A stretch of 64,000 bases of DNA, taken from Sporolactobacillus laevolacticus DSM 442. GTDB taxonomy: Bacteria > Bacillota > Bacilli > Bacillales > Sporolactobacillaceae. Where the stretch lies: assembly GCF_000497245.1 (NCBI RefSeq), contig NZ_AWTC01000004.1, positions 157,633 to 221,632 of the forward strand. The letters run 5' to 3'. The notes beneath the pieces are model-generated. The model was not told the origin of the DNA and did not search any database. It saw nothing but the letters and a program-made list of their open reading frames with translations. Below are positions 1 through 64,000 of the stretch, piece after piece; the stretch's first letter is position 1; each line of letters begins with the position of its first letter. Made by a program: the position numbers and the translations under genes.

Positions 1-6
1 AGTGAA

Positions 7-85
7 GGCCAGCGCCTTGAGACGCTGGTCGGTAGCAAAAGGCTTATAGCCTTAGAGCAAACCACCCTTTTGAAGGGTGGTTTTG
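7..85 (+). other. Three consecutive hairpins, the last terminator-like
   Basis: Three stem-loops follow one another: 7-30 (arms CCAGCG/CGCTGG), 39-53 (AAGGCT/AGCCTT) and 59-84 (AACCACCC/GGGTGGTT, then TTTT). The last reads as an intrinsic terminator. A string of hairpins ending in a GC-rich stem is also how the right end and guide-RNA scaffold of IS200/IS605 (TnpB) elements look, but the gene that would show this lies outside the window. The hairpins are seen; the origin is a guess. Confidence 0.5.
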
Positions 86-224
86 ATTACCTCAAATATT
101 GTCCCATTTTCAAAAATAAAAAACACTTCCAAAGCATGTGCTAATAAGCTCCATATCGAGGTGCTTTTTACCGAGATCTGATTATAATTATTAAAATTGT
201 TCGGCTTAGAAAATTGCCTTTATT

Positions 225-551
225 TTAATGAAAAGTTATTCCCATTGCAGCAATTCCTGTACCTAGATTTTTTTTAAGCAATCCAGTGGTTGAAATTTCC
301 ATATAAAATTCACCGACTTGAGAACTTAATATAGAGTGAACTGCTAATCGTTGAACTGCTATTTGCCGAAGTCCTTCAGCTAAACTCATTAGTTGCCTTT
401 CAAAATCTTTGCCTTTTTCAACATTATTTTTAAAAGTAATTAACACGTCGCGTTCGTCAGCTTGTATTTGTTCATCCAGGATAAGATTATAGACTTTTTC
501 TAGAATTGTATCTTCTTGTTCTTTCCGACTCAATTTTTTTTTGTTTAACAT
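225..551 (-). CDS. Bacteriocin immunity-type protein (enterocin A immunity-like)
   Basis: About 108 residues, all-helical by composition and without a membrane segment. The pattern TILEKVYNLILD, an ERDVL...F.N..EKGKDFER block and the tail LGTGIAAMG resemble small cytosolic immunity proteins of class II bacteriocins (EntA_Immun family), four-helix bundles that protect the producer. The start at 551 (MLNKKKLS) is preferred because GGGAGC lies just upstream; the frame stays open to 590, but that part overlaps the neighbour's coding end. The upstream gene at 545-814 overlaps by 7 bases, the usual peptide-then-immunity order. The family call is by memory of homologs, not a search. Confidence 0.6.
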   Translation of the reverse strand: MLNKKKLSRKEQEDTILEKVYNLILDEQIQADERDVLITFKNNVEKGKDFERQLMSLAEGLRQIAVQRLAVHSILSSQVGEFYMEISTTGLLKKNLGTGIAAMGITFH

Positions 552-814
552 AAAAAAGTGCTCCCTTTTTTTATGGAACGATATAGCCACTGGCAGCTGA
601 ACTCACCTAATCGTTGGCAATAACTTGAAGGTGTATGAAAGATTACCTTGTGTCTGAATCCAACGATACTTGTGTGTTTTGTATTAGATTCAACCGTAGC
701 AATTGTCTTCCATTTTCCTGTCTGAGTCTGTTGAAGCTGACCCTCTGATAATGAATCAAACTTACTCAACGATGCCAATGCGTCCTTAGTTAAACCGACT
801 TTTTTATTTGACAT
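545..814 (-). CDS. Possible bacteriocin-like or signal peptide precursor
   Basis: An 89-residue ORF with a good ribosome site (AGGAAG, about 8 bases before the ATG). Residues 22-33 (LSEGQLQQTQTG) fit the spacing of a double-glycine leader (LSxxELxxIxGG), except that the last pair is TG and the Ile is Thr. The remaining 56 residues contain three Cys and are basic, but lack the GxxxG or YGNGV motifs of known class II bacteriocins. It is directly upstream of, and overlaps, an immunity-type gene. It could be a bacteriocin precursor, a degenerate one, or an unrelated small ORF. Confidence 0.4.
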   Translation of the reverse strand: MSNKKVGLTKDALASLSKFDSLSEGQLQQTQTGKWKTIATVESNTKHTSIVGFRHKVIFHTPSSYCQRLGEFSCQWLYRSIKKGSTFLC

Positions 815-1053
815 GAGTATGTCTTCCTAAAATAGTTTATAACATTATTTATTATAGAAAATTCATTTTAAAAGTGCCATAACATCTGTCTTATTTGCGA
901 AGAAACATCTTAAATTATTCGGAAACAATTCCATCTAGTGACTTGCCTGCAATAGTGGTTCCTTTAGCTAAGTACTTAACCTTTTTGGTATTTGGCATAA
1001 TATGCAACACACCTGTTTGTAGCGCTATTAATCGGTTGTCTGCCAATGTATCT

Positions 1054-1216
1054 TGGTTAGACCAAACGAAAGAAAAGTTAGACCGAAACCATGAAAAGTT
1101 AGGCTGAGTCAATTGAAAGTTAGACCGAAAACTAGAGGTTAGACCGAACGAGAGAAAAGTTAGACCGAAACCTTGAAAAGTTAGGCTGAATCAATTAGAA
1201 GTTAGACCGATAACCT
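1054..1216. repeat. Short interspersed tandem repeat, about 8 units of 18-24 bp
   Basis: Imperfect units built on GAAAAGTTAGACCGAAAC, alternating with a variant GAAAAGTTAGGCTGAATCAATT, run head to tail for about 160 bases. Each unit carries an A-tract at roughly 20-bp intervals. A related but differently worded array lies at 14178-14420. The units are not identical and have no uniform spacers, so this is not CRISPR. Confidence 0.7.
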
Positions 1217-1409
1217 GATCAGAAGGAATTTCCCGAGGAAAATTCCCACATCCTCCACAAAAAGTGAACCAACTTTCCACCTAGCAGCAAAAGAAAGTTG
1301 CTCCTTATCCGAACTTCAAATACGGAAAGGATTTTTCCGATCAACACGAAAGGAAAATCCCTCCACCAATCCCAATAGAAAGTTGCTCCTATTGTTTTCC
1401 TCTGACCTA

Positions 1410-1448
1410 AAGAACTTCCCATCAGGCTTCAATTGGGAAGTTCTTTTT
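1410..1448. terminator. Hairpin with T-tract
   Basis: An 11-bp perfect stem (AAGAACTTCCC at 1410-1420, GGGAAGTTCTT at 1435-1445) followed by TTT closes the repeat-rich intergenic region. It would work as an intrinsic terminator on the plus strand, although no gene directly upstream on that strand was found. Confidence 0.5.
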
Positions 1449-1653
1449 CGAAATTGCTCGTTCCTGTGAACCCTTGTCCTCATTGACTTTTTGGCATATA
1501 ACCGGAACTCGTTTAATAAGATGTTACAAACTCACATACGGGGTTTCGAGGTGAGCGCGGCGGGCTTGGAACGAGCATAATGCGTTGTTTGGGTTCCGTT
1601 TCCTCCAAAGATTGTCTCATTTCGCATCTTCATGACTACAGGAGGCGAGTGGT

Positions 1654-1923
1654 GTGCACGATTACATCAAAGAGCGTACGATCAAGATTGGAAAGCATAT
1701 CGTGGAGACAAAAAAGACGGTACGGGTGATTGCCAAAGAGTTCGGAGTCTCGAAAAGTACTGTCCATAAAGATTTGACGGAGAGGCTTCCGAACATTAAT
1801 CCGGAACTTGCAAACGCAGTGAAGAATGTGCTCGATTATCACAAGTCAATCCGCCATCTTCGAGGAGGGGAAGCGACAAGACTGAAGTATCAAAAGGATA
1901 CCGAGCAAGCGGTTCAGCACTAA
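1654..1923 (+). CDS. spoIIID: Sporulation transcriptional regulator SpoIIID
   Basis: 89 residues, close to the Bacillus subtilis length and sequence. It begins VHDYIKERTIKIGKHIVETK and has a helix-turn-helix around residues 23-43 (RVIAKEFGVSKSTVHKDLTER) and the basic C-terminal segment IRHLRGGEATRLKYQKD, which also contacts DNA. SpoIIID acts in the mother cell, switching genes of the sigma-E regulon and preparing sigma-K expression. The start is GTG at 1654, placed by AGGAGG at 1640-1645. Its position just upstream of mbl is the conserved Bacillus order. This gene is the best evidence that the host forms endospores. Confidence 0.97.
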   Translation: MHDYIKERTIKIGKHIVETKKTVRVIAKEFGVSKSTVHKDLTERLPNINPELANAVKNVLDYHKSIRHLRGGEATRLKYQKDTEQAVQH

Positions 1924-2219
1924 AAAGCTGGGCATCTAACCGCATAGTACGTGAGACCTACACATCCGAATCCAAATCACACCACATAACCATACACAAA
2001 TGCATCACCCAGACACCTATTGAACCCACATCATCCACATAAACGACACATAAAAAGCATGACCAAAAACCGCAGAGGCAAAGCAAAAAATCGACCTAAT
2101 GTTTTAATTTAGTGTTTTTTTCGACAGACTCCCTGTTTGTATTGTTTTGTGATAAAATGAAATAATGATTGATAAATATCCTGGATTCAGTCCAGGTGTT
2201 TTGACAGGGAGGATTTGGC
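1924..2219. other. Intergenic region upstream of mbl
   Basis: About 300 bases, AC-rich in the first half and AT-rich in the second, with no ORF. A TAAAAT box at 2153-2158 could be a -10 element, but no good -35 lies 16-18 bases upstream. The ribosome site GGGAGGATTTGG for mbl is at 2207-2218. Confidence 0.4.
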
Positions 2220-3221
2220 GTGTTTTCTAGAGATATCGGAATTGATCTCGGAACGGCGAACGTATTGATTTATGTTAAAGGACAGGGCGTGGTCCTTAAT
2301 GAACCTTCAGTGATTGCATTAGATACGGATACGAAACAAATGCTGGCGGTCGGTGAAGAGGCAAGACGGATGGTGGGACGTACACCAGGCAACATCGTTG
2401 CGATCCGTCCGCTTCGTGATGGCGTAATTGCTGATTTTGAAATCACAGAATTAATGCTGACACACTTCATTAATAAAATTAATGTCAAAGGTTTCTTAAA
2501 GAAACCGAGAATTCTAATCTGCACGCCGACACATATCACATCGGTTGAGCAAAAGGCGATTCGTCAGGCGGCTGAACGCAGCGGCGGCAAACAAGTCTAC
2601 CTTGAAGAAGAACCGAAAGTAGCTGCAGTCGGCGCAGGCATGGATATTTTTCAGCCGAGCGGCAACATGGTTATCGATATCGGCGGCGGCACGACCGACA
2701 TCGCCGTCCTCTCTATGGGCGATATTGTGACCTCTCAGTCCATCAAACTGGCAGGCGACAAATTCGACCAAGAGATTCTGAACTATATTAAGAAAAAATA
2801 CAAACTGCTGATTGGTGAACGAACAGCGGAACAAATAAAAATGACCGTCGGCACGGTTTTCAAAGATGCCCGTGACGAAAGCATGGACATTCGCGGCCGC
2901 GACATGGTCACTGGCCTTCCGAAAACATTGACCGTTCATTCCAATGAGATTGAAGAGGCACTCGCTGACTCCGTCGGCACACTCGTCCGTGCGGCGAAGA
3001 ATGTGCTGGAACAGACACCTCCGGAATTGTCTGCCGACATTATTGATCGCGGCGTCATTCTGACCGGTGGCGGCGCTCAGCTGCACGGCATCGACCAGCT
3101 GCTTGCAAGCGAGCTGAAAGTACCAGTGGTTGTTGCCGATAATCCAATGACTTGTGTCGTTGAAGGCGCCGGCAAAATGCTTGAACACCTAGATAAACTC
3201 CCAAAGCGCAAAGCAAATTAA
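2220..3221 (+). CDS. mbl: MreB-like rod-shape protein Mbl
   Basis: 333 residues of the bacterial actin family. The phosphate-1 loop is DIGIDLGTANVLIY at residues 5-18, the phosphate-2 loop is DIGGGTTDIAVLS near residue 160, and the adenosine motif LTGGGAQLHG is near residue 285. Mbl filaments run under the membrane and guide the elongation machinery making the lateral wall. The position between spoIIID and flhO, plus sequence, favour Mbl over MreB or MreBH. An imperfect hairpin spans the stop codon (3204-3233), with only a short T run after it. Confidence 0.93.
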   Translation: MFSRDIGIDLGTANVLIYVKGQGVVLNEPSVIALDTDTKQMLAVGEEARRMVGRTPGNIVAIRPLRDGVIADFEITELMLTHFINKINVKGFLKKPRILICTPTHITSVEQKAIRQAAERSGGKQVYLEEEPKVAAVGAGMDIFQPSGNMVIDIGGGTTDIAVLSMGDIVTSQSIKLAGDKFDQEILNYIKKKYKLLIGERTAEQIKMTVGTVFKDARDESMDIRGRDMVTGLPKTLTVHSNEIEEALADSVGTLVRAAKNVLEQTPPELSADIIDRGVILTGGGAQLHGIDQLLASELKVPVVVADNPMTCVVEGAGKMLEHLDKLPKRKAN

Positions 3222-3235
3222 TTGCTCTGCGCTTT
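3204..3235 (+). terminator. Hairpin over the mbl stop codon
   Basis: AAGCGCA-A-AGCAA pairs with TTGCT-C-TGCGCTT across the stop codon and is followed by TTTTC. The stem is interrupted by one mismatch and the T-run is short, so it may attenuate rather than stop transcription into flhO. Confidence 0.4.
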
Positions 3236-3316
3236 TCGCGCCTCATAAATAGGACGTAATAAAGCACACAAAGTCACGCAATACACGATAAAAACGCTAC
3301 TAGGCAGGTGAAGGAC

Positions 3317-4132
3317 ATGATAAGAGGACTATACACTTCTGCGGCAGGGATGATTTCCCAGCAACGGCGACAGGAGACCTTGTCGAACAACTTGAACAAC
3401 ATCGATACACCCGGATACAAAAGCGACCAGAGCAAACTTCGCACTTTTCCCGAACAGCTGATTAATCGGCTCGGTGGTGACGAAGAGGCTTCTCGTACGG
3501 TAGGAGGCCTGGCAACCGGTGTCTATATGGATGAGACCGTACCTGATTTTTCGCAAGGGACGATCACGGAAACGGGTAAAGCAACCGATGTCGCCTTGAT
3601 CACTTCGCAGCTCCCGGTCAACCCTCAGACAGGCGCACAGGAAGGTGCTCTGCTCTTTAACGTCCGGACACCTGCCGGGAACACGCGTTATACACGGGAC
3701 GGACATTTTACGCTTAGCCCGACCGGATTCTTAACCGACGACTCAGGCAATCAGGTATTGAACGCAGCGGGTCAGCCGATCCAGCTCCCGTCGGATCAGT
3801 TTCAGATCGCTGGCGACGGCACGATCCAAGCTAATGGAGCGAACTATGGACAGATCGGCGTCAGCTACGCGGCCAACACCAATCAACTGGTCAAAGAAGG
3901 CAACGGACTTTTTCGGTTAAATGGAGGAGGCAATCTGCCTCAGGCAACCGGCACCGCCAATGTCAGTTATAATCTGAAACAAGGCTTCGTTGAAGGTTCA
4001 AACGTTCAGGCTGATCAGACGGTGACCGATATGATGGAATCGTATCGATCGTTTGAAGCCAATCAGAAGGTACTGCAGATTATCGACGGTTCATTGGATA
4101 AAGCAGTGAATCAGGTCGGCCGTATCAACTAA
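3317..4132 (+). CDS. flhO: Flagellar basal-body rod/hook protein FlhO (FlgG family)
   Basis: 271 residues. The N-terminal flagellar rod motif (RGLYTSAAGMISQQRRQETLSNNLNN, residues 2-28) and the C-terminal motif (NQTVTDMMESYRSFEANQKVLQ-type, near residues 235-260) are both present. These form the coiled-coil ends of FlgG/FlgF-type axial proteins, exported through the flagellar type III apparatus without a cleaved signal. ATG 3317 is preferred over GTG 3308, because the GTG lies within the ribosome site CAGGTG. It is followed 42 bases later by flhP, its partner in the distal rod. Confidence 0.9.
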   Translation: MIRGLYTSAAGMISQQRRQETLSNNLNNIDTPGYKSDQSKLRTFPEQLINRLGGDEEASRTVGGLATGVYMDETVPDFSQGTITETGKATDVALITSQLPVNPQTGAQEGALLFNVRTPAGNTRYTRDGHFTLSPTGFLTDDSGNQVLNAAGQPIQLPSDQFQIAGDGTIQANGANYGQIGVSYAANTNQLVKEGNGLFRLNGGGNLPQATGTANVSYNLKQGFVEGSNVQADQTVTDMMESYRSFEANQKVLQIIDGSLDKAVNQVGRIN

Positions 4133-4174
4133 CGCGTAGGCAACTATTAATCAAAAACAGGGCAGGTGAGTACG

Positions 4175-5029
4175 ATGCAAAGGCAAATGATGGCAACATC
4201 CGTGACTTTAGGACAGATTCAGCAGCAGCTGGCTACCGTCGCTGATAATATCGCGAACGTCGGCACAACCGGATATAAAAGCCGTGACGCGAAATTTACC
4301 GATCTCCTTTTTCAGCAAATCGACAATATGAGAGCGAACGCCGATCAGGTTGATCAGAACAATCGCTTGACCCCGTCCGGTATACGTGACGGCTCAGGCT
4401 CCAAAGTTGGCGATACACAATTGGATGTCTCTTTAGGTGCAATTAAGCAGACCGACAATCCGCTCGACCTCGCTTTGACCAATGACCATCAGTTTTTCAC
4501 GGTTGCTTTGACAGGGACAAATGGCGTAACAACGACAGCTTATACACGTGCCGGCGCATTCAGCGCGCAGCCGGATCCACAGAATCCCAATGTCGTTAGA
4601 CTTATGACGAAAAATGGTAACCCGATACTCGGCACAAATGGTCAGCCGATCGTGTTACCGGCCAATTATAGAGATGTCCATATTGATAATGCCGGCGCGA
4701 TCACGGTTGAACTGGCGAATGGCACTCAAGTCAATGCTGGTCAGCTTGGCCTCGTCACAGTTAACCGCCCGCAACTGCTGGAAAACCAAGGCAACAGCCT
4801 CTACACGCTACCGAATCTCGCCCAACTTGGAATCGGCTTGAATCAAGTCGTTCAACCGGTTGCCGCGGGCAATGGAAGCGTGGCACAAGGCAAACTGGAA
4901 AATTCGAATGTCGATTTAACTAAAGAGATGGCTGATCTGATTAATCTGCAGCATAATTATCAGCTGAACGCGCGATCCATTACCATCGGCGATCAGATGG
5001 CGGGACTGGTTAACGGTCTGCTGCGTTAA
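4175..5029 (+). CDS. flhP: Flagellar basal-body rod/hook protein FlhP (FlgG family)
   Basis: 284 residues with the same build as FlhO. The N-terminal motif (VTLGQIQQQLATVADNIANVGTTGYKS) lies within residues 9-37 and a C-terminal rod motif (VDLTKEMADLINLQHNYQLNARSI) near residues 245-270. The middle is the beta-rich FlgG-like D1 region. ATG 4175 is chosen over GTG 4166, which sits inside the Shine-Dalgarno GGCAGGTG. It shares an operon-like arrangement with flhO and the downstream membrane protein. With FlhO it builds the rod/hook junction. Confidence 0.9.
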   Translation: MQRQMMATSVTLGQIQQQLATVADNIANVGTTGYKSRDAKFTDLLFQQIDNMRANADQVDQNNRLTPSGIRDGSGSKVGDTQLDVSLGAIKQTDNPLDLALTNDHQFFTVALTGTNGVTTTAYTRAGAFSAQPDPQNPNVVRLMTKNGNPILGTNGQPIVLPANYRDVHIDNAGAITVELANGTQVNAGQLGLVTVNRPQLLENQGNSLYTLPNLAQLGIGLNQVVQPVAAGNGSVAQGKLENSNVDLTKEMADLINLQHNYQLNARSITIGDQMAGLVNGLLR

Positions 5030-5043
5030 GCGAGGTATTTGTG

Positions 5044-5403
5044 ATGGGGAATAATGAAAAGCTACATAGTACTAAAAAAAACATAACGGCCGAACCAGAA
5101 ACGAGACAAGCAGCCCGCACAGCCCGGCTCGAGGCACAGAAGGCTGAACGTAAGCCATCGAAAGAAAAAAGGCGCAAACCCGAAGTGAGCGAAGAGGCTA
5201 AGCCGCTTTTCAATCCATTCTTCGGCTACAAAAAACGAAAATTCCCAATCTGGCAGCGCCTGATTGCTTTGGTCAGCTTTTGCGCGATCGCGCTCGTTGT
5301 CGGAGCAATGTTTGGTTACGGCGGATTAGGTCATAAAAGTCCATGGGCAGTATTCGAACCTGGCACATGGCAACATATCCTCGATTTTCTGAAAACGGAT
5401 TGA
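5044..5403 (+). CDS. EpuA-family membrane protein (often annotated RNA polymerase subunit beta)
   Basis: About 119 residues. Residues 1-60 are highly charged (repeated Arg/Lys/Glu, probably cytosolic and disordered). One membrane segment follows ([23 protein letters not shown], about 77-99), then a short extracellular tail ending [19 protein letters not shown]. This matches the small EpuA family often found after flagellar rod genes in Bacillales and commonly labelled DNA-directed RNA polymerase subunit beta. That label is not supported here, since no polymerase motif is visible. It starts 14 bases after flhP; its role is unknown. Confidence 0.75.
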
Positions 5404-5441
5404 TTGAAGGGAGCGAATTCGCGCACAATACGCGAGATCCT

Positions 5442-5873
5442 ATGTTAAACATTGATGAAATTAAAAAGATATTGCCGCACCGTTATCCATTTTTACTCGT
5501 TGATCGTGTACTGGAAGTAGAAGATGGTAAGAAAGCGGTCGGTATTAAAAATGTATCGGTTAACGAACCATTTTTTCAAGGACATTTTCCTGATTACCCA
5601 GTTATGCCGGGTGTGTTGATTGTTGAAGCACTTGCTCAAGTCAGCGGCATTGCTGTCCTGGGAAATGGAGAGGCCAAGAATATGCTGACGCTTTATGCCG
5701 GTATTGATAAATGCCGATTCAAACGTCAAGTACGTCCAGGCGATCAATTAAGGCTGGAAGCAGAAATTCTTCGTTTCCGTGGCGGATTTGCCAAAGCGAA
5801 AGGCGTGGCGACCGTTGATGGCGAAGTCGCTTGCGAAGCAGAAATGATGTTCGCACTCAAAGAAGCAGAATAA
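5442..5873 (+). CDS. fabZ: 3-hydroxyacyl-ACP dehydratase FabZ
   Basis: 143 residues, the usual FabZ length. The hot-dog fold dehydratase removes water from 3-hydroxyacyl-ACP in fatty-acid elongation. The N-terminal [17 protein letters not shown], the catalytic His in [14 protein letters not shown] (about residue 48), and Glu in [12 protein letters not shown] (about residue 62) are present. The frame is open upstream into the preceding gene, but family members start at [16 protein letters not shown]. The ribosome site is weak (GAG 9 bases before ATG, GAAGGGAGC further up). A terminator follows. Confidence 0.95.
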
Positions 5874-5887
5874 GCAGGAAGAATCAC

Positions 5888-5926
5888 AGACGCCCGCGAT
5901 CAATCCGGCGTCTTTTCTTTTTTTTT
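5888..5926 (+). terminator. Intrinsic terminator after fabZ
   Basis: A 7-bp stem AGACGCC (5888-5894) / GGCGTCT (5907-5913) is followed by a T-rich tail TTTCTTTTTTTTTC. It lies 15 bases after the fabZ stop. Confidence 0.85.
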
Positions 5927-6123
5927 CAAAATAACGCGTTCTAGACTTTTCTAATAGCTGTGGATAGTAATGGCTCTCCGCTAGGCCAGTTGTTGCCGAA
6001 CTGTCGGAAATTGTCAACCGGATGACATACGAAAAGACAAGTAGACTGAGTATTGGAGTGTTAAAAAAATGAGAAAGATAATGAAGCAGCAAGAAACGTT
6101 TTTTCCAGCTAGGGGGTTTTGAC

Positions 6124-7041
6124 ATGAGTCAGGAACCGGATCTGTCCGTGAAAATTGCCAATCTGATACTGAAGAGTCCCGTGATGAATGCAAGCGGCAC
6201 ATTTGATTTAATCTATGAGCCGTCCTATAGCGCCAATGGGCTTGGCGCTTTTATCCCGAAAAGTGTTGCTTTGCATGAGCATCATGGCGAACAGGCGGCA
6301 AGCATCTTTGAGGCAGAAGGAAGTTTATTTAATGCGGCAACTTTTCTAAGTGACGGCATTGATTTTTTTGAAAAACAAGTCATGCCCGACTATACGATAG
6401 ATGAGCTGCCGCTGATCATCAACATTTCCGGCGAGACAGCAGACGAGTTCGCTTCGGTTGTCGAGCGTTTAGAAAAGCACGACACAATTAAAGCACTCGA
6501 ATTGAATTTATCGTGTCCGAATCTCGATGATAATGGAGAGATGTTTGGGCTGCTGAGCGAAACCACATACAGCTTGGTTAGTAAAGTAAGATCTGTTACC
6601 GATAAACCGTTAATCGCAAAGTTGTCACCGAACGTCACGCGTATTCAGGAAATCACGCTTGCAGCGGAACAGGGAGGCGCAAACGCGTTCACCATGGCGA
6701 ACGCGTTTCAAGCCATGTCGATTGATATAGAGACACGTAAGCCGAAACTCGGAAAAGTTGCCGGAAGTCTTTCCGGAGGGGCTATCAGGCCGCTTATTGT
6801 CTATCTGATTTTTCAGGTCAATCAGGTGTCACATCTGCCGATCATTGGAAGCGGCGGCGTCTTGAGCGGCCACGACGCAATTGAGATGATACTGGCCGGA
6901 GCTTCCGCTGTACAGGTCGGAACTGCAAACGTTCTGAACCCAGCCGCAATGATCAAAATCACGAACGAAATCAGAGACTATTTGATCGCTCATAAAATCC
7001 CATCCATTTCTGATCTGATCGGCCAGGTTGATCTCAGCTGA
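6124..7041 (+). CDS. Dihydroorotate dehydrogenase-like flavoprotein (PyrD class 1B paralog)
   Basis: 305 residues, FMN TIM barrel. It begins SVKIANLILKSPVMNASGTF, as in class 1B PyrD. The catalytic-loop motif ELNLSCPN is near residue 135, KLSPNVT near 165, and the phosphate-binding IIGSGGVLSG...GASAVQVGTAN near 240-275. It is clearly a paralog of the protein at 12564-13472. Differences fall in the region after LHEHHGEQAAS, where the sister has the usual ERGGNQTPR. No pyrK lies beside this copy, so its electron partner is unknown; it may borrow PyrK encoded at 11785 or use another acceptor. The start ATG has GGGGGT upstream. Confidence 0.8.
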   Translation: MSQEPDLSVKIANLILKSPVMNASGTFDLIYEPSYSANGLGAFIPKSVALHEHHGEQAASIFEAEGSLFNAATFLSDGIDFFEKQVMPDYTIDELPLIINISGETADEFASVVERLEKHDTIKALELNLSCPNLDDNGEMFGLLSETTYSLVSKVRSVTDKPLIAKLSPNVTRIQEITLAAEQGGANAFTMANAFQAMSIDIETRKPKLGKVAGSLSGGAIRPLIVYLIFQVNQVSHLPIIGSGGVLSGHDAIEMILAGASAVQVGTANVLNPAAMIKITNEIRDYLIAHKIPSISDLIGQVDLS

Positions 7042-7080
7042 TAAAAGTATAGTAAAAATGTGCGTACTTAGAGAGCAAAT

Positions 7081-7230
7081 ATGCGTGCGAGTCCGGATTT
7101 ATGCGCGGAAAGAAGCCGCGTCGGCGCAGCTCCAACGAAAGTCGCGCAGGAGGAGCTGAAAAAAGAACTCGAAATTAGGGACGACCCTACACGTCCGGTC
7201 CATTTTTACATAGATTCGATACAACATTTC
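7081..7230 (+). pseudogene. Remnant of a second CPHC thioredoxin-fold gene
   Basis: Around 7120-7185 the plus strand encodes GAAPTKVAQEELKKELE, nearly identical to GAAPVKVTQEELKKELE at the C-terminus of the gene at 13542-14063. The match resumes past the stop codon in the string TTTTACATAGATTCGATACAAC (7204-7225), which matches 14108-14128. The N-terminal two thirds, including the CPHC site, are missing. Since each copy follows a pyrD paralog, this is the decayed half of a duplicated pyrD plus thioredoxin-like pair. Confidence 0.7.
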
Positions 7231-7288
7231 ATGGATTTGTCGCGTTTTAAGGGTTTCGCCCCATCTTTTTCAAATCGTTTAAGTGTTC

Positions 7289-7981
7289 TCAAGAGCAGCA
7301 AGAATGGATAAAAGCAGTAATTAGTGGATGCGGATGCTCTTTACTGGTGTTCATTGCAGGTTGAAATAACGTTAAGAAATAAAAATCATGATCAGGTAGT
7401 TCAAGCATTCGGGCTTCTCCATCTTCATTGACACCCGCAACAATGAAACCATGTTCATCTAAAAGTTCTTGATATTTAGGGTTTAATCCATAATTACAGT
7501 TGTATGTCTCCGTTATTTTCTTTTTTTGAATGATTTCATATGCCTTAGTCTCTTCGTTAATAAAAACAGATTGGTCGATATTTCCACGGAGTGAACAGGA
7601 TAATTGAGACACAACGATATTTCCTGCATGGGCATCAACTTCTTCTGTATTTACGTCAACTAACCTGATTACATTTTTCATAAATTCAATAATGCCATAT
7701 TGACAACCACTGCAATTTCCAAGGAAGGGCACGTGTTTTGATTCCCTAATCCATTTTAAAGCAGCTAAGACATTTTCATCGGATTGATAAGGACCACCAG
7801 GTGCTAACCAAAGCCCATCATAATTACTTAGTTCACCGATGTGCAGATTTTTAGTGGATAACCATTCGAAATCCAAGACGGGGTAACGTTCTTGTCTACT
7901 GATAGTAAGTGCTTCATTAATTGCTGTATGATTTTTTAAATGTTCATTGAAGTCCCCAATAATTCCAATTCTTTTAGACAT
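7289..7981 (-). CDS. Stand-alone glutamine amidotransferase domain, CTP-synthase-like
   Basis: 230 residues with a class I amidotransferase fold. It begins RIGIIGDFNEHLKNHTAINEA, like the start of the CTP synthase glutaminase domain. The nucleophile elbow is GNCSGCQYGIIEF (Cys near residue 93), the oxyanion strand is LWLAPGGPY, and the C-terminal His/Pro motif FQPAMNTSKEHPHPLI supplies the His. The synthetase half of PyrG is absent, so it cannot make CTP by itself. It probably hydrolyses glutamine or a similar amide for an unknown partner. It stands alone, facing the pyrD paralog; function is otherwise unknown. Confidence 0.75.
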   Translation of the reverse strand: MSKRIGIIGDFNEHLKNHTAINEALTISRQERYPVLDFEWLSTKNLHIGELSNYDGLWLAPGGPYQSDENVLAALKWIRESKHVPFLGNCSGCQYGIIEFMKNVIRLVDVNTEEVDAHAGNIVVSQLSCSLRGNIDQSVFINEETKAYEIIQKKKITETYNCNYGLNPKYQELLDEHGFIVAGVNEDGEARMLELPDHDFYFLTLFQPAMNTSKEHPHPLITAFIHSCCS

Positions 7982-8147
7982 AGAAATTCTCCCCTCGTTA
8001 CTGATTTAAAAAGATTATTATAAATAAAGCAAATCGAGTTGTAAATGATTTGTCACATTTTATTTTTAACGAATGTGAAGATCTTGATTTGTGCGGATTA
8101 AGCACCGATTATCACAGGTGAAAAATTTGTCGAAATGAAAAATAATT

Positions 8148-8164
8148 TGTCATAAAATCTAACA
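8148..8164. promoter_or_regulatory. Putative operator, inverted repeat TGTCA-N7-TAACA
   Basis: TGTCATAAAATCTAACA differs at only two positions from TGTCATATAATCTGACA at 15432-15448, upstream of the gamma-glutamyltransferase-like gene. Both lie 100-190 bases before a gene of the same island. A shared operator for the IclR (9595) or FadR-type (14604) regulator is inferred. Confidence 0.5.
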
Positions 8165-8220
8165 TAGTTCTTTTCTTTTTCAAGAAAGGATTATACAATG
8201 AGCATATTCTTAAAAATTTA

Positions 8221-8285
8221 GTTTATTCAAAATAGAAACGTCGTTCCACCAAGCGGAACGAACGTGAATGGGAGATTGAATAAAC
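8221..8285 (+). promoter_or_regulatory. Nested stem-loop in the transporter leader
   Basis: A 65-base element. The outer arms GTTTATTCAA (8221-8230) and TTGAATAAAC (8276-8285) pair perfectly. The inner arms TCGTTCC (8241-8247) and GGAACGA (8255-8261) pair perfectly, with ACG/CGT just outside them extending the stem across a one-base bulge. It ends 52 bases before the transporter start. It could be a DNA operator or a folded RNA leader. Confidence 0.5.
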
Positions 8286-8337
8286 AACACTGGGGAAGCC
8301 ATAACACAATTTAGAAAAAGAAGGGTAGAGAACAAGA

Positions 8338-9567
8338 ATGACAGAGTCAAGCAACACTTTGGAAATGAACGAGGAAGTTGGGTCTTATCAGCACAAGACT
8401 CTATGGGCGTCCATTGTTGGGTATGCAATGGACGGGCTTGATATGATGATGCTCGCATTCGTACTGCCATTAATTATTGCATATTATAGCCTTAATCCGG
8501 CACAAGCCGGAAGCATCTCGACCATTACCATGCTCGGCGTGGTTGTCGGCGGTTATGCCTTTGGTATTCTTGCCGACAGCTATGGACGTGTTCGCGTATT
8601 TACATGGACGATTCTCGTATTCTCCGTATTTACCGGACTATGCGCGTTCGCCCCGAACTTCGAAACGTTTAACATTTTCCGCTTCCTTTCCGGACTCGGT
8701 CTTGGAGGCGAGTTCGGGATCGGCATGACGCTCGTTACCGAAACGTGGCCGAAAAAACTGAGGACACGCGCAACCTCTTATGTTGCACTAGGTTACCAAG
8801 GCGGAACCATTCTAGCGACACTGGCCGCAGCGTTCATCGCGCCGCATTTCGGCTGGAAAGGCGTCTTCCTTGTTGGTGTTGTTCCTGCGCTGCTCGCTTG
8901 GTGGTCTCGTCGCAGTCTGAAAGAACCCGACATTTGGCTGAAAACAAAGGACGAAAAGAAAACGTCGATTTCGATTGTTGAGCTCTTCAAAGGCTGGCGC
9001 ATTACCGGCACAACCATCGGTCTGATCATCATTTGCAGCGTGCAGAACTTCGGTTATTTCGGCATTATGAACTGGATGCCGACGATGCTTGCGACGCAAC
9101 ACCACTACACAATTAACGGCACCGTGGTTTGGACGATTTCCACCGTTATCGGGATGGTTATTGGAATTATAACTTTTGCTTGGCTCGCAGATAAATGGGG
9201 CCGCAAACCAGCATACATGACGTTCCAAATTTGCGCAGCAATTATCGTATGGATTTATTTCCACATTGATAACCCGACGCTGCTTGTTGCTCTTGGCTCT
9301 GTCCTTGGTTTCTTCGTAAACGGAATGATGGGCGGTTACGGCGCGCTGCTTGCCGAACATTATGCAACGCGAGCACGTTCCACCGCTGAAAATATTATCT
9401 TTAACACCGGACGATTCATCGGCAGCTTCGGCCCGCTGATTATCGGATTCATGGCACTCAATCATTCGCTCAGCGCGGCGCTCGGCACCATTTCATTTGT
9501 TTATATCGTTGCGGCTTTGTCAATTCTCTTCCTTGTTCCGGAGACCAAAGGCAAGGATCTCGCGTAA
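8338..9567 (+). CDS. MFS transporter, aromatic-acid/H+ symporter (AAHS) type
   Basis: 409 residues with 12 predicted membrane segments. The first loop carries the MFS motif GILADSYGRVRVF (about residues 76-88), helix 1 has the acidic DGLDMMML, typical of AAHS carriers for benzoate-like acids, and the sixth-seventh loop repeats the motif as WLADKWGRKP. Family carriers import aromatic or heterocyclic carboxylates with protons. An IclR regulator follows after 27 bases and the pyrimidine-type operon after that, so orotate or a related ring acid is a reasonable substrate guess. The direct evidence is only the family. Confidence 0.8.
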   Translation: MTESSNTLEMNEEVGSYQHKTLWASIVGYAMDGLDMMMLAFVLPLIIAYYSLNPAQAGSISTITMLGVVVGGYAFGILADSYGRVRVFTWTILVFSVFTGLCAFAPNFETFNIFRFLSGLGLGGEFGIGMTLVTETWPKKLRTRATSYVALGYQGGTILATLAAAFIAPHFGWKGVFLVGVVPALLAWWSRRSLKEPDIWLKTKDEKKTSISIVELFKGWRITGTTIGLIIICSVQNFGYFGIMNWMPTMLATQHHYTINGTVVWTISTVIGMVIGIITFAWLADKWGRKPAYMTFQICAAIIVWIYFHIDNPTLLVALGSVLGFFVNGMMGGYGALLAEHYATRARSTAENIIFNTGRFIGSFGPLIIGFMALNHSLSAALGTISFVYIVAALSILFLVPETKGKDLA

Positions 9568-9594
9568 TCATCAAAAGGTATAAAGGGAAAGGAC

Positions 9595-10374
9595 GTGATC
9601 ACGATCGAATGGATGGACCGGTTTGTGAAGCTGATGGATCAAATCAGCGATTGTCCGGCTGCCGGCATTGGGATTGCGGAACTTTCTCGACAGACCCTGC
9701 TCAGTAAAGGCACCTTGCACCGCATGCTGCAGAGCATGATCGGTTATCAATTAGTGGTGCAGGATCCGGAATCGAAAAAATATATGCTCGGACCAAAATC
9801 AATGGCCTGGGGCAGCAGCTTTCTCCAGAACCGCGATCCGGTCGGCCTGCTTGCTCAGTACTGCAAGCAGGTGGGGGAGGAAACAGGCTTGTATGCATTC
9901 ATCTGCCGTTATCAAGTCGATGAAATCTTCTGCACGCATACGCATCAGCCGTCAAGCACCGGCAACAGCTTTTTCGTCCATGTCGGGCAGCGCATGCCGA
10001 TCCATGCGGCGGCTGCGGCCCAGATCATTCTGGCATTCCAACCGGACGAGGTTATTAATCGCCTGCTGGAAAAAGAAGCGCCGGATCCCTTTACGCCATT
10101 TACTTTGACCGACCCTGACGAGCTTAGAAACAAGATTCATGAAGCGCGAATCGAAAAAGTAGCGTATTGTGAGCAGGAACTCGAGCTTGGCACATCGGCA
10201 TTGTCCGTTCCCATTTTTCATGGCAAAGATCGGACATCGATCAGTATGAGCCTAGTCGGCGAGTATCACTACTTTGACACGAATAAAGAAAAATTGATTA
10301 AGGCATTGCAGCGAGTGGCGGAGCAAGCAAGCGACCATCTCACCTCAATGCAGGCACTTAGTTCACTATTTTAA
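9595..10374 (+). CDS. IclR-family transcriptional regulator
   Basis: 259 residues. The N-terminal winged helix-turn-helix (GIGIAELSRQTLLSKGTLHRMLQSMIGYQLV, about residues 23-54) is followed by the IclR effector domain with GQRMPIHAAAAAQIILAF and AYCEQELELGTSALSVPIF. GTG 9595 is used because AAAGGG lies 7 bases upstream; ATG 9613 is possible. It lies between the transporter and the M20/PyrK/PyrD operon and is followed by its own terminator, so it probably controls one or both. The inducer is unknown. Inverted repeats at 8148 and 8241 are candidate sites. Confidence 0.88.
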   Translation: MITIEWMDRFVKLMDQISDCPAAGIGIAELSRQTLLSKGTLHRMLQSMIGYQLVVQDPESKKYMLGPKSMAWGSSFLQNRDPVGLLAQYCKQVGEETGLYAFICRYQVDEIFCTHTHQPSSTGNSFFVHVGQRMPIHAAAAAQIILAFQPDEVINRLLEKEAPDPFTPFTLTDPDELRNKIHEARIEKVAYCEQELELGTSALSVPIFHGKDRTSISMSLVGEYHYFDTNKEKLIKALQRVAEQASDHLTSMQALSSLF

Positions 10375-10378
10375 AAAC

Positions 10379-10425
10379 AGCTGGCCAAAGAGAGATTTTC
10401 TCAAAAAGGCCAGCTCTATTTTCTT
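10379..10425 (+). terminator. Intrinsic terminator after the IclR gene
   Basis: The stem AGCTGGCC (10379-10386) / GGCCAGCT (10408-10415) has an inner hairpin GAGA/TCTC and is followed by CTATTTTCTT. It separates the transporter-regulator unit from the enzyme operon. Confidence 0.8.
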
Positions 10426-10519
10426 CATTGCATGCGAGAGAAAAGCGATTATGGAAAAGCATGGAGAGACGATCAGTGACGTAATCATTTAGGAAATGCA
10501 GTAAGGATGGCGATAAGCA

Positions 10520-11788
10520 ATGGTAGAGGCACTTCGAGTCAAACAGACAATGGATGAGGTTGGAAAAATCGGCAGCACGGACCGCGGGATGAAGCGGCTG
10601 GCATACAGTATAGAAGAAAAGCAGGCGACGGACTACTTTCGTGCGCAATGCAAAGCTGCAGGTTTGACCGTACGTATGGATGCAGCAGGTAATGTGATTG
10701 CCCGCAGGCCAGGCACTTGCCCGGATTTGCCGGCGGTCGGCATCGGTTCCCATCTCGATACGGTGATTGAAGGCGGAAAATATGACGGGACGATCGGCGT
10801 GCTGGCAGCATTGGAGATTGTGCGAGACCTGAACGATCGACACATACAAACGAAGCATCCGATTGACATCTTTGCCTTTGCCTGTGAGGAATCTGCCCGA
10901 TTCGGATTCTCGCAAATCGGCAGCAAAACGATGGCCGGGCTGATCGAACAAAAGGATATTGCCAGCCTCACAGATAAAGAGGGACGGAGCATTCAATCCG
11001 TGTTTGCTGAGCGCGGGCTCGACTTTACCCGCCTAGAAGAAGCGCGACTTCCAGAACACGCACTCGCTGCTTTTATGGAAATGCATATTGAACAAGGGCC
11101 CATGCTCGAAGGAAAAAATCTGCCGATCGGCGTGGTGAGCGGAATCGCTGCACCCACACGTTTCAACATCTGCGTGAAGGGGCATGCGGCTCATTCCGGA
11201 TCGACACCGATGAACCAGAGACAGGACGCCTTGATTGGCGCTGCTGAGATTACGATCGAACTCGAAAAAGCTGCGCGACTCGAGATGGAGCACGGTACGG
11301 TAGCCACGGTTGGCGATATCGAGATTGCTCCGGGTGCGATGAATGTTGTCCCAGGAGAAACCCATCTTAAGGTCGATATTCGCAGCATCTCACGCGCGTC
11401 CAAAGACCGTGTCGTTCAACTTCTCTACACATTCCTCGATCATCTGCGCGAGGCGCGTCATTTGCAGATCGATTGCACCTTGCTCAGCGACGAAACGCCG
11501 GTTCGTATGGATCCGGGCGTGATTGCCACTTTTGAAAACGTCTGCCGGGAGAAAAAGATTGACTTCATCTGCATGCCGAGCGGAGCAGGACATGACACCA
11601 TGAACATGGCTGCCCTGTGCCCCGTGGGAATGATCTTTGTTCCATCAATCGGCGGGATCAGCCACCATCCCGATGAGCATACCGATCTGTCCGACATCAT
11701 CACCGGAATCGAAGTCTTGGAAGCGGCTGTCCTCGAACGGGCGGTCATCGAGTCAACCACGAAAGCGGGTGTAAAAGGCGCACTATGA
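10520..11788 (+). CDS. M20-family N-carbamoyl-amino-acid / ureido-acid amidohydrolase
   Basis: 422 residues, Zn-dependent hydantoinase/carbamoylase family. Metal-site motifs are in order: GSHLDTVIEGGKYDG (His and Asp, about residues 77-92), CEESARFG (Glu pair, about 124), MEMHIEQGP (His, about 191), and HHPDEHTD near the C-terminus. The dimerisation domain holds GHAAHSGSTPM. Such enzymes cleave N-carbamoyl amino acids, allantoate or ureidopropionate to amine, CO2 and NH3. It is the first gene of a coupled operon with PyrK and PyrD (ATGA overlap at 11785), so N-carbamoyl-L-aspartate (ureidosuccinate) is the inferred substrate. Ribosome site AAGGATGG. Confidence 0.85.
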   Translation: MVEALRVKQTMDEVGKIGSTDRGMKRLAYSIEEKQATDYFRAQCKAAGLTVRMDAAGNVIARRPGTCPDLPAVGIGSHLDTVIEGGKYDGTIGVLAALEIVRDLNDRHIQTKHPIDIFAFACEESARFGFSQIGSKTMAGLIEQKDIASLTDKEGRSIQSVFAERGLDFTRLEEARLPEHALAAFMEMHIEQGPMLEGKNLPIGVVSGIAAPTRFNICVKGHAAHSGSTPMNQRQDALIGAAEITIELEKAARLEMEHGTVATVGDIEIAPGAMNVVPGETHLKVDIRSISRASKDRVVQLLYTFLDHLREARHLQIDCTLLSDETPVRMDPGVIATFENVCREKKIDFICMPSGAGHDTMNMAALCPVGMIFVPSIGGISHHPDEHTDLSDIITGIEVLEAAVLERAVIESTTKAGVKGAL

Positions 11789-12567
11789 AAACGTTCAATG
11801 CAAAAATTATGACCAATCAATCGGTAAGCACGCGTTACTGGCAGATCACGCTTGACGTATCCGCAATCGATATGCCGGTTCAACCCGGCCAATTTTTCCA
11901 TATCCAGTGCGGTGATGCGTGGAAAAATCCGCTTCGGCGCCCGCTCAGTGTTTATCACTATAACCGAGAATTGCGAACACTCGAATTCCTGTATCTTGTC
12001 AAAGGAACCGGCACGCAGCAGCTGACCCTTAAGAAAAAAGGCGACATGCTGAACCTGATCGGACCGCTCGGGCAAGGGTTCACGCTGCCGGAACAAGGAG
12101 CTCTGCTTCTGGTTGCACGCGGTGTCGGCGTGGCAACGCTGCACGCCTTAGCGCGGGAGGCGCGTTCCGAAAATAAGCGCGTGCACGTGATTATCAGCGC
12201 GCGTACTCCCGAGGATCTGTTGACCGTTGAGACACTGACCCATATTGGTGCAACGGTGCACACGGTGACGGATGAAGAGGAGACCAGCTCAGTAGAATCG
12301 GTGCGGAGCCTTTCGGAAAAATTGATTCGAGAAGAAGGGATCTCAGCGATCTATACCTGCGGATCACGCCGGCTGAGCAAGCTCGTTCAAGAACTGGCAG
12401 ATGAATATCAGTTGAAAGGCGAGCTCGCGACCGAAGCCCATATGGCATGCGGCATCGGCGACTGCTATGCCTGCGCCTGCACCATCCGTAAAGGTAACCA
12501 GCTGAAAACGGTCCGCGTTTGCACCGACGGCCCGGTATTCCCAATCAGTCAGGCGGTGCTGCAATGA
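11785..12567 (+). CDS. pyrK: Dihydroorotate dehydrogenase electron-transfer subunit (PyrK-like)
   Basis: 260 residues. The FAD-binding beta-barrel contains NPLRRPLSVYHY (about residues 51-62), and the NAD-binding part contains LLLVARGVGVATLHALA, where typical PyrK has GGGIGVAP. The C-terminal [2Fe-2S] site is MACGIGDCYACAC and a fourth Cys in VRVC (about residues 220-246). PyrK passes electrons between NAD(H) and the FMN of class 1B PyrD. It overlaps the amidase stop by 4 bases and the pyrD start by 4 bases, so the three proteins are translationally coupled. The ARGVGV change in the nucleotide loop is a mild oddity. Confidence 0.88.
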   Translation: MKTFNAKIMTNQSVSTRYWQITLDVSAIDMPVQPGQFFHIQCGDAWKNPLRRPLSVYHYNRELRTLEFLYLVKGTGTQQLTLKKKGDMLNLIGPLGQGFTLPEQGALLLVARGVGVATLHALAREARSENKRVHVIISARTPEDLLTVETLTHIGATVHTVTDEEETSSVESVRSLSEKLIREEGISAIYTCGSRRLSKLVQELADEYQLKGELATEAHMACGIGDCYACACTIRKGNQLKTVRVCTDGPVFPISQAVLQ

Positions 12568-13472
12568 CAGATTTAACCGTGAAAATCAGCAGTCTGACCT
12601 TGAAAAATCCGATCATGCCTGCATCCGGCACGTTCGGATCCGAGCTCGCGCCTCTGCTCGATATCAACCGGCTCGGTGCCATTGTTCCCAAAAGTATTAC
12701 CCTGTCCGAACGCGGCGGCAATCAAACACCGCGCGTCTGCGAGACAGACGGAGGGATGATCAATTCGATCGGCATTCAAAGCAAAGGCATTGAGCATTAC
12801 ATTGCGAACATCCTGCCAAGTTATCAGGACTTCGAACCGCCGTTGATCGCCAGCATTTCCGGGGAATCCATCGAAGAATTCGAGAACCTCGCCGAACGAC
12901 TAGACCGAGAGCCAAGCGTCGCCGCACTCGAACTCAATATCTCATGCCCAAATTTGCGTGATCACGGACAAGCCTTTGGCATGAGCGCGGACACAACCTA
13001 TCAGCTGCTCGGAAAAGTGCGTGCGGTTACTACCAAACCGCTGATCGCCAAACTGACGCCGAATGTCACCCGGATCCAGGACATCGCTGAAGCAGCAGAA
13101 CGTGGCGGTGCCGATGCGCTCACGGTCGCCAATACATTCCTTGCGATGGCGATCGACACAGAATCACGCAAACCGCGGATTGGCAATGTAATGGGCGGGC
13201 TATCCGGAGCAGCCGTCAAACCGCTCATCGTTCGCTTCATTTATCAAGTGCACCAAGCGACTAATCTGCCGATTATCGGCAGCGGCGGCGTGATGAACGG
13301 GCAGGATGCCATCGAAATGATCCTCGCCGGCGCATCAGCTGTACAAGTCGGCACCGCAACCTTTATCCAGCCAAACGCCATGAATACGATCACGGACGAG
13401 ATCACCGACTACCTCGTTCGTCATCATATCAGCGCAGTCAAAGATCTTATCGGCCAGGTCAATCTTGACTAA
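12564..13472 (+). CDS. pyrD: Dihydroorotate dehydrogenase class 1B catalytic subunit (PyrD)
   Basis: 302 residues, FMN-dependent TIM barrel. The start TVKISSLTLKNPIMPASGTFG, the active-site loop ELNISCPNLRDHG (Cys near residue 134), AKLTPNVT, GGLSGAAVKPL and IIGSGGVMNG...GASAVQVGT are all standard. The tail after LIGQVNLD is short, with no 4Fe-4S domain, so it is not a dihydropyrimidine dehydrogenase. ATG 12564 overlaps the pyrK stop. Being coupled to an amidase gene rather than other pyr biosynthesis genes suggests it works in the reductive direction on orotate. A pyrD paralog is at 6124. Confidence 0.88.
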   Translation: MTDLTVKISSLTLKNPIMPASGTFGSELAPLLDINRLGAIVPKSITLSERGGNQTPRVCETDGGMINSIGIQSKGIEHYIANILPSYQDFEPPLIASISGESIEEFENLAERLDREPSVAALELNISCPNLRDHGQAFGMSADTTYQLLGKVRAVTTKPLIAKLTPNVTRIQDIAEAAERGGADALTVANTFLAMAIDTESRKPRIGNVMGGLSGAAVKPLIVRFIYQVHQATNLPIIGSGGVMNGQDAIEMILAGASAVQVGTATFIQPNAMNTITDEITDYLVRHHISAVKDLIGQVNLD

Positions 13473-13541
13473 AGGCAAGAAAATAGACACCTAACGTCTC
13501 GGGAATTATGATAAAGAAAAGATATTCAGGAGGGACTATCC

Positions 13542-14063
13542 ATGACCGATGCAATCACACTATCCGACACCGGCTTTCATTTCGGTGTTAAAGACGCACC
13601 ACTAAAACTCACTGTGATCACCAATCTCGCTTGCCCGCACTGCTCAGCCTTTTTCGACAACTACGAAACGGAGCTGCTTCCGGCAATCGAGAACAAACAG
13701 CTCGAACTCGTGCTCAAGCCGTTCGACAAGCCAAAGGAAGGCCTACTCAAAGGCAACCTGGTTCACCTGTTCCTCGATTACAAGGACCAGGCGAAAACCA
13801 ACCCGATCATCCTGCAGCTGTTCAAGGATCAAGCAGAATGGAAACAGCTCACCGATAACGAAATCAAAACCTATTTATCCGAAAACTACGGCCTGACCGC
13901 CCAGCCGGACAACACCGACTACAGCCTGACCATCACCCAGGAAGCAGTCAGCTTCGACGCGACCTCCGTGCCAACAGCGCTGCTCAGCCGCAAAGGCGCA
14001 GCTCCAGTGAAAGTTACGCAGGAAGAGCTGAAAAAAGAGCTCGAAACTTTAGCCGTAAAATAA
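13542..14063 (+). CDS. Thioredoxin-fold (DsbA-like) protein with CPHC motif
   Basis: 173 residues without a signal peptide, so cytosolic. The DsbA-type redox motif CPHC sits at about residues 31-34 (ITNLACPHCSAF), a helical insert follows, and a cis-Pro loop (SVPTALL) lies near residue 147. Such proteins exchange disulfides or serve as thioredoxin-like reductases. It follows pyrD by 69 bases with ribosome site AGGAGG and is closed by a terminator. A remnant of a second copy lies after the other pyrD at about 7120, so the gene travelled with pyrD during a duplication. Its link to that pathway is unknown. Confidence 0.75.
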   Translation: MTDAITLSDTGFHFGVKDAPLKLTVITNLACPHCSAFFDNYETELLPAIENKQLELVLKPFDKPKEGLLKGNLVHLFLDYKDQAKTNPIILQLFKDQAEWKQLTDNEIKTYLSENYGLTAQPDNTDYSLTITQEAVSFDATSVPTALLSRKGAAPVKVTQEELKKELETLAVK

Positions 14064-14077
14064 TCAGAATCGAAACT

Positions 14078-14110
14078 GAGGCCGGGCAAACATGTCTGGC
14101 CTCTTCTTTT
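14078..14110 (+). terminator. Intrinsic terminator
   Basis: The stem GAGGCCGG / CTGGCCTC (with one G-U pair) is followed by TTCTTTT, 14 bases after the thioredoxin-fold gene. Confidence 0.85.
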
Positions 14111-14122
14111 ACATAGAGTCGA

Positions 14123-14145
14123 TACAACTCGAGGATCGAGTTGTA
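14123..14145. repeat. Perfect 10-bp inverted repeat
   Basis: TACAACTCGA and TCGAGTTGTA are separated by GGA, just before the repeat array. No T-tract follows, so it is more likely a binding site or cruciform than a terminator. Confidence 0.6.
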
Positions 14146-14177
14146 ACCATTTTAGAGAAATTCGTATCGAATCAGCG

Positions 14178-14420
14178 GAAAGCTGTAACTAGTTGAGAAA
14201 AAGTTGTAACGAATTCCAAAAGTAGAAACGAACAAGAGAAAAGTCGTAACGAATCCAGAAAAAGTAGTAACTGAATGAGAAAAAGTTGTAACGAATTCCA
14301 GAAGTAGAAACGAACAAGAGAAAAGTCGTAACGAATTCCAGAAGTAGAAACTAACAAGAGAAAAGTGAAAACCAATCCTGAAAGTTAAAACCAGCGCATG
14401 AAAAGTTAAAACGAACAGGA
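14178..14420. repeat. Short interspersed repeat array, about 11 units of 17-23 bp
   Basis: Imperfect head-to-tail units of the type GAGAAAAGTCGTAACGAATTCC alternate with GAAGTAGAAACGAACAA. Two units (14243-14264 and 14317-14341) are nearly identical. A-tracts recur about every 20 bases, which is close to two helical turns. The style is the same as the array at 1054-1216. All reading frames are low-complexity, so no protein is proposed. Confidence 0.7.
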
Positions 14421-14603
14421 TCAACAAGGTGTGAACTTCATGGCTGATATCGATCTGAGGTACTATTTCGATAAAGTTACAGCTTCGGATAATCGTGACA
14501 CTGATCTTTAGGTCTTTTGGCAGTGCTCATTTTCTGATACTATGGAAAGACATAGAAGTCCAGCGTATTTTTTGGACTGCCCGGAAAAAAGGAGTTCGTC
14601 GAT

Positions 14604-15296
14604 GTGATTGGTGTCAGTGAAACTGTACAAAAGTTCATCCTTGATTATATCCGCAAGCGCGTGAAGCCTGGGGACAAATTGCCATCTGAACGCGAGATTG
14701 CGCGCATGCTTGAGGTCGGCCGCTCATCGGTTCGCGAAGCGCTGCAAAGCTTGTGCGATCGCGGGATTATCGAGAAGAGGCCGGGTAAGGGCAATTATCT
14801 GACGAACCGCACGATCGATGTGAATCAATTGGATTTGCGGCAATTGCTGCCGATTATCGATGCCGAGTCGTCACTCGATCTCCTTGAATTTCGCAGATCG
14901 CTCGAAGCCGAGAACGCCTATCTTGCAGCGCGGCGCCATACGCCCGAGACCATCGAACGTCTGCAAAGCGCAGTCGAAGAATTGGCCTTATGTGTCAAGA
15001 ACAAGCAATCCATCATTGTGCCGGATTTTAAATTCCATAATACGATCGCACATGCATCGCAGAACAAGGTCATGATTCAAGTGTATGACTCACTGACCGA
15101 CCTGTCCAAGAAGGTCCGGATTGAGATGGCGAGCAATGACGATATCGAACACGCGCTTTACTATCACACCGAGATTCTCGAAGCGATCAAAAAAGAAGAC
15201 GGCGAGAAAAGCAGCAGCCTGATGCGCCGTCATATTGAAGATGTCCTACTCCATTATAAAAAGATGCTCACAGAAATAAGCGGCATCGAACAATAA
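14604..15296 (+). CDS. GntR-family (FadR/FCD subfamily) transcriptional regulator
   Basis: 230 residues. The N-terminal winged helix has the signature KPGDKLPSEREIARMLEVGRSSVREALQSL (about residues 21-50) and RPGKGNYL for the wing. The all-helical FCD effector domain carries metal-ligand candidates in DFKFHNTI (Asp, His), YHTEILEAI and RRHIEDVL. Ligands of this class are usually small carboxylic acids bound through the metal. GTG 14604 follows AAAAAAGGAG. It lies upstream of the gamma-glutamyltransferase-like gene, whose leader contains a 20-bp palindrome of the right style, so it probably controls that unit. Confidence 0.9.
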   Translation: MIGVSETVQKFILDYIRKRVKPGDKLPSEREIARMLEVGRSSVREALQSLCDRGIIEKRPGKGNYLTNRTIDVNQLDLRQLLPIIDAESSLDLLEFRRSLEAENAYLAARRHTPETIERLQSAVEELALCVKNKQSIIVPDFKFHNTIAHASQNKVMIQVYDSLTDLSKKVRIEMASNDDIEHALYYHTEILEAIKKEDGEKSSSLMRRHIEDVLLHYKKMLTEISGIEQ

Positions 15297-15338
15297 TCGA
15301 CCTCATTTAAAAACATCTCCGAACAAAAAATAATTTCA

Positions 15339-15383
15339 CGGCTCCTCGATCGCGAACCCCGCGAGCAGAGGAGCCGATTCATT
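15339..15383 (+). terminator. Intrinsic terminator after the GntR gene
   Basis: A 9-bp stem CGGCTCCTC (15339-15347) / GAGGAGCCG (15368-15376) has an inner CGCG/CGCG pairing and is followed by ATTCATTT. Confidence 0.75.
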
Positions 15384-15429
15384 TAGAGACAACCGCCGAG
15401 CGTACCCATAAACCACCAATTCAAAAAAG

Positions 15430-15450
15430 TGTGTCATATAATCTGACACA
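15430..15450. promoter_or_regulatory. Inverted repeat TGTGTCA-N7-TGACACA containing TATAAT
   Basis: The 7-bp arms are perfect and the spacer TATAATC may be a -10 box. The core 15432-15448 nearly repeats the site at 8148-8164. Placed over a promoter it would act as a repressor site. No matching -35 is obvious. Confidence 0.55.
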
Positions 15451-15495
15451 AAAAAGCGAAAAAAATTTCAGAAGATTATAATTTAAAATATCAAC

Positions 15496-15515
15496 TGGTC
15501 ATACCGGTATGTCCA
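15496..15515. promoter_or_regulatory. 20-bp near-perfect palindrome, FadR/GntR-type operator
   Basis: TGGTCATACCGGTATGTCCA is symmetrical apart from one base pair and lies 35 bases before the start at 15550. The TGGT...ACC half-site style is that of FadR-subfamily regulators such as LldR and PdhR. The regulator encoded at 14604 is the natural candidate. Confidence 0.6.
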
Positions 15516-15549
15516 ATGATAGATAAACAGGTGAGGGGAAGCCAAGGAT

Positions 15550-17154
15550 ATGATGAATTTCAACCATCGCTATGATGATGGTAAACATGTGCCGGTTTAT
15601 GGCAAAAGGGGGATGGTTGCCACCTCACAGCCGCTCGGCGCGCAAGCCGGCCTCGAGATTTTAAAAAAGGGCGGTAACGCAATTGACGCTGCGATCGCAA
15701 CCGCAGCGTGTATGACCGTTCTTGAACCAACGTCGAACGGAATCGGCAGCGATGCATTCGCCATCATTTGGACCAAAGGCAAGTTGCACGGCTTGAATGC
15801 GAGCGGCAATGCACCCGAGCTGATGTCAGTTGAGGCCCTGCACAAACGCGGCAGGAGCAAGGTGCCTAAATACGGTTTGGAACCGGTGATGGTGCCAGGC
15901 GCCCCGGCAGCATGGGCGGAGTGCATCAGGCGTTTCGGAAAGCTTTCGCTAAAAGAGGTCATGCAGCCGGCGATCGACTATGCCCAATCCGGTTATCCGG
16001 TTTCCGAGGTTGTTGCAAAGAACTGGAAAACAGCCTTTGAGATGTACACAGCATTGAAGGGGCCGGAGTTTGAGAACTGGTTCAAGACCTTCGCTCCAGA
16101 AGGAAGGACGCCGCGGGCAGGTGAGCTTTGGAAATCCGAAGAAATGGCAGACAGCTTGCGGAAAATTGCCGACTCCAATGCCGAGGCCTTTTACCGGGGA
16201 GAACTGGCGGAGAAAATCGATCGCTTTTCACGGAAGTTTGATGGCTTTATTCGCAAGGAAGATCTGCAAAAATATCGCGCAGAATGGGTTGAACCGATAT
16301 CGGTCAATTATCGCGGCTATGACGTTTGGGAGCTGCCGCCGAATGGTCAGGGATTAGTCACACTCATTGCTCTGAAAATTTTGAATCAATTGGAATTGCC
16401 TTATAAGGAATTGCCGGATACCTATCACAAGCTCATTGAATCATTGAAGCTCGCGTTTACTGATGGGAAAAAGTATATTACGGACCCGAGTTACATGCAT
16501 GATGAAGTCACGCAGCTTTTGTCGGAGGCGCACAGCCTTGAACGCGCGCAGCTCATAGGCGAGAAGGCGATTCAACCGAAGGCCGGTTCCTTGCCGAAGG
16601 GCGGAACGGTTTATCTTGCCACTGCCGATGAAGAAGGGAATATGGTGTCCTACATTCAAAGCAATTTTAAAGGCTTCGGTTCGGGTATCGTCATTCCCGG
16701 AACAGGCATATCACTGCAGAATCGCGGATTTGATTTTTCACTGAACAAGGAGGATACCAACTGTCTCTATCCGGGCAAGAAGTCGTATCACACAATTATC
16801 CCAGGATTTGTGACAAAAAACGGACAGCCTGTCGGACCGTTCGGTGTGATGGGCGAATACATGCAGCCGCAGGGCCAGCTTCAGGTCATCACCAACTCGA
16901 TTGACTTTCATATGAATCCACAAGCCGCGCTCGACGCGCCGAGATGGCAATGGATCAGTGATAAAAAAGTAATGGTCGAGCCGGATTTTCCAATCGATAT
17001 TGCGCATGAGCTGGCCGGACGAGGGCACGAGATAACAATTGCTCTGGACATGAACTCCTTCGGACGAGGGCAGATCATCTGGCGCGATCAAGAAACAGGA
17101 GTACTGGTCGGAGGCACAGAATCACGGGCGGACGGCATTATTGCCGCATGGTAA
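15550..17154 (+). CDS. Gamma-glutamyltransferase-family N-terminal-nucleophile hydrolase
   Basis: 534 residues covering both GGT subunits in one chain. The large subunit starts GMVATSQPLGAQAGLEILKKGGNAIDAAIA (about residues 21-50). The self-cleavage site is GGTVYL with Thr at residue 353, where classical GGT has TTH, and the substrate-binding GFGSGIVIPGTGISLQNRG follows. There is no signal peptide, unlike secreted glutathione-degrading GGT, so it is probably cytosolic like the GGT-like acylases and CapD relatives of unknown substrate. It is followed by an MFS carrier after 29 bases. The start is ATG 15550 or 15553. Confidence 0.82.
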   Translation: MMNFNHRYDDGKHVPVYGKRGMVATSQPLGAQAGLEILKKGGNAIDAAIATAACMTVLEPTSNGIGSDAFAIIWTKGKLHGLNASGNAPELMSVEALHKRGRSKVPKYGLEPVMVPGAPAAWAECIRRFGKLSLKEVMQPAIDYAQSGYPVSEVVAKNWKTAFEMYTALKGPEFENWFKTFAPEGRTPRAGELWKSEEMADSLRKIADSNAEAFYRGELAEKIDRFSRKFDGFIRKEDLQKYRAEWVEPISVNYRGYDVWELPPNGQGLVTLIALKILNQLELPYKELPDTYHKLIESLKLAFTDGKKYITDPSYMHDEVTQLLSEAHSLERAQLIGEKAIQPKAGSLPKGGTVYLATADEEGNMVSYIQSNFKGFGSGIVIPGTGISLQNRGFDFSLNKEDTNCLYPGKKSYHTIIPGFVTKNGQPVGPFGVMGEYMQPQGQLQVITNSIDFHMNPQAALDAPRWQWISDKKVMVEPDFPIDIAHELAGRGHEITIALDMNSFGRGQIIWRDQETGVLVGGTESRADGIIAAW

Positions 17155-17183
17155 TCAACTTATAATTAGCGGAGGGATCGCAG

Positions 17184-18437
17184 ATGAACCATACGAAGAA
17201 AAACTACATTCTGATTACTGTTTTATTTTCACTTGGATGGGCTTTTATGTACGCAGACCGCAACATTCTTTCACCAATTATGAGCGTGATCGGCGAAGAT
17301 TGGAATCTCTCAAAGAGCGAACTTGGACTCATGTCCACGGTGTTTTTTACAACCTATGCACTGATGCAGATTCCGGCAGGATTTCTCGCTGACCGATTTG
17401 GACGGGTTAAAGTGCTGGTTGGCGGCTATTTGCTGTTCGCGGTGGGAACCTTTTTCAGCGGAATTGTTTCCGGACTTGGTCTGTTCCTCGTCGTTCGCGC
17501 AATCACTGGTTTTGGCGAAGGGACATACTATGGTCCTCAGTACGCGATCTCCTCAGCAACGCTGCCGAAGAAGTACCGAGGCTTCTCGTCTGCAATCATT
17601 AACAGCGGGATGGCACTTGGAATTTCCGCAGGCTTCATTGCGTCGAGCTACCTGACGTTTACGCTCCATAAAAGCTGGCAAACCTCATTCTTCGTCTTTG
17701 GTATATTGACAGCTGTTGTCGCAATTTTAATCGGCGTCTTCATAAAGGACGATGTAAAAAAGCCGATCCCGGCCAAGAAAGAGCCGGTGCAGAAAGCAAA
17801 TCTGAAAATCTTGTTAAGCCGCAATCATATTTTTACCTACATTCTTATTTTCTGCTCACTGTACGGCTTTTTCGGGATGCTGACCTGGCTGCCGTATTAC
17901 CTGCAGACCGTCCGCGGCGTCGACGGGTCGCAAACCGGGATCATCTCGTCCCTAGTGCCGTGGGCATCGATTCCAGGCGCGCTCTTATTCGGCTATCTTT
18001 CCGATCATATTAAAAATAAGAAACCGCTCGTCTTGTTCCTTGCCTTGCTCGGCGCTATCTGCCAAATCGTCATTCCGTACACGCAGAATTACTCGCTGAT
18101 GATCACAGGACTTGTCATTTATGGAATGGTTGGGAAACTCGCATTGGATCCGATCCTTGTTTCGTACGTGGCTGAAAACACACCGACAGTGATGTACTCA
18201 AGAGCGTACTCCATCTTCAACTTTGCCGGTATGGTTTCGTCCATTTTCGCACCGTACATTACCGGGTACTTTGCCGATCTGACCGGCCATCTTGAAATTG
18301 GCTTTTATATTTCCGGTGCACTGCTCTTTATCGGCGGGCTGCTCTTCATGTTTACCAATAAAGAACCGAACGCCGTCGCTGCTCTGGAAACGGCAGATAC
18401 CGACTTTGGCTCTATTGCTGTCCCGAATCACCGATAA
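17184..18437 (+). CDS. MFS transporter (organic anion type)
   Basis: 417 residues, 12 membrane segments. GFLADRFGRVKVLVG is the loop 2-3 motif (about residues 66-80), and helix 1 carries GWAFMYADRNILSP, in the style of the anion:cation symporter branch. It is likely to carry the substrate or product of the GGT-like enzyme immediately upstream (29-base gap, ribosome site GGAGGG). The sequence does not fix the substrate. It ends in a terminator. Confidence 0.82.
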   Translation: MNHTKKNYILITVLFSLGWAFMYADRNILSPIMSVIGEDWNLSKSELGLMSTVFFTTYALMQIPAGFLADRFGRVKVLVGGYLLFAVGTFFSGIVSGLGLFLVVRAITGFGEGTYYGPQYAISSATLPKKYRGFSSAIINSGMALGISAGFIASSYLTFTLHKSWQTSFFVFGILTAVVAILIGVFIKDDVKKPIPAKKEPVQKANLKILLSRNHIFTYILIFCSLYGFFGMLTWLPYYLQTVRGVDGSQTGIISSLVPWASIPGALLFGYLSDHIKNKKPLVLFLALLGAICQIVIPYTQNYSLMITGLVIYGMVGKLALDPILVSYVAENTPTVMYSRAYSIFNFAGMVSSIFAPYITGYFADLTGHLEIGFYISGALLFIGGLLFMFTNKEPNAVAALETADTDFGSIAVPNHR

Positions 18438-18466
18438 TTAATGCAGCTCTTAACTAAATGCTTTTG

Positions 18467-18496
18467 AAAAAGGGGCATTCTTGACCCCTTTTTTTC
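18467..18496 (+). terminator. Intrinsic terminator after the MFS gene
   Basis: The stem AAAAAGGGG (18467-18475) / CCCCTTTTT (18485-18493) has loop CATTCTTGA and a run of T. Confidence 0.9.
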
Positions 18497-18524
18497 GTGA
18501 AAAACATCTGAAAGGTTGGATTTG

Positions 18525-19106
18525 ATGCAAGCTCAAGAAAAAGAGAAACCGCGCTATGGCGACATTTTTGCAGCTTTTTTCCGCTCCGGCATCCTTAGCT
18601 TTGGCGGAGGACCATCGGGTATTCCCTTGATTGAGGCGGAGGTTGTCAAAAAATATCAATGGATGACGATTGAGGAGTTCGGTGACGTCGTGGCCATCGC
18701 CAACGCATTGCCTGGGCCGATTAATACGAAGCTGTCCGGTTATATTGGCTGGAAAGTCAAAGGATTGCCGGGTCTGCTGATCGCATTGGCAGCAACAGTT
18801 CTGCCCACCGTGGTTTTGCTGATCATTCTGCTCGGCTTCCTCGCAGCGTTTCAGAATCAGCGATGGGTACGTGGCATGACCCAGGCTGTGCTGCCGGTTG
18901 TTGGCGTAATGATGGCTCAGCTCACCTGGCGCTTCATGTCGAGTGCCAAAAAAGGGCTTGGCTGGACGATCAGCTTGATCCTGGTCGGACTCAGTTTTGT
19001 TTTAATGGAAATACTCAATGTCCAAGCGCCGATTCTGATCGCACTTGTCCTGATTGTTGCCCTGATCATACCCGTTAAAAAAAGAGTAAAGGAAGGTGAG
19101 GGATAA
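18525..19106 (+). CDS. Chromate transporter family protein, short form (first of pair)
   Basis: 193 residues with about five or six membrane segments. It shows the ChrA-domain signatures FRSGILSFGGGPSGIPLIEAEVV (about residues 19-41), WMTIEEFGDVVAIANALPGPINTK and YIGWKVKGLPG. Short ChrA proteins are encoded in tandem and work as an antiparallel heterodimer. Many are not about chromate but export or exchange other oxyanions. ATG 18525 is used, with AAAGG 9 bases upstream. It lies 2 bases from the second gene. Confidence 0.88.
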   Translation: MQAQEKEKPRYGDIFAAFFRSGILSFGGGPSGIPLIEAEVVKKYQWMTIEEFGDVVAIANALPGPINTKLSGYIGWKVKGLPGLLIALAATVLPTVVLLIILLGFLAAFQNQRWVRGMTQAVLPVVGVMMAQLTWRFMSSAKKGLGWTISLILVGLSFVLMEILNVQAPILIALVLIVALIIPVKKRVKEGEG

Positions 19107-19108
19107 TA

Positions 19109-19639
19109 ATGCTTTTATTGCAGATGTTTCTCGCATTCTTTATTCCTGGGATCCTCGGCTACGGCGGTGGCCCGGCATCCATTCCGCTGATCGAAAATGA
19201 AGTCGTCGGTCACTACCATTGGATGAATGTCACCGAGTTCAGTAACGTACTCGCACTCGGCAACGCGCTGCCTGGCCCGATCGCAACAAAAATGGCCGGC
19301 TACATCGGCTACCAAGTCGGCGGTACAGCCGGAGCGTTTGTCGCTTTGTTCGCAACCATCGCGCCGTCGCTGATTCTACTGATCGTACTATTGCAGATTC
19401 TGTACCGCTTCAAGGACTCACCGAAAGTCAGACGATTGACATTGATGATCCGCCCAATCATCGTGGTCATGCTCGGCATGATGGCCTGGAACTTCTTTAC
19501 CGCCTCAAACAAGGCATCCGGCTGGCTTCCGCTGATCCTGATCGGTGCTGCCAGCTTCGTGCTTATGCAGCGCCTGAAAATTCACCCGGCATTTGTCGTC
19601 GCCGGCGCACTAATCATCGGCGCCGCATTCATGGGATGA
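19109..19639 (+). CDS. Chromate transporter family protein, short form (second of pair)
   Basis: 176 residues with the same signatures as its neighbour (FFIPGILGYGGGPASIPLIENEVV, EFSNVLALGNALPGPIATKMAGYIGYQVGG) and about six membrane segments. It is the second half of a split ChrA transporter. The ribosome site GGTGAGG lies in the end of the first gene, which suggests coupled translation. The stop codon TGA lies inside the palindromic terminator that follows. Confidence 0.88.
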   Translation: MLLLQMFLAFFIPGILGYGGGPASIPLIENEVVGHYHWMNVTEFSNVLALGNALPGPIATKMAGYIGYQVGGTAGAFVALFATIAPSLILLIVLLQILYRFKDSPKVRRLTLMIRPIIVVMLGMMAWNFFTASNKASGWLPLILIGAASFVLMQRLKIHPAFVVAGALIIGAAFMG

Positions 19640-19668
19640 GACTGAATTCAGTCTCATCTCATTTTGCC
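19635..19668. terminator. 24-bp perfect palindrome over the stop codon, with T-run
   Basis: Arms GATGAGACTGAA / TTCAGTCTCATC form a perfect 24-bp palindrome at 19635-19658, followed by TCATTTT. The stop codon of the second chrA-type gene (19637-19639) is in its left arm. Confidence 0.75.
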
Positions 19669-19716
19669 GTTCCAGCAGATCTTCCGAATAGAAGCGTAAC
19701 TTTGTACCAAGCTTTT

Positions 19717-19745
19717 TTGGCATGAGCATCAAAATCCCGTATAAT
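19717..19745 (+). promoter_or_regulatory. Sigma-A type promoter
   Basis: TTGGCA (19717-19722), a spacer of exactly 17 bases, and TATAAT (19740-19745) lie 55 bases before the amidohydrolase start. This is one of the best consensus promoters in the window. No shared operator with the other pyrimidine-type genes was seen here. Confidence 0.75.
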
Positions 19746-19800
19746 TTAAGCAGACAGAGGAGACCAAGCATAGTCTCACTGAACGGATGGAGGCGGACAT

Positions 19801-21195
19801 ATGAGCTGGGATTACGTCATCAAGAATGGAACACTAGTCACATCGAATGAGAGCTTTAAAGCCAATATTTATATTAAAGACGGAAAAATTGCCGCGATCT
19901 CTGATCAACCGCTCGAAGGTGAAGCGAAAACAGAGACGGACGCCACCGGTCAGTATGTGCTGCCTGGACTGATCGACGTCCATGTGCATTCGCGTGATCC
20001 AGGCCCGACCTATAAGGAAGATTTCTTCACATCAACACAGGCGGCAGCGGCCGGCGGGATCACGACGATCTTCGACATGCCGAACACAACGCCGCCGACG
20101 CGCGACGCGGCCAGCTTTAAGGCGCAGGTCGCCAATCTGACACCAAAGGCGCATGTCGATTTCGGGATCTGGGGTATCGCCCTTGGACCAATGAACAACG
20201 CCAACTTGCCAGAGCTGCATGAGGCCGGCGTCATCGGCTTCAAGTATTTCTGGGGCTACGCGGTCAACAAGAACACGTTCCAGCTTACCTACAACTATAA
20301 ACCGGGTATGACCGACGTTCTGCCGCCGCTGTCCGACGGCGAAGTGTACGAGATCTTCCAGAACGTGGCGAAAACCGGTAATGTGGTTGCGATCCACGGC
20401 GAGGATAGCAGCCTGATCCAGACACTTACTGAGCAGGTGAAAAAGTCAGGCCGGACCGATTACGATGCACTGGTGGAGAGCCGACCGAATCTTGCTGAGG
20501 AAGTGACCGTTCAGATGGGGGCCGCCTTCTCACGGGCATCCGGCGCGCGCCTGCATGTACTCCATGTGACGACTGCAGAAGCTGCTGATGCCATCCGACG
20601 CGCCAAGGCACAGGGTGCCCCGATCAGCGCGGAGACATGCCCGCATTACCTGTTCCTAAGCAACGAGGACTATCCAAAAGTTGGACCAGTAATGAAAATC
20701 TATCCGCTGGTCAAATACGAAAAGGATAAGAAAAAGCTCTGGGAAGCCATCAACGACGGTACAATCACGATCGTGTCTTCGGACCATGCACCGCACACAC
20801 CTGAAGAGAAGGCGGGCAGCCTATGGGAGATTCCCGCCGGCATGCCGGGCATCGAAACGATGGCACCGCTCATGCTGAACGCCGTCAACGAAGGAAAGTT
20901 GACCCTGCAGAAACTAACCGCACTAATGGCTGAGAATCCGGCCAAGCGCTTCGGCATCTACCCGCAAAAAGGTTCGCTCGAAGTCGGTACCGACGCCGAC
21001 ATTACTATCGTCGACATGGACAAGGAAACGGTGATCAAAGCCGAGAATCTGCACAGCAAAAGCAAAGTCACCGCCTATGACGGTTGGGCCATCAAAGGCG
21101 TACCGGTCGAAACGATCGTCCGCGGCGAAACAGTTATGAAGAACGGCGAAATCGTGCACGCCCCACTGGGCAAGGTCGTAAAACCGAATAAATAA
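19801..21195 (+). CDS. Dihydroorotase-like cyclic amidohydrolase
   Basis: 464 residues, amidohydrolase TIM barrel. Metal motifs: DVHVHSRDPG (about residues 60-69), a lysine for carboxylation in GVIGFKYFWGY (about 148), HGED (His, about 199), HVLHVTT (His, about 255) and SSDHAPHT (Asp, about 323). HxHxR and FDMPNT are the substrate-carboxylate residues of dihydroorotases; allantoinases have MPLN there. The carbamylated-Lys arrangement is closer to the allantoinase/hydantoinase branch. Dihydroorotate to N-carbamoylaspartate would link the PyrD/PyrK and amidase genes at 10.5-13.5 kb. It has its own promoter and terminator. Confidence 0.82.
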   Translation: MSWDYVIKNGTLVTSNESFKANIYIKDGKIAAISDQPLEGEAKTETDATGQYVLPGLIDVHVHSRDPGPTYKEDFFTSTQAAAAGGITTIFDMPNTTPPTRDAASFKAQVANLTPKAHVDFGIWGIALGPMNNANLPELHEAGVIGFKYFWGYAVNKNTFQLTYNYKPGMTDVLPPLSDGEVYEIFQNVAKTGNVVAIHGEDSSLIQTLTEQVKKSGRTDYDALVESRPNLAEEVTVQMGAAFSRASGARLHVLHVTTAEAADAIRRAKAQGAPISAETCPHYLFLSNEDYPKVGPVMKIYPLVKYEKDKKKLWEAINDGTITIVSSDHAPHTPEEKAGSLWEIPAGMPGIETMAPLMLNAVNEGKLTLQKLTALMAENPAKRFGIYPQKGSLEVGTDADITIVDMDKETVIKAENLHSKSKVTAYDGWAIKGVPVETIVRGETVMKNGEIVHAPLGKVVKPNK

Positions 21196-21200
21196 GGAAA

Positions 21201-21239
21201 AGGGCAAAAGCCGGAACAAGGGCTTTTGCTCTTTTTTTA
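21201..21239 (+). terminator. Intrinsic terminator after the amidohydrolase
   Basis: AGGGCAAAAGCC pairs with GGCTTTTGCTCT and is followed by a run of seven T, 6 bases after the stop codon. Confidence 0.9.
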
Positions 21240-21305
21240 TCATCCGGCACGCTTTGAACCATTTGGATACAGCCAAAAACTCTCAATAAAAAGATGGTGA
21301 TTTTC

Positions 21306-21623
21306 ATGGAATGGAAAGAAATCAAAGATAGCAAGGATATTGAAAACATCTTATACTTATTTGGGGGATTTCATGATAGTTGCTTAAAAGAGTTATATAT
21401 GTGGACTGAAAGTTATGTTGATGAAAATTTATCGATGCGTATGCCAACAGAACTGGATACCCATGCAAGAATCCTTTTCCAAAGACAGGTTCATAACCCT
21501 TCTGCTTCTCCTATAAAGGATGGACAAAAACACATAAACTGTCCCTCGAATGAAGAACACCTTACGAAAGTTATGTATAGTCAAACAATTGTCCCGAATT
21601 TACCTTATGTGAATGAAGTCTGA
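21306..21623 (+). pseudogene. Truncated conserved hypothetical protein
   Basis: The first 65 or so codons (MEWKEIKDSKDIENILYLFG, then GFHDSCLKELYMW and ELDTHARILFQRQ) read like the N-terminus of a conserved Bacillales protein of roughly 140 residues that I remember only as hypothetical. After QRQVHNPSA the sequence loses family character and stops at residue 105, so a deletion or frameshift probably removed the C-terminal half. ATG 21306 follows GATGGTGAT. No function is assigned. Confidence 0.5.
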
Positions 21624-21951
21624 TGTCAAACCATCCCACACAGGCAACTTATATCATTAATCTGCTAAGAGAAATGATTCACGCCCTTCTAACTTGTACC
21701 TTTAAAATACTTTCTGACAAAATTCGAGATTATGAACAATACAGGACAAGTGGCGCTGGCCGCTTATCGAGTGGCAAGAACTGCAAGCTCAGCCCATAGA
21801 TTAAAGACAGACTACTTCAACCAAATGACAAAGACCACGCAAATGGGACAAAGTTCATCTTCGTACAAGAATGCAAGTCTGCAAGGAATTCTGCATAGAA
21901 AGAGAGAAGACATTCCTGCAAACAGACAGAAAAATAAGGAGACAAGAGACC
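21624..21951. other. Intergenic region, no supported gene
   Basis: A 93-codon plus-strand ORF (21732-22013) has no ribosome site and overlaps the better gene at 21952, so it is not accepted. The end of the stretch provides AAGGAG at 21937-21942 for that gene. Confidence 0.5.
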
Positions 21952-22200
21952 ATGAATCCATATACATTTTATTACGAATCCGAAGGCAAGCGGACGAACC
22001 CGGATGCATATAACAAACCATTGACGACGATTCAAGCAGAAGACATTCGATCGGCGGCAGAGAAGTTTGCCGAGAAATACACACTGAAACTGATTGACTG
22101 TGAATCATTGATGTATGGAAATTACCGCATCTACACCGAATCGAGGCGATCATTCTGGCGTAAAGAGGAACAAGTTTATTACGTCATGTCCGAGGAATGA
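21952..22200 (+). CDS. Small protein of unknown function, paralog of 37707-37952
   Basis: 82 residues. Ribosome site AAGGAG is 9 bases upstream of the ATG. It aligns end to end with the 81-residue protein at 37707. Shared positions include MNxYxFY at the start, RT...AY..P..T, AAxKFAEKxxLK in the middle, GxYR and VYxV near the C-terminus, with roughly one third of residues identical. It is mixed alpha/beta by appearance, charged, with no signal or membrane segment. I do not recognise the family. Both copies sit just upstream of a polysaccharide locus. Confidence 0.65.
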   Translation: MNPYTFYYESEGKRTNPDAYNKPLTTIQAEDIRSAAEKFAEKYTLKLIDCESLMYGNYRIYTESRRSFWRKEEQVYYVMSEE

Positions 22201-22385
22201 ATGTACACGCGTTTAATACTAAATCAAAGCAAAAATCGCTTAAAATAGTTAATAGATGACAAAAGAAGACATTTTAAACACTAAATAGTGAAACATAATT
22301 GTAATAGAAACGTAAATAGAGAGCAACAAAGTGTAACAAAAGCCTATACTATTCATTCCCGTGACTTTCTTCCCATAACTTCCTC

Positions 22386-22413
22386 TTTTCAATAAGAATA
22401 AATATGCTATAAT
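22386..22413 (+). promoter_or_regulatory. Candidate promoter 1 for the polysaccharide locus
   Basis: TTTTCA (22386-22391), 16-base spacer, TATAAT (22408-22413). The -10 is perfect, the -35 is weak. Confidence 0.45.
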
Positions 22414-22454
22414 GCTTATAGCTTGACGAACCTAAATTTGTCGAGAAATAGCAC

Positions 22455-22482
22455 TTACTATTGTTTTAGAATAGTGTATAAT
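22455..22482 (+). promoter_or_regulatory. Candidate promoter 2 for the polysaccharide locus
   Basis: TTACTA (22455-22460), 16-base spacer, TATAAT (22477-22482) preceded by TG one base upstream (extended -10 style). Confidence 0.5.
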
Positions 22483-22629
22483 GAGAGAATCTTGAATTCG
22501 CTCAATCCTTTCCATTAATCCGATTTTAATAAATATAGAATAGGATTTCCTCAATACCAGTCGAGACATCATCCCAGAACTTTTCACGACGAACTAGATA
22601 TGAGTCTCCATTTCTCAGGGGGTTTTTTG

Positions 22630-23511
22630 ATGAAAAAAGTCAGAAAAGCAGTTATTCCGGCTGCTGGGTTAGGCACACGATTCCTTCCTGCAACAAAAGC
22701 ATTGCCAAAGGAAATGCTGCCAATTGTTAATAAGCCGACGATTCAATATATTGTTGAAGAAGCCGTTCAAGCCGGAATCGAAGATATTATCATCGTCACC
22801 GGCAAGGGCAAACGAGCGATCGAAGATCATTTCGATATTGCATACGAACTGGAACAGAATTTGATTCAAAAAAATAAAATGGATTTGCTTGAAAAGGTAA
22901 GAGAACCTTCTAAAATCGATATTCACTACATTAGGCAAAAATCTCCGAAGGGTTTGGGCCACGCTGTTTGGTGTGCCCGTAAATTCATCGGTGATGAGCC
23001 TTTTGCTGTCCTTTTAGGCGATGACATCGTCCAGGCAGAGACACCATGCATTGGTCAGCTCATTAATCAGTATGAAAAAACTGGCTGCTCTTGCATCGGT
23101 GTTAAAGAAGTGCCGGAAAATCAGACACACCGCTATGGGATCATTGATCCAAAAGCACAAGATGGCAGACTATTTAATGTCAGCAAGTTTGTTGAAAAGC
23201 CTAAAGATAATCCGCCTTCCAATCTTGCGATTATTGGCCGCTACGTGCTGACTCCGGAAATCTTTGACTTCCTGGATAAGAAGGAAATCGGTGCAGGTGG
23301 AGAAATTCAATTAACCGATGCCATTCAGAAGTTGAATGAGCTTCAAGGTGTATATGCCTATCAGTTTGAAGGCAAACGCTTTGACGTTGGTGAGACACTA
23401 GGCTTTGTTCTAACAAACATTGAAATGGCATTGCAGGATAAAGAAATACAAAAAGATGTACTTAAAGGAATTGAAAAAATCTTACGCGACAATAAATTAC
23501 CACTTGAATGA
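22630..23511 (+). CDS. galU: UTP--glucose-1-phosphate uridylyltransferase
   Basis: 293 residues. Nucleotide-binding start [27 protein letters not shown] (about residues 6-32), then [26 protein letters not shown] and [20 protein letters not shown], all standard for GalU/GtaB. It makes UDP-glucose for surface polysaccharides, glycolipids and teichoic acid glycosylation. The start at 22630 follows CAGGGGG; an ORF extension to 22600 has no ribosome site. It opens the first polysaccharide locus. Confidence 0.95.
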
Positions 23512-23525
23512 TGGAGGATAAGACG

Positions 23526-24227
23526 ATGGCCATGCCGAAATCAGAAATCAACGCACGCTACATCGAAGAAACGCAGCGAACCGTTTTGACTCGCAAACTT
23601 GGAAATGACAGTACAACCTATTTGTTCTTAAAAAGGGTGCTGGATCTCTTTGGCGCAGTTGTTGGTCTTGTACTAAGCTCACCATTGTTCTTCGTCATTT
23701 CATTACTATATCTTTTTGGAGATAATAAGGGTCCTGTTTTTTTTAAACAAAAAAGAGTTGGGCAGGGCGGCAAGGAATTTTATATTTATAAATTCCGCTC
23801 TATGATTGTAAATGCCGAAGAATTATTAAAATCAAATAAAGTACTTTATAAGAAATATATAGATAATAATTATAAATTAGAGCCGGACGAAGATCCGAGA
23901 ATAACAAAAATTGGACGTCTTTTACGAAAAACGAGTCTTGATGAATTACCTCAGTTCATCAATGTTTTAAAAGGTGAAATGAGTTTAGTTGGACCTCGGC
24001 CTGTTATTGCTGAGGAATTAATGGAATATGGTGAGAAAAAGGATCTGTTTTTATCAGCGAGACCTGGTCTTACTGGATATTGGGCAGCTAGTGGCCGTAG
24101 TGATATAGAATACCCGGAACGTTGTAATGTCGAGTTATATTATATTGAAAATAGATCTATAGCTCTTGATATAAAGATTATACTCCAAACGATTTATTCA
24201 GTTATAGCTCGAAAGGGCGCTTATTAA
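23526..24227 (+). CDS. Polyprenyl-phosphate sugar-1-phosphate transferase (priming glycosyltransferase)
   Basis: 233 residues. One N-terminal hydrophobic hairpin (VLDLFGAVVGLVLSSPLFFVISLLYLF, about 37-63) is followed by the cytosolic catalytic domain with KFRSMIVNAE, DPRITKIGRLLRKTSLDELPQ, VGPRPVIAEE and GLTGYWAASGRSD. It moves a sugar-phosphate from a UDP-sugar to undecaprenyl phosphate, the first step of repeat-unit assembly. WAASGRS differs from the usual WQVSGRS. The start at 23526 has GGAGG 8 bases upstream. It is a close paralog of 40750-41445; having two suggests two polymers or one redundant step. Confidence 0.92.
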   Translation: MAMPKSEINARYIEETQRTVLTRKLGNDSTTYLFLKRVLDLFGAVVGLVLSSPLFFVISLLYLFGDNKGPVFFKQKRVGQGGKEFYIYKFRSMIVNAEELLKSNKVLYKKYIDNNYKLEPDEDPRITKIGRLLRKTSLDELPQFINVLKGEMSLVGPRPVIAEELMEYGEKKDLFLSARPGLTGYWAASGRSDIEYPERCNVELYYIENRSIALDIKIILQTIYSVIARKGAY

Positions 24228-24398
24228 TAAACAATGGATTTAACATTCGGGCACCAAACTTATTGGCGTATAAATTGCTTGTATAAAGCCGCCAATCAGA
24301 AGAGGTGTCCATCTTTATATTTTTGTGATTTTTAGGAAGACTACAATACAATGTGTTGTCAACATTTTAAAACACATCTAATTTGTGAGGTATGGGAC

Positions 24399-25376
24399 GT
24401 GCAGACTTTTATAATCATTTTAAATTGGAATGGATGGAAAGATACAAGGGAATGTGTTAAAAGCATATTATTAAATGACAACGAAAACTATCAAATCATA
24501 ATTGTGGATAATAAATCAACTGATGATTCTGTATCTCAATTGAAGCATTTTATTATGAACGAAATTGAAGGAGTTTCAATTGAAGAGTATATTGCAGACT
24601 CTGAGAGAAACTTTAAAAGAATTAATCATGAAAACTCTCCAAACAAAAAATCCATCGTGTTCATTCAGTCCTATAAAAACCTGGGCTACGCCGGAGGAAA
24701 TAATCTCGGGTTACTGTTTGCGTCCAAAAGCAACATGAATTCGGCAAAGTTGATTTTGAATAATGATACCACGGTCAATAGTGATTTTATTAGCAATGTT
24801 GAACAAACGATCTCAAAAAACATTCAAATTTCACTATTAGGATTCCCCGCTCTTGATTATAACAACCATCAATCAGTGGAAGTATATTACGTTAAGGACA
24901 GACAATTATGGGGAGTTCAGAAGGTTACAGAATTAGATGGAAAAAAGGATCAACATTTAATAGAATGTGAAAGTTTAGGTGGGCATGCGATGTTAATCAC
25001 CCCACTATCGCCAGAGCAGTTCTTACCTGAAGAGTTCTTTCTATATTGTGAAGAAAGTGAATTCTGCCAGCGGGTCAATAAAAAGGGAGGAAAAATATAT
25101 TTAAGCCTTGAAACACCGGTCTTTCATAAACACTCTGGAACGGTGGGGTTAAATTCTCCTCTACAGGTTTACTATTATAACAGGAATATACTTTATTATA
25201 TGAGAGCAAATAGACAATGGTATGTATTTTTGCTTTTCTACTTACTAAAATTAAGTAAGTCCTGTATTGTCATTCTTAAGTATTTGATAAAAGGTAATTA
25301 TATACACGCAAAGGCCTTATTAAAGGCAAACATTGATTTTATTGCCGGTAAAAGAGGGAAACAGTGGGTAAATTAA
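24399..25376 (+). CDS. Family 2 glycosyltransferase (rhamnosyltransferase-like)
   Basis: 325 residues, GT-A fold. TFIIILNWNGWKDTRECVKSI opens the nucleotide-binding half, IIIVDNKSTDDS and NLGYAGGNNLG are typical of WbbL/RfbN-type rhamnosyltransferases, and LILNNDTTVNSDF supplies the DxD-like metal site. A basic, membrane-associated C-terminal part follows. GTG 24399 is used because GAGGTATGG lies upstream; the open frame continues to 24351. Since rmlABCD lie in the same locus, dTDP-rhamnose is the likely donor. Confidence 0.82.
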   Translation: MQTFIIILNWNGWKDTRECVKSILLNDNENYQIIIVDNKSTDDSVSQLKHFIMNEIEGVSIEEYIADSERNFKRINHENSPNKKSIVFIQSYKNLGYAGGNNLGLLFASKSNMNSAKLILNNDTTVNSDFISNVEQTISKNIQISLLGFPALDYNNHQSVEVYYVKDRQLWGVQKVTELDGKKDQHLIECESLGGHAMLITPLSPEQFLPEEFFLYCEESEFCQRVNKKGGKIYLSLETPVFHKHSGTVGLNSPLQVYYYNRNILYYMRANRQWYVFLLFYLLKLSKSCIVILKYLIKGNYIHAKALLKANIDFIAGKRGKQWVN

Positions 25377-25424
25377 TCAAGGTATACTGTGAGGTAAAAA
25401 AATTCATTATGTTGGAGGGCTAAA

Positions 25425-26741
25425 ATGCTAAAAATAAGAAAGATGCTAACCATAGCGAACTTGAAACAATTTAATGCTGTACTTCTTTTGGCTATGCTTC
25501 TGCTAACATTAATTACAGCATTGCTACCTCAAATACAGATTGCTCTTTTTAACAAGAACGTATTAATACCCAATATTTCGATAAAGGCTATGATTCTTCT
25601 CCTAATTGCTCTTTCCTTCTTATGGATTTGTGGGTCAAAAAACAGAGAGTACATAAAAGATAACAAATCTGTGTTTGGATTATTTATACTTTATTTTATA
25701 TATATAGCATGTGTTAGCGTATTGTTTGTAAGGTTTGGTTTGTCGTCAGGATTCGTTGTATTTAGTATGAATTCATATTACTTTTTTTTACTTATTATTC
25801 CATTTGTGCTTTTGATGAATGTAAATGTTTCAAGTGTTAAAATCATGTGGATCTTTCTCGCGTTCGCTATTCCATTATCTATGATAGGGATTGTGCAACA
25901 CTTGACGAATCAACCGCTCTTACCACTTGCATCTGCTGATGGACAATTTTCAATTAATTCGTGGCAATTCGGAAATCATGTGCGTGCTTTTTCATTATTT
26001 GATTCTGGTCTGGACTTCGGACATTACCTAAGTATATGTGCTGCCTTTGTAGTATCCATGATTACGATAAAGCGGAAAAAAATGATTACTATGAATAGCA
26101 TCATGCTTATCTTATTTTCGATCACCATATACACAACATTGACAAGAAATATTTATATTGAATATCTGTTTTCAATTATCTGTGTTTTAATTGTTTATCT
26201 ATTTATTAATAAGAAGTATTTGGCTGTGCTGCCAATAGTATTGTATCTGTTTGGGTTATTGATAAATAATATTGCACCATTGATGGCAAAAATTTATCAT
26301 CAGCATAGCATTTTTAACTTGGAGACGTATATAACGAGGCAAAATGAATGGATTACAGTAAGAAATGTCTGGCTAGGTCAAGGTTATATAAAAGCTCTAT
26401 TTGGAACCGGGTTCATTCAAAGTGACAAGTATGAATTGACGCGAAATTTGCTTATTGATAATTCAGTATTAGCTGTTGGTCTTCACACAGGAATTGTGGG
26501 TTTAATATTCTATCTCTTAATTATGTGGCTCTGCTGGATGTATTGCGTGAAGGTTACCACGTCTAAACAGAATGTGTTTAACATCGCCTTAACGGGATTT
26601 TTCTCGACATGGGCTTTAACGGGGATTTTTAATATTAACTTTTCTACTTATGCAGTTGTATTTATTCTGTTCTTGCTAGGAAATTCAGAGCGAATGAAAT
26701 TTATAGATAAAAACCAATATATTTTATGGAAAAACGAGTGA
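25425..26741 (+). CDS. O-antigen ligase/polymerase-like membrane protein (Wzy candidate)
   Basis: 438 residues with about ten to twelve membrane segments. A large outside loop between the last helices (about residues 285-345) contains TRQNEWITVRNVWLGQGYIKALFGTGF, in the style of the Wzy_C/O-antigen ligase family. In Wzx/Wzy systems this protein joins repeat units on the outer face of the membrane. It lies between glycosyltransferase genes and upstream of the flippase gene, which supports a polymerase role. G+C is visibly lower than in the metabolic island. Confidence 0.75.
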   Translation: MLKIRKMLTIANLKQFNAVLLLAMLLLTLITALLPQIQIALFNKNVLIPNISIKAMILLLIALSFLWICGSKNREYIKDNKSVFGLFILYFIYIACVSVLFVRFGLSSGFVVFSMNSYYFFLLIIPFVLLMNVNVSSVKIMWIFLAFAIPLSMIGIVQHLTNQPLLPLASADGQFSINSWQFGNHVRAFSLFDSGLDFGHYLSICAAFVVSMITIKRKKMITMNSIMLILFSITIYTTLTRNIYIEYLFSIICVLIVYLFINKKYLAVLPIVLYLFGLLINNIAPLMAKIYHQHSIFNLETYITRQNEWITVRNVWLGQGYIKALFGTGFIQSDKYELTRNLLIDNSVLAVGLHTGIVGLIFYLLIMWLCWMYCVKVTTSKQNVFNIALTGFFSTWALTGIFNINFSTYAVVFILFLLGNSERMKFIDKNQYILWKNE

Positions 26742-26786
26742 AAACTTTGACTAGTAGCAGTACTCATGCCGATGGAGGTATAACAA

Positions 26787-27869
26787 ATGCGAAAAAATAT
26801 TACCATTGATACAAGAATGATCCATGCCTCAGGCATCGGCACTTACATAATTAATGTGGTCCCGAGACTTATTCAACAAATGAGTGATTGTGATTTCTAT
26901 TTATTAGGCAATACAGATGACTTACATGATTTAGGAAGAGAAATTAATGTACATGTGATTGAATGTTCAGCAAATATCTACTCGGTCAAAGAGCAAATTG
27001 AATTGATTAAAAAGATTCCTAAAGAAACGGATTTATTTTGGGCTCCCCATTATAATATACCTGTAAGGTATAAAGGTAATCTGCTCGTTACCGTACATGA
27101 TGTATTTCATCTAGCAATGAAACAATTTGTTAAGGGTATTTCAAAGAGAGTATATGCGAAATGCATGTTTGATATGGTAAAAAAACATGCAGATCAGGTG
27201 ATCACTGTTTCAGAATTTACTAGGTCCGAACTAATTAAATATGTGGGATGCTCAGACAAAAAGATAAGTGTGGTTTATAATGGTGTCGATGCTTCTTGGT
27301 TTAACGAAGTGAGTCAAGAGAGAGTCATAAATCATCCTTATATCTTGTATGTGGGTAATGTAAAACCACATAAAAATCTCATTAATCTTATTAGGGCTTT
27401 TAATCAGGTGAAAGAAAAATTTCCTTATGATTTGGTCATCGTTGGGAAAAAAGATGGATTTATCACAAATGATGATGAACTTAATTCTTTCTTTGAGACG
27501 AGTGAGCGAATTCAATTTACGGGTTTTGTTGATGACGATGAGTTAAAAAAATTGGTGCATCAAGCAGAATTCTCGGTTTTTCCATCACTGTATGAAGGAT
27601 TTGGATTGCCGCCACTCGAAGCAATGGCGAGTGGCACTGCGGTTGCAGTTTCGAATATCCCGGTTCTAAAAGAAATTTGCGGCGATGCTGTAGTGTACTT
27701 TGACCCTAAGGATCATCAGGATATTGCAGAGACGATCTGTAAGATGGAGAATAAAGAAATCAGAAATGAACTAATAGATAAGGGAAACCAAAAAGCAAAA
27801 CAATTTACATGGGAACATTGTGCGGACAGTACTGAGAAAATAATTCGTAATATGTTAAGCAGTAATTAA
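26787..27869 (+). CDS. Family 4 glycosyltransferase
   Basis: 360 residues, GT-B fold. The N-terminal domain opens ITIDTRMIHASGIGTYI. The C-terminal donor domain has ILYVGNVKPHKNLINLIRAF (about residues 188-207) and the retaining-GT4 motif PSLYEGFGLPPLEAMASGTAVAVSN (about residues 269-293) with both catalytic Glu. It transfers a sugar (often mannose or glucose) to the growing lipid-linked unit. Ribosome site GGAGG; 45 bases after the polymerase gene. Confidence 0.88.
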   Translation: MRKNITIDTRMIHASGIGTYIINVVPRLIQQMSDCDFYLLGNTDDLHDLGREINVHVIECSANIYSVKEQIELIKKIPKETDLFWAPHYNIPVRYKGNLLVTVHDVFHLAMKQFVKGISKRVYAKCMFDMVKKHADQVITVSEFTRSELIKYVGCSDKKISVVYNGVDASWFNEVSQERVINHPYILYVGNVKPHKNLINLIRAFNQVKEKFPYDLVIVGKKDGFITNDDELNSFFETSERIQFTGFVDDDELKKLVHQAEFSVFPSLYEGFGLPPLEAMASGTAVAVSNIPVLKEICGDAVVYFDPKDHQDIAETICKMENKEIRNELIDKGNQKAKQFTWEHCADSTEKIIRNMLSSN

Positions 27870-27912
27870 TGATAATTATTCACGAAAAAAGTTAAGATGG
27901 TAGGTTGTTAAA

Positions 27913-29043
27913 ATGAAAATAGCAATTGTACATGAATGGTTTGTTTCACATGCAGGCTCAGAGAAAGTTGTTGAACAGATTTTAAAGATATTTCCAGAAG
28001 CCGATCTATTCAGTGTCGTAGACTTTCTACCTGCTGAAAAACGTGGTTTTATTTTAAATAAACAGGTGACAACAACTTTTATTCAAAAGCTTCCTTTTGC
28101 AAAGAAAAAGTATCGTAATTACTTACCACTGATGCCAGTAGCAATTGAGCAGCTAGATTTATCTGCCTACGATATAATCATTTCAAGTTCACATGCTGTG
28201 GCTAAAGGAATTATTACGGGTCCTGATCAGCTACATATTTCATATATACACTCACCTATAAGATATGCATGGGATCTGCAGCATCAATACCTACGTGAAT
28301 CTGGGTTGTCAAAGGGACTAAAAAGCTGTTTAGTCAGATATATGTTGCACAAAATTCGCATGTGGGATTATCGAACGGCTAATGGTGTGGATTATTTTAT
28401 TGCAAATTCTAAGTTCATTAGCAAAAGAATATGGAAAGTGTACCGTAGAGAGAGCGAAGTAATCTATCCACCGGTTGATGTAGACAGCTTTACATATCAT
28501 GAAAACAAAAACGATTATTATGTTACGGCTTCTCGGATGGTTCCTTATAAGAAAATTGATTTGATTGTCGAAGCATTCTCAAAAATGCCAGATAAGAAAT
28601 TAATCGTTATTGGGGATGGACCAGATTTCAAGAAGATTGAAAAGATAGCTGGCCCAAATGTAAAATTATTGGGTTATCAAAATTTTGAGATACTGAAGAA
28701 GTATATGCAAAGTGCAAAAGCATTTGTTTTTGCTGCTGAAGAAGATTTTGGAATTGTTCCGGTAGAAGCCCAAGCATGTGGCACCCCAGTAGTCGCGTTT
28801 GGCAAGGGTGGAGCCCTAGAAACTGTACGAGGATTGGATGAAAGTAATCCTACAGGTGTATTTTTTCAAGAACAAACTGTAGATTCAATAAAACATGCAA
28901 TTCATCAACTAGAAGCGAATTATCAAAAGTTTAAACCGCAAAACTGTAGATCAAACTCGGAGAAATTTGCGACTGAAATGTTTATTAACCATTTCAGGGA
29001 TTTTGTTAATGAAAAAAGATCTGAATCTTTAAGCAAGAACTGA
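27913..29043 (+). CDS. Family 4 glycosyltransferase (WbaZ/mannosyltransferase-like)
   Basis: 376 residues. KIAIVHEWFVSHAGSEKVVEQIL at the N-terminus and SYIHSPIRYAWDLQHQYL are characteristic of WbaZ-like mannosyltransferases. The donor domain has VTASRMVPYKKIDLIVEAF and the EX7E region EEDFGIVPVEAQACGTPVVAFG. Cytosolic, membrane-associated. It follows the other GT4 gene by 43 bases in the same operon. Confidence 0.87.
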   Translation: MKIAIVHEWFVSHAGSEKVVEQILKIFPEADLFSVVDFLPAEKRGFILNKQVTTTFIQKLPFAKKKYRNYLPLMPVAIEQLDLSAYDIIISSSHAVAKGIITGPDQLHISYIHSPIRYAWDLQHQYLRESGLSKGLKSCLVRYMLHKIRMWDYRTANGVDYFIANSKFISKRIWKVYRRESEVIYPPVDVDSFTYHENKNDYYVTASRMVPYKKIDLIVEAFSKMPDKKLIVIGDGPDFKKIEKIAGPNVKLLGYQNFEILKKYMQSAKAFVFAAEEDFGIVPVEAQACGTPVVAFGKGGALETVRGLDESNPTGVFFQEQTVDSIKHAIHQLEANYQKFKPQNCRSNSEKFATEMFINHFRDFVNEKRSESLSKN

Positions 29044-29080
29044 AACGCAATAATTTAAGTAAATGGTCTGGAGTTTTTTT

Positions 29081-30517
29081 ATGAAATTAGCGAATAAATC
29101 ACACTCTTTTATTTACAACTTATTTTATGCTTTTGCTGCACAAGCTATCTCTTTATTTGTGAGTTTTTTGATGTCCCTAATTGTTCCGAAGCTTTTAGGG
29201 ATAACGGAATTTGGCTACTGGCAGTTGTTTATATTTTATAGTGGTTATGTGGGCTTCTTTCATTTTGGTTTAAATGATGGCGTTTATTTAAAGTATGGGG
29301 GCAATTCATATAAAGACTTAGACAATAAGCTTCTAGGATCTCAATTTTGGGCATCCATGTTATTGCAAACAGTGATTGCTGTCGGAGTGATCATGTATGC
29401 GTTCATTTACACGAATAATGATGCTCGTATATTTGTTCTCATTTCTGCCGCTGTTTGTTTAATCCTTGTGAATGCTAGTGGATTTATTGGGTATATTTTC
29501 CAAGCGGTTAACTTAACTCGGATCTATTCACTTTCTGTGATCATTGATAAAGTTTTTTTTATAGCGGCTGTATTCATTCTGCTTTTCATAAGAGAAACGG
29601 ATTTTAGACCTTTTGTTTTATTGTATCTTCTGAGCAAGTTTGCTTCATTAATTTACTGTATTTATAAAGGAAAAGAAATTATATTTGTACATATACAGAA
29701 TTTAAAAACCACATTCGTTGAAATTAGTAAAAATATAGCCATCGGAATTAATTTAATGGCAGCTAATATTGCAAGTATGTTAATACTCGGAGCAGGACAA
29801 TTATTTATTGATCAGCGCTGGGGAATAAATGCATTTGGAAAGATTTCATTTTCCCTTTCTCTAACGAATTTGTTTTTAGTTTTTCTTGCTCAATTCAGCA
29901 TGGTGCTCTTTCCTGCTTTGCGACAATCCGGTTCCGACAATCTAAATCATCTTTATCAAAAAATACGAAGTAATTTTGCACTTATCTTTTTGGCAATCCC
30001 ATTGTTTTATTTTCCAATGACATATGTTTTAATATTGTGGTTACCACAATATCTGGAAAGTTTACGTTACATGATCTTTCTGCTTCCACTTTGTATTTTT
30101 GAAGGGAAGATGCAGGTTTTGTGTAACACATACCTTAAAGTTTTGCGGAAAGAAAGGGTATTGCTAGGGGTAAATTTAATCGCAATGCTAATTAGCTTTG
30201 CGTTAATTTGGATAAGTGTTTATGTTATTCAGAGCATTGTTGCTGTAGTTGTATCAATGGTGTTTTCAGTGATTGTAAGAAGCATTATTGCAGAAAATTA
30301 TCTCTCAAAACTCATGAATATTTCTACATTGAAATTTCTCGTTCAGGAAATTAGCCTTTCGTTAATATTTATGGTTGCAACTTGGTTCTTGCCATCATTT
30401 ATGGCGTTTATCATTTATTTACTTGCCTATATTGTTTATCTATTCATTAATAAAAGTCTAATAAAAGAATTTGGCTCGACTTTATCAAGAAAAATCAGAA
30501 TTCGAAAACAGCATTAA
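29081..30517 (+). CDS. Polysaccharide flippase (Wzx/MATE-like)
   Basis: 478 residues, about 12-14 membrane segments. The N-terminus reads [42 protein letters not shown], a standard opening for the polysaccharide export family. It would flip lipid-linked repeat units across the membrane to the Wzy-like polymerase at 25425. ATG 29081 is favoured by TCTGGAG seven bases upstream; ATG 29063 lacks a ribosome site. Confidence 0.88.
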
Positions 30518-30537
30518 TTTACGAGAGGGTGAACATT

Positions 30538-31404
30538 TTGAAAGGAATAATTTTGGCAGGTGGAAGCGGAACGCGTCTTTATCCGATTACCAGATCAATA
30601 TCAAAACAACTGGTGCCAATTTATGATAAGCCAATGATTTACTATCCATTATCAGTCTTAATGCTGGCAGGGATTAAAGATATTTTGATTATATCAACGT
30701 CAAAGGACACGCCAAGATTTCAGGAACTGCTTGGTGATGGATCAGATTGGGGCATTCATTTAGAATACACGGTTCAACCAAGTCCTGATGGCTTAGCACA
30801 GGCTTTTATTTTAGGAGAAGATTTTATTGGCAATGATAGTGTTGCACTTATTTTAGGTGATAACATTTTTTATGGTCATGGATTCACTAAGATTCTTGAA
30901 AAAGCAGCCTCTCAAGAAACGGGTGCAACTGTGTTTGGCTATAATGTCAAAGATCCGGAACGATTTGGAGTCGTAGCTTTTGATGAAACTGGTAAAGTGA
31001 CTTCAATTGAAGAAAAACCGAAGGTGCCCAAATCAACTTATGCCGTGACAGGCCTCTACTTCTATGACAACCAAGTTATCGATATTGCAAAAGATATTAA
31101 ACCTTCTGCTCGCGGTGAACTCGAAATCACGTCAGTAAATGGGGCTTACTTAAAGAAGGGAACATTGAATGTTGAGTTGCTTGGCCGCGGCTTTGCATGG
31201 CTGGATACGGGAACGCATGAGTCATTGCTTGATGCTTCACTATTTATTCAAACCGTTGAAAAGAGACAGAGTCTTAAGGTTGCGTGTCTCGAAGAAATTG
31301 CCTTTCGAAAAAGATATATTGACGCAGAAAAATTGTATGAATTGGCGCAACCATTAAAGAAAAATGGCTATGGCCAATATTTGCTTGGACTACTAAAAGA
31401 TTGA
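30538..31404 (+). CDS. rmlA: Glucose-1-phosphate thymidylyltransferase RmlA
   Basis: 288 residues. [44 protein letters not shown] is the full RmlA signature. [23 protein letters not shown] and [16 protein letters not shown] follow. It makes dTDP-glucose from dTTP and glucose-1-phosphate, step one of dTDP-L-rhamnose synthesis. TTG 30538 is chosen because GAGAGGGTG is 7 bases upstream and the family starts at [12 protein letters not shown] 30529 is the alternative. Confidence 0.95.
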
Positions 31405-31431
31405 TTATAAAAATATTGGTAGGTGTAAAAA

Positions 31432-32004
31432 TTGGCAAAGATTAAAGTTACCGACACTTTTTTAAAAGGTGTCAAGATTATCGAACCAAAAGCTTTTGGC
31501 GATAACCGTGGCTATTTTATGGAGAGCTTCAATGCGGAGGAATTGGCAGAATATGGAATACATACAAAGTTTATTCAAGACAATCAATCGCTGTCGAGTG
31601 AACCGGGAATCATTCGCGGTCTGCATTATCAGTTGAATCCGAAGTGTCAAACAAAGCTACTTCGCGCATTGACGGGTGCCATCCTTGACGTGGTCGTAGA
31701 TATTCGCAAGGGATCTCCAACATTTGGTCAATGGGGAGGATTTATACTCAGTGAATATAACAAACGTCAATTGCTGATTCCTAAGGGGTTTGCACATGGG
31801 TTCTGCACATTGACGCCGAATGTCAATATTTTCTACAAAGTGGATGAATATTATGCACCGGAGTATGATCGCGGTATTATGTGGAATGATCCAGCAATCG
31901 GCATTGATTGGCCGGTGAGCGATCCGATTCTCTCGGAGAAGGACAAGCATCATCCTTTACTAAATGATGCGGAAATCAATTTTGAAGTGGGGGTCGATGA
32001 CTAA
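31432..32004 (+). CDS. rmlC: dTDP-4-dehydrorhamnose 3,5-epimerase RmlC
   Basis: 190 residues, cupin fold. GDNRGYFMESFNAEEL, QDNQSLSSEPGIIRGLHYQ (catalytic His in RGLHYQ) and PKGFAHGFCTLTPNVNIFYKVDEYYAPEYDRGIMWNDP are conserved. The TTG start follows AGGTG. The gene order rmlA-rmlC-rmlB-rmlD is common in Firmicutes, and the stop overlaps the rmlB start. Confidence 0.95.
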   Translation: MAKIKVTDTFLKGVKIIEPKAFGDNRGYFMESFNAEELAEYGIHTKFIQDNQSLSSEPGIIRGLHYQLNPKCQTKLLRALTGAILDVVVDIRKGSPTFGQWGGFILSEYNKRQLLIPKGFAHGFCTLTPNVNIFYKVDEYYAPEYDRGIMWNDPAIGIDWPVSDPILSEKDKHHPLLNDAEINFEVGVDD

Positions 32005-33026
32005 TGAAACTGCTTGTTACTGGCGGTGCCGGATTTATCGGCAGTAATTTTGTTCATCATATGATTAAATTTCATCCTGAAGATACCGTTGTCAATTATG
32101 ACTTATTGACTTATGCAGGTAACCTTGAAAATTTGAAGGATGTAGAGAATCATCCAAATTACCACTTTGTCCGTGGCAATATCTGTAATCGTGAACTTAT
32201 CGAATATGTTATTGATCAATTTGACATTGATACGGTAGTGAACTTTGCGGCTGAGTCTCATGTTGACCGTAGTATTACGGAACCAGATATCTTTGTGAAG
32301 TCTAATGTACTTGGAACGCAAACGCTTCTTGATGTTGCAAAAAGCAAGAAAATTAATAAATACCTCCAAATTTCAACGGATGAAGTATATGGCACACTTG
32401 GTCCTGATGGTTATTTTACTGAAACAACACCTCTAGCACCAAATAGCCCATACTCTGCGAGCAAAGCCTCAGCTGACTTAATGGTGCGTGCTTATTATGA
32501 AACCTTTGGTATGAATGTAAATATTACACGTTGCTCGAACAACTACGGCCCATATCATTTTCCAGAAAAGTTGATCCCATTAGTTGTTACCAATGCTTTG
32601 GAAGGTAAGGAGTTGCCTGTCTACGGTGATGGCAAGAATATTCGTGACTGGCTTTATGTCGAAGATCACTGTGCTGCTATTGATCTTGTGCTCCATAAAG
32701 GCAAACCTGGAGAAATCTATAACGTTGGTGGCCACAATGAAAAGTGTAACATCGACATCGTTGAACTTATTGTTGATACATTGGGCAAATCACGTGACCT
32801 GATTAAACATGTATCAGACCGTCTTGGTCACGATCGTCGTTATGCGATCGATCCAACAAAAATAGAGACTGAACTCGGATGGAAACCGCAGTATAACTTC
32901 GATTCCGGTATTAAAGAAACGATTCAATGGTATCTTGATCATGAAGACTGGTGGCGTAAGATTAAGTCCGGCGAATACATGGACTACTACAAGAAACAAT
33001 ACGGAGCGAAGAGCTATGTCAAATAA
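32004..33026 (+). CDS. rmlB: dTDP-glucose 4,6-dehydratase RmlB
   Basis: 340 residues, extended SDR. The NAD-binding motif is TGGAGFIGSNFVHH (residues 6-19), NFAAESHVDRSI follows, and the catalytic TDEVYGTL plus YSASKASAD (Tyr-x3-Lys) are present. It converts dTDP-glucose to the 4-keto-6-deoxy sugar. It overlaps rmlC by one base and rmlD by eleven. Confidence 0.96.
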   Translation: MKLLVTGGAGFIGSNFVHHMIKFHPEDTVVNYDLLTYAGNLENLKDVENHPNYHFVRGNICNRELIEYVIDQFDIDTVVNFAAESHVDRSITEPDIFVKSNVLGTQTLLDVAKSKKINKYLQISTDEVYGTLGPDGYFTETTPLAPNSPYSASKASADLMVRAYYETFGMNVNITRCSNNYGPYHFPEKLIPLVVTNALEGKELPVYGDGKNIRDWLYVEDHCAAIDLVLHKGKPGEIYNVGGHNEKCNIDIVELIVDTLGKSRDLIKHVSDRLGHDRRYAIDPTKIETELGWKPQYNFDSGIKETIQWYLDHEDWWRKIKSGEYMDYYKKQYGAKSYVK

Positions 33027-33861
33027 GATCCTTGTTACCGGTGGTCATGGGCAACTAGGTACTGAATTAACGCTAATGCTCCAAGAAAAAGGATTTGAAA
33101 CCTACGGGCTTGGTCATCAAGAATTGGACATTACTGATCTGGATCATGTTCGTAAAGTATTTCGTGAGATAAAGCCGGATGTTGTTTGTCACACAGCTGC
33201 TTACACAGCAGTAGATAAAGCTGAGTCCGATCGGGACGGTGCTTTTTTGATCAATGCCTATGGCACCCGTAATGTGGCGATTGCTGCTGAAGAAATTGAT
33301 GCAAAGCTCGTCTATGTGAGTACAGATTATGTGTTCAATGGCGAGAAAGAGGGGGCTTACAGCGAGTTTGATACTCCGTCACCTCTTGGTGTTTATGGCC
33401 AATCGAAGTACGCAGGTGAGCAATTTATTCATGATTTCCATTCGAAGTTCTTTATTACGAGAACTTCCTGGGTGTTTGGTCAGTACGGTGGCAACTTTGT
33501 GAAAACGATGTTGAATTTAGCTGAAAACAATGACCAAATTAAGGTCGTTAATGATCAAAGAGGCTGCCCAACTTATACTGAGGACCTTGCAGAGAAGATC
33601 ATAGAGATCTTTCAAACCAATAAATATGGGGTCTATCATCTTTCAAACTCAGGAAGCTGTACGTGGTATAAATTTGCGAAAGAGATCTTTAAACTTAGAG
33701 GAATTAACGTTAAGGTGGTTCCATGTACAACCGAAGAATTTCCACGGCCAGCGAAGCGCCCCAAGAATTCAGAGTTTGAACATATGGCGCTGAAATTAAA
33801 TGCGTTTCAAGAGTTGAGAAATTGGCGGGAAGCATTAGAAAGTTTATTAAATAAAGTTTAA
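33016..33861 (+). CDS. rmlD: dTDP-4-dehydrorhamnose reductase RmlD
   Basis: 281 residues, SDR fold. VTGGHGQLGTELTLML is the cofactor loop, CHTAAYTAVDKAESD and the YGQSKYAGEQF catalytic Tyr/Lys are standard, and TRTSWVFGQYGGNFVKTML is the family motif. It completes dTDP-L-rhamnose. ATG 33016 lies inside the rmlB end with GGAGCGAAGAG upstream; an open frame to 32935 is overlap only. Confidence 0.94.
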   Translation: MSNKILVTGGHGQLGTELTLMLQEKGFETYGLGHQELDITDLDHVRKVFREIKPDVVCHTAAYTAVDKAESDRDGAFLINAYGTRNVAIAAEEIDAKLVYVSTDYVFNGEKEGAYSEFDTPSPLGVYGQSKYAGEQFIHDFHSKFFITRTSWVFGQYGGNFVKTMLNLAENNDQIKVVNDQRGCPTYTEDLAEKIIEIFQTNKYGVYHLSNSGSCTWYKFAKEIFKLRGINVKVVPCTTEEFPRPAKRPKNSEFEHMALKLNAFQELRNWREALESLLNKV

Positions 33862-34286
33862 GTTTAGTACTCCAAATGTAAAGGACACTTAACCTAGGGT
33901 GGCGTTTATAAAAAAAATTCCATTTTTTATTTATTATGATATTGCTTTTTTCCTAATATTGATGATTATTCGCGGTTCAGCGAGTCTGCAAATTATGCAT
34001 TGGATGGATGTCCATATTTATGGCTGACTCCATCTAGATATTATTCCAAAGATTACTATAAAGGTAGATTTTTCTATTATTAACAAAAGGTGAATATGGT
34101 GCTGCACATAAAGATTTCTTTCAAGGGAGCTATAGAGATTATTGAACAAATAATATATAGTTTTTAAGAATAACTACAATAAGTTTAACAATTGAAATTA
34201 TACAAGAATAATTAATTTGAATTGCTTCAAAATGTGCATTTTACCTTGATAATAATATCATTATTAAATAAAGGATGATTATATTA
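33862..34286. other. AT-rich gap with possible decayed coding sequence
   Basis: About 420 bases after rmlD. One frame around 33935-34025 reads YDIAFFLILMIIRGSASLQ before a stop, as if left from a membrane protein. No complete ORF or known motif survives. The AAGG ribosome site for the next gene is at 34271-34274. Confidence 0.4.
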
Positions 34287-35483
34287 TTGAGACGATATGA
34301 GGAATTGGATGCTTTGAGAGGAATAGCCTCACTTGAGGTTGTACTTAGTCATTGCCTGCTCGTTTACCCAATCTTTTTAGCAATATTTTACCACGCTCCC
34401 TTGAAAGAAAATTGGCAAATAATATTGCTAGCAAAAACGCCTTTGCATTCTCTATTCGGAGGAAATGAGGCGGTGATTTTATTTTTTGTTCTGAGCGGGT
34501 TTGTGTTGTCGCTTCTGTACTTAAAAAAATCACCAAATTATATAGAGTACATTGTAAGAAGGATATGCAGAATCTATCTTCCATACATTTTTTCAATTGT
34601 ACTTTCTCTTTTTCTTCTTGAGTCTTTCAATTGGACGGCAAAACCGAATTTAAGTGAATGGTTCAATCAGATGTGGCACTATGTTCCGAGTGTTAAACGT
34701 GCATTTTCTTATGTAATTATGCTCGGGATTGATACACAAAATGTTAACACGGTTACATGGAGTCTTGTTCATGAAATGCGAATATCATTTGTTTTTCCTC
34801 TTATTATGTTACTTGTAAAAAAATACAACTGGAAAAAGTCTCTTGTCATTGGTTTAGCAATTTCTTTATCTGGATGGCAAATAATTGATAAGTTTTCCAA
34901 TTTAACTACTGGAAATTTGTTGTTTACTATGCAAAATATTGCATTAACATTTTATTATGTTTCATTTTTTATCATGGGAGCAATTCTTGCTAAATACAGA
35001 ACATCTTTAGCGCTTATTTACTATAAAATGAATATATTTGTTAAGTGGCTAGTTGTCATTTTTGCGGTTATTTTCTATAACCTTGAATGGATGCTTCCGA
35101 AGATAGGGTATCTAAAATATTATTCTTCATTTCTTGTTGAATCCTTGGCTAAGTCTGTTATTGATTTTTCAATTACAGTAGCTGTATGTACTTTAATTAT
35201 ATTCGCGTTAAATTCAAAGCGTCTCAGAGCAATTCTTAAAATAAAGCCATTATTATTTCTTGGAAAGATATCATATAGTTTATATCTTATTCACCCAATA
35301 GTGTTGTTGCTGTTTGTTCATTTACTATATGGTCTGATACCTTTACCATTAATATTAATTTCGATACCAATAACAGCAATTAGTATAGCCACAATAATGC
35401 ATCGTTTGATTGAAGTGCCATCCATACAACTAGGGAAACTTCTAAGCAGGAAAAAAATAAATTCCGTTGGTAATGAAATATAA
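34287..35483 (+). CDS. Acyltransferase family 3 membrane protein (OafA-like)
   Basis: 398 residues with about ten membrane segments. RRYEELDALRGIASLEVVLSHCLL is the N-terminal acyltransferase-3 signature, although the catalytic His is in a SHC rather than the usual HxxP context. FVLSGFVLSLLYLKK and a RRxxRIYLPY-like motif (VRRICRIYLPYIFS) follow. Such proteins O-acetylate sugars of surface polymers. TTG 34287 is preferred (AAGG upstream); ATG 34275 is in frame but overlaps that site. It closes the first polysaccharide locus. Confidence 0.82.
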   Translation: MRRYEELDALRGIASLEVVLSHCLLVYPIFLAIFYHAPLKENWQIILLAKTPLHSLFGGNEAVILFFVLSGFVLSLLYLKKSPNYIEYIVRRICRIYLPYIFSIVLSLFLLESFNWTAKPNLSEWFNQMWHYVPSVKRAFSYVIMLGIDTQNVNTVTWSLVHEMRISFVFPLIMLLVKKYNWKKSLVIGLAISLSGWQIIDKFSNLTTGNLLFTMQNIALTFYYVSFFIMGAILAKYRTSLALIYYKMNIFVKWLVVIFAVIFYNLEWMLPKIGYLKYYSSFLVESLAKSVIDFSITVAVCTLIIFALNSKRLRAILKIKPLLFLGKISYSLYLIHPIVLLLFVHLLYGLIPLPLILISIPITAISIATIMHRLIEVPSIQLGKLLSRKKINSVGNEI

Positions 35484-35693
35484 GGAGTAATTTTTGTTCT
35501 CTTTAGATGAGTTAATGTTTATAATTTTATCAAATACAATAGCGTTATTAATTGAGAACACAATATATGGGGTAATACCCAAACTTACTTGACTATCATG
35601 AAAGTTTTGATTCAACGGAATTTACATTGACGGGTTTAACGAGTCGCGTTAACATGGAACCATGTCATTTGGAAATTTGTAGGAGTGTAAAAT

Positions 35694-36168
35694 TTGAAGA
35701 AGATTGAAATAAGTATGATTGTCTGCTTATGTTTTATGATTGCTTTCGCATGGGATATCCCGTCGGCAAAGGGAAAGGTGAAAACGCCGGAAAGTGGTAT
35801 CTTTTCGTTATAACGAAGGGATATAATCAAAAGGTAGATGGTTTCCCATCGGACAACACGTATTTGCTTGGCTATGTTTCGGATAATCAAACCGGTCCTT
35901 ATAAACCTCTGAACCAAACCGGTTTGGTTCTTGTAGGTTTAACAGCCGAACGTACACGTATGCTTATTACGGTTTGCGGACAGCGTCAGATTCAAATGAT
36001 CTCTTGATTACGAGCTATATGACTAATCGCAACATTTCATCAACAAATCATTCAACCTTTGCACCTAGTTTTTTACTCCAAGTTAATGGTGACCAAACTC
36101 AGGTAATTAAAAATAGTGTACTCGAACAGGGGCAATTGACTAAAGATAATCAACATCAATCATACTAA
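35694..36168 (+). pseudogene. sacB: Levansucrase (GH68) pseudogene, internally deleted and frameshifted
   Basis: A TTG with AGGAGTG upstream opens a signal-peptide-like stretch (KKIEISMIVCLCFMIAFAW) that stops at 35813. In another frame, 35780-35955 reads NAGKWYLFVITKG, YLLGYVSDNQTGPYKPLNQTGLVL, and in a third frame, from about 36000, LLITSYMTNRN and STFAPSFLLQVNG, then SVLEQGQLT. These are the last quarter of GH68 levansucrases in the correct order. The catalytic domain, including the nucleophile, is missing. The gene cannot yield an active enzyme; it shows the lineage once made levan or related fructan. Confidence 0.8.
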
Positions 36169-36205
36169 AAGTAATGAAAATCTAGGAGATGGGTTTATCC
36201 CTGCT

Positions 36206-36855
36206 TGATCCGAACCCCAAAAGTTGGACATTTTTATTAAGCTACTTGCTCGGTGGTTGAAAGCCGATACTCAATCGGACTTAGACCACCGAGTTTTTTT
36301 TGATCCGAGGCGTATTGTAATACTCAATCCAGTCTCGCATAACTGTTTCCAGATCTTTTCGTGTCTTGATAATGATGGTTCCTTACCGTTTCAGCTTTCA
36401 TGATGTGAAAGAAGCTTTCCATTTGGGTATTATCCAAGCAGTTCGCTTTACGGGACATACTCTGACGGACATGATGTACTTTTAACTCTTTGCGCCAAGC
36501 AGAACTCTGATATTGAAATCCCTGATTCGTATGAATATACGTGAGATAGTGATGTTCCGGTATCTTTTCCAAAGCTTCATGAAGCGGTTTAAGCACAAAT
36601 TCAATCGTCGGATGATCACTTATATTGAATGCCAAAATCTCATCAGAGTAAAGATCCATAACCGGTGAGAGATAGATCCGTTCATGAAGGTCTGATGGCC
36701 CCAGCGAAATTCGGATACATCCGTCACGATCTTCTGATAAGGGCGATCCGTCATGAACCTACGGTTCAGATTCTTAGCTAAGTAACCAACGATCCCCTTA
36801 TTACGAAGGACAACAACACTTTCCGGTGCCTCATTGAGAATAAGTGCCAATGCAA
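36206..36855 (-). mobile_element. IS3-family (IS150-like) insertion sequence remnant
   Basis: The end near 36206-36230 reads GATCCGAACCCCAAAAGTTG, the typical IS150-group terminal repeat. The minus strand encodes orfB: RPYQKIVTDVSEFRWG, then MDLYSDEILAFNISDHPTIEFVLKPL, HTNQGFQYQSSAWRKEL, MSRKANCLDNTQMESFFH and a C-terminus SPIEYRLSTTEQVA ending at 36237. At least two frameshifts (about 36325 and 36640) break it, and the N-terminal part plus orfA and the other end are lost. QGFQYQ replaces the DDE motif DQGxxY region with N (HTNQG), another sign of decay. Confidence 0.85.
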
Positions 36856-37517
36856 AGACCAGAAATCGGTAAGCAGAGCAAGAGCCAGAGGCAGTCCGCT
36901 AGACAACCGAATAAGTTTATGAATGACCTCCTGTTCAATAGCTCCGTAAGATTCTACATAATCCACGGTTTCTTTATATGTGAATGCCGCTAGCGGAAGT
37001 TCGACAATCTTCTGTCCCAGTTCGGACAAGGTTTGCCACTCGCGAGGAAGCGGCAGTCTCGAAGCGAGAATTACAGCGACACCACTATCGGGAAGACGGG
37101 GCAAAAAATCATTAATAAATAATCGCTCAATTAGCTTCAGCTGTTCAAAATGATCAATGGTGAGAATGATACGATGATCGGCGTCTGCATGATACAACGG
37201 TTCGACTGGATTGGCATATTCCCTCGAATCCAAATAAGCAAAATGAAAAGTGGCCGAAAGATACTCAAAGAAACCTGTAGGTGTTTTTAAGCAAGCAGAA
37301 CCATCCAGTGTAACGACACATGTATGATTATTCTGGGCAATTTGTGCCATTTCTGTGAGCAGAGCACTCTTTCCTATTCCGCGGAACCGCAAACGTAAAA
37401 TAAGCGGAAAGGTGCATTTGGGTTATGGACCCATTTCTTAATGTTTTCCAATTCCTTCTTCCTACCGGCAAAGTGATGATAGTGATTCAACCGGCTACTT
37501 AATTCTTCACTTTTCAC
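36856..37517 (-). pseudogene. STAND/AAA ATPase regulator fragment, frameshifted and truncated
   Basis: From GTG 37517 (GGAGGAGG upstream) the minus strand reads KSEELSSRLNHYHHFAGRKKELENIKKWV then LFYVCGSAE and a stop. One base shift later it continues GIGKSALLTEMAQIAQNN, so the break lies in the Walker A loop. Further on are RIILTIDHFEQL (Walker B) and ILASRLPLPREW (sensor), then SGLPLALALL, typical of MalT-like STAND regulators. The C-terminal effector and DNA-binding parts are cut off at the IS3 remnant. It probably regulated a neighbouring gene, perhaps the lost levansucrase. Confidence 0.65.
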
Positions 37518-37602
37518 ACAAATCCTCCTCCCACCAAAAAAAGTTCCTAAAAAAAGTATATAAAATTAAGAATAGATTGATAAGAATACGAGACTATATT
37601 GA

Positions 37603-37661
37603 GACAATATTGATAATGAAAGAATATTGTCACATGGTATTCTATTAGTGTGAATATTGTC
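37603..37661. promoter_or_regulatory. Three copies of AATATTGTC (one inverted) upstream of 37707
   Basis: GACAATATT (37603-37611) and AATATTGTC (37623-37631) form a perfect 9-bp inverted repeat. A third copy, AATATTGTC (37653-37661), sits exactly 30 bases after the second. A weaker direct copy (GACTATATTGA) begins at 37592. This looks like a multi-site operator for the gene at 37707 or the broken regulator at 37517. Confidence 0.6.
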
Positions 37662-37706
37662 ATATCATTATATGCTTGATTTCTAGAGAGAAGAAAGGAG
37701 CGAGTA

Positions 37707-37952
37707 ATGAATACGTATCAATTCTATATCGAATACGACGGTCGTAGGACCGTATCAAGTGCTTATGAAACACCAATTGAAACAGTAATCGCCGATACGA
37801 TTGATCAGGCGGCAGGTAAATTTGCTGAAAAAAATAAATTGAAAAACGTGAAAGTTGATCATCTTGATGAGGGGGACTATCGCGTTTTTTTAGAAAAGAA
37901 GAATCTGCTTGGCAAAACTCGTGAACTTGTTTATTTCGTTCGTGAAGGCTAA
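37707..37952 (+). CDS. Small protein of unknown function, paralog of 21952-22200
   Basis: 81 residues, ATG with AAAGGAGCG upstream. It reads MNTYQFYIEYDGRRTVSSAY at the start and AAGKFAEKNKLK in the middle, matching its paralog at 21952 along the whole length. No membrane segment or signal. It has its own promoter region with a repeated operator-like motif, and is the last gene before wzz. A role in timing or level of polysaccharide synthesis is only a guess from position. Confidence 0.7.
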   Translation: MNTYQFYIEYDGRRTVSSAYETPIETVIADTIDQAAGKFAEKNKLKNVKVDHLDEGDYRVFLEKKNLLGKTRELVYFVREG

Positions 37953-38319
37953 TAACATTAAATTTTACAATTATGTAAAAACCGCATAGTTGATTAAAAA
38001 GTGCTATAATAATTTTTGCTGTTTTTGATCCTGATGCCATGGTTCAATAGATACAGTTTTTACGAAATCGATGAACATGATAATTTCTCCCATTATAACA
38101 TTAACAGAGACTTCTATACTATTTCTGAACCCTTTTTACAAAAAAATGGTTATTACAGACGTTACCACAACAATTTGCGACATGTTGCCTCGCGACGAGC
38201 ACTATTTTCCACATTTGCTAATAAACTGTTACATTGGCAAATTAAATTCTATGGTATAATTTATTAGAATTTATCGGAAATTGTTGATTAAGCAACTAAT
38301 CTACTTTGCGAGGGATATT
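37953..38319. other. Leader of the second polysaccharide locus
   Basis: AT-rich, about 370 bases. Candidate promoter elements are TATAAT at 38005-38010 (no good -35) and TTGGCA-N15-TATAAT at 38234-38260 (short spacer). Overlapping short ORFs here have no ribosome sites and are not accepted. GAGGG for wzz is at 38310-38314. Confidence 0.45.
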
Positions 38320-39093
38320 ATGGAAGAGACTATTAGCCTTAAAGAGATTTTTGCCACATTAAGGAAACATGTGCTACTAATTGTAACGATTACACTCTTA
38401 GGAGTGATGATAAGCGCCGGGGTTACGTTCTTTCTGATGACACCAAAATATGACGCTTCGACACAGATTCTTGTTAACCAGGCAAATGCGAATAGCAACA
38501 GCCTTTATCAGCAGGCAAACACAGTTCAGACGAATGTGCAGTTGGTCAATACGTACAGTGTCATCATCAATAACCCAGCCGTATTGAATCAAGTGATCAA
38601 GAAACTGAATCTGAACCTGACAACGGATGAATTGAAAAATATGCTGACCGTAAGTACAGCACAAAATTCCCAAGTATTCACCCTTACAGCAGAGACAGAC
38701 AGTCCTGCTCAATCGGTAAGAATCGTTAATGGTGTGGCGGCAGCGTTCAAATCGCAAGTGCAAAAAGTGATGAATGTCGATAATGTCAGCATTCTATCGC
38801 CGGCAAATGTTGCTTCTAGCTTAGAGCCTGTAAAACCAAAGGCTACTATAAATTTAGCAATCGCATTTGTTGTTAGTTTAATGGTGTCTGTCGGTTTAGC
38901 ATTCTTGCTCGAATATATGGACAACACAATCAAGACTGAAGAAGATATTGAAAAAATTCTCGATCTACCTGTACTTGGTTTTATATCTGAGATCAAAGAT
39001 GGCCGTGAACCGAGTAACGGAAAGTCTAGGTCGACCGCACATACCGCCGGACGGCATCAATTGAGAGGAGCTGGCCACGTTGAGACGAAATAA
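38320..39093 (+). CDS. Polysaccharide co-polymerase / chain-length regulator (Wzz, YveK/CapA type)
   Basis: 257 residues. There is an N-terminal membrane segment (VLLIVTITLLGVMISAGVTFFLM, about 18-40), a periplasm-side helical domain, and a second membrane segment (TINLAIAFVVSLMVSVGLAFLLEYMDNTIKTEEDIE, about 175-200) with the Wzz C-terminal motif. In Gram-positives this protein is the membrane activator of the BY-kinase, which here is encoded separately and overlaps by 14 bases. It sets chain length and export together with the kinase. ATG 38320 follows GAGGG. Confidence 0.9.
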   Translation: MEETISLKEIFATLRKHVLLIVTITLLGVMISAGVTFFLMTPKYDASTQILVNQANANSNSLYQQANTVQTNVQLVNTYSVIINNPAVLNQVIKKLNLNLTTDELKNMLTVSTAQNSQVFTLTAETDSPAQSVRIVNGVAAAFKSQVQKVMNVDNVSILSPANVASSLEPVKPKATINLAIAFVVSLMVSVGLAFLLEYMDNTIKTEEDIEKILDLPVLGFISEIKDGREPSNGKSRSTAHTAGRHQLRGAGHVETK

Positions 39094-39781
39094 GCAGAGC
39101 TTGTCCAAACAACGTCATTTAATTGCTTTCTATAAACCAAAATCGACAACTGCAGAACAGTTCCGAACGATCCGAAGCAACGTCGATTTCTCACAAGTCG
39201 ATACGGATTTAAAAACGATTATGTTGACTTCATCTGGTCCTGGCGAAGGAAAGTCGACATCAACTGCTAATCTCGCTGTAGTAATGGCTCAACAAGGCAA
39301 AAAAGTGTTATTGATTGATGCGGATCTCCGGAAACCGACGATGCATTACACGTTCCGTCTCTCAAATACAGAAGGTTTGACGACAATGCTACGGAAGCTG
39401 ACCACTTTTGATGAGTCGGTTAAGAAAACGGAAGTCGACAATTTGTTCGTTTTAACAAGCGGTCCGATCCCACCTAATCCGGCTGAACTTTTAAGCTCTG
39501 TCGGCATGGCAAGCTTCATTACCCATGCACTAACACTGTTTGACAATGTCATTATTGACACGCCGCCTATCCTTGCGGTTACTGATGCTCAGGTGTTGGC
39601 AAACCTCTGTGATGGAACCATCTTGGTTGTCCGAAGCGGTGTTGCTGAAAAAGAAGCAGCAGCCAAAGCGAAAGATTTGCTGATGAAAGCAAAGGCACGG
39701 ATCCTCGGAGTTATTCTTAATGGCAAGCCGATCAGTAAGGGAAATGACTATTATTACTACAATTATTATGGTAATGACTAA
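39080..39781 (+). CDS. Bacterial tyrosine kinase (BY-kinase, CapB/YwqD type)
   Basis: 233 residues. Walker A is SSGPGEGKSTSTANLAVVMAQQGKKVLLIDADLRKP (P-loop about residues 51-59, Walker A-prime IDADLRKP), Walker B is VIIDTPP (about 155). The C-terminus NDYYYYNYYGND is the tyrosine cluster that is autophosphorylated. The TTG start at 39080 overlaps the wzz end, with GAGAGGAG upstream. It cycles with the phosphatase encoded next. Confidence 0.93.
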   Translation: MRRNKQSLSKQRHLIAFYKPKSTTAEQFRTIRSNVDFSQVDTDLKTIMLTSSGPGEGKSTSTANLAVVMAQQGKKVLLIDADLRKPTMHYTFRLSNTEGLTTMLRKLTTFDESVKKTEVDNLFVLTSGPIPPNPAELLSSVGMASFITHALTLFDNVIIDTPPILAVTDAQVLANLCDGTILVVRSGVAEKEAAAKAKDLLMKAKARILGVILNGKPISKGNDYYYYNYYGND

Positions 39782-39822
39782 CACAAACGTAGTACATTCT
39801 AAGGATGGGAGGGTCTGTACCA

Positions 39823-40590
39823 TTGATTGATATCCATTGCCATATATTGCCGGGAATAGACGATGGTGCACAAGATGAAAAGGTTTCGCTGGCAATGGCT
39901 GAACAAGCGGTTGCCCAAGGGATCACTCAGATTGTGGCGACGCCTCATCATAAGAATCGTCATTGGGATAATCCCGGAACCGAAATACGAGCACAAGTTC
40001 AAGCACTTAATCAATTATTCAAACAGAATCAGATTGGGCTGCAGGTTCTTCCTGGGCAAGAACCGAGAATTTTTGGGGAAATGGCCCAAGATGGTATGGA
40101 TCAAGAACTGATGACCATTAATGATAACAAGAAATACATCCTCATTGAATTTCCTACGCATCATGTACCGAGATACGCTCAGCAACTGTTCTTTGATTTG
40201 CAAGTTAAAGGCTTGACTCCGGTAATTGTTCATCCGGAACGCAACGAGGAAATCGTCAATCATCCGAACATTCTCTACGGATTTATAACCGATGGTGCGC
40301 TGTCACAAGTCACAGCAGATAGTTTAATTGGAAAGAACGGCAGAACGACAAAGAAGCGAACGCTCCAGTTTATTGAACATAATCTTTCACAGTTTGTCGC
40401 CTCAGATGCACACAATGTCACCACACGCCCTTTCTACATGCAAGAAGCATTTCTTGAGTTGAAAAAACAATTTGGAAGAGACTTGGCTAATCAATTTAGA
40501 AAAAATGCGGAAATGTTAATTAACGGCGAACTCATTAACCGAGATGCGCCGGTTGAGATAAAAGAGAAAAAGTTCTTTGGAATCTTTTAA
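39823..40590 (+). CDS. PHP-type protein tyrosine phosphatase (CpsB/YwqE)
   Basis: 255 residues. IDIHCHILPGIDDGAQDE at the N-terminus gives the first metal ligands, ATPHHKNRHW the next, then VIVHPERN and FVASDAHN. It dephosphorylates the tyrosine cluster of the BY-kinase. TTG 39823 is chosen: GGGAGGG lies 10 bases upstream, and these proteins start at MIDIHCHILPG. The ATG at 39805 would place the ribosome site inside the gene. Confidence 0.92.
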   Translation: MIDIHCHILPGIDDGAQDEKVSLAMAEQAVAQGITQIVATPHHKNRHWDNPGTEIRAQVQALNQLFKQNQIGLQVLPGQEPRIFGEMAQDGMDQELMTINDNKKYILIEFPTHHVPRYAQQLFFDLQVKGLTPVIVHPERNEEIVNHPNILYGFITDGALSQVTADSLIGKNGRTTKKRTLQFIEHNLSQFVASDAHNVTTRPFYMQEAFLELKKQFGRDLANQFRKNAEMLINGELINRDAPVEIKEKKFFGIF

Positions 40591-40749
40591 TTCACTCAGG
40601 GGGATTTGAAATAAAAAAGTTCTATTACGTGTCATGGTACTTATTTATAATGGAACTCATAACAAAATAGTTAATATTTTTGAAAAAATTATTTTTAAGG
40701 TATTGGACAAAATTCTAAACAATATTACGAGTTTGATGGAGTGATAAAT

Positions 40750-41445
40750 ATGGCAATATCTAAATATCAAACTAACCCAGAATATTCATCGAAGATAGAA
40801 CTGGTGAATTCAACTGATTCTAATAATTCTCCCACGTACTTCTTTATTAAAAGAACTATGGATTTAATTGGAGCAATAATTGGTCTAATACTAAGTTCTC
40901 CCATTTTTTTCATTATAGCGATATTCTATTTGTTTGGTAATCAAAGAGGCCCAATGTTTTTTAAACAAAAAAGAACGGGCCTTCATGGAAAAATGTTCTA
41001 TATCTACAAGTTTCGATCAATGGTTGTTAATGCTGAAGAAAAGTTAAAAATGAATGAAAATTTATATCATAAATACATTGAAAATAATTATAAACTTGAA
41101 CCTGGTGAAGATCCAAGAATAACAAAGATAGGTCATTTTTTAAGAAAAACTAGTTTAGATGAGTTGCCACAGCTGATCAATATTATTAAGGGTGAGATGA
41201 GTTTAATAGGACCAAGGCCTATTGTAAAAGAAGAATTAGATGAATATGGGGAAAAGAAAGATATATTTTTGTCAGTAAAACCTGGACTAACAGGATACTG
41301 GCAAGCAAGTGGGAGAAGCAATGTAGGGTATCCTGAACGAGTAAATATTGAATTATATTATGTTTATCACAAATCATTTATCTTTGATATTAAAATCTTT
41401 TTTATGACTATTAAATCGGTCATTTTAGGAAATGGAGCATTTTGA
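40750..41445 (+). CDS. Polyprenyl-phosphate sugar-1-phosphate transferase (second copy)
   Basis: 231 residues, closely similar to 23526-24227 along its whole length: TMDLIGAIIGLILSSPIFFIIAIFYLFG membrane hairpin, YIYKFRSMVVNAE, DPRITKIGHFLRKTSLDELPQL, IGPRPIVKEE and PGLTGYWQASGRSN. It would start a second lipid-linked polymer or act redundantly with the first copy. ATG 40750 has TGGAG 8 bases upstream. The 150-base AT-rich gap before it holds no gene. Confidence 0.92.
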   Translation: MAISKYQTNPEYSSKIELVNSTDSNNSPTYFFIKRTMDLIGAIIGLILSSPIFFIIAIFYLFGNQRGPMFFKQKRTGLHGKMFYIYKFRSMVVNAEEKLKMNENLYHKYIENNYKLEPGEDPRITKIGHFLRKTSLDELPQLINIIKGEMSLIGPRPIVKEELDEYGEKKDIFLSVKPGLTGYWQASGRSNVGYPERVNIELYYVYHKSFIFDIKIFFMTIKSVILGNGAF

Positions 41446-41498
41446 TTTTACGTCGTCTAATTCATATATAAACAAACTACTTTAAATGAGTGATTACT

Positions 41499-42359
41499 GT
41501 GAAAATATCATTTGTTATTCCAGTTTATAATCCTGGACAATGCATAAAAAAATTAATCAGTTGCATTAAACGTTTTTCGTTAACCCATGATATCGAAATA
41601 ATTGTGATTGATTCTTCATCTAATGATGGTTCAACTGATTTTTTGGTGAAAGATGATTCTATTAATTACCTAAAAATAAAGAAGATAGAATTTAACCACG
41701 GTGGAACTAGAAATATGGGACTTAATGTCTCATCAGGTGAATTTATTTTTTTTATTACGCAGGACATCGTTATTCCTGATGTGCAAAATTTGGGAAACTT
41801 ATTAAAACCATTACTTAATAATTCAAAAGTGGGAGTTGCGTATGGTAGACAACTTCCCAAAAAGAATGCAGATTTTTTCGGTGTCTCTGCTAGAAAAATT
41901 AATTATCCTTCTGTTAGTAGAATTAAATCTATAAAAAGTGTTGATAAATTAGGAATTAAGACCATCTTTGTTTCAGATTCTTTTGCGGCATACAGAAGAT
42001 CTGCTCTCATCGAAATTGGAGGATTTCCGACTGATATAATAATGAATGAAGATCAGTATGTGGGTGCAAAATTAATTAAAAATGAATGGCTAATTGCCTA
42101 TGAAGCAGACGCTTGTGTTTATCATTCTCATAATTATACTCATAGTCAGGAATTTAAAAGGTATTTTGATATTGGTGTTTTCTTTGGCCATAATGATTGG
42201 ATACTAAAAGATTTTTCTAAGGCTGAAAAAGAAGGCGCAAAATTTGTTTTAAATCAATTAAAATATCTAATAAGAAAAAAAAAGTTTAGAATTATCCCAA
42301 ATTTGTTTGTGAGAAATTTCATGAAATATTTTGGATTGCTAGATGCAATAATAAATTAG
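41499..42359 (+). CDS. Family 2 glycosyltransferase (rhamnosyltransferase-like)
   Basis: 286 residues, GT-A fold. ISFVIPVYNPGQCIKKLISCIK opens the fold, then IIVIDSSSNDGSTDF, FNHGGTRNMGLNVSSGEFIFFITQD (the HGGTRN motif typical of RfbN/RgpB-like rhamnosyltransferases) and AAYRRSALIEIGGF. It probably uses dTDP-rhamnose made by rmlABCD in locus 1. The start is GTG 41499 (GAGTGA upstream) or GTG 41490. It is the last complete gene before the IS region, so the locus may have lost distal genes. Confidence 0.82.
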   Translation: MKISFVIPVYNPGQCIKKLISCIKRFSLTHDIEIIVIDSSSNDGSTDFLVKDDSINYLKIKKIEFNHGGTRNMGLNVSSGEFIFFITQDIVIPDVQNLGNLLKPLLNNSKVGVAYGRQLPKKNADFFGVSARKINYPSVSRIKSIKSVDKLGIKTIFVSDSFAAYRRSALIEIGGFPTDIIMNEDQYVGAKLIKNEWLIAYEADACVYHSHNYTHSQEFKRYFDIGVFFGHNDWILKDFSKAEKEGAKFVLNQLKYLIRKKKFRIIPNLFVRNFMKYFGLLDAIIN

Positions 42360-42388
42360 CCACCCGGACATCCGGCGGTACCACTAGG

Positions 42389-42420
42389 TTTGTTCCTGCC
42401 GCCTAGGCGGCAGGAACAAA
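42389..42420. repeat. Perfect 32-bp palindrome
   Basis: The left half TTTGTTCCTGCCGCCT (42389-42404) and right half AGGCGGCAGGAACAAA (42405-42420) are exact reverse complements with no loop. It lies 30 bases after a glycosyltransferase stop and 8 bases before the IS30 transposase stop on the other strand. No T-tract follows on either strand. Confidence 0.8.
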
Positions 42421-42427
42421 AAGCAAC

Positions 42428-43322
42428 TCAGCTCACTAGTTTCTGTAATTCCCTTTTGAATGCTTCAGCAGGTGTCCGGTAGTTCAGAATCTTCCTTGGG
42501 AGATGGTCAATAGCTCGAATCATTTGGCAGATGAACGTCCGAGAATAATTTTCGATCGGCCGACCCTTCGGAATGAACCTACGGATCATCCAATTGTGAC
42601 GTTCATTCGTCGGCCGTTCCCAGGCGGCCGTACGGATGTGTGTAGTAGACGTGCGTGGCCTGATCCTTCAGGCTGTTCGTCAAGCTTGAGAACTCGCTGC
42701 CATTGTCGGCCGTGATCGTCCGAAAGACGCGACCGAACAATGGACCAAATCGATCGATTAACCGCTTGATGGCATAGTCTACTGAATCCGGATCTTTGCC
42801 GTCAATCTTTTGGGAGATCGTGTCACGGGTCTTGCGTTCCACCAGTGTCAGGAGCACATCGTCTCCACCGGATTTTTTACCGACCACGGTATCGATCTCC
42901 CAGTGCCCAAACTGCTCTCGCTTCTGAACTTCCGCAGGCCGGTCGTCGATACTGTCCCCCAGATGCTTGATGTTGGGTCGATGCCCGGATTTTTTGGAAC
43001 GGTAACGGAGTTTGTTGGGCAGATCCAGGTTCTTTGCTTTCAGGAATCCGCGATCGATATAGCGGTATAACGTCCGCGTGCATACCCTGACCTTGTTTTT
43101 CCACTTCGGATCCCGATTGGCGGCACCACAGACCGCATCAGGAGACCATTTGTCTGGGGACAGGATCTTATTCTTCTTATTCTCGGCATAGGCGATGAAA
43201 TCTGCATCGTGTTCAACTGATCCGGACGTTTTATTGGAGAATTTTGAAAACGCTATAATAGGATTTCTGCTCGGTATTGAATCGGGGGAGGTCCTTTTCC
43301 TATCCAACTTCCACCGGATCAA
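42428..43322 (-). pseudogene. IS30-family transposase, frameshifted and N-terminally truncated
   Basis: The minus strand encodes the DDE core: FGHWEIDTVVGKKSGG, RTITADNGSEFSS and, after a frameshift near 42625, ERHNWMIRRFIPKGRPIENY and HLPRKILNYRTPAEAFKREL, ending at 42428. An extra G in the run coding THPYAAWERPTNE shifts the frame. The usual N-terminal helix-turn-helix is replaced by unrelated sequence before about VEHDADFIAYAENK, so the 5' end is lost. The element can no longer move by itself. Confidence 0.85.
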
Positions 43323-43332
43323 TGTACAAAAA

Positions 43333-43425
43333 ATTGAGCAGGCATCTCTTCATAGGGATGGCTGCTCAATTAAATTGTTGAACCATTTGACCGAGATGTT
43401 TACGAAAATGTTTTGTATCGGAAAT
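43333..43425 (-). pseudogene. Transposase tail with hairpin (IS4-like remnant, copy 1)
   Basis: Read on the minus strand, about 43370-43415 encodes KHFRKHLGQMVQQFN followed by a stop and an imperfect hairpin, ATTGAGCAG...GCTGCTCAAT (43333-43370). Another copy at 44955-45030 encodes FPEHLVRLIQDY, stop, then hairpin GAGCAGCC...GGCTGCTC. FPEHLVRLIQD is a familiar C-terminus of IS4-family transposases. Only the tails survive. Confidence 0.5.
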
Positions 43426-43542
43426 CTAAAAAATGAGGTGGTTTTGCATGGTTGTGCACCTGTGATTGACGTGGAAGTAGTAGGTTCCGGATCCTGCTCA
43501 TCTCCTGATCCAGCGAGTTGAGCGTTTTGCGGTGGCATATGC

Positions 43543-43914
43543 TTATAATGATCGAACTTGCTTTAAGCTTCTTATTTCGCCTTCTTGGGTAATTGACCGC
43601 ATTGAAAGTGTAGTAAGGATCGTCGCTTGTTCATCAACTTTTACATTCAGTCCGGTTATGGCTTCTGAATTTTTAACAACTTGCTTTTGAATGACATCAA
43701 CTTTCTTCTCGATGCGGTCCAAGCGATTATCAATACCATCGAATCTTTGGTCAATTGCAGTAAATCTTTGATCAATTGCATCGAACCTTTGATCAATTGC
43801 AGTAAATCTTTGATCAATCGCATCGAACCTTTGATCAACTGCATCGAGCCTTTGGTTTACTTCTTTAAATCCTTGTCTCATTTCTGTGAGAATTAACTTG
43901 AGTTCTTCGGTCAT
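43543..43914 (-). CDS. Heptad-repeat coiled-coil protein
   Basis: 123 residues. Residues about 20-75 are eight near-perfect heptads of the form DQRFDAI / DQRFTAI / DNRLDRI, which continue into a longer amphipathic helix (VDVIQKQVVKNSEAITGLNVKVDEQATIL). It must form a long coiled coil, probably oligomeric. No membrane segment. ATG 43914 has GAGGAG 9 bases upstream. DNA-level 21- and 42-bp tandem repeats encode the heptads. I know similar short coiled-coil proteins only as hypothetical; some are called DUF1640-like or phage-associated. Confidence 0.75.
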   Translation of the reverse strand: MTEELKLILTEMRQGFKEVNQRLDAVDQRFDAIDQRFTAIDQRFDAIDQRFTAIDQRFDGIDNRLDRIEKKVDVIQKQVVKNSEAITGLNVKVDEQATILTTLSMRSITQEGEIRSLKQVRSL

Positions 43915-44144
43915 CTTGTGCACTCCTCTCTTATCATGGATGGTCGTTGTCTAACATATATAATTATATATGGAAATGCAGAGATTCGTATATATTTTTT
44001 GTCGATTAACTTTTTTCGATTTTGGGCTAGAGCTTATGTAATCCCGCTCATGTCATCGATTATACATGATCCATTGATCATTGCATGATCACGTGAGCGG
44101 CTACTTGTAAAAAGGGTTAACCAAAGGCAAAATGGCTAACCGTT

Positions 44145-44750
44145 TCAAGATTTTCGGGATCCTTTTGTCATCAATTCTTCTTTTAAAGGGGCTAACTTTT
44201 TTCGTAAACTTTTTTTCCAGGAGCGAACGGTGTGTTCGGAGACTTGGGCGGCTTCGGCAATTTGTTTGGTGTCCCAATCGCCGAATAAGGTGAGATTGAG
44301 GTACTGCGTTTCGCGGGGGCTTAGGTACGGGAGGTGATCTTCGAGGAGGCGGAGCATTTGCACTCTTTGTGGTTCGGGGGATTCATCGGGGATGTCATAT
44401 GCGTCGTCGGTGCTGCTGTACGCTTCACGACTAGCATTTTTGTAGTGCTTTCTGAGGTAATCGGAGAGTCTGCCGTTCATGGTTCTTGATGCGAAGGCGA
44501 TAAAGACATTTTCCGGATTTTTCTCGGTATCGACTTTGGTGATGTCGAACTTCTCATTTGCTTCCCAGAATGCGTAACGCGCAATTTGCAGTAAATCGTC
44601 GCGATCGGAGGGGCTGTACAGATAGTTGCCATACATATGGCCGTTTTGGCTAACGATTTTTAAGATCTTCGGTTCGTACTTCTTCATCAGTCTGTCAAAG
44701 GCGTCGTGCTTAGGCTCGAACGGGGCGGCAAAATAGTCGGTAAACGGCAT
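44145..44750 (-). CDS. Orphan sigma-70 family factor
   Basis: 201 residues. Region 2 resembles DDLLQIARYAFWEANEKFD (about residues 51-69) followed by FIAFASRTMNGRLSDYLRKHYK, and region 4 is an HTH (LSPRETQYLNLTLFGDWDTKQIAEAAQVSEHTVRSWKKSLRKKL, about 142-185). Regions 1 and 3 are reduced, as in SigH/ComX-like and small alternative sigma factors. AAAGGAG precedes the ATG. No anti-sigma gene is adjacent. What it controls is unknown. Competence (ComX-type) or stress are possibilities from the family only. Confidence 0.75.
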   Translation of the reverse strand: MPFTDYFAAPFEPKHDAFDRLMKKYEPKILKIVSQNGHMYGNYLYSPSDRDDLLQIARYAFWEANEKFDITKVDTEKNPENVFIAFASRTMNGRLSDYLRKHYKNASREAYSSTDDAYDIPDESPEPQRVQMLRLLEDHLPYLSPRETQYLNLTLFGDWDTKQIAEAAQVSEHTVRSWKKSLRKKLAPLKEELMTKGSRKS

Positions 44751-44954
44751 AATTGTGGAGCTCCTTTCGGGGATTCGTTTTTTGGTGAAGTTGAAGGTTG
44801 TGGAACGAGGATAAAGAATAGTGACGGAGAATGAAACAGTTAATCTAGTGAATAGCTCTTTGATTTATATATAGGAGGAACAGTAAAAAAGTGGTGAGAA
44901 AAATCAGAAATTATGTATGAAGTACTTTCCTTCAAATAAGATGAAACAGAAAAT

Positions 44955-45270
44955 GAGCAGCCATCTCAAAAATAGGGACGGCTGCTCTTTAGTAATCTTG
45001 GATCAGTCGAACGAGATGTTCGGGAAAAGCTGGTAAGTCTTAACTGAGAAATTAGGAAACTGAGAAGTTCAATGGTGCAGATGGCCTTGCGATGTATGAC
45101 TGACTTGTTGTAACGGAGATCCGGATATACTTTTTTCTCCCTGTCCGGTAGGGTACCACTTGACGATTTCGCGAAGAGCGAATTGGGGATCAGCAGCTCG
45201 GTGCGGCTGATTCGTGTTGCGAGGACTTTCATGGTCAAGCGGAGAAATGCTTGTGTCTTTCGTGGACGTT
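44955..45270 (-). pseudogene. Transposase tail with hairpin (IS4-like remnant, copy 2)
   Basis: The minus strand ends in LPAFPEHLVRLIQDY and a stop near 44992, followed by a terminator-type stem GAGCAGCC (44955-44962) / GGCTGCTC (44980-44987). Upstream, another frame reads FALREIVKWYPTGQGEKSISGSPLQQVSHTS, which looks like decayed transposase but is not certain. Stops and frameshifts interrupt everything. It is homologous in its last 60 or so bases to the tail at 43333. Confidence 0.45.
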
Positions 45271-45718
45271 GGGCAAATCAATCATCGAGATTCGCCGAGG
45301 ATTCATCGCGACTTTATCACGGCAATACTGTAATCCCTCCTTGAGTTCATCATACCTAATATTTACTAGAATAGAAATACAAATTTTGAATTATTTGTCA
45401 TTTGTCACCTATCTGTTCACACAATCGACAATTTATTACTAATATCACGAGTCTAAAGTAACGAATTATGGATATATATGGGATTAAATTGAAAAAATAA
45501 GTGGTTTATGAGTTTGATATGTCTATTATGATAAAATATGTATTTATTGAAATAAAATTCAAAAATAGTTTTTGTTCATAAGATTAAATAACCCTCATCT
45601 GTTGAATAGATAAGGGCTATTTGAGTTTGTCACATTAATTTTGTAAGCGCTTTTATTTACTGTGATGAAGTCTAAGAGGCTATCTCCTATAATTAGATGT
45701 GTAAGAGAGGTGAGGTCG
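45271..45718. other. AT-rich leader before the PTS regulator
   Basis: No gene. An imperfect hairpin (CCCTCATCT / AGATAAGGG) lies at about 45592-45620. A cre-like site is at 45642. The frame of the regulator is open from 45662, but a good ribosome site (GAGAGGTGAGG) places the start at 45719. Confidence 0.45.
45642..45655. promoter_or_regulatory. Catabolite-responsive element (cre) candidate
   Basis: TGTAAGCGCTTTTA matches the CcpA consensus TGWAANCGNTNWCA at all fixed positions except the penultimate C. It lies about 65 bases before the PRD regulator, so glucose repression of this sugar system is likely. Confidence 0.6.
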
Positions 45719-47743
45719 TTGGAGCTAGAGGAAAAAGAATTGATTAAATTGATCCTTATCCAGAAAAAACCGAGCTTATATGAAATTGAGAAGAATTTAG
45801 AAATGAGTCATGAACAAATAGTGCAACTGATTCATTCCATTAATCATCAGCTTATTTCTAATTCAGTTGAAGTCGTTGATGATGCATTGGTGGTCTCGGT
45901 CAAGTGCGCGGATGAATTGTATGGATTGCTAATAGGGACGCAGAATGCCGTTTCTTATGACGATATGAATTTCCGTAAAAGTTTGATTGAGATGGAACTC
46001 ATGACGCAGAAAATGCATCATTCGCTGCAAACTCTATCTGAGCGCTTTTATGTTAGCAGAAATACCATTTATTTGGACATGAAGCATATTAAGAAAGATA
46101 TAAAAGCGCAGCAATTGGAGCTTGGCTATTCAAGGAAGATGGGTTATCAAATTTTAGGTACGGAGTATCTGCTGCGAAATCATTTGGCTCAGCTCACGCG
46201 AAATTTGCTTAAATCTTTTTATGGGAAATCGTGTTTGAGTGTTCTCCATTTTGTTCATGAAGCTGATTACGCTAAGCTGAAAAAATGTTTGTCGCAGATT
46301 GAACAACTGACTCAAATTCAGTTGACAGATGAGCAAATGGAAGAACTTCCGTACATTCTGGCGGTTATTTTATGCCGTATTCGTTGTTATCCGCTATCGT
46401 GGTCGTTCAAAATTGAGAAATATGATATCCGTAATACGATCGAATTTCCAATTATTAAGGATTGTCTGAGCGATTTTACGTTCTTGAAGGATGTCGACAT
46501 TCTGTACCTGTCGCTGCATATTCTTTCTTCAAATCGAATAGAGTCGGCTTTTGACTTTATAAATAGTGAGGAAATCCTGTCAGCAATTGATCAGTTTGTT
46601 GAGACCATTAAAAACAAATTGGCTTTACAATTTGTTAAGGAAACAGAATTTAAAGAGAAGCTTCTGCTTCATGTACAACCGGCGATTTTCAGAAATCTAT
46701 TCGGTTTCCGGATTAATAATCCGCTGACTGATCGTTTCATAAAAGAGCATAGAGAAATCTATCTTTCTGTAACAGATGCAGTGGAGCCTTTTGAACAAAT
46801 TGTCGGCCATCCGCTTTCGGACGAAGAAATTGTCTATCTGTCAATGATTGTTCTGGGGTGGATCTATCAGTCGGAAGAGAGCAGAACGTGTTCGATAAAA
46901 GCGGTGGTGCTTTGCCCAAACGGTACATCAGTTTCTAAACTCTTATTAGAAAATCTGAGAGGTATGTTCCCGGAGATTGAGTTTGCTGGTGCTTATTCAT
47001 TCCGGCAATTTGAACAGATGGATTTAGATCTCGATTTCATTTTTACAACGAAACCGATAGAAAGCAAAGCACAAACGATTATCGTACCGCCATTTCTTGA
47101 ACCGGAAAGCAGAAAACAGCTTCGGGAGTTGGTGGCCAAACTTTTGTATACGGATGCTTCTATTCAAGCAAAAAGTGCGGTAAGTACCATAAAGGACTTG
47201 TTGCCGAAAGATAAGCTTTATGCTGCCGAAGCCTTGCTCAAAGTCTTTTTTGAAGAAAATAAAGAAATCTCATCCACTGTCACTTTTAAACCGAAAAAAC
47301 AAGAGCTAGATGATAGAAATATTGTGATTGTGGAGGATTCGGTTTCTTGGGGAGATTGTCTCGATGTTGTTTTTGCACCGATGATTGCCAGAAAGACGGC
47401 CGACATGGAATACCTTAGCCGTTGCAAAGATGTGTTTTACAGGAACTATCGGCAAATGCTTATTGGACCGAATATTTATCTGCCGCATACGGCTCCGTTC
47501 ATTGAGTTAGCGCAGCCGGACGTTGAGATTGCTGTGTTCAAACAGCCGGTCATTGATCCGGATGGGCATCATCTGCGGATTATGGTTGGGCTGGTTCCTT
47601 CAAAGACAAACGAACATGTTCCTTTATTACTGATGTTGAACGATATCTTTTTGGATCATCCTTCTCTTGAAACTTTAATGAATGCTGAATCGGTGTCTCA
47701 AGTGCTGAAAGTCTTTGAAGGAGGTGAGGCTATTGAAAAATAG
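45719..47743 (+). CDS. PTS-controlled transcriptional activator (PRD, EIIB, EIIA domains; MtlR/LicR type)
   Basis: 674 residues from TTG 45719. In order: N-terminal winged HTHs (EIEKNLEMSHEQIVQLIHSI and LSERFYVSRNTIYLDMKHIKKDI), two PRDs (about 165-275 and 280-390; the second has LLLHVQPAIFR with a His), an EIIB-like Gat domain with VLCPNGTSVSKLLLENL (Cys about 396), and a C-terminal EIIA-2 domain with IYLPHTAPF (His about 590). Phosphorylation at PRD, EIIB and EIIA tunes activity to sugar flux. The first PRD lacks the usual conserved His. It activates, by position, the aldolase/PTS operon that starts about 100 bases downstream. Confidence 0.9.
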   Translation: MELEEKELIKLILIQKKPSLYEIEKNLEMSHEQIVQLIHSINHQLISNSVEVVDDALVVSVKCADELYGLLIGTQNAVSYDDMNFRKSLIEMELMTQKMHHSLQTLSERFYVSRNTIYLDMKHIKKDIKAQQLELGYSRKMGYQILGTEYLLRNHLAQLTRNLLKSFYGKSCLSVLHFVHEADYAKLKKCLSQIEQLTQIQLTDEQMEELPYILAVILCRIRCYPLSWSFKIEKYDIRNTIEFPIIKDCLSDFTFLKDVDILYLSLHILSSNRIESAFDFINSEEILSAIDQFVETIKNKLALQFVKETEFKEKLLLHVQPAIFRNLFGFRINNPLTDRFIKEHREIYLSVTDAVEPFEQIVGHPLSDEEIVYLSMIVLGWIYQSEESRTCSIKAVVLCPNGTSVSKLLLENLRGMFPEIEFAGAYSFRQFEQMDLDLDFIFTTKPIESKAQTIIVPPFLEPESRKQLRELVAKLLYTDASIQAKSAVSTIKDLLPKDKLYAAEALLKVFFEENKEISSTVTFKPKKQELDDRNIVIVEDSVSWGDCLDVVFAPMIARKTADMEYLSRCKDVFYRNYRQMLIGPNIYLPHTAPFIELAQPDVEIAVFKQPVIDPDGHHLRIMVGLVPSKTNEHVPLLLMLNDIFLDHPSLETLMNAESVSQVLKVFEGGEAIEK

Positions 47744-47840
47744 CTGTGACTCGCTTCAAAGGTTTGTCTGATCGTCTTCTATATGTCTGGTTCTTATGAT
47801 CTGATCAATAGAAACAAAAAAAGGATTGGAGTGTTTGATC

Positions 47841-48500
47841 ATGTTAGACTATTTGAAACAGGAAGTATGTGAGCTGTCAAAAAAGGCTCAGAGGAGCGGA
47901 CTTTGTAAGCATAAATCAGGTAATTTTAGTGCGCGTGATAATGAAAGCGGTTTATTTGTTTTCACGCCGACAGGGGTTGATCGTGAACTGCTAACTCCTC
48001 GCGATATGGTCGTTGTTGACCAAGATGTTCATGTCATTGAGAACCTGTCCGGATTAAAACCGACTAGTGAGCTGCTGATGCACTTGAAAACCTATGAGGC
48101 ACGACCAGATGTGAGTGCAATTGCTCACACACATTCAATGTACGCTACTTCTTTTGCCATTATCAATAAGACAATACCGGCAATTGTTTATGAATTGCAG
48201 GCGCTTGGCGCGAAACGCGGATATGTGCCTGTCGCTCCATATGGGCGTCCGGGAACTTATGAACTAGCGAATCATGTTGCCAATACACTTCACGATTCAG
48301 ATGTTGCCTTGATGGAGAAGCATGGAACTATTGGCATTGGAAAAAACATTTATGATGCTTATCTAAAGGTTTCTTATTTAGAAGAATTAGCACAGATGTA
48401 CTATAACGTACTCACACTTAATGGCAGCAAGGAACCTGATGCACTTCCGTCTTCGGAAATCGTTCAATGGGCATATCCAAAAGAGGTTATCTTTTCATGA
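47841..48500 (+). CDS. Class II aldolase (L-fuculose-phosphate aldolase / ribulose-5-P epimerase family)
   Basis: 219 residues. Zn and catalytic motifs: GNFSARD near residue 30, LKPTSELLMH with the catalytic Glu (about 72), AHTHSMYAT (two His, about 93-95) and LMEKHGTIGIG (third His, about 155). These split a ketose 1-phosphate into dihydroxyacetone phosphate and an aldehyde, or epimerise. Being the first gene of a PTS operon, its substrate is probably the phosphosugar delivered by the PTS. ATG 47841 with GGAG 9 bases upstream. Confidence 0.85.
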   Translation: MLDYLKQEVCELSKKAQRSGLCKHKSGNFSARDNESGLFVFTPTGVDRELLTPRDMVVVDQDVHVIENLSGLKPTSELLMHLKTYEARPDVSAIAHTHSMYATSFAIINKTIPAIVYELQALGAKRGYVPVAPYGRPGTYELANHVANTLHDSDVALMEKHGTIGIGKNIYDAYLKVSYLEELAQMYYNVLTLNGSKEPDALPSSEIVQWAYPKEVIFS

Positions 48501-48518
48501 GTGTTGGGGGTGATTCAA

Positions 48519-49019
48519 ATGGCAAAAAATGATGTAACCTTTGATATGTTTTTCAAAAATGACTTGGTATTTCATGATGTAGATTGGGTGGATACAGCAG
48601 ACTTTTTTCATAAGATTTCCGAAAATCTTGTACGTGGGGGATATGTTGCGCCAACCTTCTATGGAGCAATTACCGAGCGTGAGCTGAATTATCCAACCGG
48701 ACTTCAAACGGCCTCAATTGGTGCAGCCATACCTCACGCTGACCCTGTTCACATTAAGGAGCCGTTCATCGCTGTCATTCGTCCGACACATTCTATTGCG
48801 TTTGCGCCGATGGGTGGGAGCCCGGATGATGAAAAAATCCAGGCAAAAATCATCTTCGTGCTTGGTGTTATGCGCAATGGTCTTCAAGTCAAAGTATTAC
48901 AAAGGCTGATGGGGATGTTGTCCGATGAAGCGGTGATTCATCAACTGCTCCAGGCATCAAACGAAGATGAGATTCTTCGAATTATTAAAAACTCATTTAC
49001 ATCGGAACAAACCGTATAA
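48519..49019 (+). CDS. PTS EIIA component, galactitol/fructose family
   Basis: 166 residues, EIIA-2 fold. The phosphorylated His is in IGAAIPHADPVHI (about residue 72), with VIRPTHSIAFAPMG and KIIFVLGVMR further on. It passes phosphate from HPr to the EIIB encoded next. ATG 48519 has GGGGGTG 7 bases upstream; GTG 48501 is out-competed. It follows the aldolase by 18 bases. Confidence 0.9.
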   Translation: MAKNDVTFDMFFKNDLVFHDVDWVDTADFFHKISENLVRGGYVAPTFYGAITERELNYPTGLQTASIGAAIPHADPVHIKEPFIAVIRPTHSIAFAPMGGSPDDEKIQAKIIFVLGVMRNGLQVKVLQRLMGMLSDEAVIHQLLQASNEDEILRIIKNSFTSEQTV

Positions 49020-49041
49020 AAATGAAGGGAAGAGAATGATC

Positions 49042-49335
49042 ATGGCAAAAATAATTGTTGCATGTGGTTCAGGTGTGGCAACATCACAGACGGTGGCTTC
49101 TAAAATAAACCGGTTGCTGAAAGAGAAAAAAATCAATTCAACGGTCGATGCAGTGGATATTAAATCTCTGGATAACTTTATCAAGGATGCAGATGTCTAT
49201 GTATCTATTGTGCGCACTAATAAAAAATTTACGATTCCGGTCATCAATGGAATTGCCTTTCTAACCGGTATGGGCCAGGACAAAGAGTTCGAGAAATTAG
49301 TGGATGCAATAAAGAAGGCAGATGCAAAAAAATGA
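49042..49335 (+). CDS. PTS EIIB component, galactitol family (GatB-like)
   Basis: 97 residues. The P-loop AKIIVACGSGVATSQTVASKI places the phosphocysteine at residue 8. ATG 49042 matches the start of family members; ATG 49036 is six bases upstream and equally possible by spacing. Part of the aldolase/EIIA/EIIB/EIIC operon. Confidence 0.9.
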   Translation: MAKIIVACGSGVATSQTVASKINRLLKEKKINSTVDAVDIKSLDNFIKDADVYVSIVRTNKKFTIPVINGIAFLTGMGQDKEFEKLVDAIKKADAKK

Positions 49336-49386
49336 CAAAATGACACAATGAAGAGACAAATCGGATGATAAACGGAGGGGAAAGTC

Positions 49387-50754
49387 ATGCAAATGCTTAA
49401 AGAAGTTGTCAATTATATTCTCAGCTTAGGTGCACCGGTTTTTGTACCGATCATCATGTTGATTGTCGGTCTGGTCGCCCGGATGAAATTCAAAGATGCT
49501 TTTTCGGCAGCATTGACTCTTGGGATTGCCTTTACAGGCATGACCTTGGTGATCAACTTCATGACAGGCGCGATTAGTCCGGCTGCACAAGCATTATCTC
49601 ATCGAACCGGGATTACTTTAACGGCAGTGGACGGCGGCTGGCCGGGAATGGCTGCTATCTCTTGGGCTTGGCCGTATGCGTTTCTGATGTTCCCGTTGCA
49701 AGTTGGCATTAATATAGTAATGCTCATCTTTAATTGGACGAAGACGTTGAATGTTGACATGTGGAATGTTTGGGCAAAGATTTTTACAGCCGTTATGGTT
49801 TCTTATATCTCCGGAAACATGATTATGGGTTTTATCGCGGCAGCGATTCAAGTTGTCCTAGAATTGAAGGCAGGGGATATCTGGGGACCGCGCGTTCAGG
49901 AACTGACTGGTATTCCGGGTGTCACGGTACCGCACCACATCACATTGCTCGCAACGATTCTTCATCCTGTTGAAATTGTATTAAATAAAACACCTTTGCT
50001 GAATAAAAAAGTGGATTCGGATTTTCTGAAAGAAAAAATTGGTATTTTTGGTGAAAACGAAGTCATGGGTGCAATCATCGGCTTGCTGCTTGGTTTCTCT
50101 GCAGGCTACAGCATTTCCGGCTCGCTGACTTTAGCAGTTCAATCGGCCGCAGCGCTCGTTCTGTTCCCAATGATTTCTAAACTGTTTTCTCAAGCATTGT
50201 CGCCAATTTCTGAAGGTATTTCCGAATTTATGCGCAATAAATTTTCAGATAAGGAAGTGTTCATCGGGCTGGATTGGCCGATTCTTGCCGGACGTAGTGA
50301 ACTATGGGTTGCCGTGATCATCACGATTCCGATTTTGTTGATTTCTGCAATTGTGCTTCCGGGTAACGCGGTTTTGCCATTTGCCGGCATTATCAATCTA
50401 TCATTTGTTGTAGCGGCACTGCTTCTGACTAATGCGAACATTATTCACATGCTCATCATGGGTCTGCTAACTTCGCCGCTCTTTCTATATGCAGCAACAT
50501 TTTTCGCACCTTATATTACACGCCTTGGAAAATCAGTCGGTACTGTTTCCATTCCGCATGGTATGATGCTGAGCTGGAGCACATTTGAATCACCGGATTT
50601 CCGCTTTCTGGCAGCGTTTGCCGCTAAGTTTAACATTTGGGCTATTCTTGCTCTAATTGCCTGGATGGGATTATTTTACTGGCTCTATAAGGATATCGAC
50701 CGGCAAAATAAAAAAGTTACGATAACGAATGATCAGGAAGTTGATCTGTCATGA
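49387..50754 (+). CDS. PTS EIIC component, galactitol family (GatC-like)
   Basis: 455 residues, about ten to twelve membrane segments. GAPVFVPIIMLIVGLVARMKFKDAF at the start and ISPAAQALSHRTGITLTAVDGGWPGMAAISWAWP are typical of GatC/SgcC permeases, and GLDWPILAGRSELWV is present in the later part. Ribosome site GGAGGGG. It overlaps the small gene that follows by four bases. Galactitol-type EIICs also transport pentitols and other polyols, so the substrate is open. Confidence 0.9.
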   Translation: MQMLKEVVNYILSLGAPVFVPIIMLIVGLVARMKFKDAFSAALTLGIAFTGMTLVINFMTGAISPAAQALSHRTGITLTAVDGGWPGMAAISWAWPYAFLMFPLQVGINIVMLIFNWTKTLNVDMWNVWAKIFTAVMVSYISGNMIMGFIAAAIQVVLELKAGDIWGPRVQELTGIPGVTVPHHITLLATILHPVEIVLNKTPLLNKKVDSDFLKEKIGIFGENEVMGAIIGLLLGFSAGYSISGSLTLAVQSAAALVLFPMISKLFSQALSPISEGISEFMRNKFSDKEVFIGLDWPILAGRSELWVAVIITIPILLISAIVLPGNAVLPFAGIINLSFVVAALLLTNANIIHMLIMGLLTSPLFLYAATFFAPYITRLGKSVGTVSIPHGMMLSWSTFESPDFRFLAAFAAKFNIWAILALIAWMGLFYWLYKDIDRQNKKVTITNDQEVDLS

Positions 50755-50972
50755 TTCAGAAAACATTCTGGTATTTGATGCTTGGATTATCTGTCACACT
50801 TTTTGTTATGACGATCGTTTCAAATAATTTTTGGCTGCTATTCGGAAGTCTCGTGCTTGCCTTTGTCGTTCGAATCAAGGGAAATAAAGTATTATTCGGG
50901 GCGTATGATCAAAAACGAAAAGAAAAAATCGAGCGAATCAAAAAGCTTCGGGCAAAGAAAAGCGGAGCATAA
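50751..50972 (+). CDS. Small membrane protein of a PTS operon
   Basis: 73 residues. Two membrane segments (WYLMLGLSVTLFVMTIVS, NFWLLFGSLVLAFVVRIK) and a strongly basic tail (KRKEKIERIKKLRAKK). Its start overlaps the EIIC stop (ATGA), so it is translationally coupled. I do not recognise the family; an accessory subunit of the permease is a guess from coupling. Confidence 0.7.
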   Translation: MIQKTFWYLMLGLSVTLFVMTIVSNNFWLLFGSLVLAFVVRIKGNKVLFGAYDQKRKEKIERIKKLRAKKSGA

Positions 50973-51005
50973 GGGATGAAAAATTGACTGTTGTTATTCT
51001 TAAAA

Positions 51006-51035
51006 AACCCGGGATTTAAAATTCCCGGGTTCTAT
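51006..51035 (+). terminator. Intrinsic terminator of the PTS operon
   Basis: AACCCGGGA (51006-51014) pairs with TCCCGGGTT (51023-51031), loop TTTAAAAT, followed by CTATT. About 35 bases after the last stop codon. Confidence 0.8.
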
Positions 51036-51148
51036 TCATTTTCCTTGAGAAATTGTAGTGACTGTTCCTAAGTTTAATGTTTTATAATGCTTCCTCACTT
51101 ATTTGAATCATGTAATTAAACCCTGCATGAAACAATCACAAATAAAAT

Positions 51149-51192
51149 ATTCGAGAAGGTGGGTCTAAAGAATCTCTCCCAACTTCTCGAAT
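51149..51192 (-). terminator. Terminator after the PHP phosphatase gene
   Basis: ATTCGAGAAG (51149-51158) pairs with CTTCTCGAAT (51183-51192), with further pairing inside. On the minus strand it is followed by ATTTTATTT, so it ends the gene at 51247-52035. Confidence 0.7.
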
Positions 51193-51246
51193 TTATACAC
51201 GCATACTATTGAACCGCCGTAGCAAAACTGTCCTGTTTCTAATATT

Positions 51247-52035
51247 TTACAATGTATCATCAATCATTCTTTTCCTGTTTTTAAAGTAAACAGGAGTCAG
51301 ATGTGCATCACGTGCCATAGCGACACCAAGCTGAAATTTGTTGCCAATCGTATCCGGAGTATGGTTGTCTCCGCCGATTGTTACATATTTTCCTCCCAGT
51401 TCAGAATAACGCCGTACAATACCGGCTAGACCGTCATAGAAATCCTGTTTACCGATTAGCCGCAGATTGATCTCAAGACAAATATCATGATGGATCAGAG
51501 CGGTTAGAAAATTATCGATCAGTACTGGAAAATCTTCGTAGCGTAATACGTTATCGCTATATTCAAGATAACGGCACGGATAGTCGATATGGGCAAACGT
51601 GTCAATGTATGGATTTTTGTTAATCGTATGCTCGGCATAGATCAGATAGCGGGCAAAGAAATCTGGTTTTGATAAAAAGTTTTTGGATTGATCATTCAGG
51701 ATATCGTAATCCTGAATATTATGTACAGAACCAATCACAAAATCAAACGGATGGTTTTCGACAATCTTCCGGTTACGCTCAATGTAGCTTGTCCGGTTAT
51801 CAAGGCCGAGCTCGATTCCGAGAAGGAGCCGATCGTTTCGATACGTTACATAGTCGCGAAAATAATCGTCGAGAGGAAATGTGATTTCTGATCCGTCAAC
51901 ATCACGTTCATTCAGGTCATAATGGTCCGTAATAATCAGATTAAGGTGATTACTATTTCCCTGTTTGATTGCATCCTCAATCCTCATCTCAGCATCAAAT
52001 GAGAATTTTGTATGGTTGTGCGTATCAAAGGGCAT
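51247..52035 (-). CDS. PHP-domain phosphatase (histidinol-phosphatase-like)
   Basis: 262 residues. Metal motifs: FDTHNHTKFSFDAEM (about residues 3-17), IITDHYDLNE, GIELGL, FVIGSVHNI, FAHIDYPCRY, and GGDNHTPD at the C-terminal side. The family hydrolyses phosphomonoesters such as histidinol phosphate. Lying after an organophosphate-type ABC operon, it more likely acts on an imported phosphoester than in histidine synthesis. No his genes are nearby. ATG 52035 with GGGAG upstream; TTG 52050 is unlikely. Confidence 0.8.
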   Translation of the reverse strand: MPFDTHNHTKFSFDAEMRIEDAIKQGNSNHLNLIITDHYDLNERDVDGSEITFPLDDYFRDYVTYRNDRLLLGIELGLDNRTSYIERNRKIVENHPFDFVIGSVHNIQDYDILNDQSKNFLSKPDFFARYLIYAEHTINKNPYIDTFAHIDYPCRYLEYSDNVLRYEDFPVLIDNFLTALIHHDICLEINLRLIGKQDFYDGLAGIVRRYSELGGKYVTIGGDNHTPDTIGNKFQLGVAMARDAHLTPVYFKNRKRMIDDTL

Positions 52036-52163
52036 GCTATCGTCTCCCAAGTATTCTATTAATTTTGTAACCCAATTTTATAAAAAAATATGATTGAACT
52101 AGGTCTTACTTAAATGGTGCAAACACCACAATGTCAGTTATTGTGTGGTCTTATCTAGAACGA

Positions 52164-53189
52164 TTAATCCTTTAATGGTAGAACGTCCGAATGGCGCAGA
52201 TAAAGAGTTACTTCCTGCCCGAGTTCTGAGTGCGACTCAGGTTGATGCAGCATTTCATAAGTAATCGTTACGTCATGCACGTCGATAGCATATCGGATCG
52301 TATTGCCAATCATATTTTTCTCCTTCACTACTCCTTTTAAAGTGAGGCATTCTGAATTTCCAGCGGATTGTTTTATGAACGCTTCAGGACGGATCGCATA
52401 GACGTCTGCCTTTTCTATTTTGTCGTTATTATCGCTCTTCTCAAGAATATCAATGAGTTGCTGATGAGTCAGCACATTATAATTACCAATAAAGCCGGCA
52501 ACGAATTTTGTTTTTGGTCGTAAATACAGATCTTCAGGAGTATCCGACTGCTCGAATTTACCGTTGTTCATCACATAAATATAATCCGATATAGCGATTG
52601 CTTCTTCCTGGTCATGTGTGACAAAAAGAACGGTCATCTTCAGTTTTTGCTGCAGCTCTCTAATCAGACCTCTTAATCTCCTGCGGATCTGAGCATCCAA
52701 TGCGCTCAGGGGTTCATCAAGAAGTAAAATCTTGGGCTGATTGACAATTGCACGGGCTAATGCCACCCGCTGCTGCTGGCCTCCGGATAGTTCATTGGGA
52801 TAGCGATTCTCTTTTCCGTTCAAGCTGACCAGATCTAGGTAATACAGCACTTTTTTCTTTATTTCATCTGGTTTAATCTTTTGTACCTTTAGTCCGAAGG
52901 CAATATTTTCATATACGGTCATATTCGGAAACAGGGCATAGGACTGAAAAACCATGCCGATGTTGCGCTTTTGCACACTTTCATAGGTAATGTCCTTGCC
53001 ATCCACAATTATTTTCCCGCTGTCTGCCCTAAGTAGTCCACAAATGGAACGCAGCAGTGTTGATTTACCGCAACCGCTTGGACCTAATAGGCTGATAAAT
53101 TTTCCTTCCTCTACATTAATGGATAAATGTTCGAGTACGTGGATGTTCTGATACGACTGTGTCAAATCTTGGATCTCTAAATAACTCAT
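52164..53189 (-). CDS. ABC transporter ATP-binding protein (PotA/PhnT/FbpC type)
   Basis: 341 residues. Walker A GPSGCGKST (about 36-44), Q-loop VFQSYALFPNMTVYENIAFGL, signature LSGGQQQRVALARA (about 132-145), Walker B ILLLDEPLSALD, H-loop VTHDQEEA, and a C-terminal TOBE-like domain. It drives the importer formed by the two permeases encoded at 53272 and 54057. The family serves polyamines, iron or 2-aminoethylphosphonate; the adjoining phosphoesterases favour an organophosphate. Confidence 0.92.
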   Translation of the reverse strand: MSYLEIQDLTQSYQNIHVLEHLSINVEEGKFISLLGPSGCGKSTLLRSICGLLRADSGKIIVDGKDITYESVQKRNIGMVFQSYALFPNMTVYENIAFGLKVQKIKPDEIKKKVLYYLDLVSLNGKENRYPNELSGGQQQRVALARAIVNQPKILLLDEPLSALDAQIRRRLRGLIRELQQKLKMTVLFVTHDQEEAIAISDYIYVMNNGKFEQSDTPEDLYLRPKTKFVAGFIGNYNVLTHQQLIDILEKSDNNDKIEKADVYAIRPEAFIKQSAGNSECLTLKGVVKEKNMIGNTIRYAIDVHDVTITYEMLHQPESHSELGQEVTLYLRHSDVLPLKD

Positions 53190-53271
53190 GGAGCAGCCAC
53201 CTTTACAAGAATATGGTTCAGAAAAGTAGGATCGAAACCTTGTGACTTATTGTTTTTTTTCTAACTGAATT

Positions 53272-54060
53272 TCAAACACTTTTTCTTTTTCTGCCATTCG
53301 TAAACAAGATGATCAAGAAGCTCAGAATGGACAGAACGAACAGATAAGCAATGACAACCGCACTAGAAATGTGTCCGCTGACTTGCATTATTCGGAACAA
53401 ATAAATCTGGATCGTTTCATAATTACCGCCTACGACGAGATTCGTTAATGTAAATTCACCGAATAAGATAGAAAAGGATAAGAGTGACGAAACGAGTATT
53501 CCTTTTTTTATATTAGGAATAATGATACTGAAAAATATTTTTAATTGATTCGCTCCGAGAAGCTCGGCTGCTTCGATCATAGAGGACATATTTACACTAT
53601 GCAGGCTATTGCGAATGCCTTGATACATGTAGGGCATTACAACAATAAAGTACGCACCTCCAACAAGAATTAACTTTGGTACTTCGATACTCGAATAGGT
53701 TTGAAGCAAGCCGGAAGCGAGGATAATTCCCGGCATGGCATACGGCAGCAGCACAATACTCTGAAACAATTTTTCCAGACGTGGGAAATGCATACTGACA
53801 ATGACGACCGTAGGGAGCATAACCAGAATCACGACAGCCATCGACACAATGATGAGTACCAGTGTTCGAATCAAAGCATTAATAAATGTCGGGTCTTCAA
53901 ACATTTGTGCATACCATTTTAGTGTCAGTCCGGACGGGAGGATTGTCGTCGTCCATGACGTCGCCAGTGAATAAACGAGAGTCACAAATAAAGGAATAAT
54001 GAGATAGAGTGCTAATAAGGTAACGATTAAATAAAAGGGCCACTTTTTACCTTCGCTCAT
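53272..54060 (-). CDS. ABC transporter permease (second)
   Basis: 262 residues, six membrane segments. The coupling-helix loop EAAELLGANQLKIFFSIIIPNIKKGIL (about residues 165-190) is the EAA motif. The start overlaps the stop of the first permease by four bases (ATGA). It resembles the inner-membrane partner PotC/PhnV type in size. Confidence 0.9.
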   Translation of the reverse strand: MSEGKKWPFYLIVTLLALYLIIPLFVTLVYSLATSWTTTILPSGLTLKWYAQMFEDPTFINALIRTLVLIIVSMAVVILVMLPTVVIVSMHFPRLEKLFQSIVLLPYAMPGIILASGLLQTYSSIEVPKLILVGGAYFIVVMPYMYQGIRNSLHSVNMSSMIEAAELLGANQLKIFFSIIIPNIKKGILVSSLLSFSILFGEFTLTNLVVGGNYETIQIYLFRIMQVSGHISSAVVIAYLFVLSILSFLIILFTNGRKRKSV

Positions 54061-54890
54061 CCGATATCCCTCCGTAACTTTTTCAGAACAAGCTGATTAA
54101 TAAATAGCGCAATAATCATTGTCAAAGCAAGGACAAGGGCCATCGCACTTCCTAAATTTGGCATCGTATTGATATCTCCTGAAGTGAGCGCGCCAATCCG
54201 AGTCGACAATAGGTTGAAGCTGCCGCCGGTTAGTGCATATGCTGTTGCATAAGCGCCCATCGCGTTGGCAAACAGAATGGTCAGTGTGCCGAAGAAGCTA
54301 GGAATTAAATAAGGAATCACAATTTTCACCCAATACCTAAAGGAACTGGCACCAAGTAGATAGGCGGCTTCTCTCCATCGTTGATCAATCCCATTGAAGA
54401 CTGGGTAGAAGAGCATGATCGCAAGTGGAAGCTGAAAATAGACATACACTAGAACGAGACCTACCCATGTATACAAATTGAATTGTACGTGTACATATTT
54501 GAGCATGAGCGTGATAAACCCACTGTTTCCAAGCAGGATAATAAAGGCAAAGGCTAGCGGTACGCCGGCAAAATTAGATGTCGCATTCAAAATCAGCAAT
54601 AATCGGTTCTGAGTGTTCTGTGTCAGTTTTGTAATGGCATAAGTTACAAAAATTCCGAGTATCGAGCCGATGATGCTGGAAAAGAGCGATAAATTAATAC
54701 TGTTTGTGATCGCAACTGAATAGAAGCGCTGCGAGAAAATTAGGTGAAAGTTATAAAAAGAAAATGTACCGGTACTGTCTTGAAAAAAACTGCTGATCAC
54801 CATCATAATAAAGGGGATCAGCAGAACTGCTGCAAAGATGAGGATAAAAGGGACCAATACCATAAAGTTTTTTAGTCGCATGTATTTCAT
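54057..54890 (-). CDS. ABC transporter permease (first)
   Basis: 277 residues, six membrane segments beginning FMVLVPFILIFAAVLLIPFIMMVI. The EAA loop is REAAYLLGASSFRYWVKIVIPYLIPSFF (about residues 170-198). Its start follows directly on the phosphatase stop, with GGAGTG inside that gene's end, so translation is coupled. Confidence 0.9.
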   Translation of the reverse strand: MKYMRLKNFMVLVPFILIFAAVLLIPFIMMVISSFFQDSTGTFSFYNFHLIFSQRFYSVAITNSINLSLFSSIIGSILGIFVTYAITKLTQNTQNRLLLILNATSNFAGVPLAFAFIILLGNSGFITLMLKYVHVQFNLYTWVGLVLVYVYFQLPLAIMLFYPVFNGIDQRWREAAYLLGASSFRYWVKIVIPYLIPSFFGTLTILFANAMGAYATAYALTGGSFNLLSTRIGALTSGDINTMPNLGSAMALVLALTMIIALFINQLVLKKLRRDIG

Positions 54891-55724
54891 TCAATTCACT
54901 CCTGTTTTTAAACCCGGCAAGGCTAATTCCTGCATCTTCTCCGACTTTTCAATCTGCAATAAATGGCATGCGAGCGGTGCAATCATCAGTTGTGAAACAA
55001 AGCTGTCGCTATGTTCCTCCATTGCTACCTTATCTGAAAGTATGTAAAGAGGAACATGACGTTCCTCTTTTGATGTACCGCCGTGAAAACCTAGGGGATT
55101 CATGCCATGATCGGCGGTAACTATGACCTGATAGCCGGCTTCGATCCATTTTGGAATACAAAGAGAGAGAATGTTATCGATTTCAGCTACTTTATTGCAG
55201 TACTCAAACGAATCGGGTTTAAATTTATGACCGGCATCATCGACATTCATTGAATGGATATAGAGAAAATCCGGTGCGTACGTATTGAGCAAATAATTTG
55301 CGTCCATCAGCAAATGGGAATCCGGATAATCATCCTGCATATAAAAGATTCCATGCTGAATCGGATGATCCGGATGATGCTGAATCCGATCTTGAAAAAT
55401 TCTAAATGGTGCGTGCTCGTACAATTCACTGACCCAGTAATAAGAGGCGGTTGCATTAACCAAATGATTCTTTGAAGTCAGATCAAACAGACTTTCTTCT
55501 TTTGATGCTTGTACGGAAAGATTCGACACAATCTGGCTTTCTGCAGGGACAACGCCTGTCAACAGAAGCTCATACATAGGTCTGGAGAGACTCGGGAGTT
55601 GTGAGTGAACCTGATAGAAGGCTGCTTTTTTCTGCTCAACGAGATGTTCCATGAATCCCATATGCAAACGGGCTTTGTCTAGCCTTAAACCGTCAATCAT
55701 CATAAAAACCAGTTTATTTTGCAT
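54891..55724 (-). CDS. Alkaline-phosphatase-superfamily phosphoesterase (nucleotide pyrophosphatase-like)
   Basis: 277 residues without a signal peptide. Metal and nucleophile motifs: VFMMIDGLRLDKA (Asp, about residue 10), PSLSRPMY (Ser nucleophile candidate, about 45), SMNVDDAGHKF (Asp, His, about 170-175), TADHGMNPLGFHGG (Asp, His, His, about 213-225). The family includes phosphodiesterases, phosphonoacetate hydrolase and nucleotide pyrophosphatases. Here it is cytosolic and encoded inside the ABC operon, so it probably hydrolyses the imported compound. It overlaps the binding-protein gene by 11 bases. Confidence 0.82.
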   Translation of the reverse strand: MQNKLVFMMIDGLRLDKARLHMGFMEHLVEQKKAAFYQVHSQLPSLSRPMYELLLTGVVPAESQIVSNLSVQASKEESLFDLTSKNHLVNATASYYWVSELYEHAPFRIFQDRIQHHPDHPIQHGIFYMQDDYPDSHLLMDANYLLNTYAPDFLYIHSMNVDDAGHKFKPDSFEYCNKVAEIDNILSLCIPKWIEAGYQVIVTADHGMNPLGFHGGTSKEERHVPLYILSDKVAMEEHSDSFVSQLMIAPLACHLLQIEKSEKMQELALPGLKTGVN

Positions 55725-56802
55725 AAGCCATAACCTCTTGTTGCCACGATTGCGGGAGCGCTACTGCTGTTTTATCCCATTCTTTATAGTCGGTTATATG
55801 TGTTGTTGTTTTATATTCAGATGCAGGCAACAATTTACTTTGTACATCAGCGGGTAACTTCACATCAGAACGGATTGGACGAGCATAACCTTTTGCGAGA
55901 TTAATCTGGCCTTTATCCGAAAGAATATAGTCACGAGCGAGCATTGCTGAATAAGGATGCGGGGCATTCTTGTTAATTACGGATACGTAGCAGCTTGATG
56001 CGGATGCTTCTTTTGGAATGGTTACGTCGAAACGATTGCGGTCAACCTGATCACGGTAACCTAATGCATTGAAATCCCAAAGGACGGCTACATCGACTTC
56101 GCCTTTTTCAAGAGAAGAGATATCAATTTTATTCGTTGACAATCTGCCTTCTTGTGCAAGCTTCTTAAAGTAAGTAAGTCCTGGTTTGATGTTACTGACG
56201 CTACCACCGTTAGCTAATGATGCTGCGAGAACGCCGAATTGTGACTCAGTCGCTTTTGTCGGATCAAAAACATCGACTTTATATTTACCGCTTAACAGAT
56301 CAGCCCATGATTTCGGCGCGTTTTTAACATTTTTCTTATCCGTAAGGAAGGCAATCGTTCCGTAATATTCGCCAACATATTTTCCATCTTGGTCTTTAGC
56401 CCATGAAGGAATGCTGTTCCAATATTGCGTTTTATAAGGAAGAACAAGGTTTTCTTTCACTGCAACAGGTCCGAAGCTGACGCCGACGTCGCCAATATCC
56501 GCTGTTCCATGAGTGCCGTCCGATTTGAATTTAGCGATTTCTTCAGCGCTGGACATGTCCGTATCCGTATGGCTGATCCCGTAATTGGTCTTGATGTCCT
56601 TCCAAGTTCCCACCCAGTTAGCCCATGAATCCGGCATCCCGACGCTGACAACCTTGCCTTCTTTCTTTGCCTTTGCAACCAATTCTTTGTGACTCAAATT
56701 CTTGTCGATTGATTTGCTGGACGACTGACCGCATCCTGTTAGAGCAACAGCTAATGATAGGACTAACAATGTGATCATTCCCAAGAACTTAATGCGCTTC
56801 AT
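55714..56802 (-). CDS. Solute-binding lipoprotein of the ABC importer
   Basis: 362 residues from ATG 56802. Signal peptide with lipobox VALTGCGQSS (Cys about residue 22), then a class-2-type binding fold typical of the iron/polyamine/aminoethylphosphonate group (GMPDSWANW, GTADIGDVGVSFGP, AVLWDFNALGYRD). It captures the substrate outside the cell. The frame is open to 56901, but that part is intergenic in character; AGGAG lies before 56802. Confidence 0.88.
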   Translation of the reverse strand: MKRIKFLGMITLLVLSLAVALTGCGQSSSKSIDKNLSHKELVAKAKKEGKVVSVGMPDSWANWVGTWKDIKTNYGISHTDTDMSSAEEIAKFKSDGTHGTADIGDVGVSFGPVAVKENLVLPYKTQYWNSIPSWAKDQDGKYVGEYYGTIAFLTDKKNVKNAPKSWADLLSGKYKVDVFDPTKATESQFGVLAASLANGGSVSNIKPGLTYFKKLAQEGRLSTNKIDISSLEKGEVDVAVLWDFNALGYRDQVDRNRFDVTIPKEASASSCYVSVINKNAPHPYSAMLARDYILSDKGQINLAKGYARPIRSDVKLPADVQSKLLPASEYKTTTHITDYKEWDKTAVALPQSWQQEVMAYAK

Positions 56803-57335
56803 GCCAAACCATCTCCTAAATAATTTAATTTTCGAAAAATAGGAAAAGAAAGGGGAACCAATAGTATGTAAATCATTCTTTATGAGATTCATAAAGAACA
56901 ATTCTATTGTCTATCACAATTGTAAAGATTGATCGGTTGTTTTGTGTATTTATGATTAATTTTGTTGTATTATGTGTTTTCTTAACTAATATGTATAGAT
57001 TATTACCATTTTTTTAAATAGTCAATAATGTGTGTCAAAAAACCTGACATACAAGTCGAAAACAACAGGATACTGTAGTGATTGGTTGTTTATTGTCGGA
57101 GAAACATTGATATGAAAAGGTTTTTTTGAAGAATTATTTACAGCGGAAGGGATCAATCAATCATAGCCAGTATGTGGAAATGATGCTGAGGTTTCTATTT
57201 GTGTTGAAATGTGTTGTTTGTTCGCTTCTTATTCAAGAATAATATGTTGTATTTTGTGGGTGAGTGCTGATTTTGTCTGTATTCTTTACAGTGGTGGAGA
57301 GTCAATGGAAGTGTAACAAACCAGAGAAAATGGTT
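56803..57335. other. Intergenic region upstream of the ABC operon
   Basis: About 530 bases, AT-rich and rich in TGTT/GTTG words. No ORF. TGTTGTTTGTTCG at 57212-57224 resembles the run upstream of the deoR-type gene, and further TTGTTT/TTTTGTGT words occur at 56937-56985 and 57083-57093. These are candidate DeoR sites. Confidence 0.45.
57212..57224. promoter_or_regulatory. Candidate DeoR-family operator
   Basis: TGTTGTTTGTTCG shares the core TTGTTTGTT with 58187-58210. TG(T)TTGTT-rich direct repeats are typical of DeoR-family (LacR/FruR-like) sites in Gram-positives. Confidence 0.4.
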
Positions 57336-58127
57336 CTACTGTCTGCTCCCGTTTACGGATCCTGGTGAAAGCAGACTTATTCCATTTTCATCTAATGCTT
57401 GCTTCATACCTGTAGGGCAGTCATCATTGGTTACAAATGTTGATATATGCTTCAAATCACAAATATGCGCAAACGTTGTTAACCCAATTTTACTGTTATC
57501 CGCTAGAACGATGGACTCCTCGGAACGCTGCATGAGCAGCCGAGACATGCTTGCCTCATTCAAATCATAGTCTGTAATGCCGTCGGTTGTAGAGATTCCT
57601 CCGACTGAAATAAACGCTTTATTTGCTTTGAGCTGCGAGAGTTCCATCTCAGCAAGCGGGCCATGTGTGGATTGCTGTTTAACGTCTACTTTTCCACCAA
57701 TAAAGATCAGTTCACCATTAAAATGCTGCATCGCCTTCAACATGACCGGTGTCGAATGTGTGATCAGGGTAAGGTTCTTCCTATTGTCGATATAATCAAG
57801 AATGTTTAATGCGGTGGTTCCATTTCCGATCATAATCACATCTCCGTCCACAATCAGTGAAGCGGCAAGTTTGCCGATAATCTGCTTTTCTTTAGTATTC
57901 ATCGATATTTTTTGATCAAATGCAGGTTCTACGGAGAGGGTGCGGTTTACTACCGCTCCGCCATAGACTTTCTTTAATTGTCCTTCTTGTTCGAGTCTGT
58001 CCAAATCACGGCGAATAGTTTCAGAAGAAACGTTTAACATCTTTGCAATATTTGGGACGTAAATCTTTCCGTCTTTTTCGAGCAGCTTTAAAATGCTTTC
58101 TTTTCGGTTTTCATAAGCGAGCGACAT
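57336..58127 (-). CDS. DeoR-family transcriptional regulator
   Basis: 263 residues. N-terminal HTH (RKESILKLLEKDGKIYVPNIAKMLNVSSETIRRDLDRLEQEGQLKKVYGGAV, residues 8-59) and a C-terminal sugar-phosphate sensor domain (DGDVIMIGNGTTALNILDYI, ITHSTPVMLKAM, FISVGGISTTDGITDYDLNEASMSR, VLADNSKIGL). It is transcribed in the same direction as, and lies upstream of, the ABC operon. Inducers of this family are phosphorylated sugars or polyols, consistent with an imported phosphoester. Confidence 0.93.
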   Translation of the reverse strand: MSLAYENRKESILKLLEKDGKIYVPNIAKMLNVSSETIRRDLDRLEQEGQLKKVYGGAVVNRTLSVEPAFDQKISMNTKEKQIIGKLAASLIVDGDVIMIGNGTTALNILDYIDNRKNLTLITHSTPVMLKAMQHFNGELIFIGGKVDVKQQSTHGPLAEMELSQLKANKAFISVGGISTTDGITDYDLNEASMSRLLMQRSEESIVLADNSKIGLTTFAHICDLKHISTFVTNDDCPTGMKQALDENGISLLSPGSVNGSRQ

Positions 58128-58389
58128 GATAAATCACTTCCTTCACTTGATTTTTTAACAGGCCGTTGTTATATTCAGTCTATAAATTGTTGTTTGTTGT
58201 TGTTTTTGTGCATATTTCAATTGAATTTTATAGTTTGTGCCTACTGATTGTCAATTGTTATTCCAAATAACTTAGATCGTATTTACTATTCTTCATATCT
58301 TCACATCATTTTTAGAAAATTTTAATTGTTGTTATGGTTTCTTTGAATACTCTCCGATTTTTATCGGGCAAAATCGCTTTGGAAAGTCA
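58128..58389. other. Divergent intergenic region between deoR-type gene and riboswitch
   Basis: AT-rich. TTGTTGTTTGTTGTTG at 58187-58202 is a candidate autoregulatory DeoR site. A small hairpin CCGAT-TTTT-ATCGG is at 58349-58363. Confidence 0.45.
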
Positions 58390-58500
58390 AAATGTACGTG
58401 CTAATTAGATGGAAACAGGTGAAAGTCCTGTACGGTCCCGCCACTGTAAGGGAGAAATCCTAAGTCAGGTCTTTCTAATTAGTTAAATACTCACGAGGTA
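58390..58500 (+). promoter_or_regulatory. Cobalamin riboswitch
   Basis: The conserved core is clear: GGAAACAGGTGAAAGTCC (58411-58428), CGGTCCCGCCACTGTAA (58433-58449, the B12 box) and AAGTCAGGT (58462-58470), all closed by CTAATTAGA / TCTAATTAG (58401-58409 and 58473-58482). No T-run hairpin follows, and the ribosome site GGGGGAG of the next gene lies about 30 bases downstream, so control at translation start is likely. It should turn the three following genes off when adenosyl- or other cobalamin is plentiful. Confidence 0.93.
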
Positions 58501-58516
58501 TGGGGGAGAGTTACTA

Positions 58517-59911
58517 ATGAAAGTGAAATTTGCCGTGTTACTATTTTGCGTTGCCTTGTTGCTTCTTCCGGTGCAAGCTTTCGCATCGGAAGACGTAAGC
58601 AGTGATTTGGATACCCTTGCAAATCATATCAAATCTTCCGGACTCAATTCAGATTGGGAAGTTATTGCATTGTCAAAAGCAGGTAAATTGACGGATAGTG
58701 AAAGAGCTGCTTATCTAAATACGATTAATGATCGTTTGAATGCAAAGCAGCTATCAGGAACAGATCTTGACAAGACAGCAATGGTTGTTAAGGCTTTAGG
58801 TCAAGATCCTACGGATTATCAAAGTCATAATTTAATAAAAGCGATTTATTCGGATGCTTCGATTAAATCATTAATGGATTTTACATATGCACTTACTGCT
58901 CTAAGTACCGATGATTATACGATTCCTAGTGATGCTCTATGGACTCAGGATCAATTAATTGCTGCACTTGTTAAGCTACAGACAAGCTCAGGAGGATGGG
59001 GATGGGCAGGTGATCCAAATGGAGATCCTGATGTGGACACAACGGGAATGGTTTTAACAGCGCTGTCCCGTTATCAAGATAAAGCAAAGGATGCGATTGA
59101 CAAAGCCATTAATTACTTAAAGAATTCCGAACAAGAGGACGGCGGCTTTGTGAATTATTCACCGAATTCTAACTCAACCGCACAAGCCATCATTGCACTC
59201 TCATCATTAGGGATTGATCCTACTGAAGGAGATTTTAATAAAAATGGTCATAACCCTGTAACTAGCCTGGACCAATATAAGTCAAACGGTGGCTATAAAT
59301 GGGCGTCATTTAGTGAAAGCGATGATCCTTTTTCTAATGAGCAGGTGATTCAAGGTTTGGTCGCTTATTCTCAATTTAAAGAAGGTGAACAGTTATTCAA
59401 CTTTAGAGTGAAAGAACCGGTCAGTGGTTCGAGTGCCCCCAAGGATGGATCAAGCACCGTAAGTTCTACTGAAGCAGTACCAGAAAGCAATGGTGGAGTT
59501 GTAAGCGGAACAAATCAAGCGCCGGACCCGATTTTGCCTTCTAATACGTTGAGCACTGAGCCTAGTAGACTAGCATCGAATACCAAAACAACGGATACTG
59601 TAGTAACGAAACCGAAGCGTTCCAGCGATGAAAAGAATACAGCTCAAGGAACGGCAACGAAAGAAACAAACAGCACTATTCATCATGCATCTCCATCTAA
59701 AGATGGATTTAAAAGCTCGGCACATCGTCCGAAATCTCAGCATCAGGTGAAATCAATTCCAAAGCATTCACCAGAACGTGTAACAACTGTAACGAAGACA
59801 ACTCAGATTAATCCGCTGCATCTTTATTTAGGGTCCGCGCTCGTTCTGTTAGGTATAATCGGCCTTTATGTTCGGATTCGGTTAGGTGGTGTTCGCTATG
59901 AAGATCGCTAA
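58517..59911 (+). CDS. Surface-anchored alpha/alpha-barrel protein (prenyltransferase/squalene-oxidase repeat), cobalamin uptake
   Basis: 464 residues. Signal peptide (VKFAVLLFCVALLLLPVQAFA), then an alpha6/alpha6-barrel-type domain to about residue 300 with squalene-oxidase/prenyltransferase repeats (SSGGWGWAGDPNGDPDVDTTGMVLTALSRY; EDGGFVNYSPNSNSTAQAIIALSSLGIDP). A disordered Ser/Thr/Pro/Lys stalk (about 300-435) and a C-terminal membrane helix (LYLGSALVLLGIIGLYVRIRL) follow. It is the first gene after a cobalamin riboswitch. The barrel corresponds to the alpha domain of animal intrinsic factor and transcobalamin, so corrinoid capture is inferred. Confidence 0.85.
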   Translation: MKVKFAVLLFCVALLLLPVQAFASEDVSSDLDTLANHIKSSGLNSDWEVIALSKAGKLTDSERAAYLNTINDRLNAKQLSGTDLDKTAMVVKALGQDPTDYQSHNLIKAIYSDASIKSLMDFTYALTALSTDDYTIPSDALWTQDQLIAALVKLQTSSGGWGWAGDPNGDPDVDTTGMVLTALSRYQDKAKDAIDKAINYLKNSEQEDGGFVNYSPNSNSTAQAIIALSSLGIDPTEGDFNKNGHNPVTSLDQYKSNGGYKWASFSESDDPFSNEQVIQGLVAYSQFKEGEQLFNFRVKEPVSGSSAPKDGSSTVSSTEAVPESNGGVVSGTNQAPDPILPSNTLSTEPSRLASNTKTTDTVVTKPKRSSDEKNTAQGTATKETNSTIHHASPSKDGFKSSAHRPKSQHQVKSIPKHSPERVTTVTKTTQINPLHLYLGSALVLLGIIGLYVRIRLGGVRYEDR

Positions 59912-60602
59912 ATTGATTGTGCTGATTGTTTCCATCGGTTTTATTGTCTTTGGTCTTGCGTTCATTGCTGGCGGGGTTCAAGAAAAAACAGTGACCACCA
60001 CCCATTTTAAGAATCAGGACAATGTGGTCAAGGCAGATAAAACGTCTTCTGAATCAAACAAAATAAAATCGGATTCTAAAAGTAAAGTCTCTGAGAAAAA
60101 AGCTCAGAAAAATAGTGATGGCGGTTCTTCAACTGTAAGTACAAGTTCTGGCTCGGATTCCAGTTCGAATCCCAGCTCGAATTCAAACACTGCAGAAGCT
60201 GATGCAAATTCAACCTCGGAGCAACAAGCAAGCACGAAATCGTCTGATTCAAGTACGAATCAATCAAGTGTTTCAAATGCTGCAGACAGCAGCAATCAAG
60301 AACTCATCTCTGTAGAGATAAAGGGTTATGACAATAAATATTTCTCGGGAAATATGTCGTATAAAGACGGAATGACTGCGTTCCTTGCATTAAAAGCGCT
60401 CGCGGACAGCAAAAATATAGCTCTTGATTATTCGGGCTACGGGCCAACTGTCTATGTTAAGAGTATCGCTGGACAAAGCGCGGGAGATAAATCGGCTCAA
60501 AGTGGATGGACGTATACGGTCAATGGCAAAACACCCAATGTATCTGCGGGAATCTGTAAACTTCACAGTGGCGATACATTGGTATGGACCTATCAGGAAT
60601 AG
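59898..60602 (+). CDS. DUF4430 membrane-anchored protein, cobalamin uptake
   Basis: 234 residues. N-terminal membrane anchor (AKLIVLIVSIGFIVFGLAFIAGG), a very Ser/Asn/Lys-rich linker (about 30-135), then a DUF4430 beta domain (KYFSGNMSYKDGMTAFLALKALA ... SAQSGWTYTVNGKTPNVSAG ... KLHSGDTLVWTY, about 145-233). In intrinsic factor and transcobalamin this beta domain closes over the corrinoid. ATG 59898 overlaps the preceding gene by 14 bases, with GGTGGTG upstream. It and the barrel protein probably form a two-part receptor outside the cell. Confidence 0.85.
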   Translation: MKIAKLIVLIVSIGFIVFGLAFIAGGVQEKTVTTTHFKNQDNVVKADKTSSESNKIKSDSKSKVSEKKAQKNSDGGSSTVSTSSGSDSSSNPSSNSNTAEADANSTSEQQASTKSSDSSTNQSSVSNAADSSNQELISVEIKGYDNKYFSGNMSYKDGMTAFLALKALADSKNIALDYSGYGPTVYVKSIAGQSAGDKSAQSGWTYTVNGKTPNVSAGICKLHSGDTLVWTYQE

Positions 60603-60612
60603 GGTGAGCATC

Positions 60613-61116
60613 TTGTTAACTCGAAAAATAGCACTTATTTCATTATTAGCTGCTTTGAGTATTGTCGGCAGAATTTATATGTCCTCAATCCCCAATGTGC
60701 AACCGTCTACAGTGATCATTATTATTACTGGTTTGGTATTCGGAGCCAGGTTTGGCTTAACGTTGGCATTGCTAACAGCAATAGGCTCTGATTTTATGTT
60801 AGGGTTTGGTTTTTTTACAGTAATGCAGGTGATTGCTTGGGGTGTAATTGGGCTGCTTTCCGGATTTTTAGCCCGTTTTAGAACGAAAATTCCGATGCTG
60901 GTTATGGCTTGTTATGCTGGGGGATGCGGCTATTTATATGGATTTGTCGTCTCTTTGAATATGTTGATCGGAGGTGTGCCAAGTTTTATCACCTATTGGA
61001 TCATGGGGCTACCTTTTGATACTTATCATGCGATTGGAAATCTAGCCTTCTACATCATTTTGTCACCAATCTTAATCAGGTTGTTAGAGGCTGAAAAGAA
61101 AAAGTTACAGATATGA
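60613..61116 (+). CDS. ECF transporter S component, probably for cobalamin
   Basis: 167 residues, about six membrane segments. ALISLLAALSIVGRIYMSSIP at the N-terminus carries the small-residue helix-1 pattern by which S components dock on EcfT; TGLVFGARFGLTLALLTAIGSDFMLGFGFF follows. No ATPase or EcfT gene is adjacent, so it must share the cell's common ECF energising module (group II). The TTG start at 60613 is set by AGGGTGAG just upstream; an upstream open frame overlaps the preceding gene. Substrate assignment rests on the riboswitch and partners. Confidence 0.82.
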   Translation: MLTRKIALISLLAALSIVGRIYMSSIPNVQPSTVIIIITGLVFGARFGLTLALLTAIGSDFMLGFGFFTVMQVIAWGVIGLLSGFLARFRTKIPMLVMACYAGGCGYLYGFVVSLNMLIGGVPSFITYWIMGLPFDTYHAIGNLAFYIILSPILIRLLEAEKKKLQI

Positions 61117-61130
61117 AGGGGTGAATAAGG

Positions 61131-61244
61131 ATAATCAATACGCGTACAGGAGATAAGGGGCAAACAAATATTATTGGTGGCCGACTAGATAAGGATAATT
61201 CTAGAGTAAATAAAAGAAGCCATTCAGTTGAGTTGAACTCGTGA
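61131..61244 (+). pseudogene. Remnant of ATP:cob(I)alamin adenosyltransferase (PduO type)
   Basis: Starting 14 bases after the S-component stop, one frame reads INTRTGDKGQTNIIGGRLDK followed by DNSRVNKRSHSVELNS and a stop. This is the conserved N-terminus of PduO/CobA2-type adenosyltransferases (YTRTGDKGQTSLIGGRVDKD...VDELNS) with a few changes. Everything after about residue 37 is missing and the start codon seems lost (ATA follows AAGGGGTGAATAAGG). The stop codon lies inside the terminator. It belonged to the riboswitch operon. Confidence 0.75.
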
Positions 61245-61260
61245 ATGGCTTCATTTTATT
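61216..61260. terminator. Terminator between the cobalamin operon and the permease gene
   Basis: GAAGCCATTCA (61216-61226) pairs perfectly with TGAATGGCTTC (61242-61252), followed by ATTTTATT. It can serve both converging genes. Confidence 0.85.
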
Positions 61261-61284
61261 AATATAATCCGCCTGCTATCAGTA

Positions 61285-62901
61285 TCAGTGCTGCACAGTC
61301 TCTCCTGTAACAACAGTTGCATCATCCTTCTTGCGAAGGCGTTGACTGATTTCAGCGTAAGAACCTAAATGCGGTCCTTCGAAACGATTCTTCGCATAAG
61401 CAAAGAAGTAGATTGTCAGGAGAACGAGTACAGAAATGAAGATTTTACCGGTGGCGTAATGCAGGGTGATGCTGCTTGTGATTGCCACATCACTTGGCGA
61501 AATGGTCATTAATACGATCAGGAAAATAATCCATGCACATGCAATGACACTGATCGGATTGCTCCATCCCTTCAGACTCCATGGACCATCGTCTTTTTCT
61601 GTCCAAGCACCTTTAAATTTGGCTCTTAATTTCAGGAATATCGGAATAAAGTACGAACCATACAGACCGATAACGCTCAATGACGTAATGACTGCATAGA
61701 CGTTGTTGAAGATGGCGGATAGGAAAGCAATCAGAGCAACGAGCCAGATCGCGTAATTTGGTGTGTAGAATTTCTTGGAAACACGAGCCCAAATATGGGA
61801 TAGCGGCAGCCCTTTGTCACGACTGAAGGCAAACACCATACGCGAGGACGAAGTGATCGAGGAAAGACCACAGAACCACATCGCAATGGTGATCATCCAC
61901 AGCATCGCCTGGCCGAACCAGCCGCCGACGGCTTGCTGAATGGCAACGATAAAGGCGTTATTTCCAGCCTGGGCAACAGCTGCCGGATCTTTGATCGACA
62001 TCGTAACAATTGCAAGAAGGATGAAACCGAAGATGCCGGAAATGGCGACAGAAAGATAAACGCCCCATGGCGCTCTGACCTTCGGATCGATTGTTTCTTC
62101 ACTGGTATGTGCGGAAGCGTCATATCCGGTCAATGTCCATTGCGCCTGCAGTAGGCCAACGAGAAAGGCAAACCAGTAAGGCATGCTGCCGCTTGTCATT
62201 GTTGAGAAATTTGCATTGAAGAGATAGCCGACGTCGTGGTGCGGACCAAAAGCAGTGAGGACACCAATAATGATAAAGACACCGATGATATGATAGATCG
62301 CTGAAAATGAGTTCAGTTTGGAAACGACATTGATACCGATATGGTTCAGCGTCGCGTGCATCAATAGAATGACGGCGTAGGTAATCAGTATTTGCACATG
62401 TGTCGGATTGCCGAAGATCAAGGCAGAGGCGAAACCGGCACAGCCGAAGTCGATTCCGGCAACGATTGTGACTTGGCCGATGATATTGAGCCAACCGGTG
62501 AACCAGCCCCATCTCGGTCCCCCCAGAATCGATGCCCAGTGATAGATTGCTCCGGATGTTGGAATAGATGACGTGAGTTCAGCCATTGCCGCAGCAATGA
62601 ATAAAACAAACAGTGTAACGAGCGGCCAGCCGACACCCATGATTGCCGGTCCGCCCTGATTAAATCCGTAGCCGTATAGCGTTACTGCGCCGGTTAGAAT
62701 AGAAATGATTGAAAATGAGACGGCGAAGTTTGAAAAGCCGCCCATGTCTCGCAACAATTCCTGTTTATAGCCGAACGACTTAAGATCCTCAGATGAAACA
62801 TTTTGAGCTCTGGCTCCCTGAACGGAACGGTTTGCCTTGAAAATAATGGCAAACATGACGACAAGTAGGATCAAGTTCACCAGAATACCGAATAGCAGCA
62901 T
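61285..62901 (-). CDS. APC-superfamily amino acid/choline/ethanolamine-type permease
   Basis: 538 residues, about 12 membrane segments plus an extra N-terminal one. FGYKQELLRDMGGFSNFAVSFSIISILTGAVTLYGYGFNQGGP is the opening of the GABA/choline/ACT branch of APC carriers, and TGYDASAHTSEETIDPKVRAPWGVY is its loop 6-7 signature. It is divergent from eutA, so ethanolamine or another amine is a plausible substrate. ATG 62901 with AAAGGAG upstream; TTG 62907 is too close to that site. Confidence 0.83.
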   Translation of the reverse strand: MLLFGILVNLILLVVMFAIIFKANRSVQGARAQNVSSEDLKSFGYKQELLRDMGGFSNFAVSFSIISILTGAVTLYGYGFNQGGPAIMGVGWPLVTLFVLFIAAAMAELTSSIPTSGAIYHWASILGGPRWGWFTGWLNIIGQVTIVAGIDFGCAGFASALIFGNPTHVQILITYAVILLMHATLNHIGINVVSKLNSFSAIYHIIGVFIIIGVLTAFGPHHDVGYLFNANFSTMTSGSMPYWFAFLVGLLQAQWTLTGYDASAHTSEETIDPKVRAPWGVYLSVAISGIFGFILLAIVTMSIKDPAAVAQAGNNAFIVAIQQAVGGWFGQAMLWMITIAMWFCGLSSITSSSRMVFAFSRDKGLPLSHIWARVSKKFYTPNYAIWLVALIAFLSAIFNNVYAVITSLSVIGLYGSYFIPIFLKLRAKFKGAWTEKDDGPWSLKGWSNPISVIACAWIIFLIVLMTISPSDVAITSSITLHYATGKIFISVLVLLTIYFFAYAKNRFEGPHLGSYAEISQRLRKKDDATVVTGETVQH

Positions 62902-63272
62902 ACACAAGGAACTCCTTTGTTTTGGAATAATTGTTAATTACGGCTGCACTACCTATATCGTTATGATTTATAAAATAATACATAAAATTCCGAATTTAAT
63001 AGACGGATTTTCGGAGCAACGGTTATTCTTTTTAGATGAAGCATTTCAATGACTGAGGAGCTAAAACATACACGTTCACTCGTTAACTATCATCTTTTTG
63101 TGTTACATCACCTTACATTCATAGGAAAAAATAAGTTTTTTTTGTTCTTTCGACGATTAAATGAGTTAAAATGAACACTAAAAGTAACGTTTTCTAACAT
63201 GCATTAAATGATAGCATATCTTGGTATTTCTGCAACACATTAATTTGGCAAATGGAGAGGAATGAATCGAAG
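62902..63272. other. Divergent intergenic region permease/eutA
   Basis: About 370 bases, AT-rich. A weak promoter for eutA may be near 63150-63175 (TTGTTC ... TTAAAATG). No ORF and no clear EutV-type antiterminator hairpin pair was recognised. GGAGAGG at 63254-63260 is the nearest ribosome site for eutA. Confidence 0.4.
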
Positions 63273-64000
63273 TTGGAAAGTGCCGTTTTAAGTGTGGGTA
63301 TAGACATTGGAACGTCGACAACACAATTGGTTCTGACCAGGTTGACGATTCAAAACAAGGCTTCCTCGTTTTCAGTTCCGAGCATTGTCATCTCAAAGAA
63401 AGAAATCATCTATCAAAGTGGTATTATTTTTACCCCTTTATTGGATGGGTACACCATTGATTATTCGCGCATTGCGCAATTTGTCTCTCAGGAATACCTG
63501 AAAGCGGGAATTGATAGGCAAACGATACAGATGGGTGCGATTATCATAACAGGTGAAACGGCCCGTAAGGAAAATGCGGAGAGAGTCATCCAGACCCTAA
63601 GCCATGATGCCGGGGATTTTGTCGTTGCGACAGCAGGGCCTGACTTGGAAGGTATTCTGGCAGCAAAGGGTGCGGGAGCTGGTAAGTATTCTAAGGAAAA
63701 AAAAGTCCCGGTTATTAACCTTGATATTGGCGGGGGGACCACGAATCTGGCTGCGCTGGATGGTGATCAGGTTCTGGATACCGCCTGCTTCGATGTAGGC
63801 GGTCGGTTAATCAGAATTAATCCGACCAGCTTGGAAGTGAGCTATATTGCCCCGAAAATCAAGCATTTAATTCACCAGTTGAACCTCGGGCTTCTTGAGG
63901 GCAGCGTGCTGCAATCGGCAGAACAGCTGAATCCGATTATTGATGTGTTGGTACACGTGCTGGAGAACAGTGTCGGAATTGGTGAAAGGAATCCTTTTTT
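63273..64000 (+). CDS. eutA: Ethanolamine ammonia-lyase reactivating factor EutA, cut off by the window end
   Basis: At least 242 residues, open to the last base. Actin/Hsp70-like ATPase fold: VGIDIGTSTTQLVLTRL (phosphate loop 1, about residues 8-24), GAIIITGETARKENA (the EutA signature, about 92-106), VATAGPDLEGILAAKGAGAG and NLDIGGGTTNLAALDG (phosphate loop 2, about 151-166). It exchanges damaged cobalamin in EutBC. TTG 63273 is the likely start, about 12 bases after GGAGAGG. eutBC would be expected downstream. It depends on the cofactor imported by the neighbouring operon. Confidence 0.92.
   Translation, partial: MESAVLSVGIDIGTSTTQLVLTRLTIQNKASSFSVPSIVISKKEIIYQSGIIFTPLLDGYTIDYSRIAQFVSQEYLKAGIDRQTIQMGAIIITGETARKENAERVIQTLSHDAGDFVVATAGPDLEGILAAKGAGAGKYSKEKKVPVINLDIGGGTTNLAALDGDQVLDTACFDVGGRLIRINPTSLEVSYIAPKIKHLIHQLNLGLLEGSVLQSAEQLNPIIDVLVHVLENSVGIGERNPF

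Follow-up and report, generated by a model that had tools for sequence, protein, structure and literature searches.

Do some Gram-positive cells catch vitamin B12 at their surface with two separate proteins that each correspond to one half of an animal B12 carrier? The question is raised by a run of three genes on the plus strand of a Sporolactobacillus genome, in which gene A (toroid), gene B (DUF4430) and gene S (ECF S component) lie downstream of an AdoCbl riboswitch. We analysed this run within a stretch of 64,000 nucleotides (the window), in the rest of the genome and in related loci.

Genes A, B and S follow an AdoCbl riboswitch

The riboswitch aptamer was mapped to 58384-58512 (+, Rfam RF01482). 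It scores 75.3 bits against a gathering threshold of 50 (E 4.4e-12) and is the sole RF01482 match genome-wide. The ribosome-binding-like GGGGGAG of gene A (58502-58508) sits within the 3' end of the aptamer, which ends 4 nt before the ATG of gene A. The thermodynamic fold of the leader (58384-58560) is unremarkable (z -0.78). Gene A (58517-59911, +) encodes an exported protein of 464 amino acids, and the start of gene B (59898-60602, +) overlaps its end; for B, ATG 59898 is a more likely start than GTG 59886. Gene S (60613-61116, +) starts at TTG 60613 or GTG 60604, the mechanical ORF start at 60424 having been rejected because it reaches into B. These coordinates and the Rfam match confirm the order given in the initial annotation, namely a B12 riboswitch followed by overlapping or closely spaced toroid, DUF4430 and S genes. 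Downstream of S we noticed the N-terminal remnant of a PduO-type cobalamin adenosyltransferase (61131-61241, +), covering positions 2-36 of the 171 of TIGR00636 (E 1.9e-5). At 63252-63998 (+) lies eutA, which opens a eutA-eutB-eutC-adenosyltransferase run extending past the window.

Of B12-related genes, the genome has eutA, eutB and eutC and an adenosyltransferase. The diol dehydratase search gave no match in this genome, a result of no weight since it gave none in any control genome either, and PF02310 gave one match, below the cut-off. CobS was not matched by a search that was positive in 10 of 14 control genomes. For the FecCD permease, found in 13 of 14 control genomes, no match passed the cut-off, the single one scoring 20.8 bits against 26.5. 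Judging from these searches, with CobS as the synthesis gene looked for, the host seems to be a B12-using Sporolactobacillus apparently unable to make B12. That the locus serves B12 (corrinoid) uptake is near-certain.

Protein B carries a transcobalamin-type beta domain

Protein B has an N-terminal hydrophobic segment (residues 1-29) and a stalk with 32 Ser in 105 residues, in agreement with the anchor and Ser-rich stalk proposed earlier. Its DUF4430 domain (60297-60599, +) matches PF14478 with E 7.4e-18, the sole PF14478 match in the genome, and AlphaFold2 predicted its structure with pLDDT 96.2 from a hand-thinned alignment of 45 sequences (the window's and 44 of 79 others). All 19 Foldseek matches at E<=1e-3 were transcobalamin, intrinsic factor, haptocorrin or the DUF4430-like 3u7z, and the next match was SUMO (E 1e-2). 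A profile of B searched against the PDB matched haptocorrin (1.7e-7), transcobalamin-2 (1.8e-4 for the best entry) and intrinsic factor (2.7e-4), and the matches to the animal carriers all fall in their C-terminal beta domain. Profile and fold thus bear out the proposal that DUF4430 is a transcobalamin-type beta domain. One or the other is needed to see this link, since the single B sequence searched against the PDB gave weak matches (Gingipain R2 first, 0.001; 3u7z, 0.73) and transcobalamin was absent from them. Within the domain, residues 47-93 are more conserved than residues 1-46 (1.88 vs 1.37 bits in set A2, 1.94 vs 1.45 in set A6). By our own mapping, the conserved residues would fall in beta3'-beta7', the part that anchors Cbl according to the available text of PMC11107200.

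Protein A is an exported toroid of generic fold

Hydropathy placed hydrophobic segments of A at its N-terminus (residues 1-27) and at residues 431-449, the C-terminal anchor (59807-59863, +), preceded by a stalk rich in Ser, Thr, Pro and Lys. The differences between gene A and its counterpart in S. kofuensis are biased to the third codon position. Pfam matches were weak and below the Pfam cut-off (SQHop_cyclase_C, E 1.8e-5; Prenyltrans, E 1.2e-3). The AlphaFold2 model (58583-59425, pLDDT 95.2) shows 12 helices forming an alpha/alpha six-hairpin toroid, with the domain at 58589-59413 (+), so that A was correctly read as an alpha/alpha-barrel protein with stalk and C-terminal anchor. The available text of PMC11107200 gives the same helix count for the alpha-domain cylinder of transcobalamin.

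The further claim that this half is intrinsic-factor-like held for the 12-helix fold but not for specificity. Transcobalamin stood at rank 17 in the Foldseek search (TMq 0.57), equalled or exceeded by squalene-hopene cyclases and prenyltransferase beta subunits, and a toroid profile searched against the PDB found no B12 carrier among 26 sequences at E<=1. PF01122, the alpha-domain signature, gave no match in the window's A even at E<=1 and matched 2 of 28 relatives. At E<=1e-3, and counting weak matches, the toroid profile itself reaches 66 of the 215 genera sampled from the phylum. Judged by sequence and model, the kinship of A to the intrinsic-factor alpha domain is at fold level only.

DUF4430 accompanies S, and the toroid accompanies DUF4430

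Relatives of the locus were collected with 8 close S sequences, and the best 80 of 219 were kept, so the counts lean to genomes near the window's. In these best 80 of 219, a DUF4430 gene adjoins S in 79 loci and a cobalamin riboswitch is present in 74. The riboswitch had to lie on the same strand, at most 700 nt upstream of the first A or B gene and overlapping its called start by at most 150 nt; it was found with nhmmer models built from Rfam-found examples, a regular expression having missed most known cases. Elsewhere in the 80 loci no cobalamin riboswitch was found at E<=0.01. Toroid A is present in 14 of the 80, and the fetched flanks of the other 66 are without it. The latter figure indicates that DUF4430 and CbrT form the core, with the toroid as an added half, and that the basic task can be done without A. 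The initial idea of a two-half capture system working with S is supported in part and needs correction as to the toroid.

The same counts favour a reading in which CbrT has B as its sole corrinoid-binding partner and A has another surface role (spacing, wall contact or another ligand) with no corrinoid contact. Within the best 80 of 219, the fetched flanks lack A in 65 of the 79 loci with DUF4430 and S, and the generic fold of A fits as well. Two lactobacillar plasmids point the same way, carrying nrdJ, DUF4430, S and an adenosyltransferase with no A beside them.

However, where A occurs, B is rarely missing. B was adjacent to A in 14 of 14 loci of the S-based sample (best 80 of 219). Searching by A instead gave 20 stretches from 19 of 88 genomes, selected because they held an open frame of roughly 360-590 amino acids: a separate B gene was present in 19, the single miss being a 3.8-kb contig, while S and the riboswitch were each present in 15. 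A third sample comprised 37 stretches, taken from 36 of 54 DUF4430-bearing genomes; in it, 22 stretches from the host's taxonomic order carry a toroid. Every one of these 22 has a separate B gene, a count biased by the choice of stretches for DUF4430, and 19 also encode a toroid-DUF4430 fusion, mostly with DUF4430 first. All three genes are present in Heyndrickxia coagulans as well. Among plasmids, 12 records had a toroid match and four were examined; one, from Levilactobacillus, has a toroid with ECF genes and no DUF4430 among its listed genes, the start of the record included (genes crossing the record start are not listed).

The anchor of B also switches with the presence of A. In the best 80 of 219 S loci, B takes the form of a stalked membrane protein wherever A accompanies it (14 of 14 have a membrane segment), and without A it is mostly a short lipoprotein (lipobox in 53 of 65). 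In addition, longer tethers of A go with longer tethers of B across 15 A-B-S loci (r 0.83, and r 0.89 within groups, with p 0.00055 by permutation); for the window's own pair the domain limits were drawn by hand. Outside these 15 loci there was no convincing correlation (r 0.00 for n=19; r 0.29, p 0.19 for n=22), and 12 fused A proteins with a C-terminal hydrophobic segment gave r 0.56 (p 0.058), or 0.44 (p 0.17) minus one outlier. Matched tethers were therefore not upheld as a general rule beyond the 15 loci. Given the company A keeps with B, the fusions, the anchor switch and the co-varying tethers, we regard the reading with B as the only corrinoid binder as unlikely.

We also weighed a relay, in which A and B bind corrinoid independently, one collecting it on the wall side and the other ferrying it to S, and never hold the same molecule. 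Some relatives have, besides a separate B, one chain that combines two toroids with several DUF4430 domains, and in several A lacks a C-terminal membrane segment or is annotated LPXTG while B retains its N-terminal one, as a relay might have it. Against this, in the available text of PMC5599065 and PMC11107200 the homologous animal domain pairs with a toroid to form a sandwich, and the relay appears improbable to us. A two-half clamp of A and B on the corrinoid is, in our judgement, likely. The two ORFs in the window, each with an anchor by hydropathy, bear out the earlier view of the halves as separate tethered proteins.

The best sequence and fold matches of A, squalene-hopene cyclase and drimenyl diphosphate synthase, could suggest a terpene cyclase or prenyltransferase-like enzyme placed in the operon by chance. 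Yet the last Asp of DxDD, the catalytic motif of squalene-hopene cyclase, is present in 0 of 28 toroids, and A carries a stalk and an export signal, with B as its neighbour and a B12 riboswitch upstream. We therefore rejected this very improbable reading.

S is a CbrT-family component without its own ECF module

S matches PF12822 (E 3.9e-11). In the PDB, the single S sequence had one match at E<=10, 6FNP chain A (CbrT, E 1.7e-27), and an S profile found 6FNP first (6.3e-42), the next match being at 0.0049. By sequence, S and CbrT, a proven cobalamin S component, are of one family, which supports the cobalamin type assigned to S initially. The barely supra-threshold match of S to the riboflavin-type PF07155 (27.5 vs 26.7 bits, E 3.7e-6) might hint at another vitamin such as riboflavin or folate, but with CbrT as the sole PDB match of the sequence, cobalamin riboswitches at 74 of the best 80 of 219 loci, and eut and adenosyltransferase neighbours, the chance of this is negligible and we rejected it.

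No T or A gene of an ECF module adjoins S, as in group II (shared-module) ECF transporters, whose module genes lie elsewhere. The genome has 8 CbiQ-family matches elsewhere, one of them in a run read as ecfA1-ecfA2-ecfT-truA (ATPases and truA assigned by eye).

A proposed clamp of A and B that would load S

The sequence-level support covers gene order, riboswitch, families, predicted folds, associations and B12 context. On these grounds we propose a riboswitch-controlled clamp of A and B that closes on a corrinoid and hands its load to S, and we consider this proposal, taken as a whole, reasonably probable. When AdoCbl is scarce, the riboswitch would permit translation of the coupled genes A, B and S, control being presumably translational. 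A and B would stand on flexible stalks at the outer face of the membrane. The DUF4430 domain of B would take the corrinoid first, and the toroid of A would then cover the opposite face, an order and closure modelled on intrinsic factor and transcobalamin, with the halves here on separate chains. The corrinoid would pass to S (CbrT type) and be imported with an ECF module encoded elsewhere, probably a shared one. Imported AdoCbl would serve as cofactor of ethanolamine ammonia-lyase and close the riboswitch.

The animal system offers a precedent: in the available text of PMC5599065, TC-alpha and TC-beta produced as separate chains elute together only when CNCbl is present, and TC-beta binds CNCbl by itself. 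Transcobalamin, intrinsic factor and haptocorrin share with the window's system a toroid and a DUF4430-type beta domain, the latter related by profile and fold. However, transcobalamin and intrinsic factor are single chains with the toroid first and a PF01122 signature, whereas the window encodes two membrane-tethered bacterial proteins whose toroid is related by fold only. In a bolder version the bacterial two-chain clamp would be ancestral: the corrinoid would glue the two tethered proteins, the clamp, once closed, would dock on CbrT, and the animal carriers would be its single-chain descendants or relatives. This is a tentative idea that we hold to be rather doubtful. Short transcobalamin-like sequences of teleosts consist of the DUF4430 domain alone; these are animal proteins, and the available text of PMC4350170 reports no toroid partner for them.

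In Gram-negatives, BtuG/BtuB and BtuF capture corrinoid at the surface or in the periplasm before transport. Their folds are not known to be related to those of A and B and their transporter type differs, no FecCD permease over the cut-off being present in the Sporolactobacillus genome.

Closer to S is ECF-CbrT of Lactobacillus delbrueckii (PDB 6FNP), whose S component is of the same family and whose cluster has the order nrdJ-cbrS-cbrT-pduO in the available text of PMC5997447. This resembles the nrdJ-DUF4430-S-adenosyltransferase cluster of L. intestinalis, and by this likeness cbrS is probably the DUF4430 gene. In contrast to the window, neither of the two lactobacillar clusters that were read completely has a toroid beside the S gene. 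The same source describes B12 import into proteoliposomes by purified ECF-CbrT without extra proteins, so capture proteins are not obligatory.

That DUF4430 genes lie beside cobalamin ECF genes is already annotated. PMC9963975, in its available text, carries the annotation 'Additional lipoprotein component of putative cobalamin ECF transporter' and places a DUF4430 gene of L. rhamnosus beside rtpR, a B12-dependent reductase gene. We infer that the two are one family; no toroid partner or mechanism is given for either in that text. Neither the split toroid/DUF4430 design nor a characterised Gram-positive surface B12 capture protein was found in the literature searched, as far as its text was available.

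From this analysis it seems that the animal-carrier design, split in two, serves some Gram-positive cells in catching B12. A toroid family that occurs together with a transcobalamin-type beta domain, an S component and a riboswitch could account for B12 scavenging by these cells. Such a system would raise the question of the origin of the animal B12 carriers and would offer a bacterial model of intrinsic-factor assembly, in which the separate halves make corrinoid-induced assembly easily testable.

Layout of the locus

The genome that holds the locus measures 3.59 Mb in 32 contigs. An AdoCbl riboswitch (58384-58512; RF01482, 75.3 bits) comes first, and 4 nt separate it from the start codon (ATG) of gene A (58517..59911, +), which encodes the toroid protein. 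Riboswitch control of A is likely translational, since a ribosome-binding-like GGGGGAG sits within the 3' end of the aptamer. The 464-residue A protein has a hydrophobic N-terminus, the toroid domain, a stalk rich in Ser, Thr, Pro and Lys, and another hydrophobic segment at the C-terminus. Gene B (59898..60602, +) overlaps A; its product begins with a hydrophobic segment, followed by a Ser-rich stalk and the DUF4430 domain. S (60613..61116, +), encoding the S component of an ECF transporter, starts a few bases past B. The initial annotation had described this arrangement, a cobalamin riboswitch followed by a stalked, C-anchored A, an N-anchored B with a Ser-rich stalk and S, all overlapping or tightly spaced, and each element was confirmed on the sequence. 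S is 82-89% identical at the protein level to its counterparts in four Sporolactobacillus species, the nearest named relatives. Differences to S. kofuensis at the three codon positions are 107/93/198 for A (448 codons), 59/41/98 for B (233 codons) and 22/9/73 for S (170 codons), indicating that all three genes are coding and that A and B evolve fast. On the opposite strand, 53272-56901 (-) and 57336-58127 (-) hold two permease-like ORFs, a putative phosphatase-like ORF, an SBP_bac_6 protein and a DeoR regulator, which we take to resemble a phosphonate-type uptake unit.

S and B resemble cobalamin-binding proteins

S alone matched a single PDB entry at E<=10, 6FNP chain A (E 1.7e-27), and a 27-sequence S profile retrieved 6FNP at 6.3e-42 with the runner-up at 0.0049. 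6FNP is ECF-CbrT, a transporter of cobalamin and cobinamide (PMC5997447). By homology S is a cobalamin-type S component, and the alternative that it carries another vitamin is removed as far as sequence allows.

A profile of 37 B sequences searched against the PDB matched haptocorrin (1.7e-7), 3u7z (1.2e-5), transcobalamin-2 (best entry 1.8e-4) and intrinsic factor (2.7e-4), with all matches to animal carriers falling in their C-terminal beta domain; the single B sequence gave no transcobalamin match in the PDB. The DUF4430 structure was predicted with a pLDDT of 96.2, and all 19 of its fold-search hits at E<=1e-3 were transcobalamin, haptocorrin, intrinsic factor or 3u7z, followed by SUMO proteins at E 1e-2. 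Asn76 and Asp93 are invariant in 45/45 DUF4430 sequences, and Trp71, present in 43/45, is shared by the haptocorrin and transcobalamin-2 chains of the alignment. Profile and predicted fold thus agree that the domain of B is a transcobalamin-type beta domain, as had been proposed. Transcobalamin-like sequences with DUF4430 only are on record in teleosts (PMC4350170).

The toroid is related to the carriers by fold only

The predicted toroid of A has 12 helices (pLDDT 95.2), the number also given for the transcobalamin alpha-domain cylinder (PMC11107200). In the Foldseek ranking squalene-hopene cyclase and drimenyl diphosphate synthase came on top and prenyltransferase beta subunits appeared in the top 20; transcobalamin ranked 17th (E 1.3e-3, TMq 0.57). 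DxDD, the catalytic motif of squalene-hopene-type cyclases, is broken in 28/28 toroids, which lack its last Asp. The toroid profile matched 26 PDB sequences at E<=1, none of them a B12 carrier, and PF01122, the family of the animal alpha domain, matched 2/28 toroid family members and not A of the window. Because cyclases lead the fold matches, the profile matches include no B12 carrier and PF01122 is absent, A was not assigned to the animal carrier family: it is a generic toroid whose links to B12 carriers are circumstantial. Of the two intrinsic-factor-like halves envisaged in the initial annotation, the beta half stood and the alpha half was reduced to kinship by fold; that A acts like the alpha half of animal carriers is a proposal.

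Distribution of A and B

The best 80 of 219 relatives of S in named loci were chosen regardless of A or B. B adjoins S in 79/80, the exception being Geomicrobium (L150), and cobalamin riboswitch models match on the same strand within 700 nt upstream in 74/80, with no other match within these loci. In the fetched flanks A sits ahead of B in 14/80: Sporolactobacillus (4), Heyndrickxia/Weizmannia (4), Neobacillus (2), an uncultured Firmicute, [Clostridium] spiroforme, Longibaculum and Stoquefichus. In many two-gene loci (L061, L063, L068, L069, L072, L073 and similar ones) the riboswitch comes after a conserved gene run, presumably resB-resC-resD-resE from the gene lengths.

Within the order, PF14478 (DUF4430) occurs in 54/150 genomes and 32/83 genera. 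The neighbourhoods of such genes, retrieved as 37 stretches, include a cobalamin-class riboswitch in 33 cases, an S component in 35 and a toroid in 22; a separate B gene is present in 22/22 toroid-bearing stretches, a count biased by selection for DUF4430, and in 19/22 the toroid gene itself bears DUF4430 domains. By Pfam, one of the larger loci (L044) encodes a CbiQ-type T of its own along with a protein that contains two ABC stretches. In L040-L043 and L057 a cobalamin riboswitch precedes genes for giant surface proteins, possibly multi-site B12 binders, in which a single chain can carry as many as six DUF4430 domains and two toroids, and three tandem cobalamin riboswitches precede one toroid/DUF4430 operon in L049 (1108-2140).

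Across the phylum the toroid profile matched 88/299 genomes and 66/215 genera, weak matches counted. In 20 stretches chosen by A from these genomes, a B gene occurs in 19, S in 15 and a riboswitch match, anywhere in the stretch, in 15. An annotated Latilactobacillus curvatus record lists consecutively an LPXTG toroid, DUF4430, EcfT, ABC and S. Of two Levilactobacillus brevis plasmids, one carries a toroid gene adjacent to ECF genes, and its record lists no DUF4430 from there to the end or within the initial 6 kb; on the other the toroid gene adjoins DUF4430, near cobS. The toroid relatives beside these ECF or DUF4430 genes (L216, L217) are labelled 'fucose-binding lectin II', probably a misannotation.

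Tethers of A and B

Where A is present, B carries a long stalk behind an N-terminal membrane segment (14/14 loci); in the 65 loci without A it has a lipobox (53), a membrane segment (8) or neither (4), and DUF4430 starts at median residue 49, versus 140 with A (n=15). Stalk lengths of A and B correlate across 15 A-B-S loci including the window (Pearson 0.83), and with group means removed r is 0.89 (permutation p 0.00055), from few and related genomes. Both lengths may track wall thickness. Beyond these loci the match did not recur (n=19, r 0.00; n=22, r 0.29, p 0.19). The measure barely applies to the set of 19, because a clear membrane segment is missing from the C-terminus of every A there (hydropathy at best 1.65 or less) and several have C-terminal ends that we take to resemble S-layer-type or other wall domains. 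The set of 22 includes 12 fused A with a C-terminal membrane segment, whose stalks are mostly short (22-64 residues), whereas those of B measure 102-159; these 12 gave r 0.56 (p 0.058), or 0.44 (p 0.17) minus one outlier.

A proposed two-chain clamp

Bloch et al. made TC-alpha and TC-beta separately and saw them associate only with cobalamin present, and TC-beta binds cobalamin by itself (PMC5599065); in transcobalamin the ligand is bound initially by the beta domain, and the alpha domain closes afterwards (PMC11107200). On these grounds a two-chain version of the clamp is physically sound. Beyond the parts, predicted folds and associations established here, B would bind the corrinoid, A would close over it and the pair would hand it to S. 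The main doubts are that two-gene loci manage without A and that purified ECF-CbrT functions alone. Annotations of L. rhamnosus already include an 'additional lipoprotein component of putative cobalamin ECF transporter', as well as a DUF4430 gene adjoining rtpR (PMC9963975). Among the open-licence PMC papers listed, none describes a bacterial toroid and DUF4430 B12 system in its title or abstract start.

Apparent need for imported corrinoid

Downstream of S lie eutA, eutB, eutC and a PduO-type adenosyltransferase, full-length past eutC (5662-6282 of L005, the downstream continuation). An N-terminal remnant of such an enzyme (TIGR00636 positions 2-36) stands directly past S at 61131-61241, and in L. 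intestinalis the S and adenosyltransferase genes are adjacent. S and eutA are separated by an amino-acid-permease-like gene that runs the other way (61285-62907, -) and whose top NCBIfam match is TIGR00907, below cut-off, with TIGR00908 (ethanolamine permease) weaker. The genome has eight CbiQ-family T proteins, one encoded within a run interpreted as ecfA1-ecfA2-ecfT-truA. It has no CobS match (10/14 control genomes have one) and, above cut-off, no BtuC-type FecCD (13/14) and no B12-binding domain (12/14). Among the families searched, CbiQ, CobS, FecCD and the B12-binding domain included, A-B-S is the sole B12 importer recognised in the genome, and the cell appears to depend on imported corrinoid for its ethanolamine ammonia-lyase.
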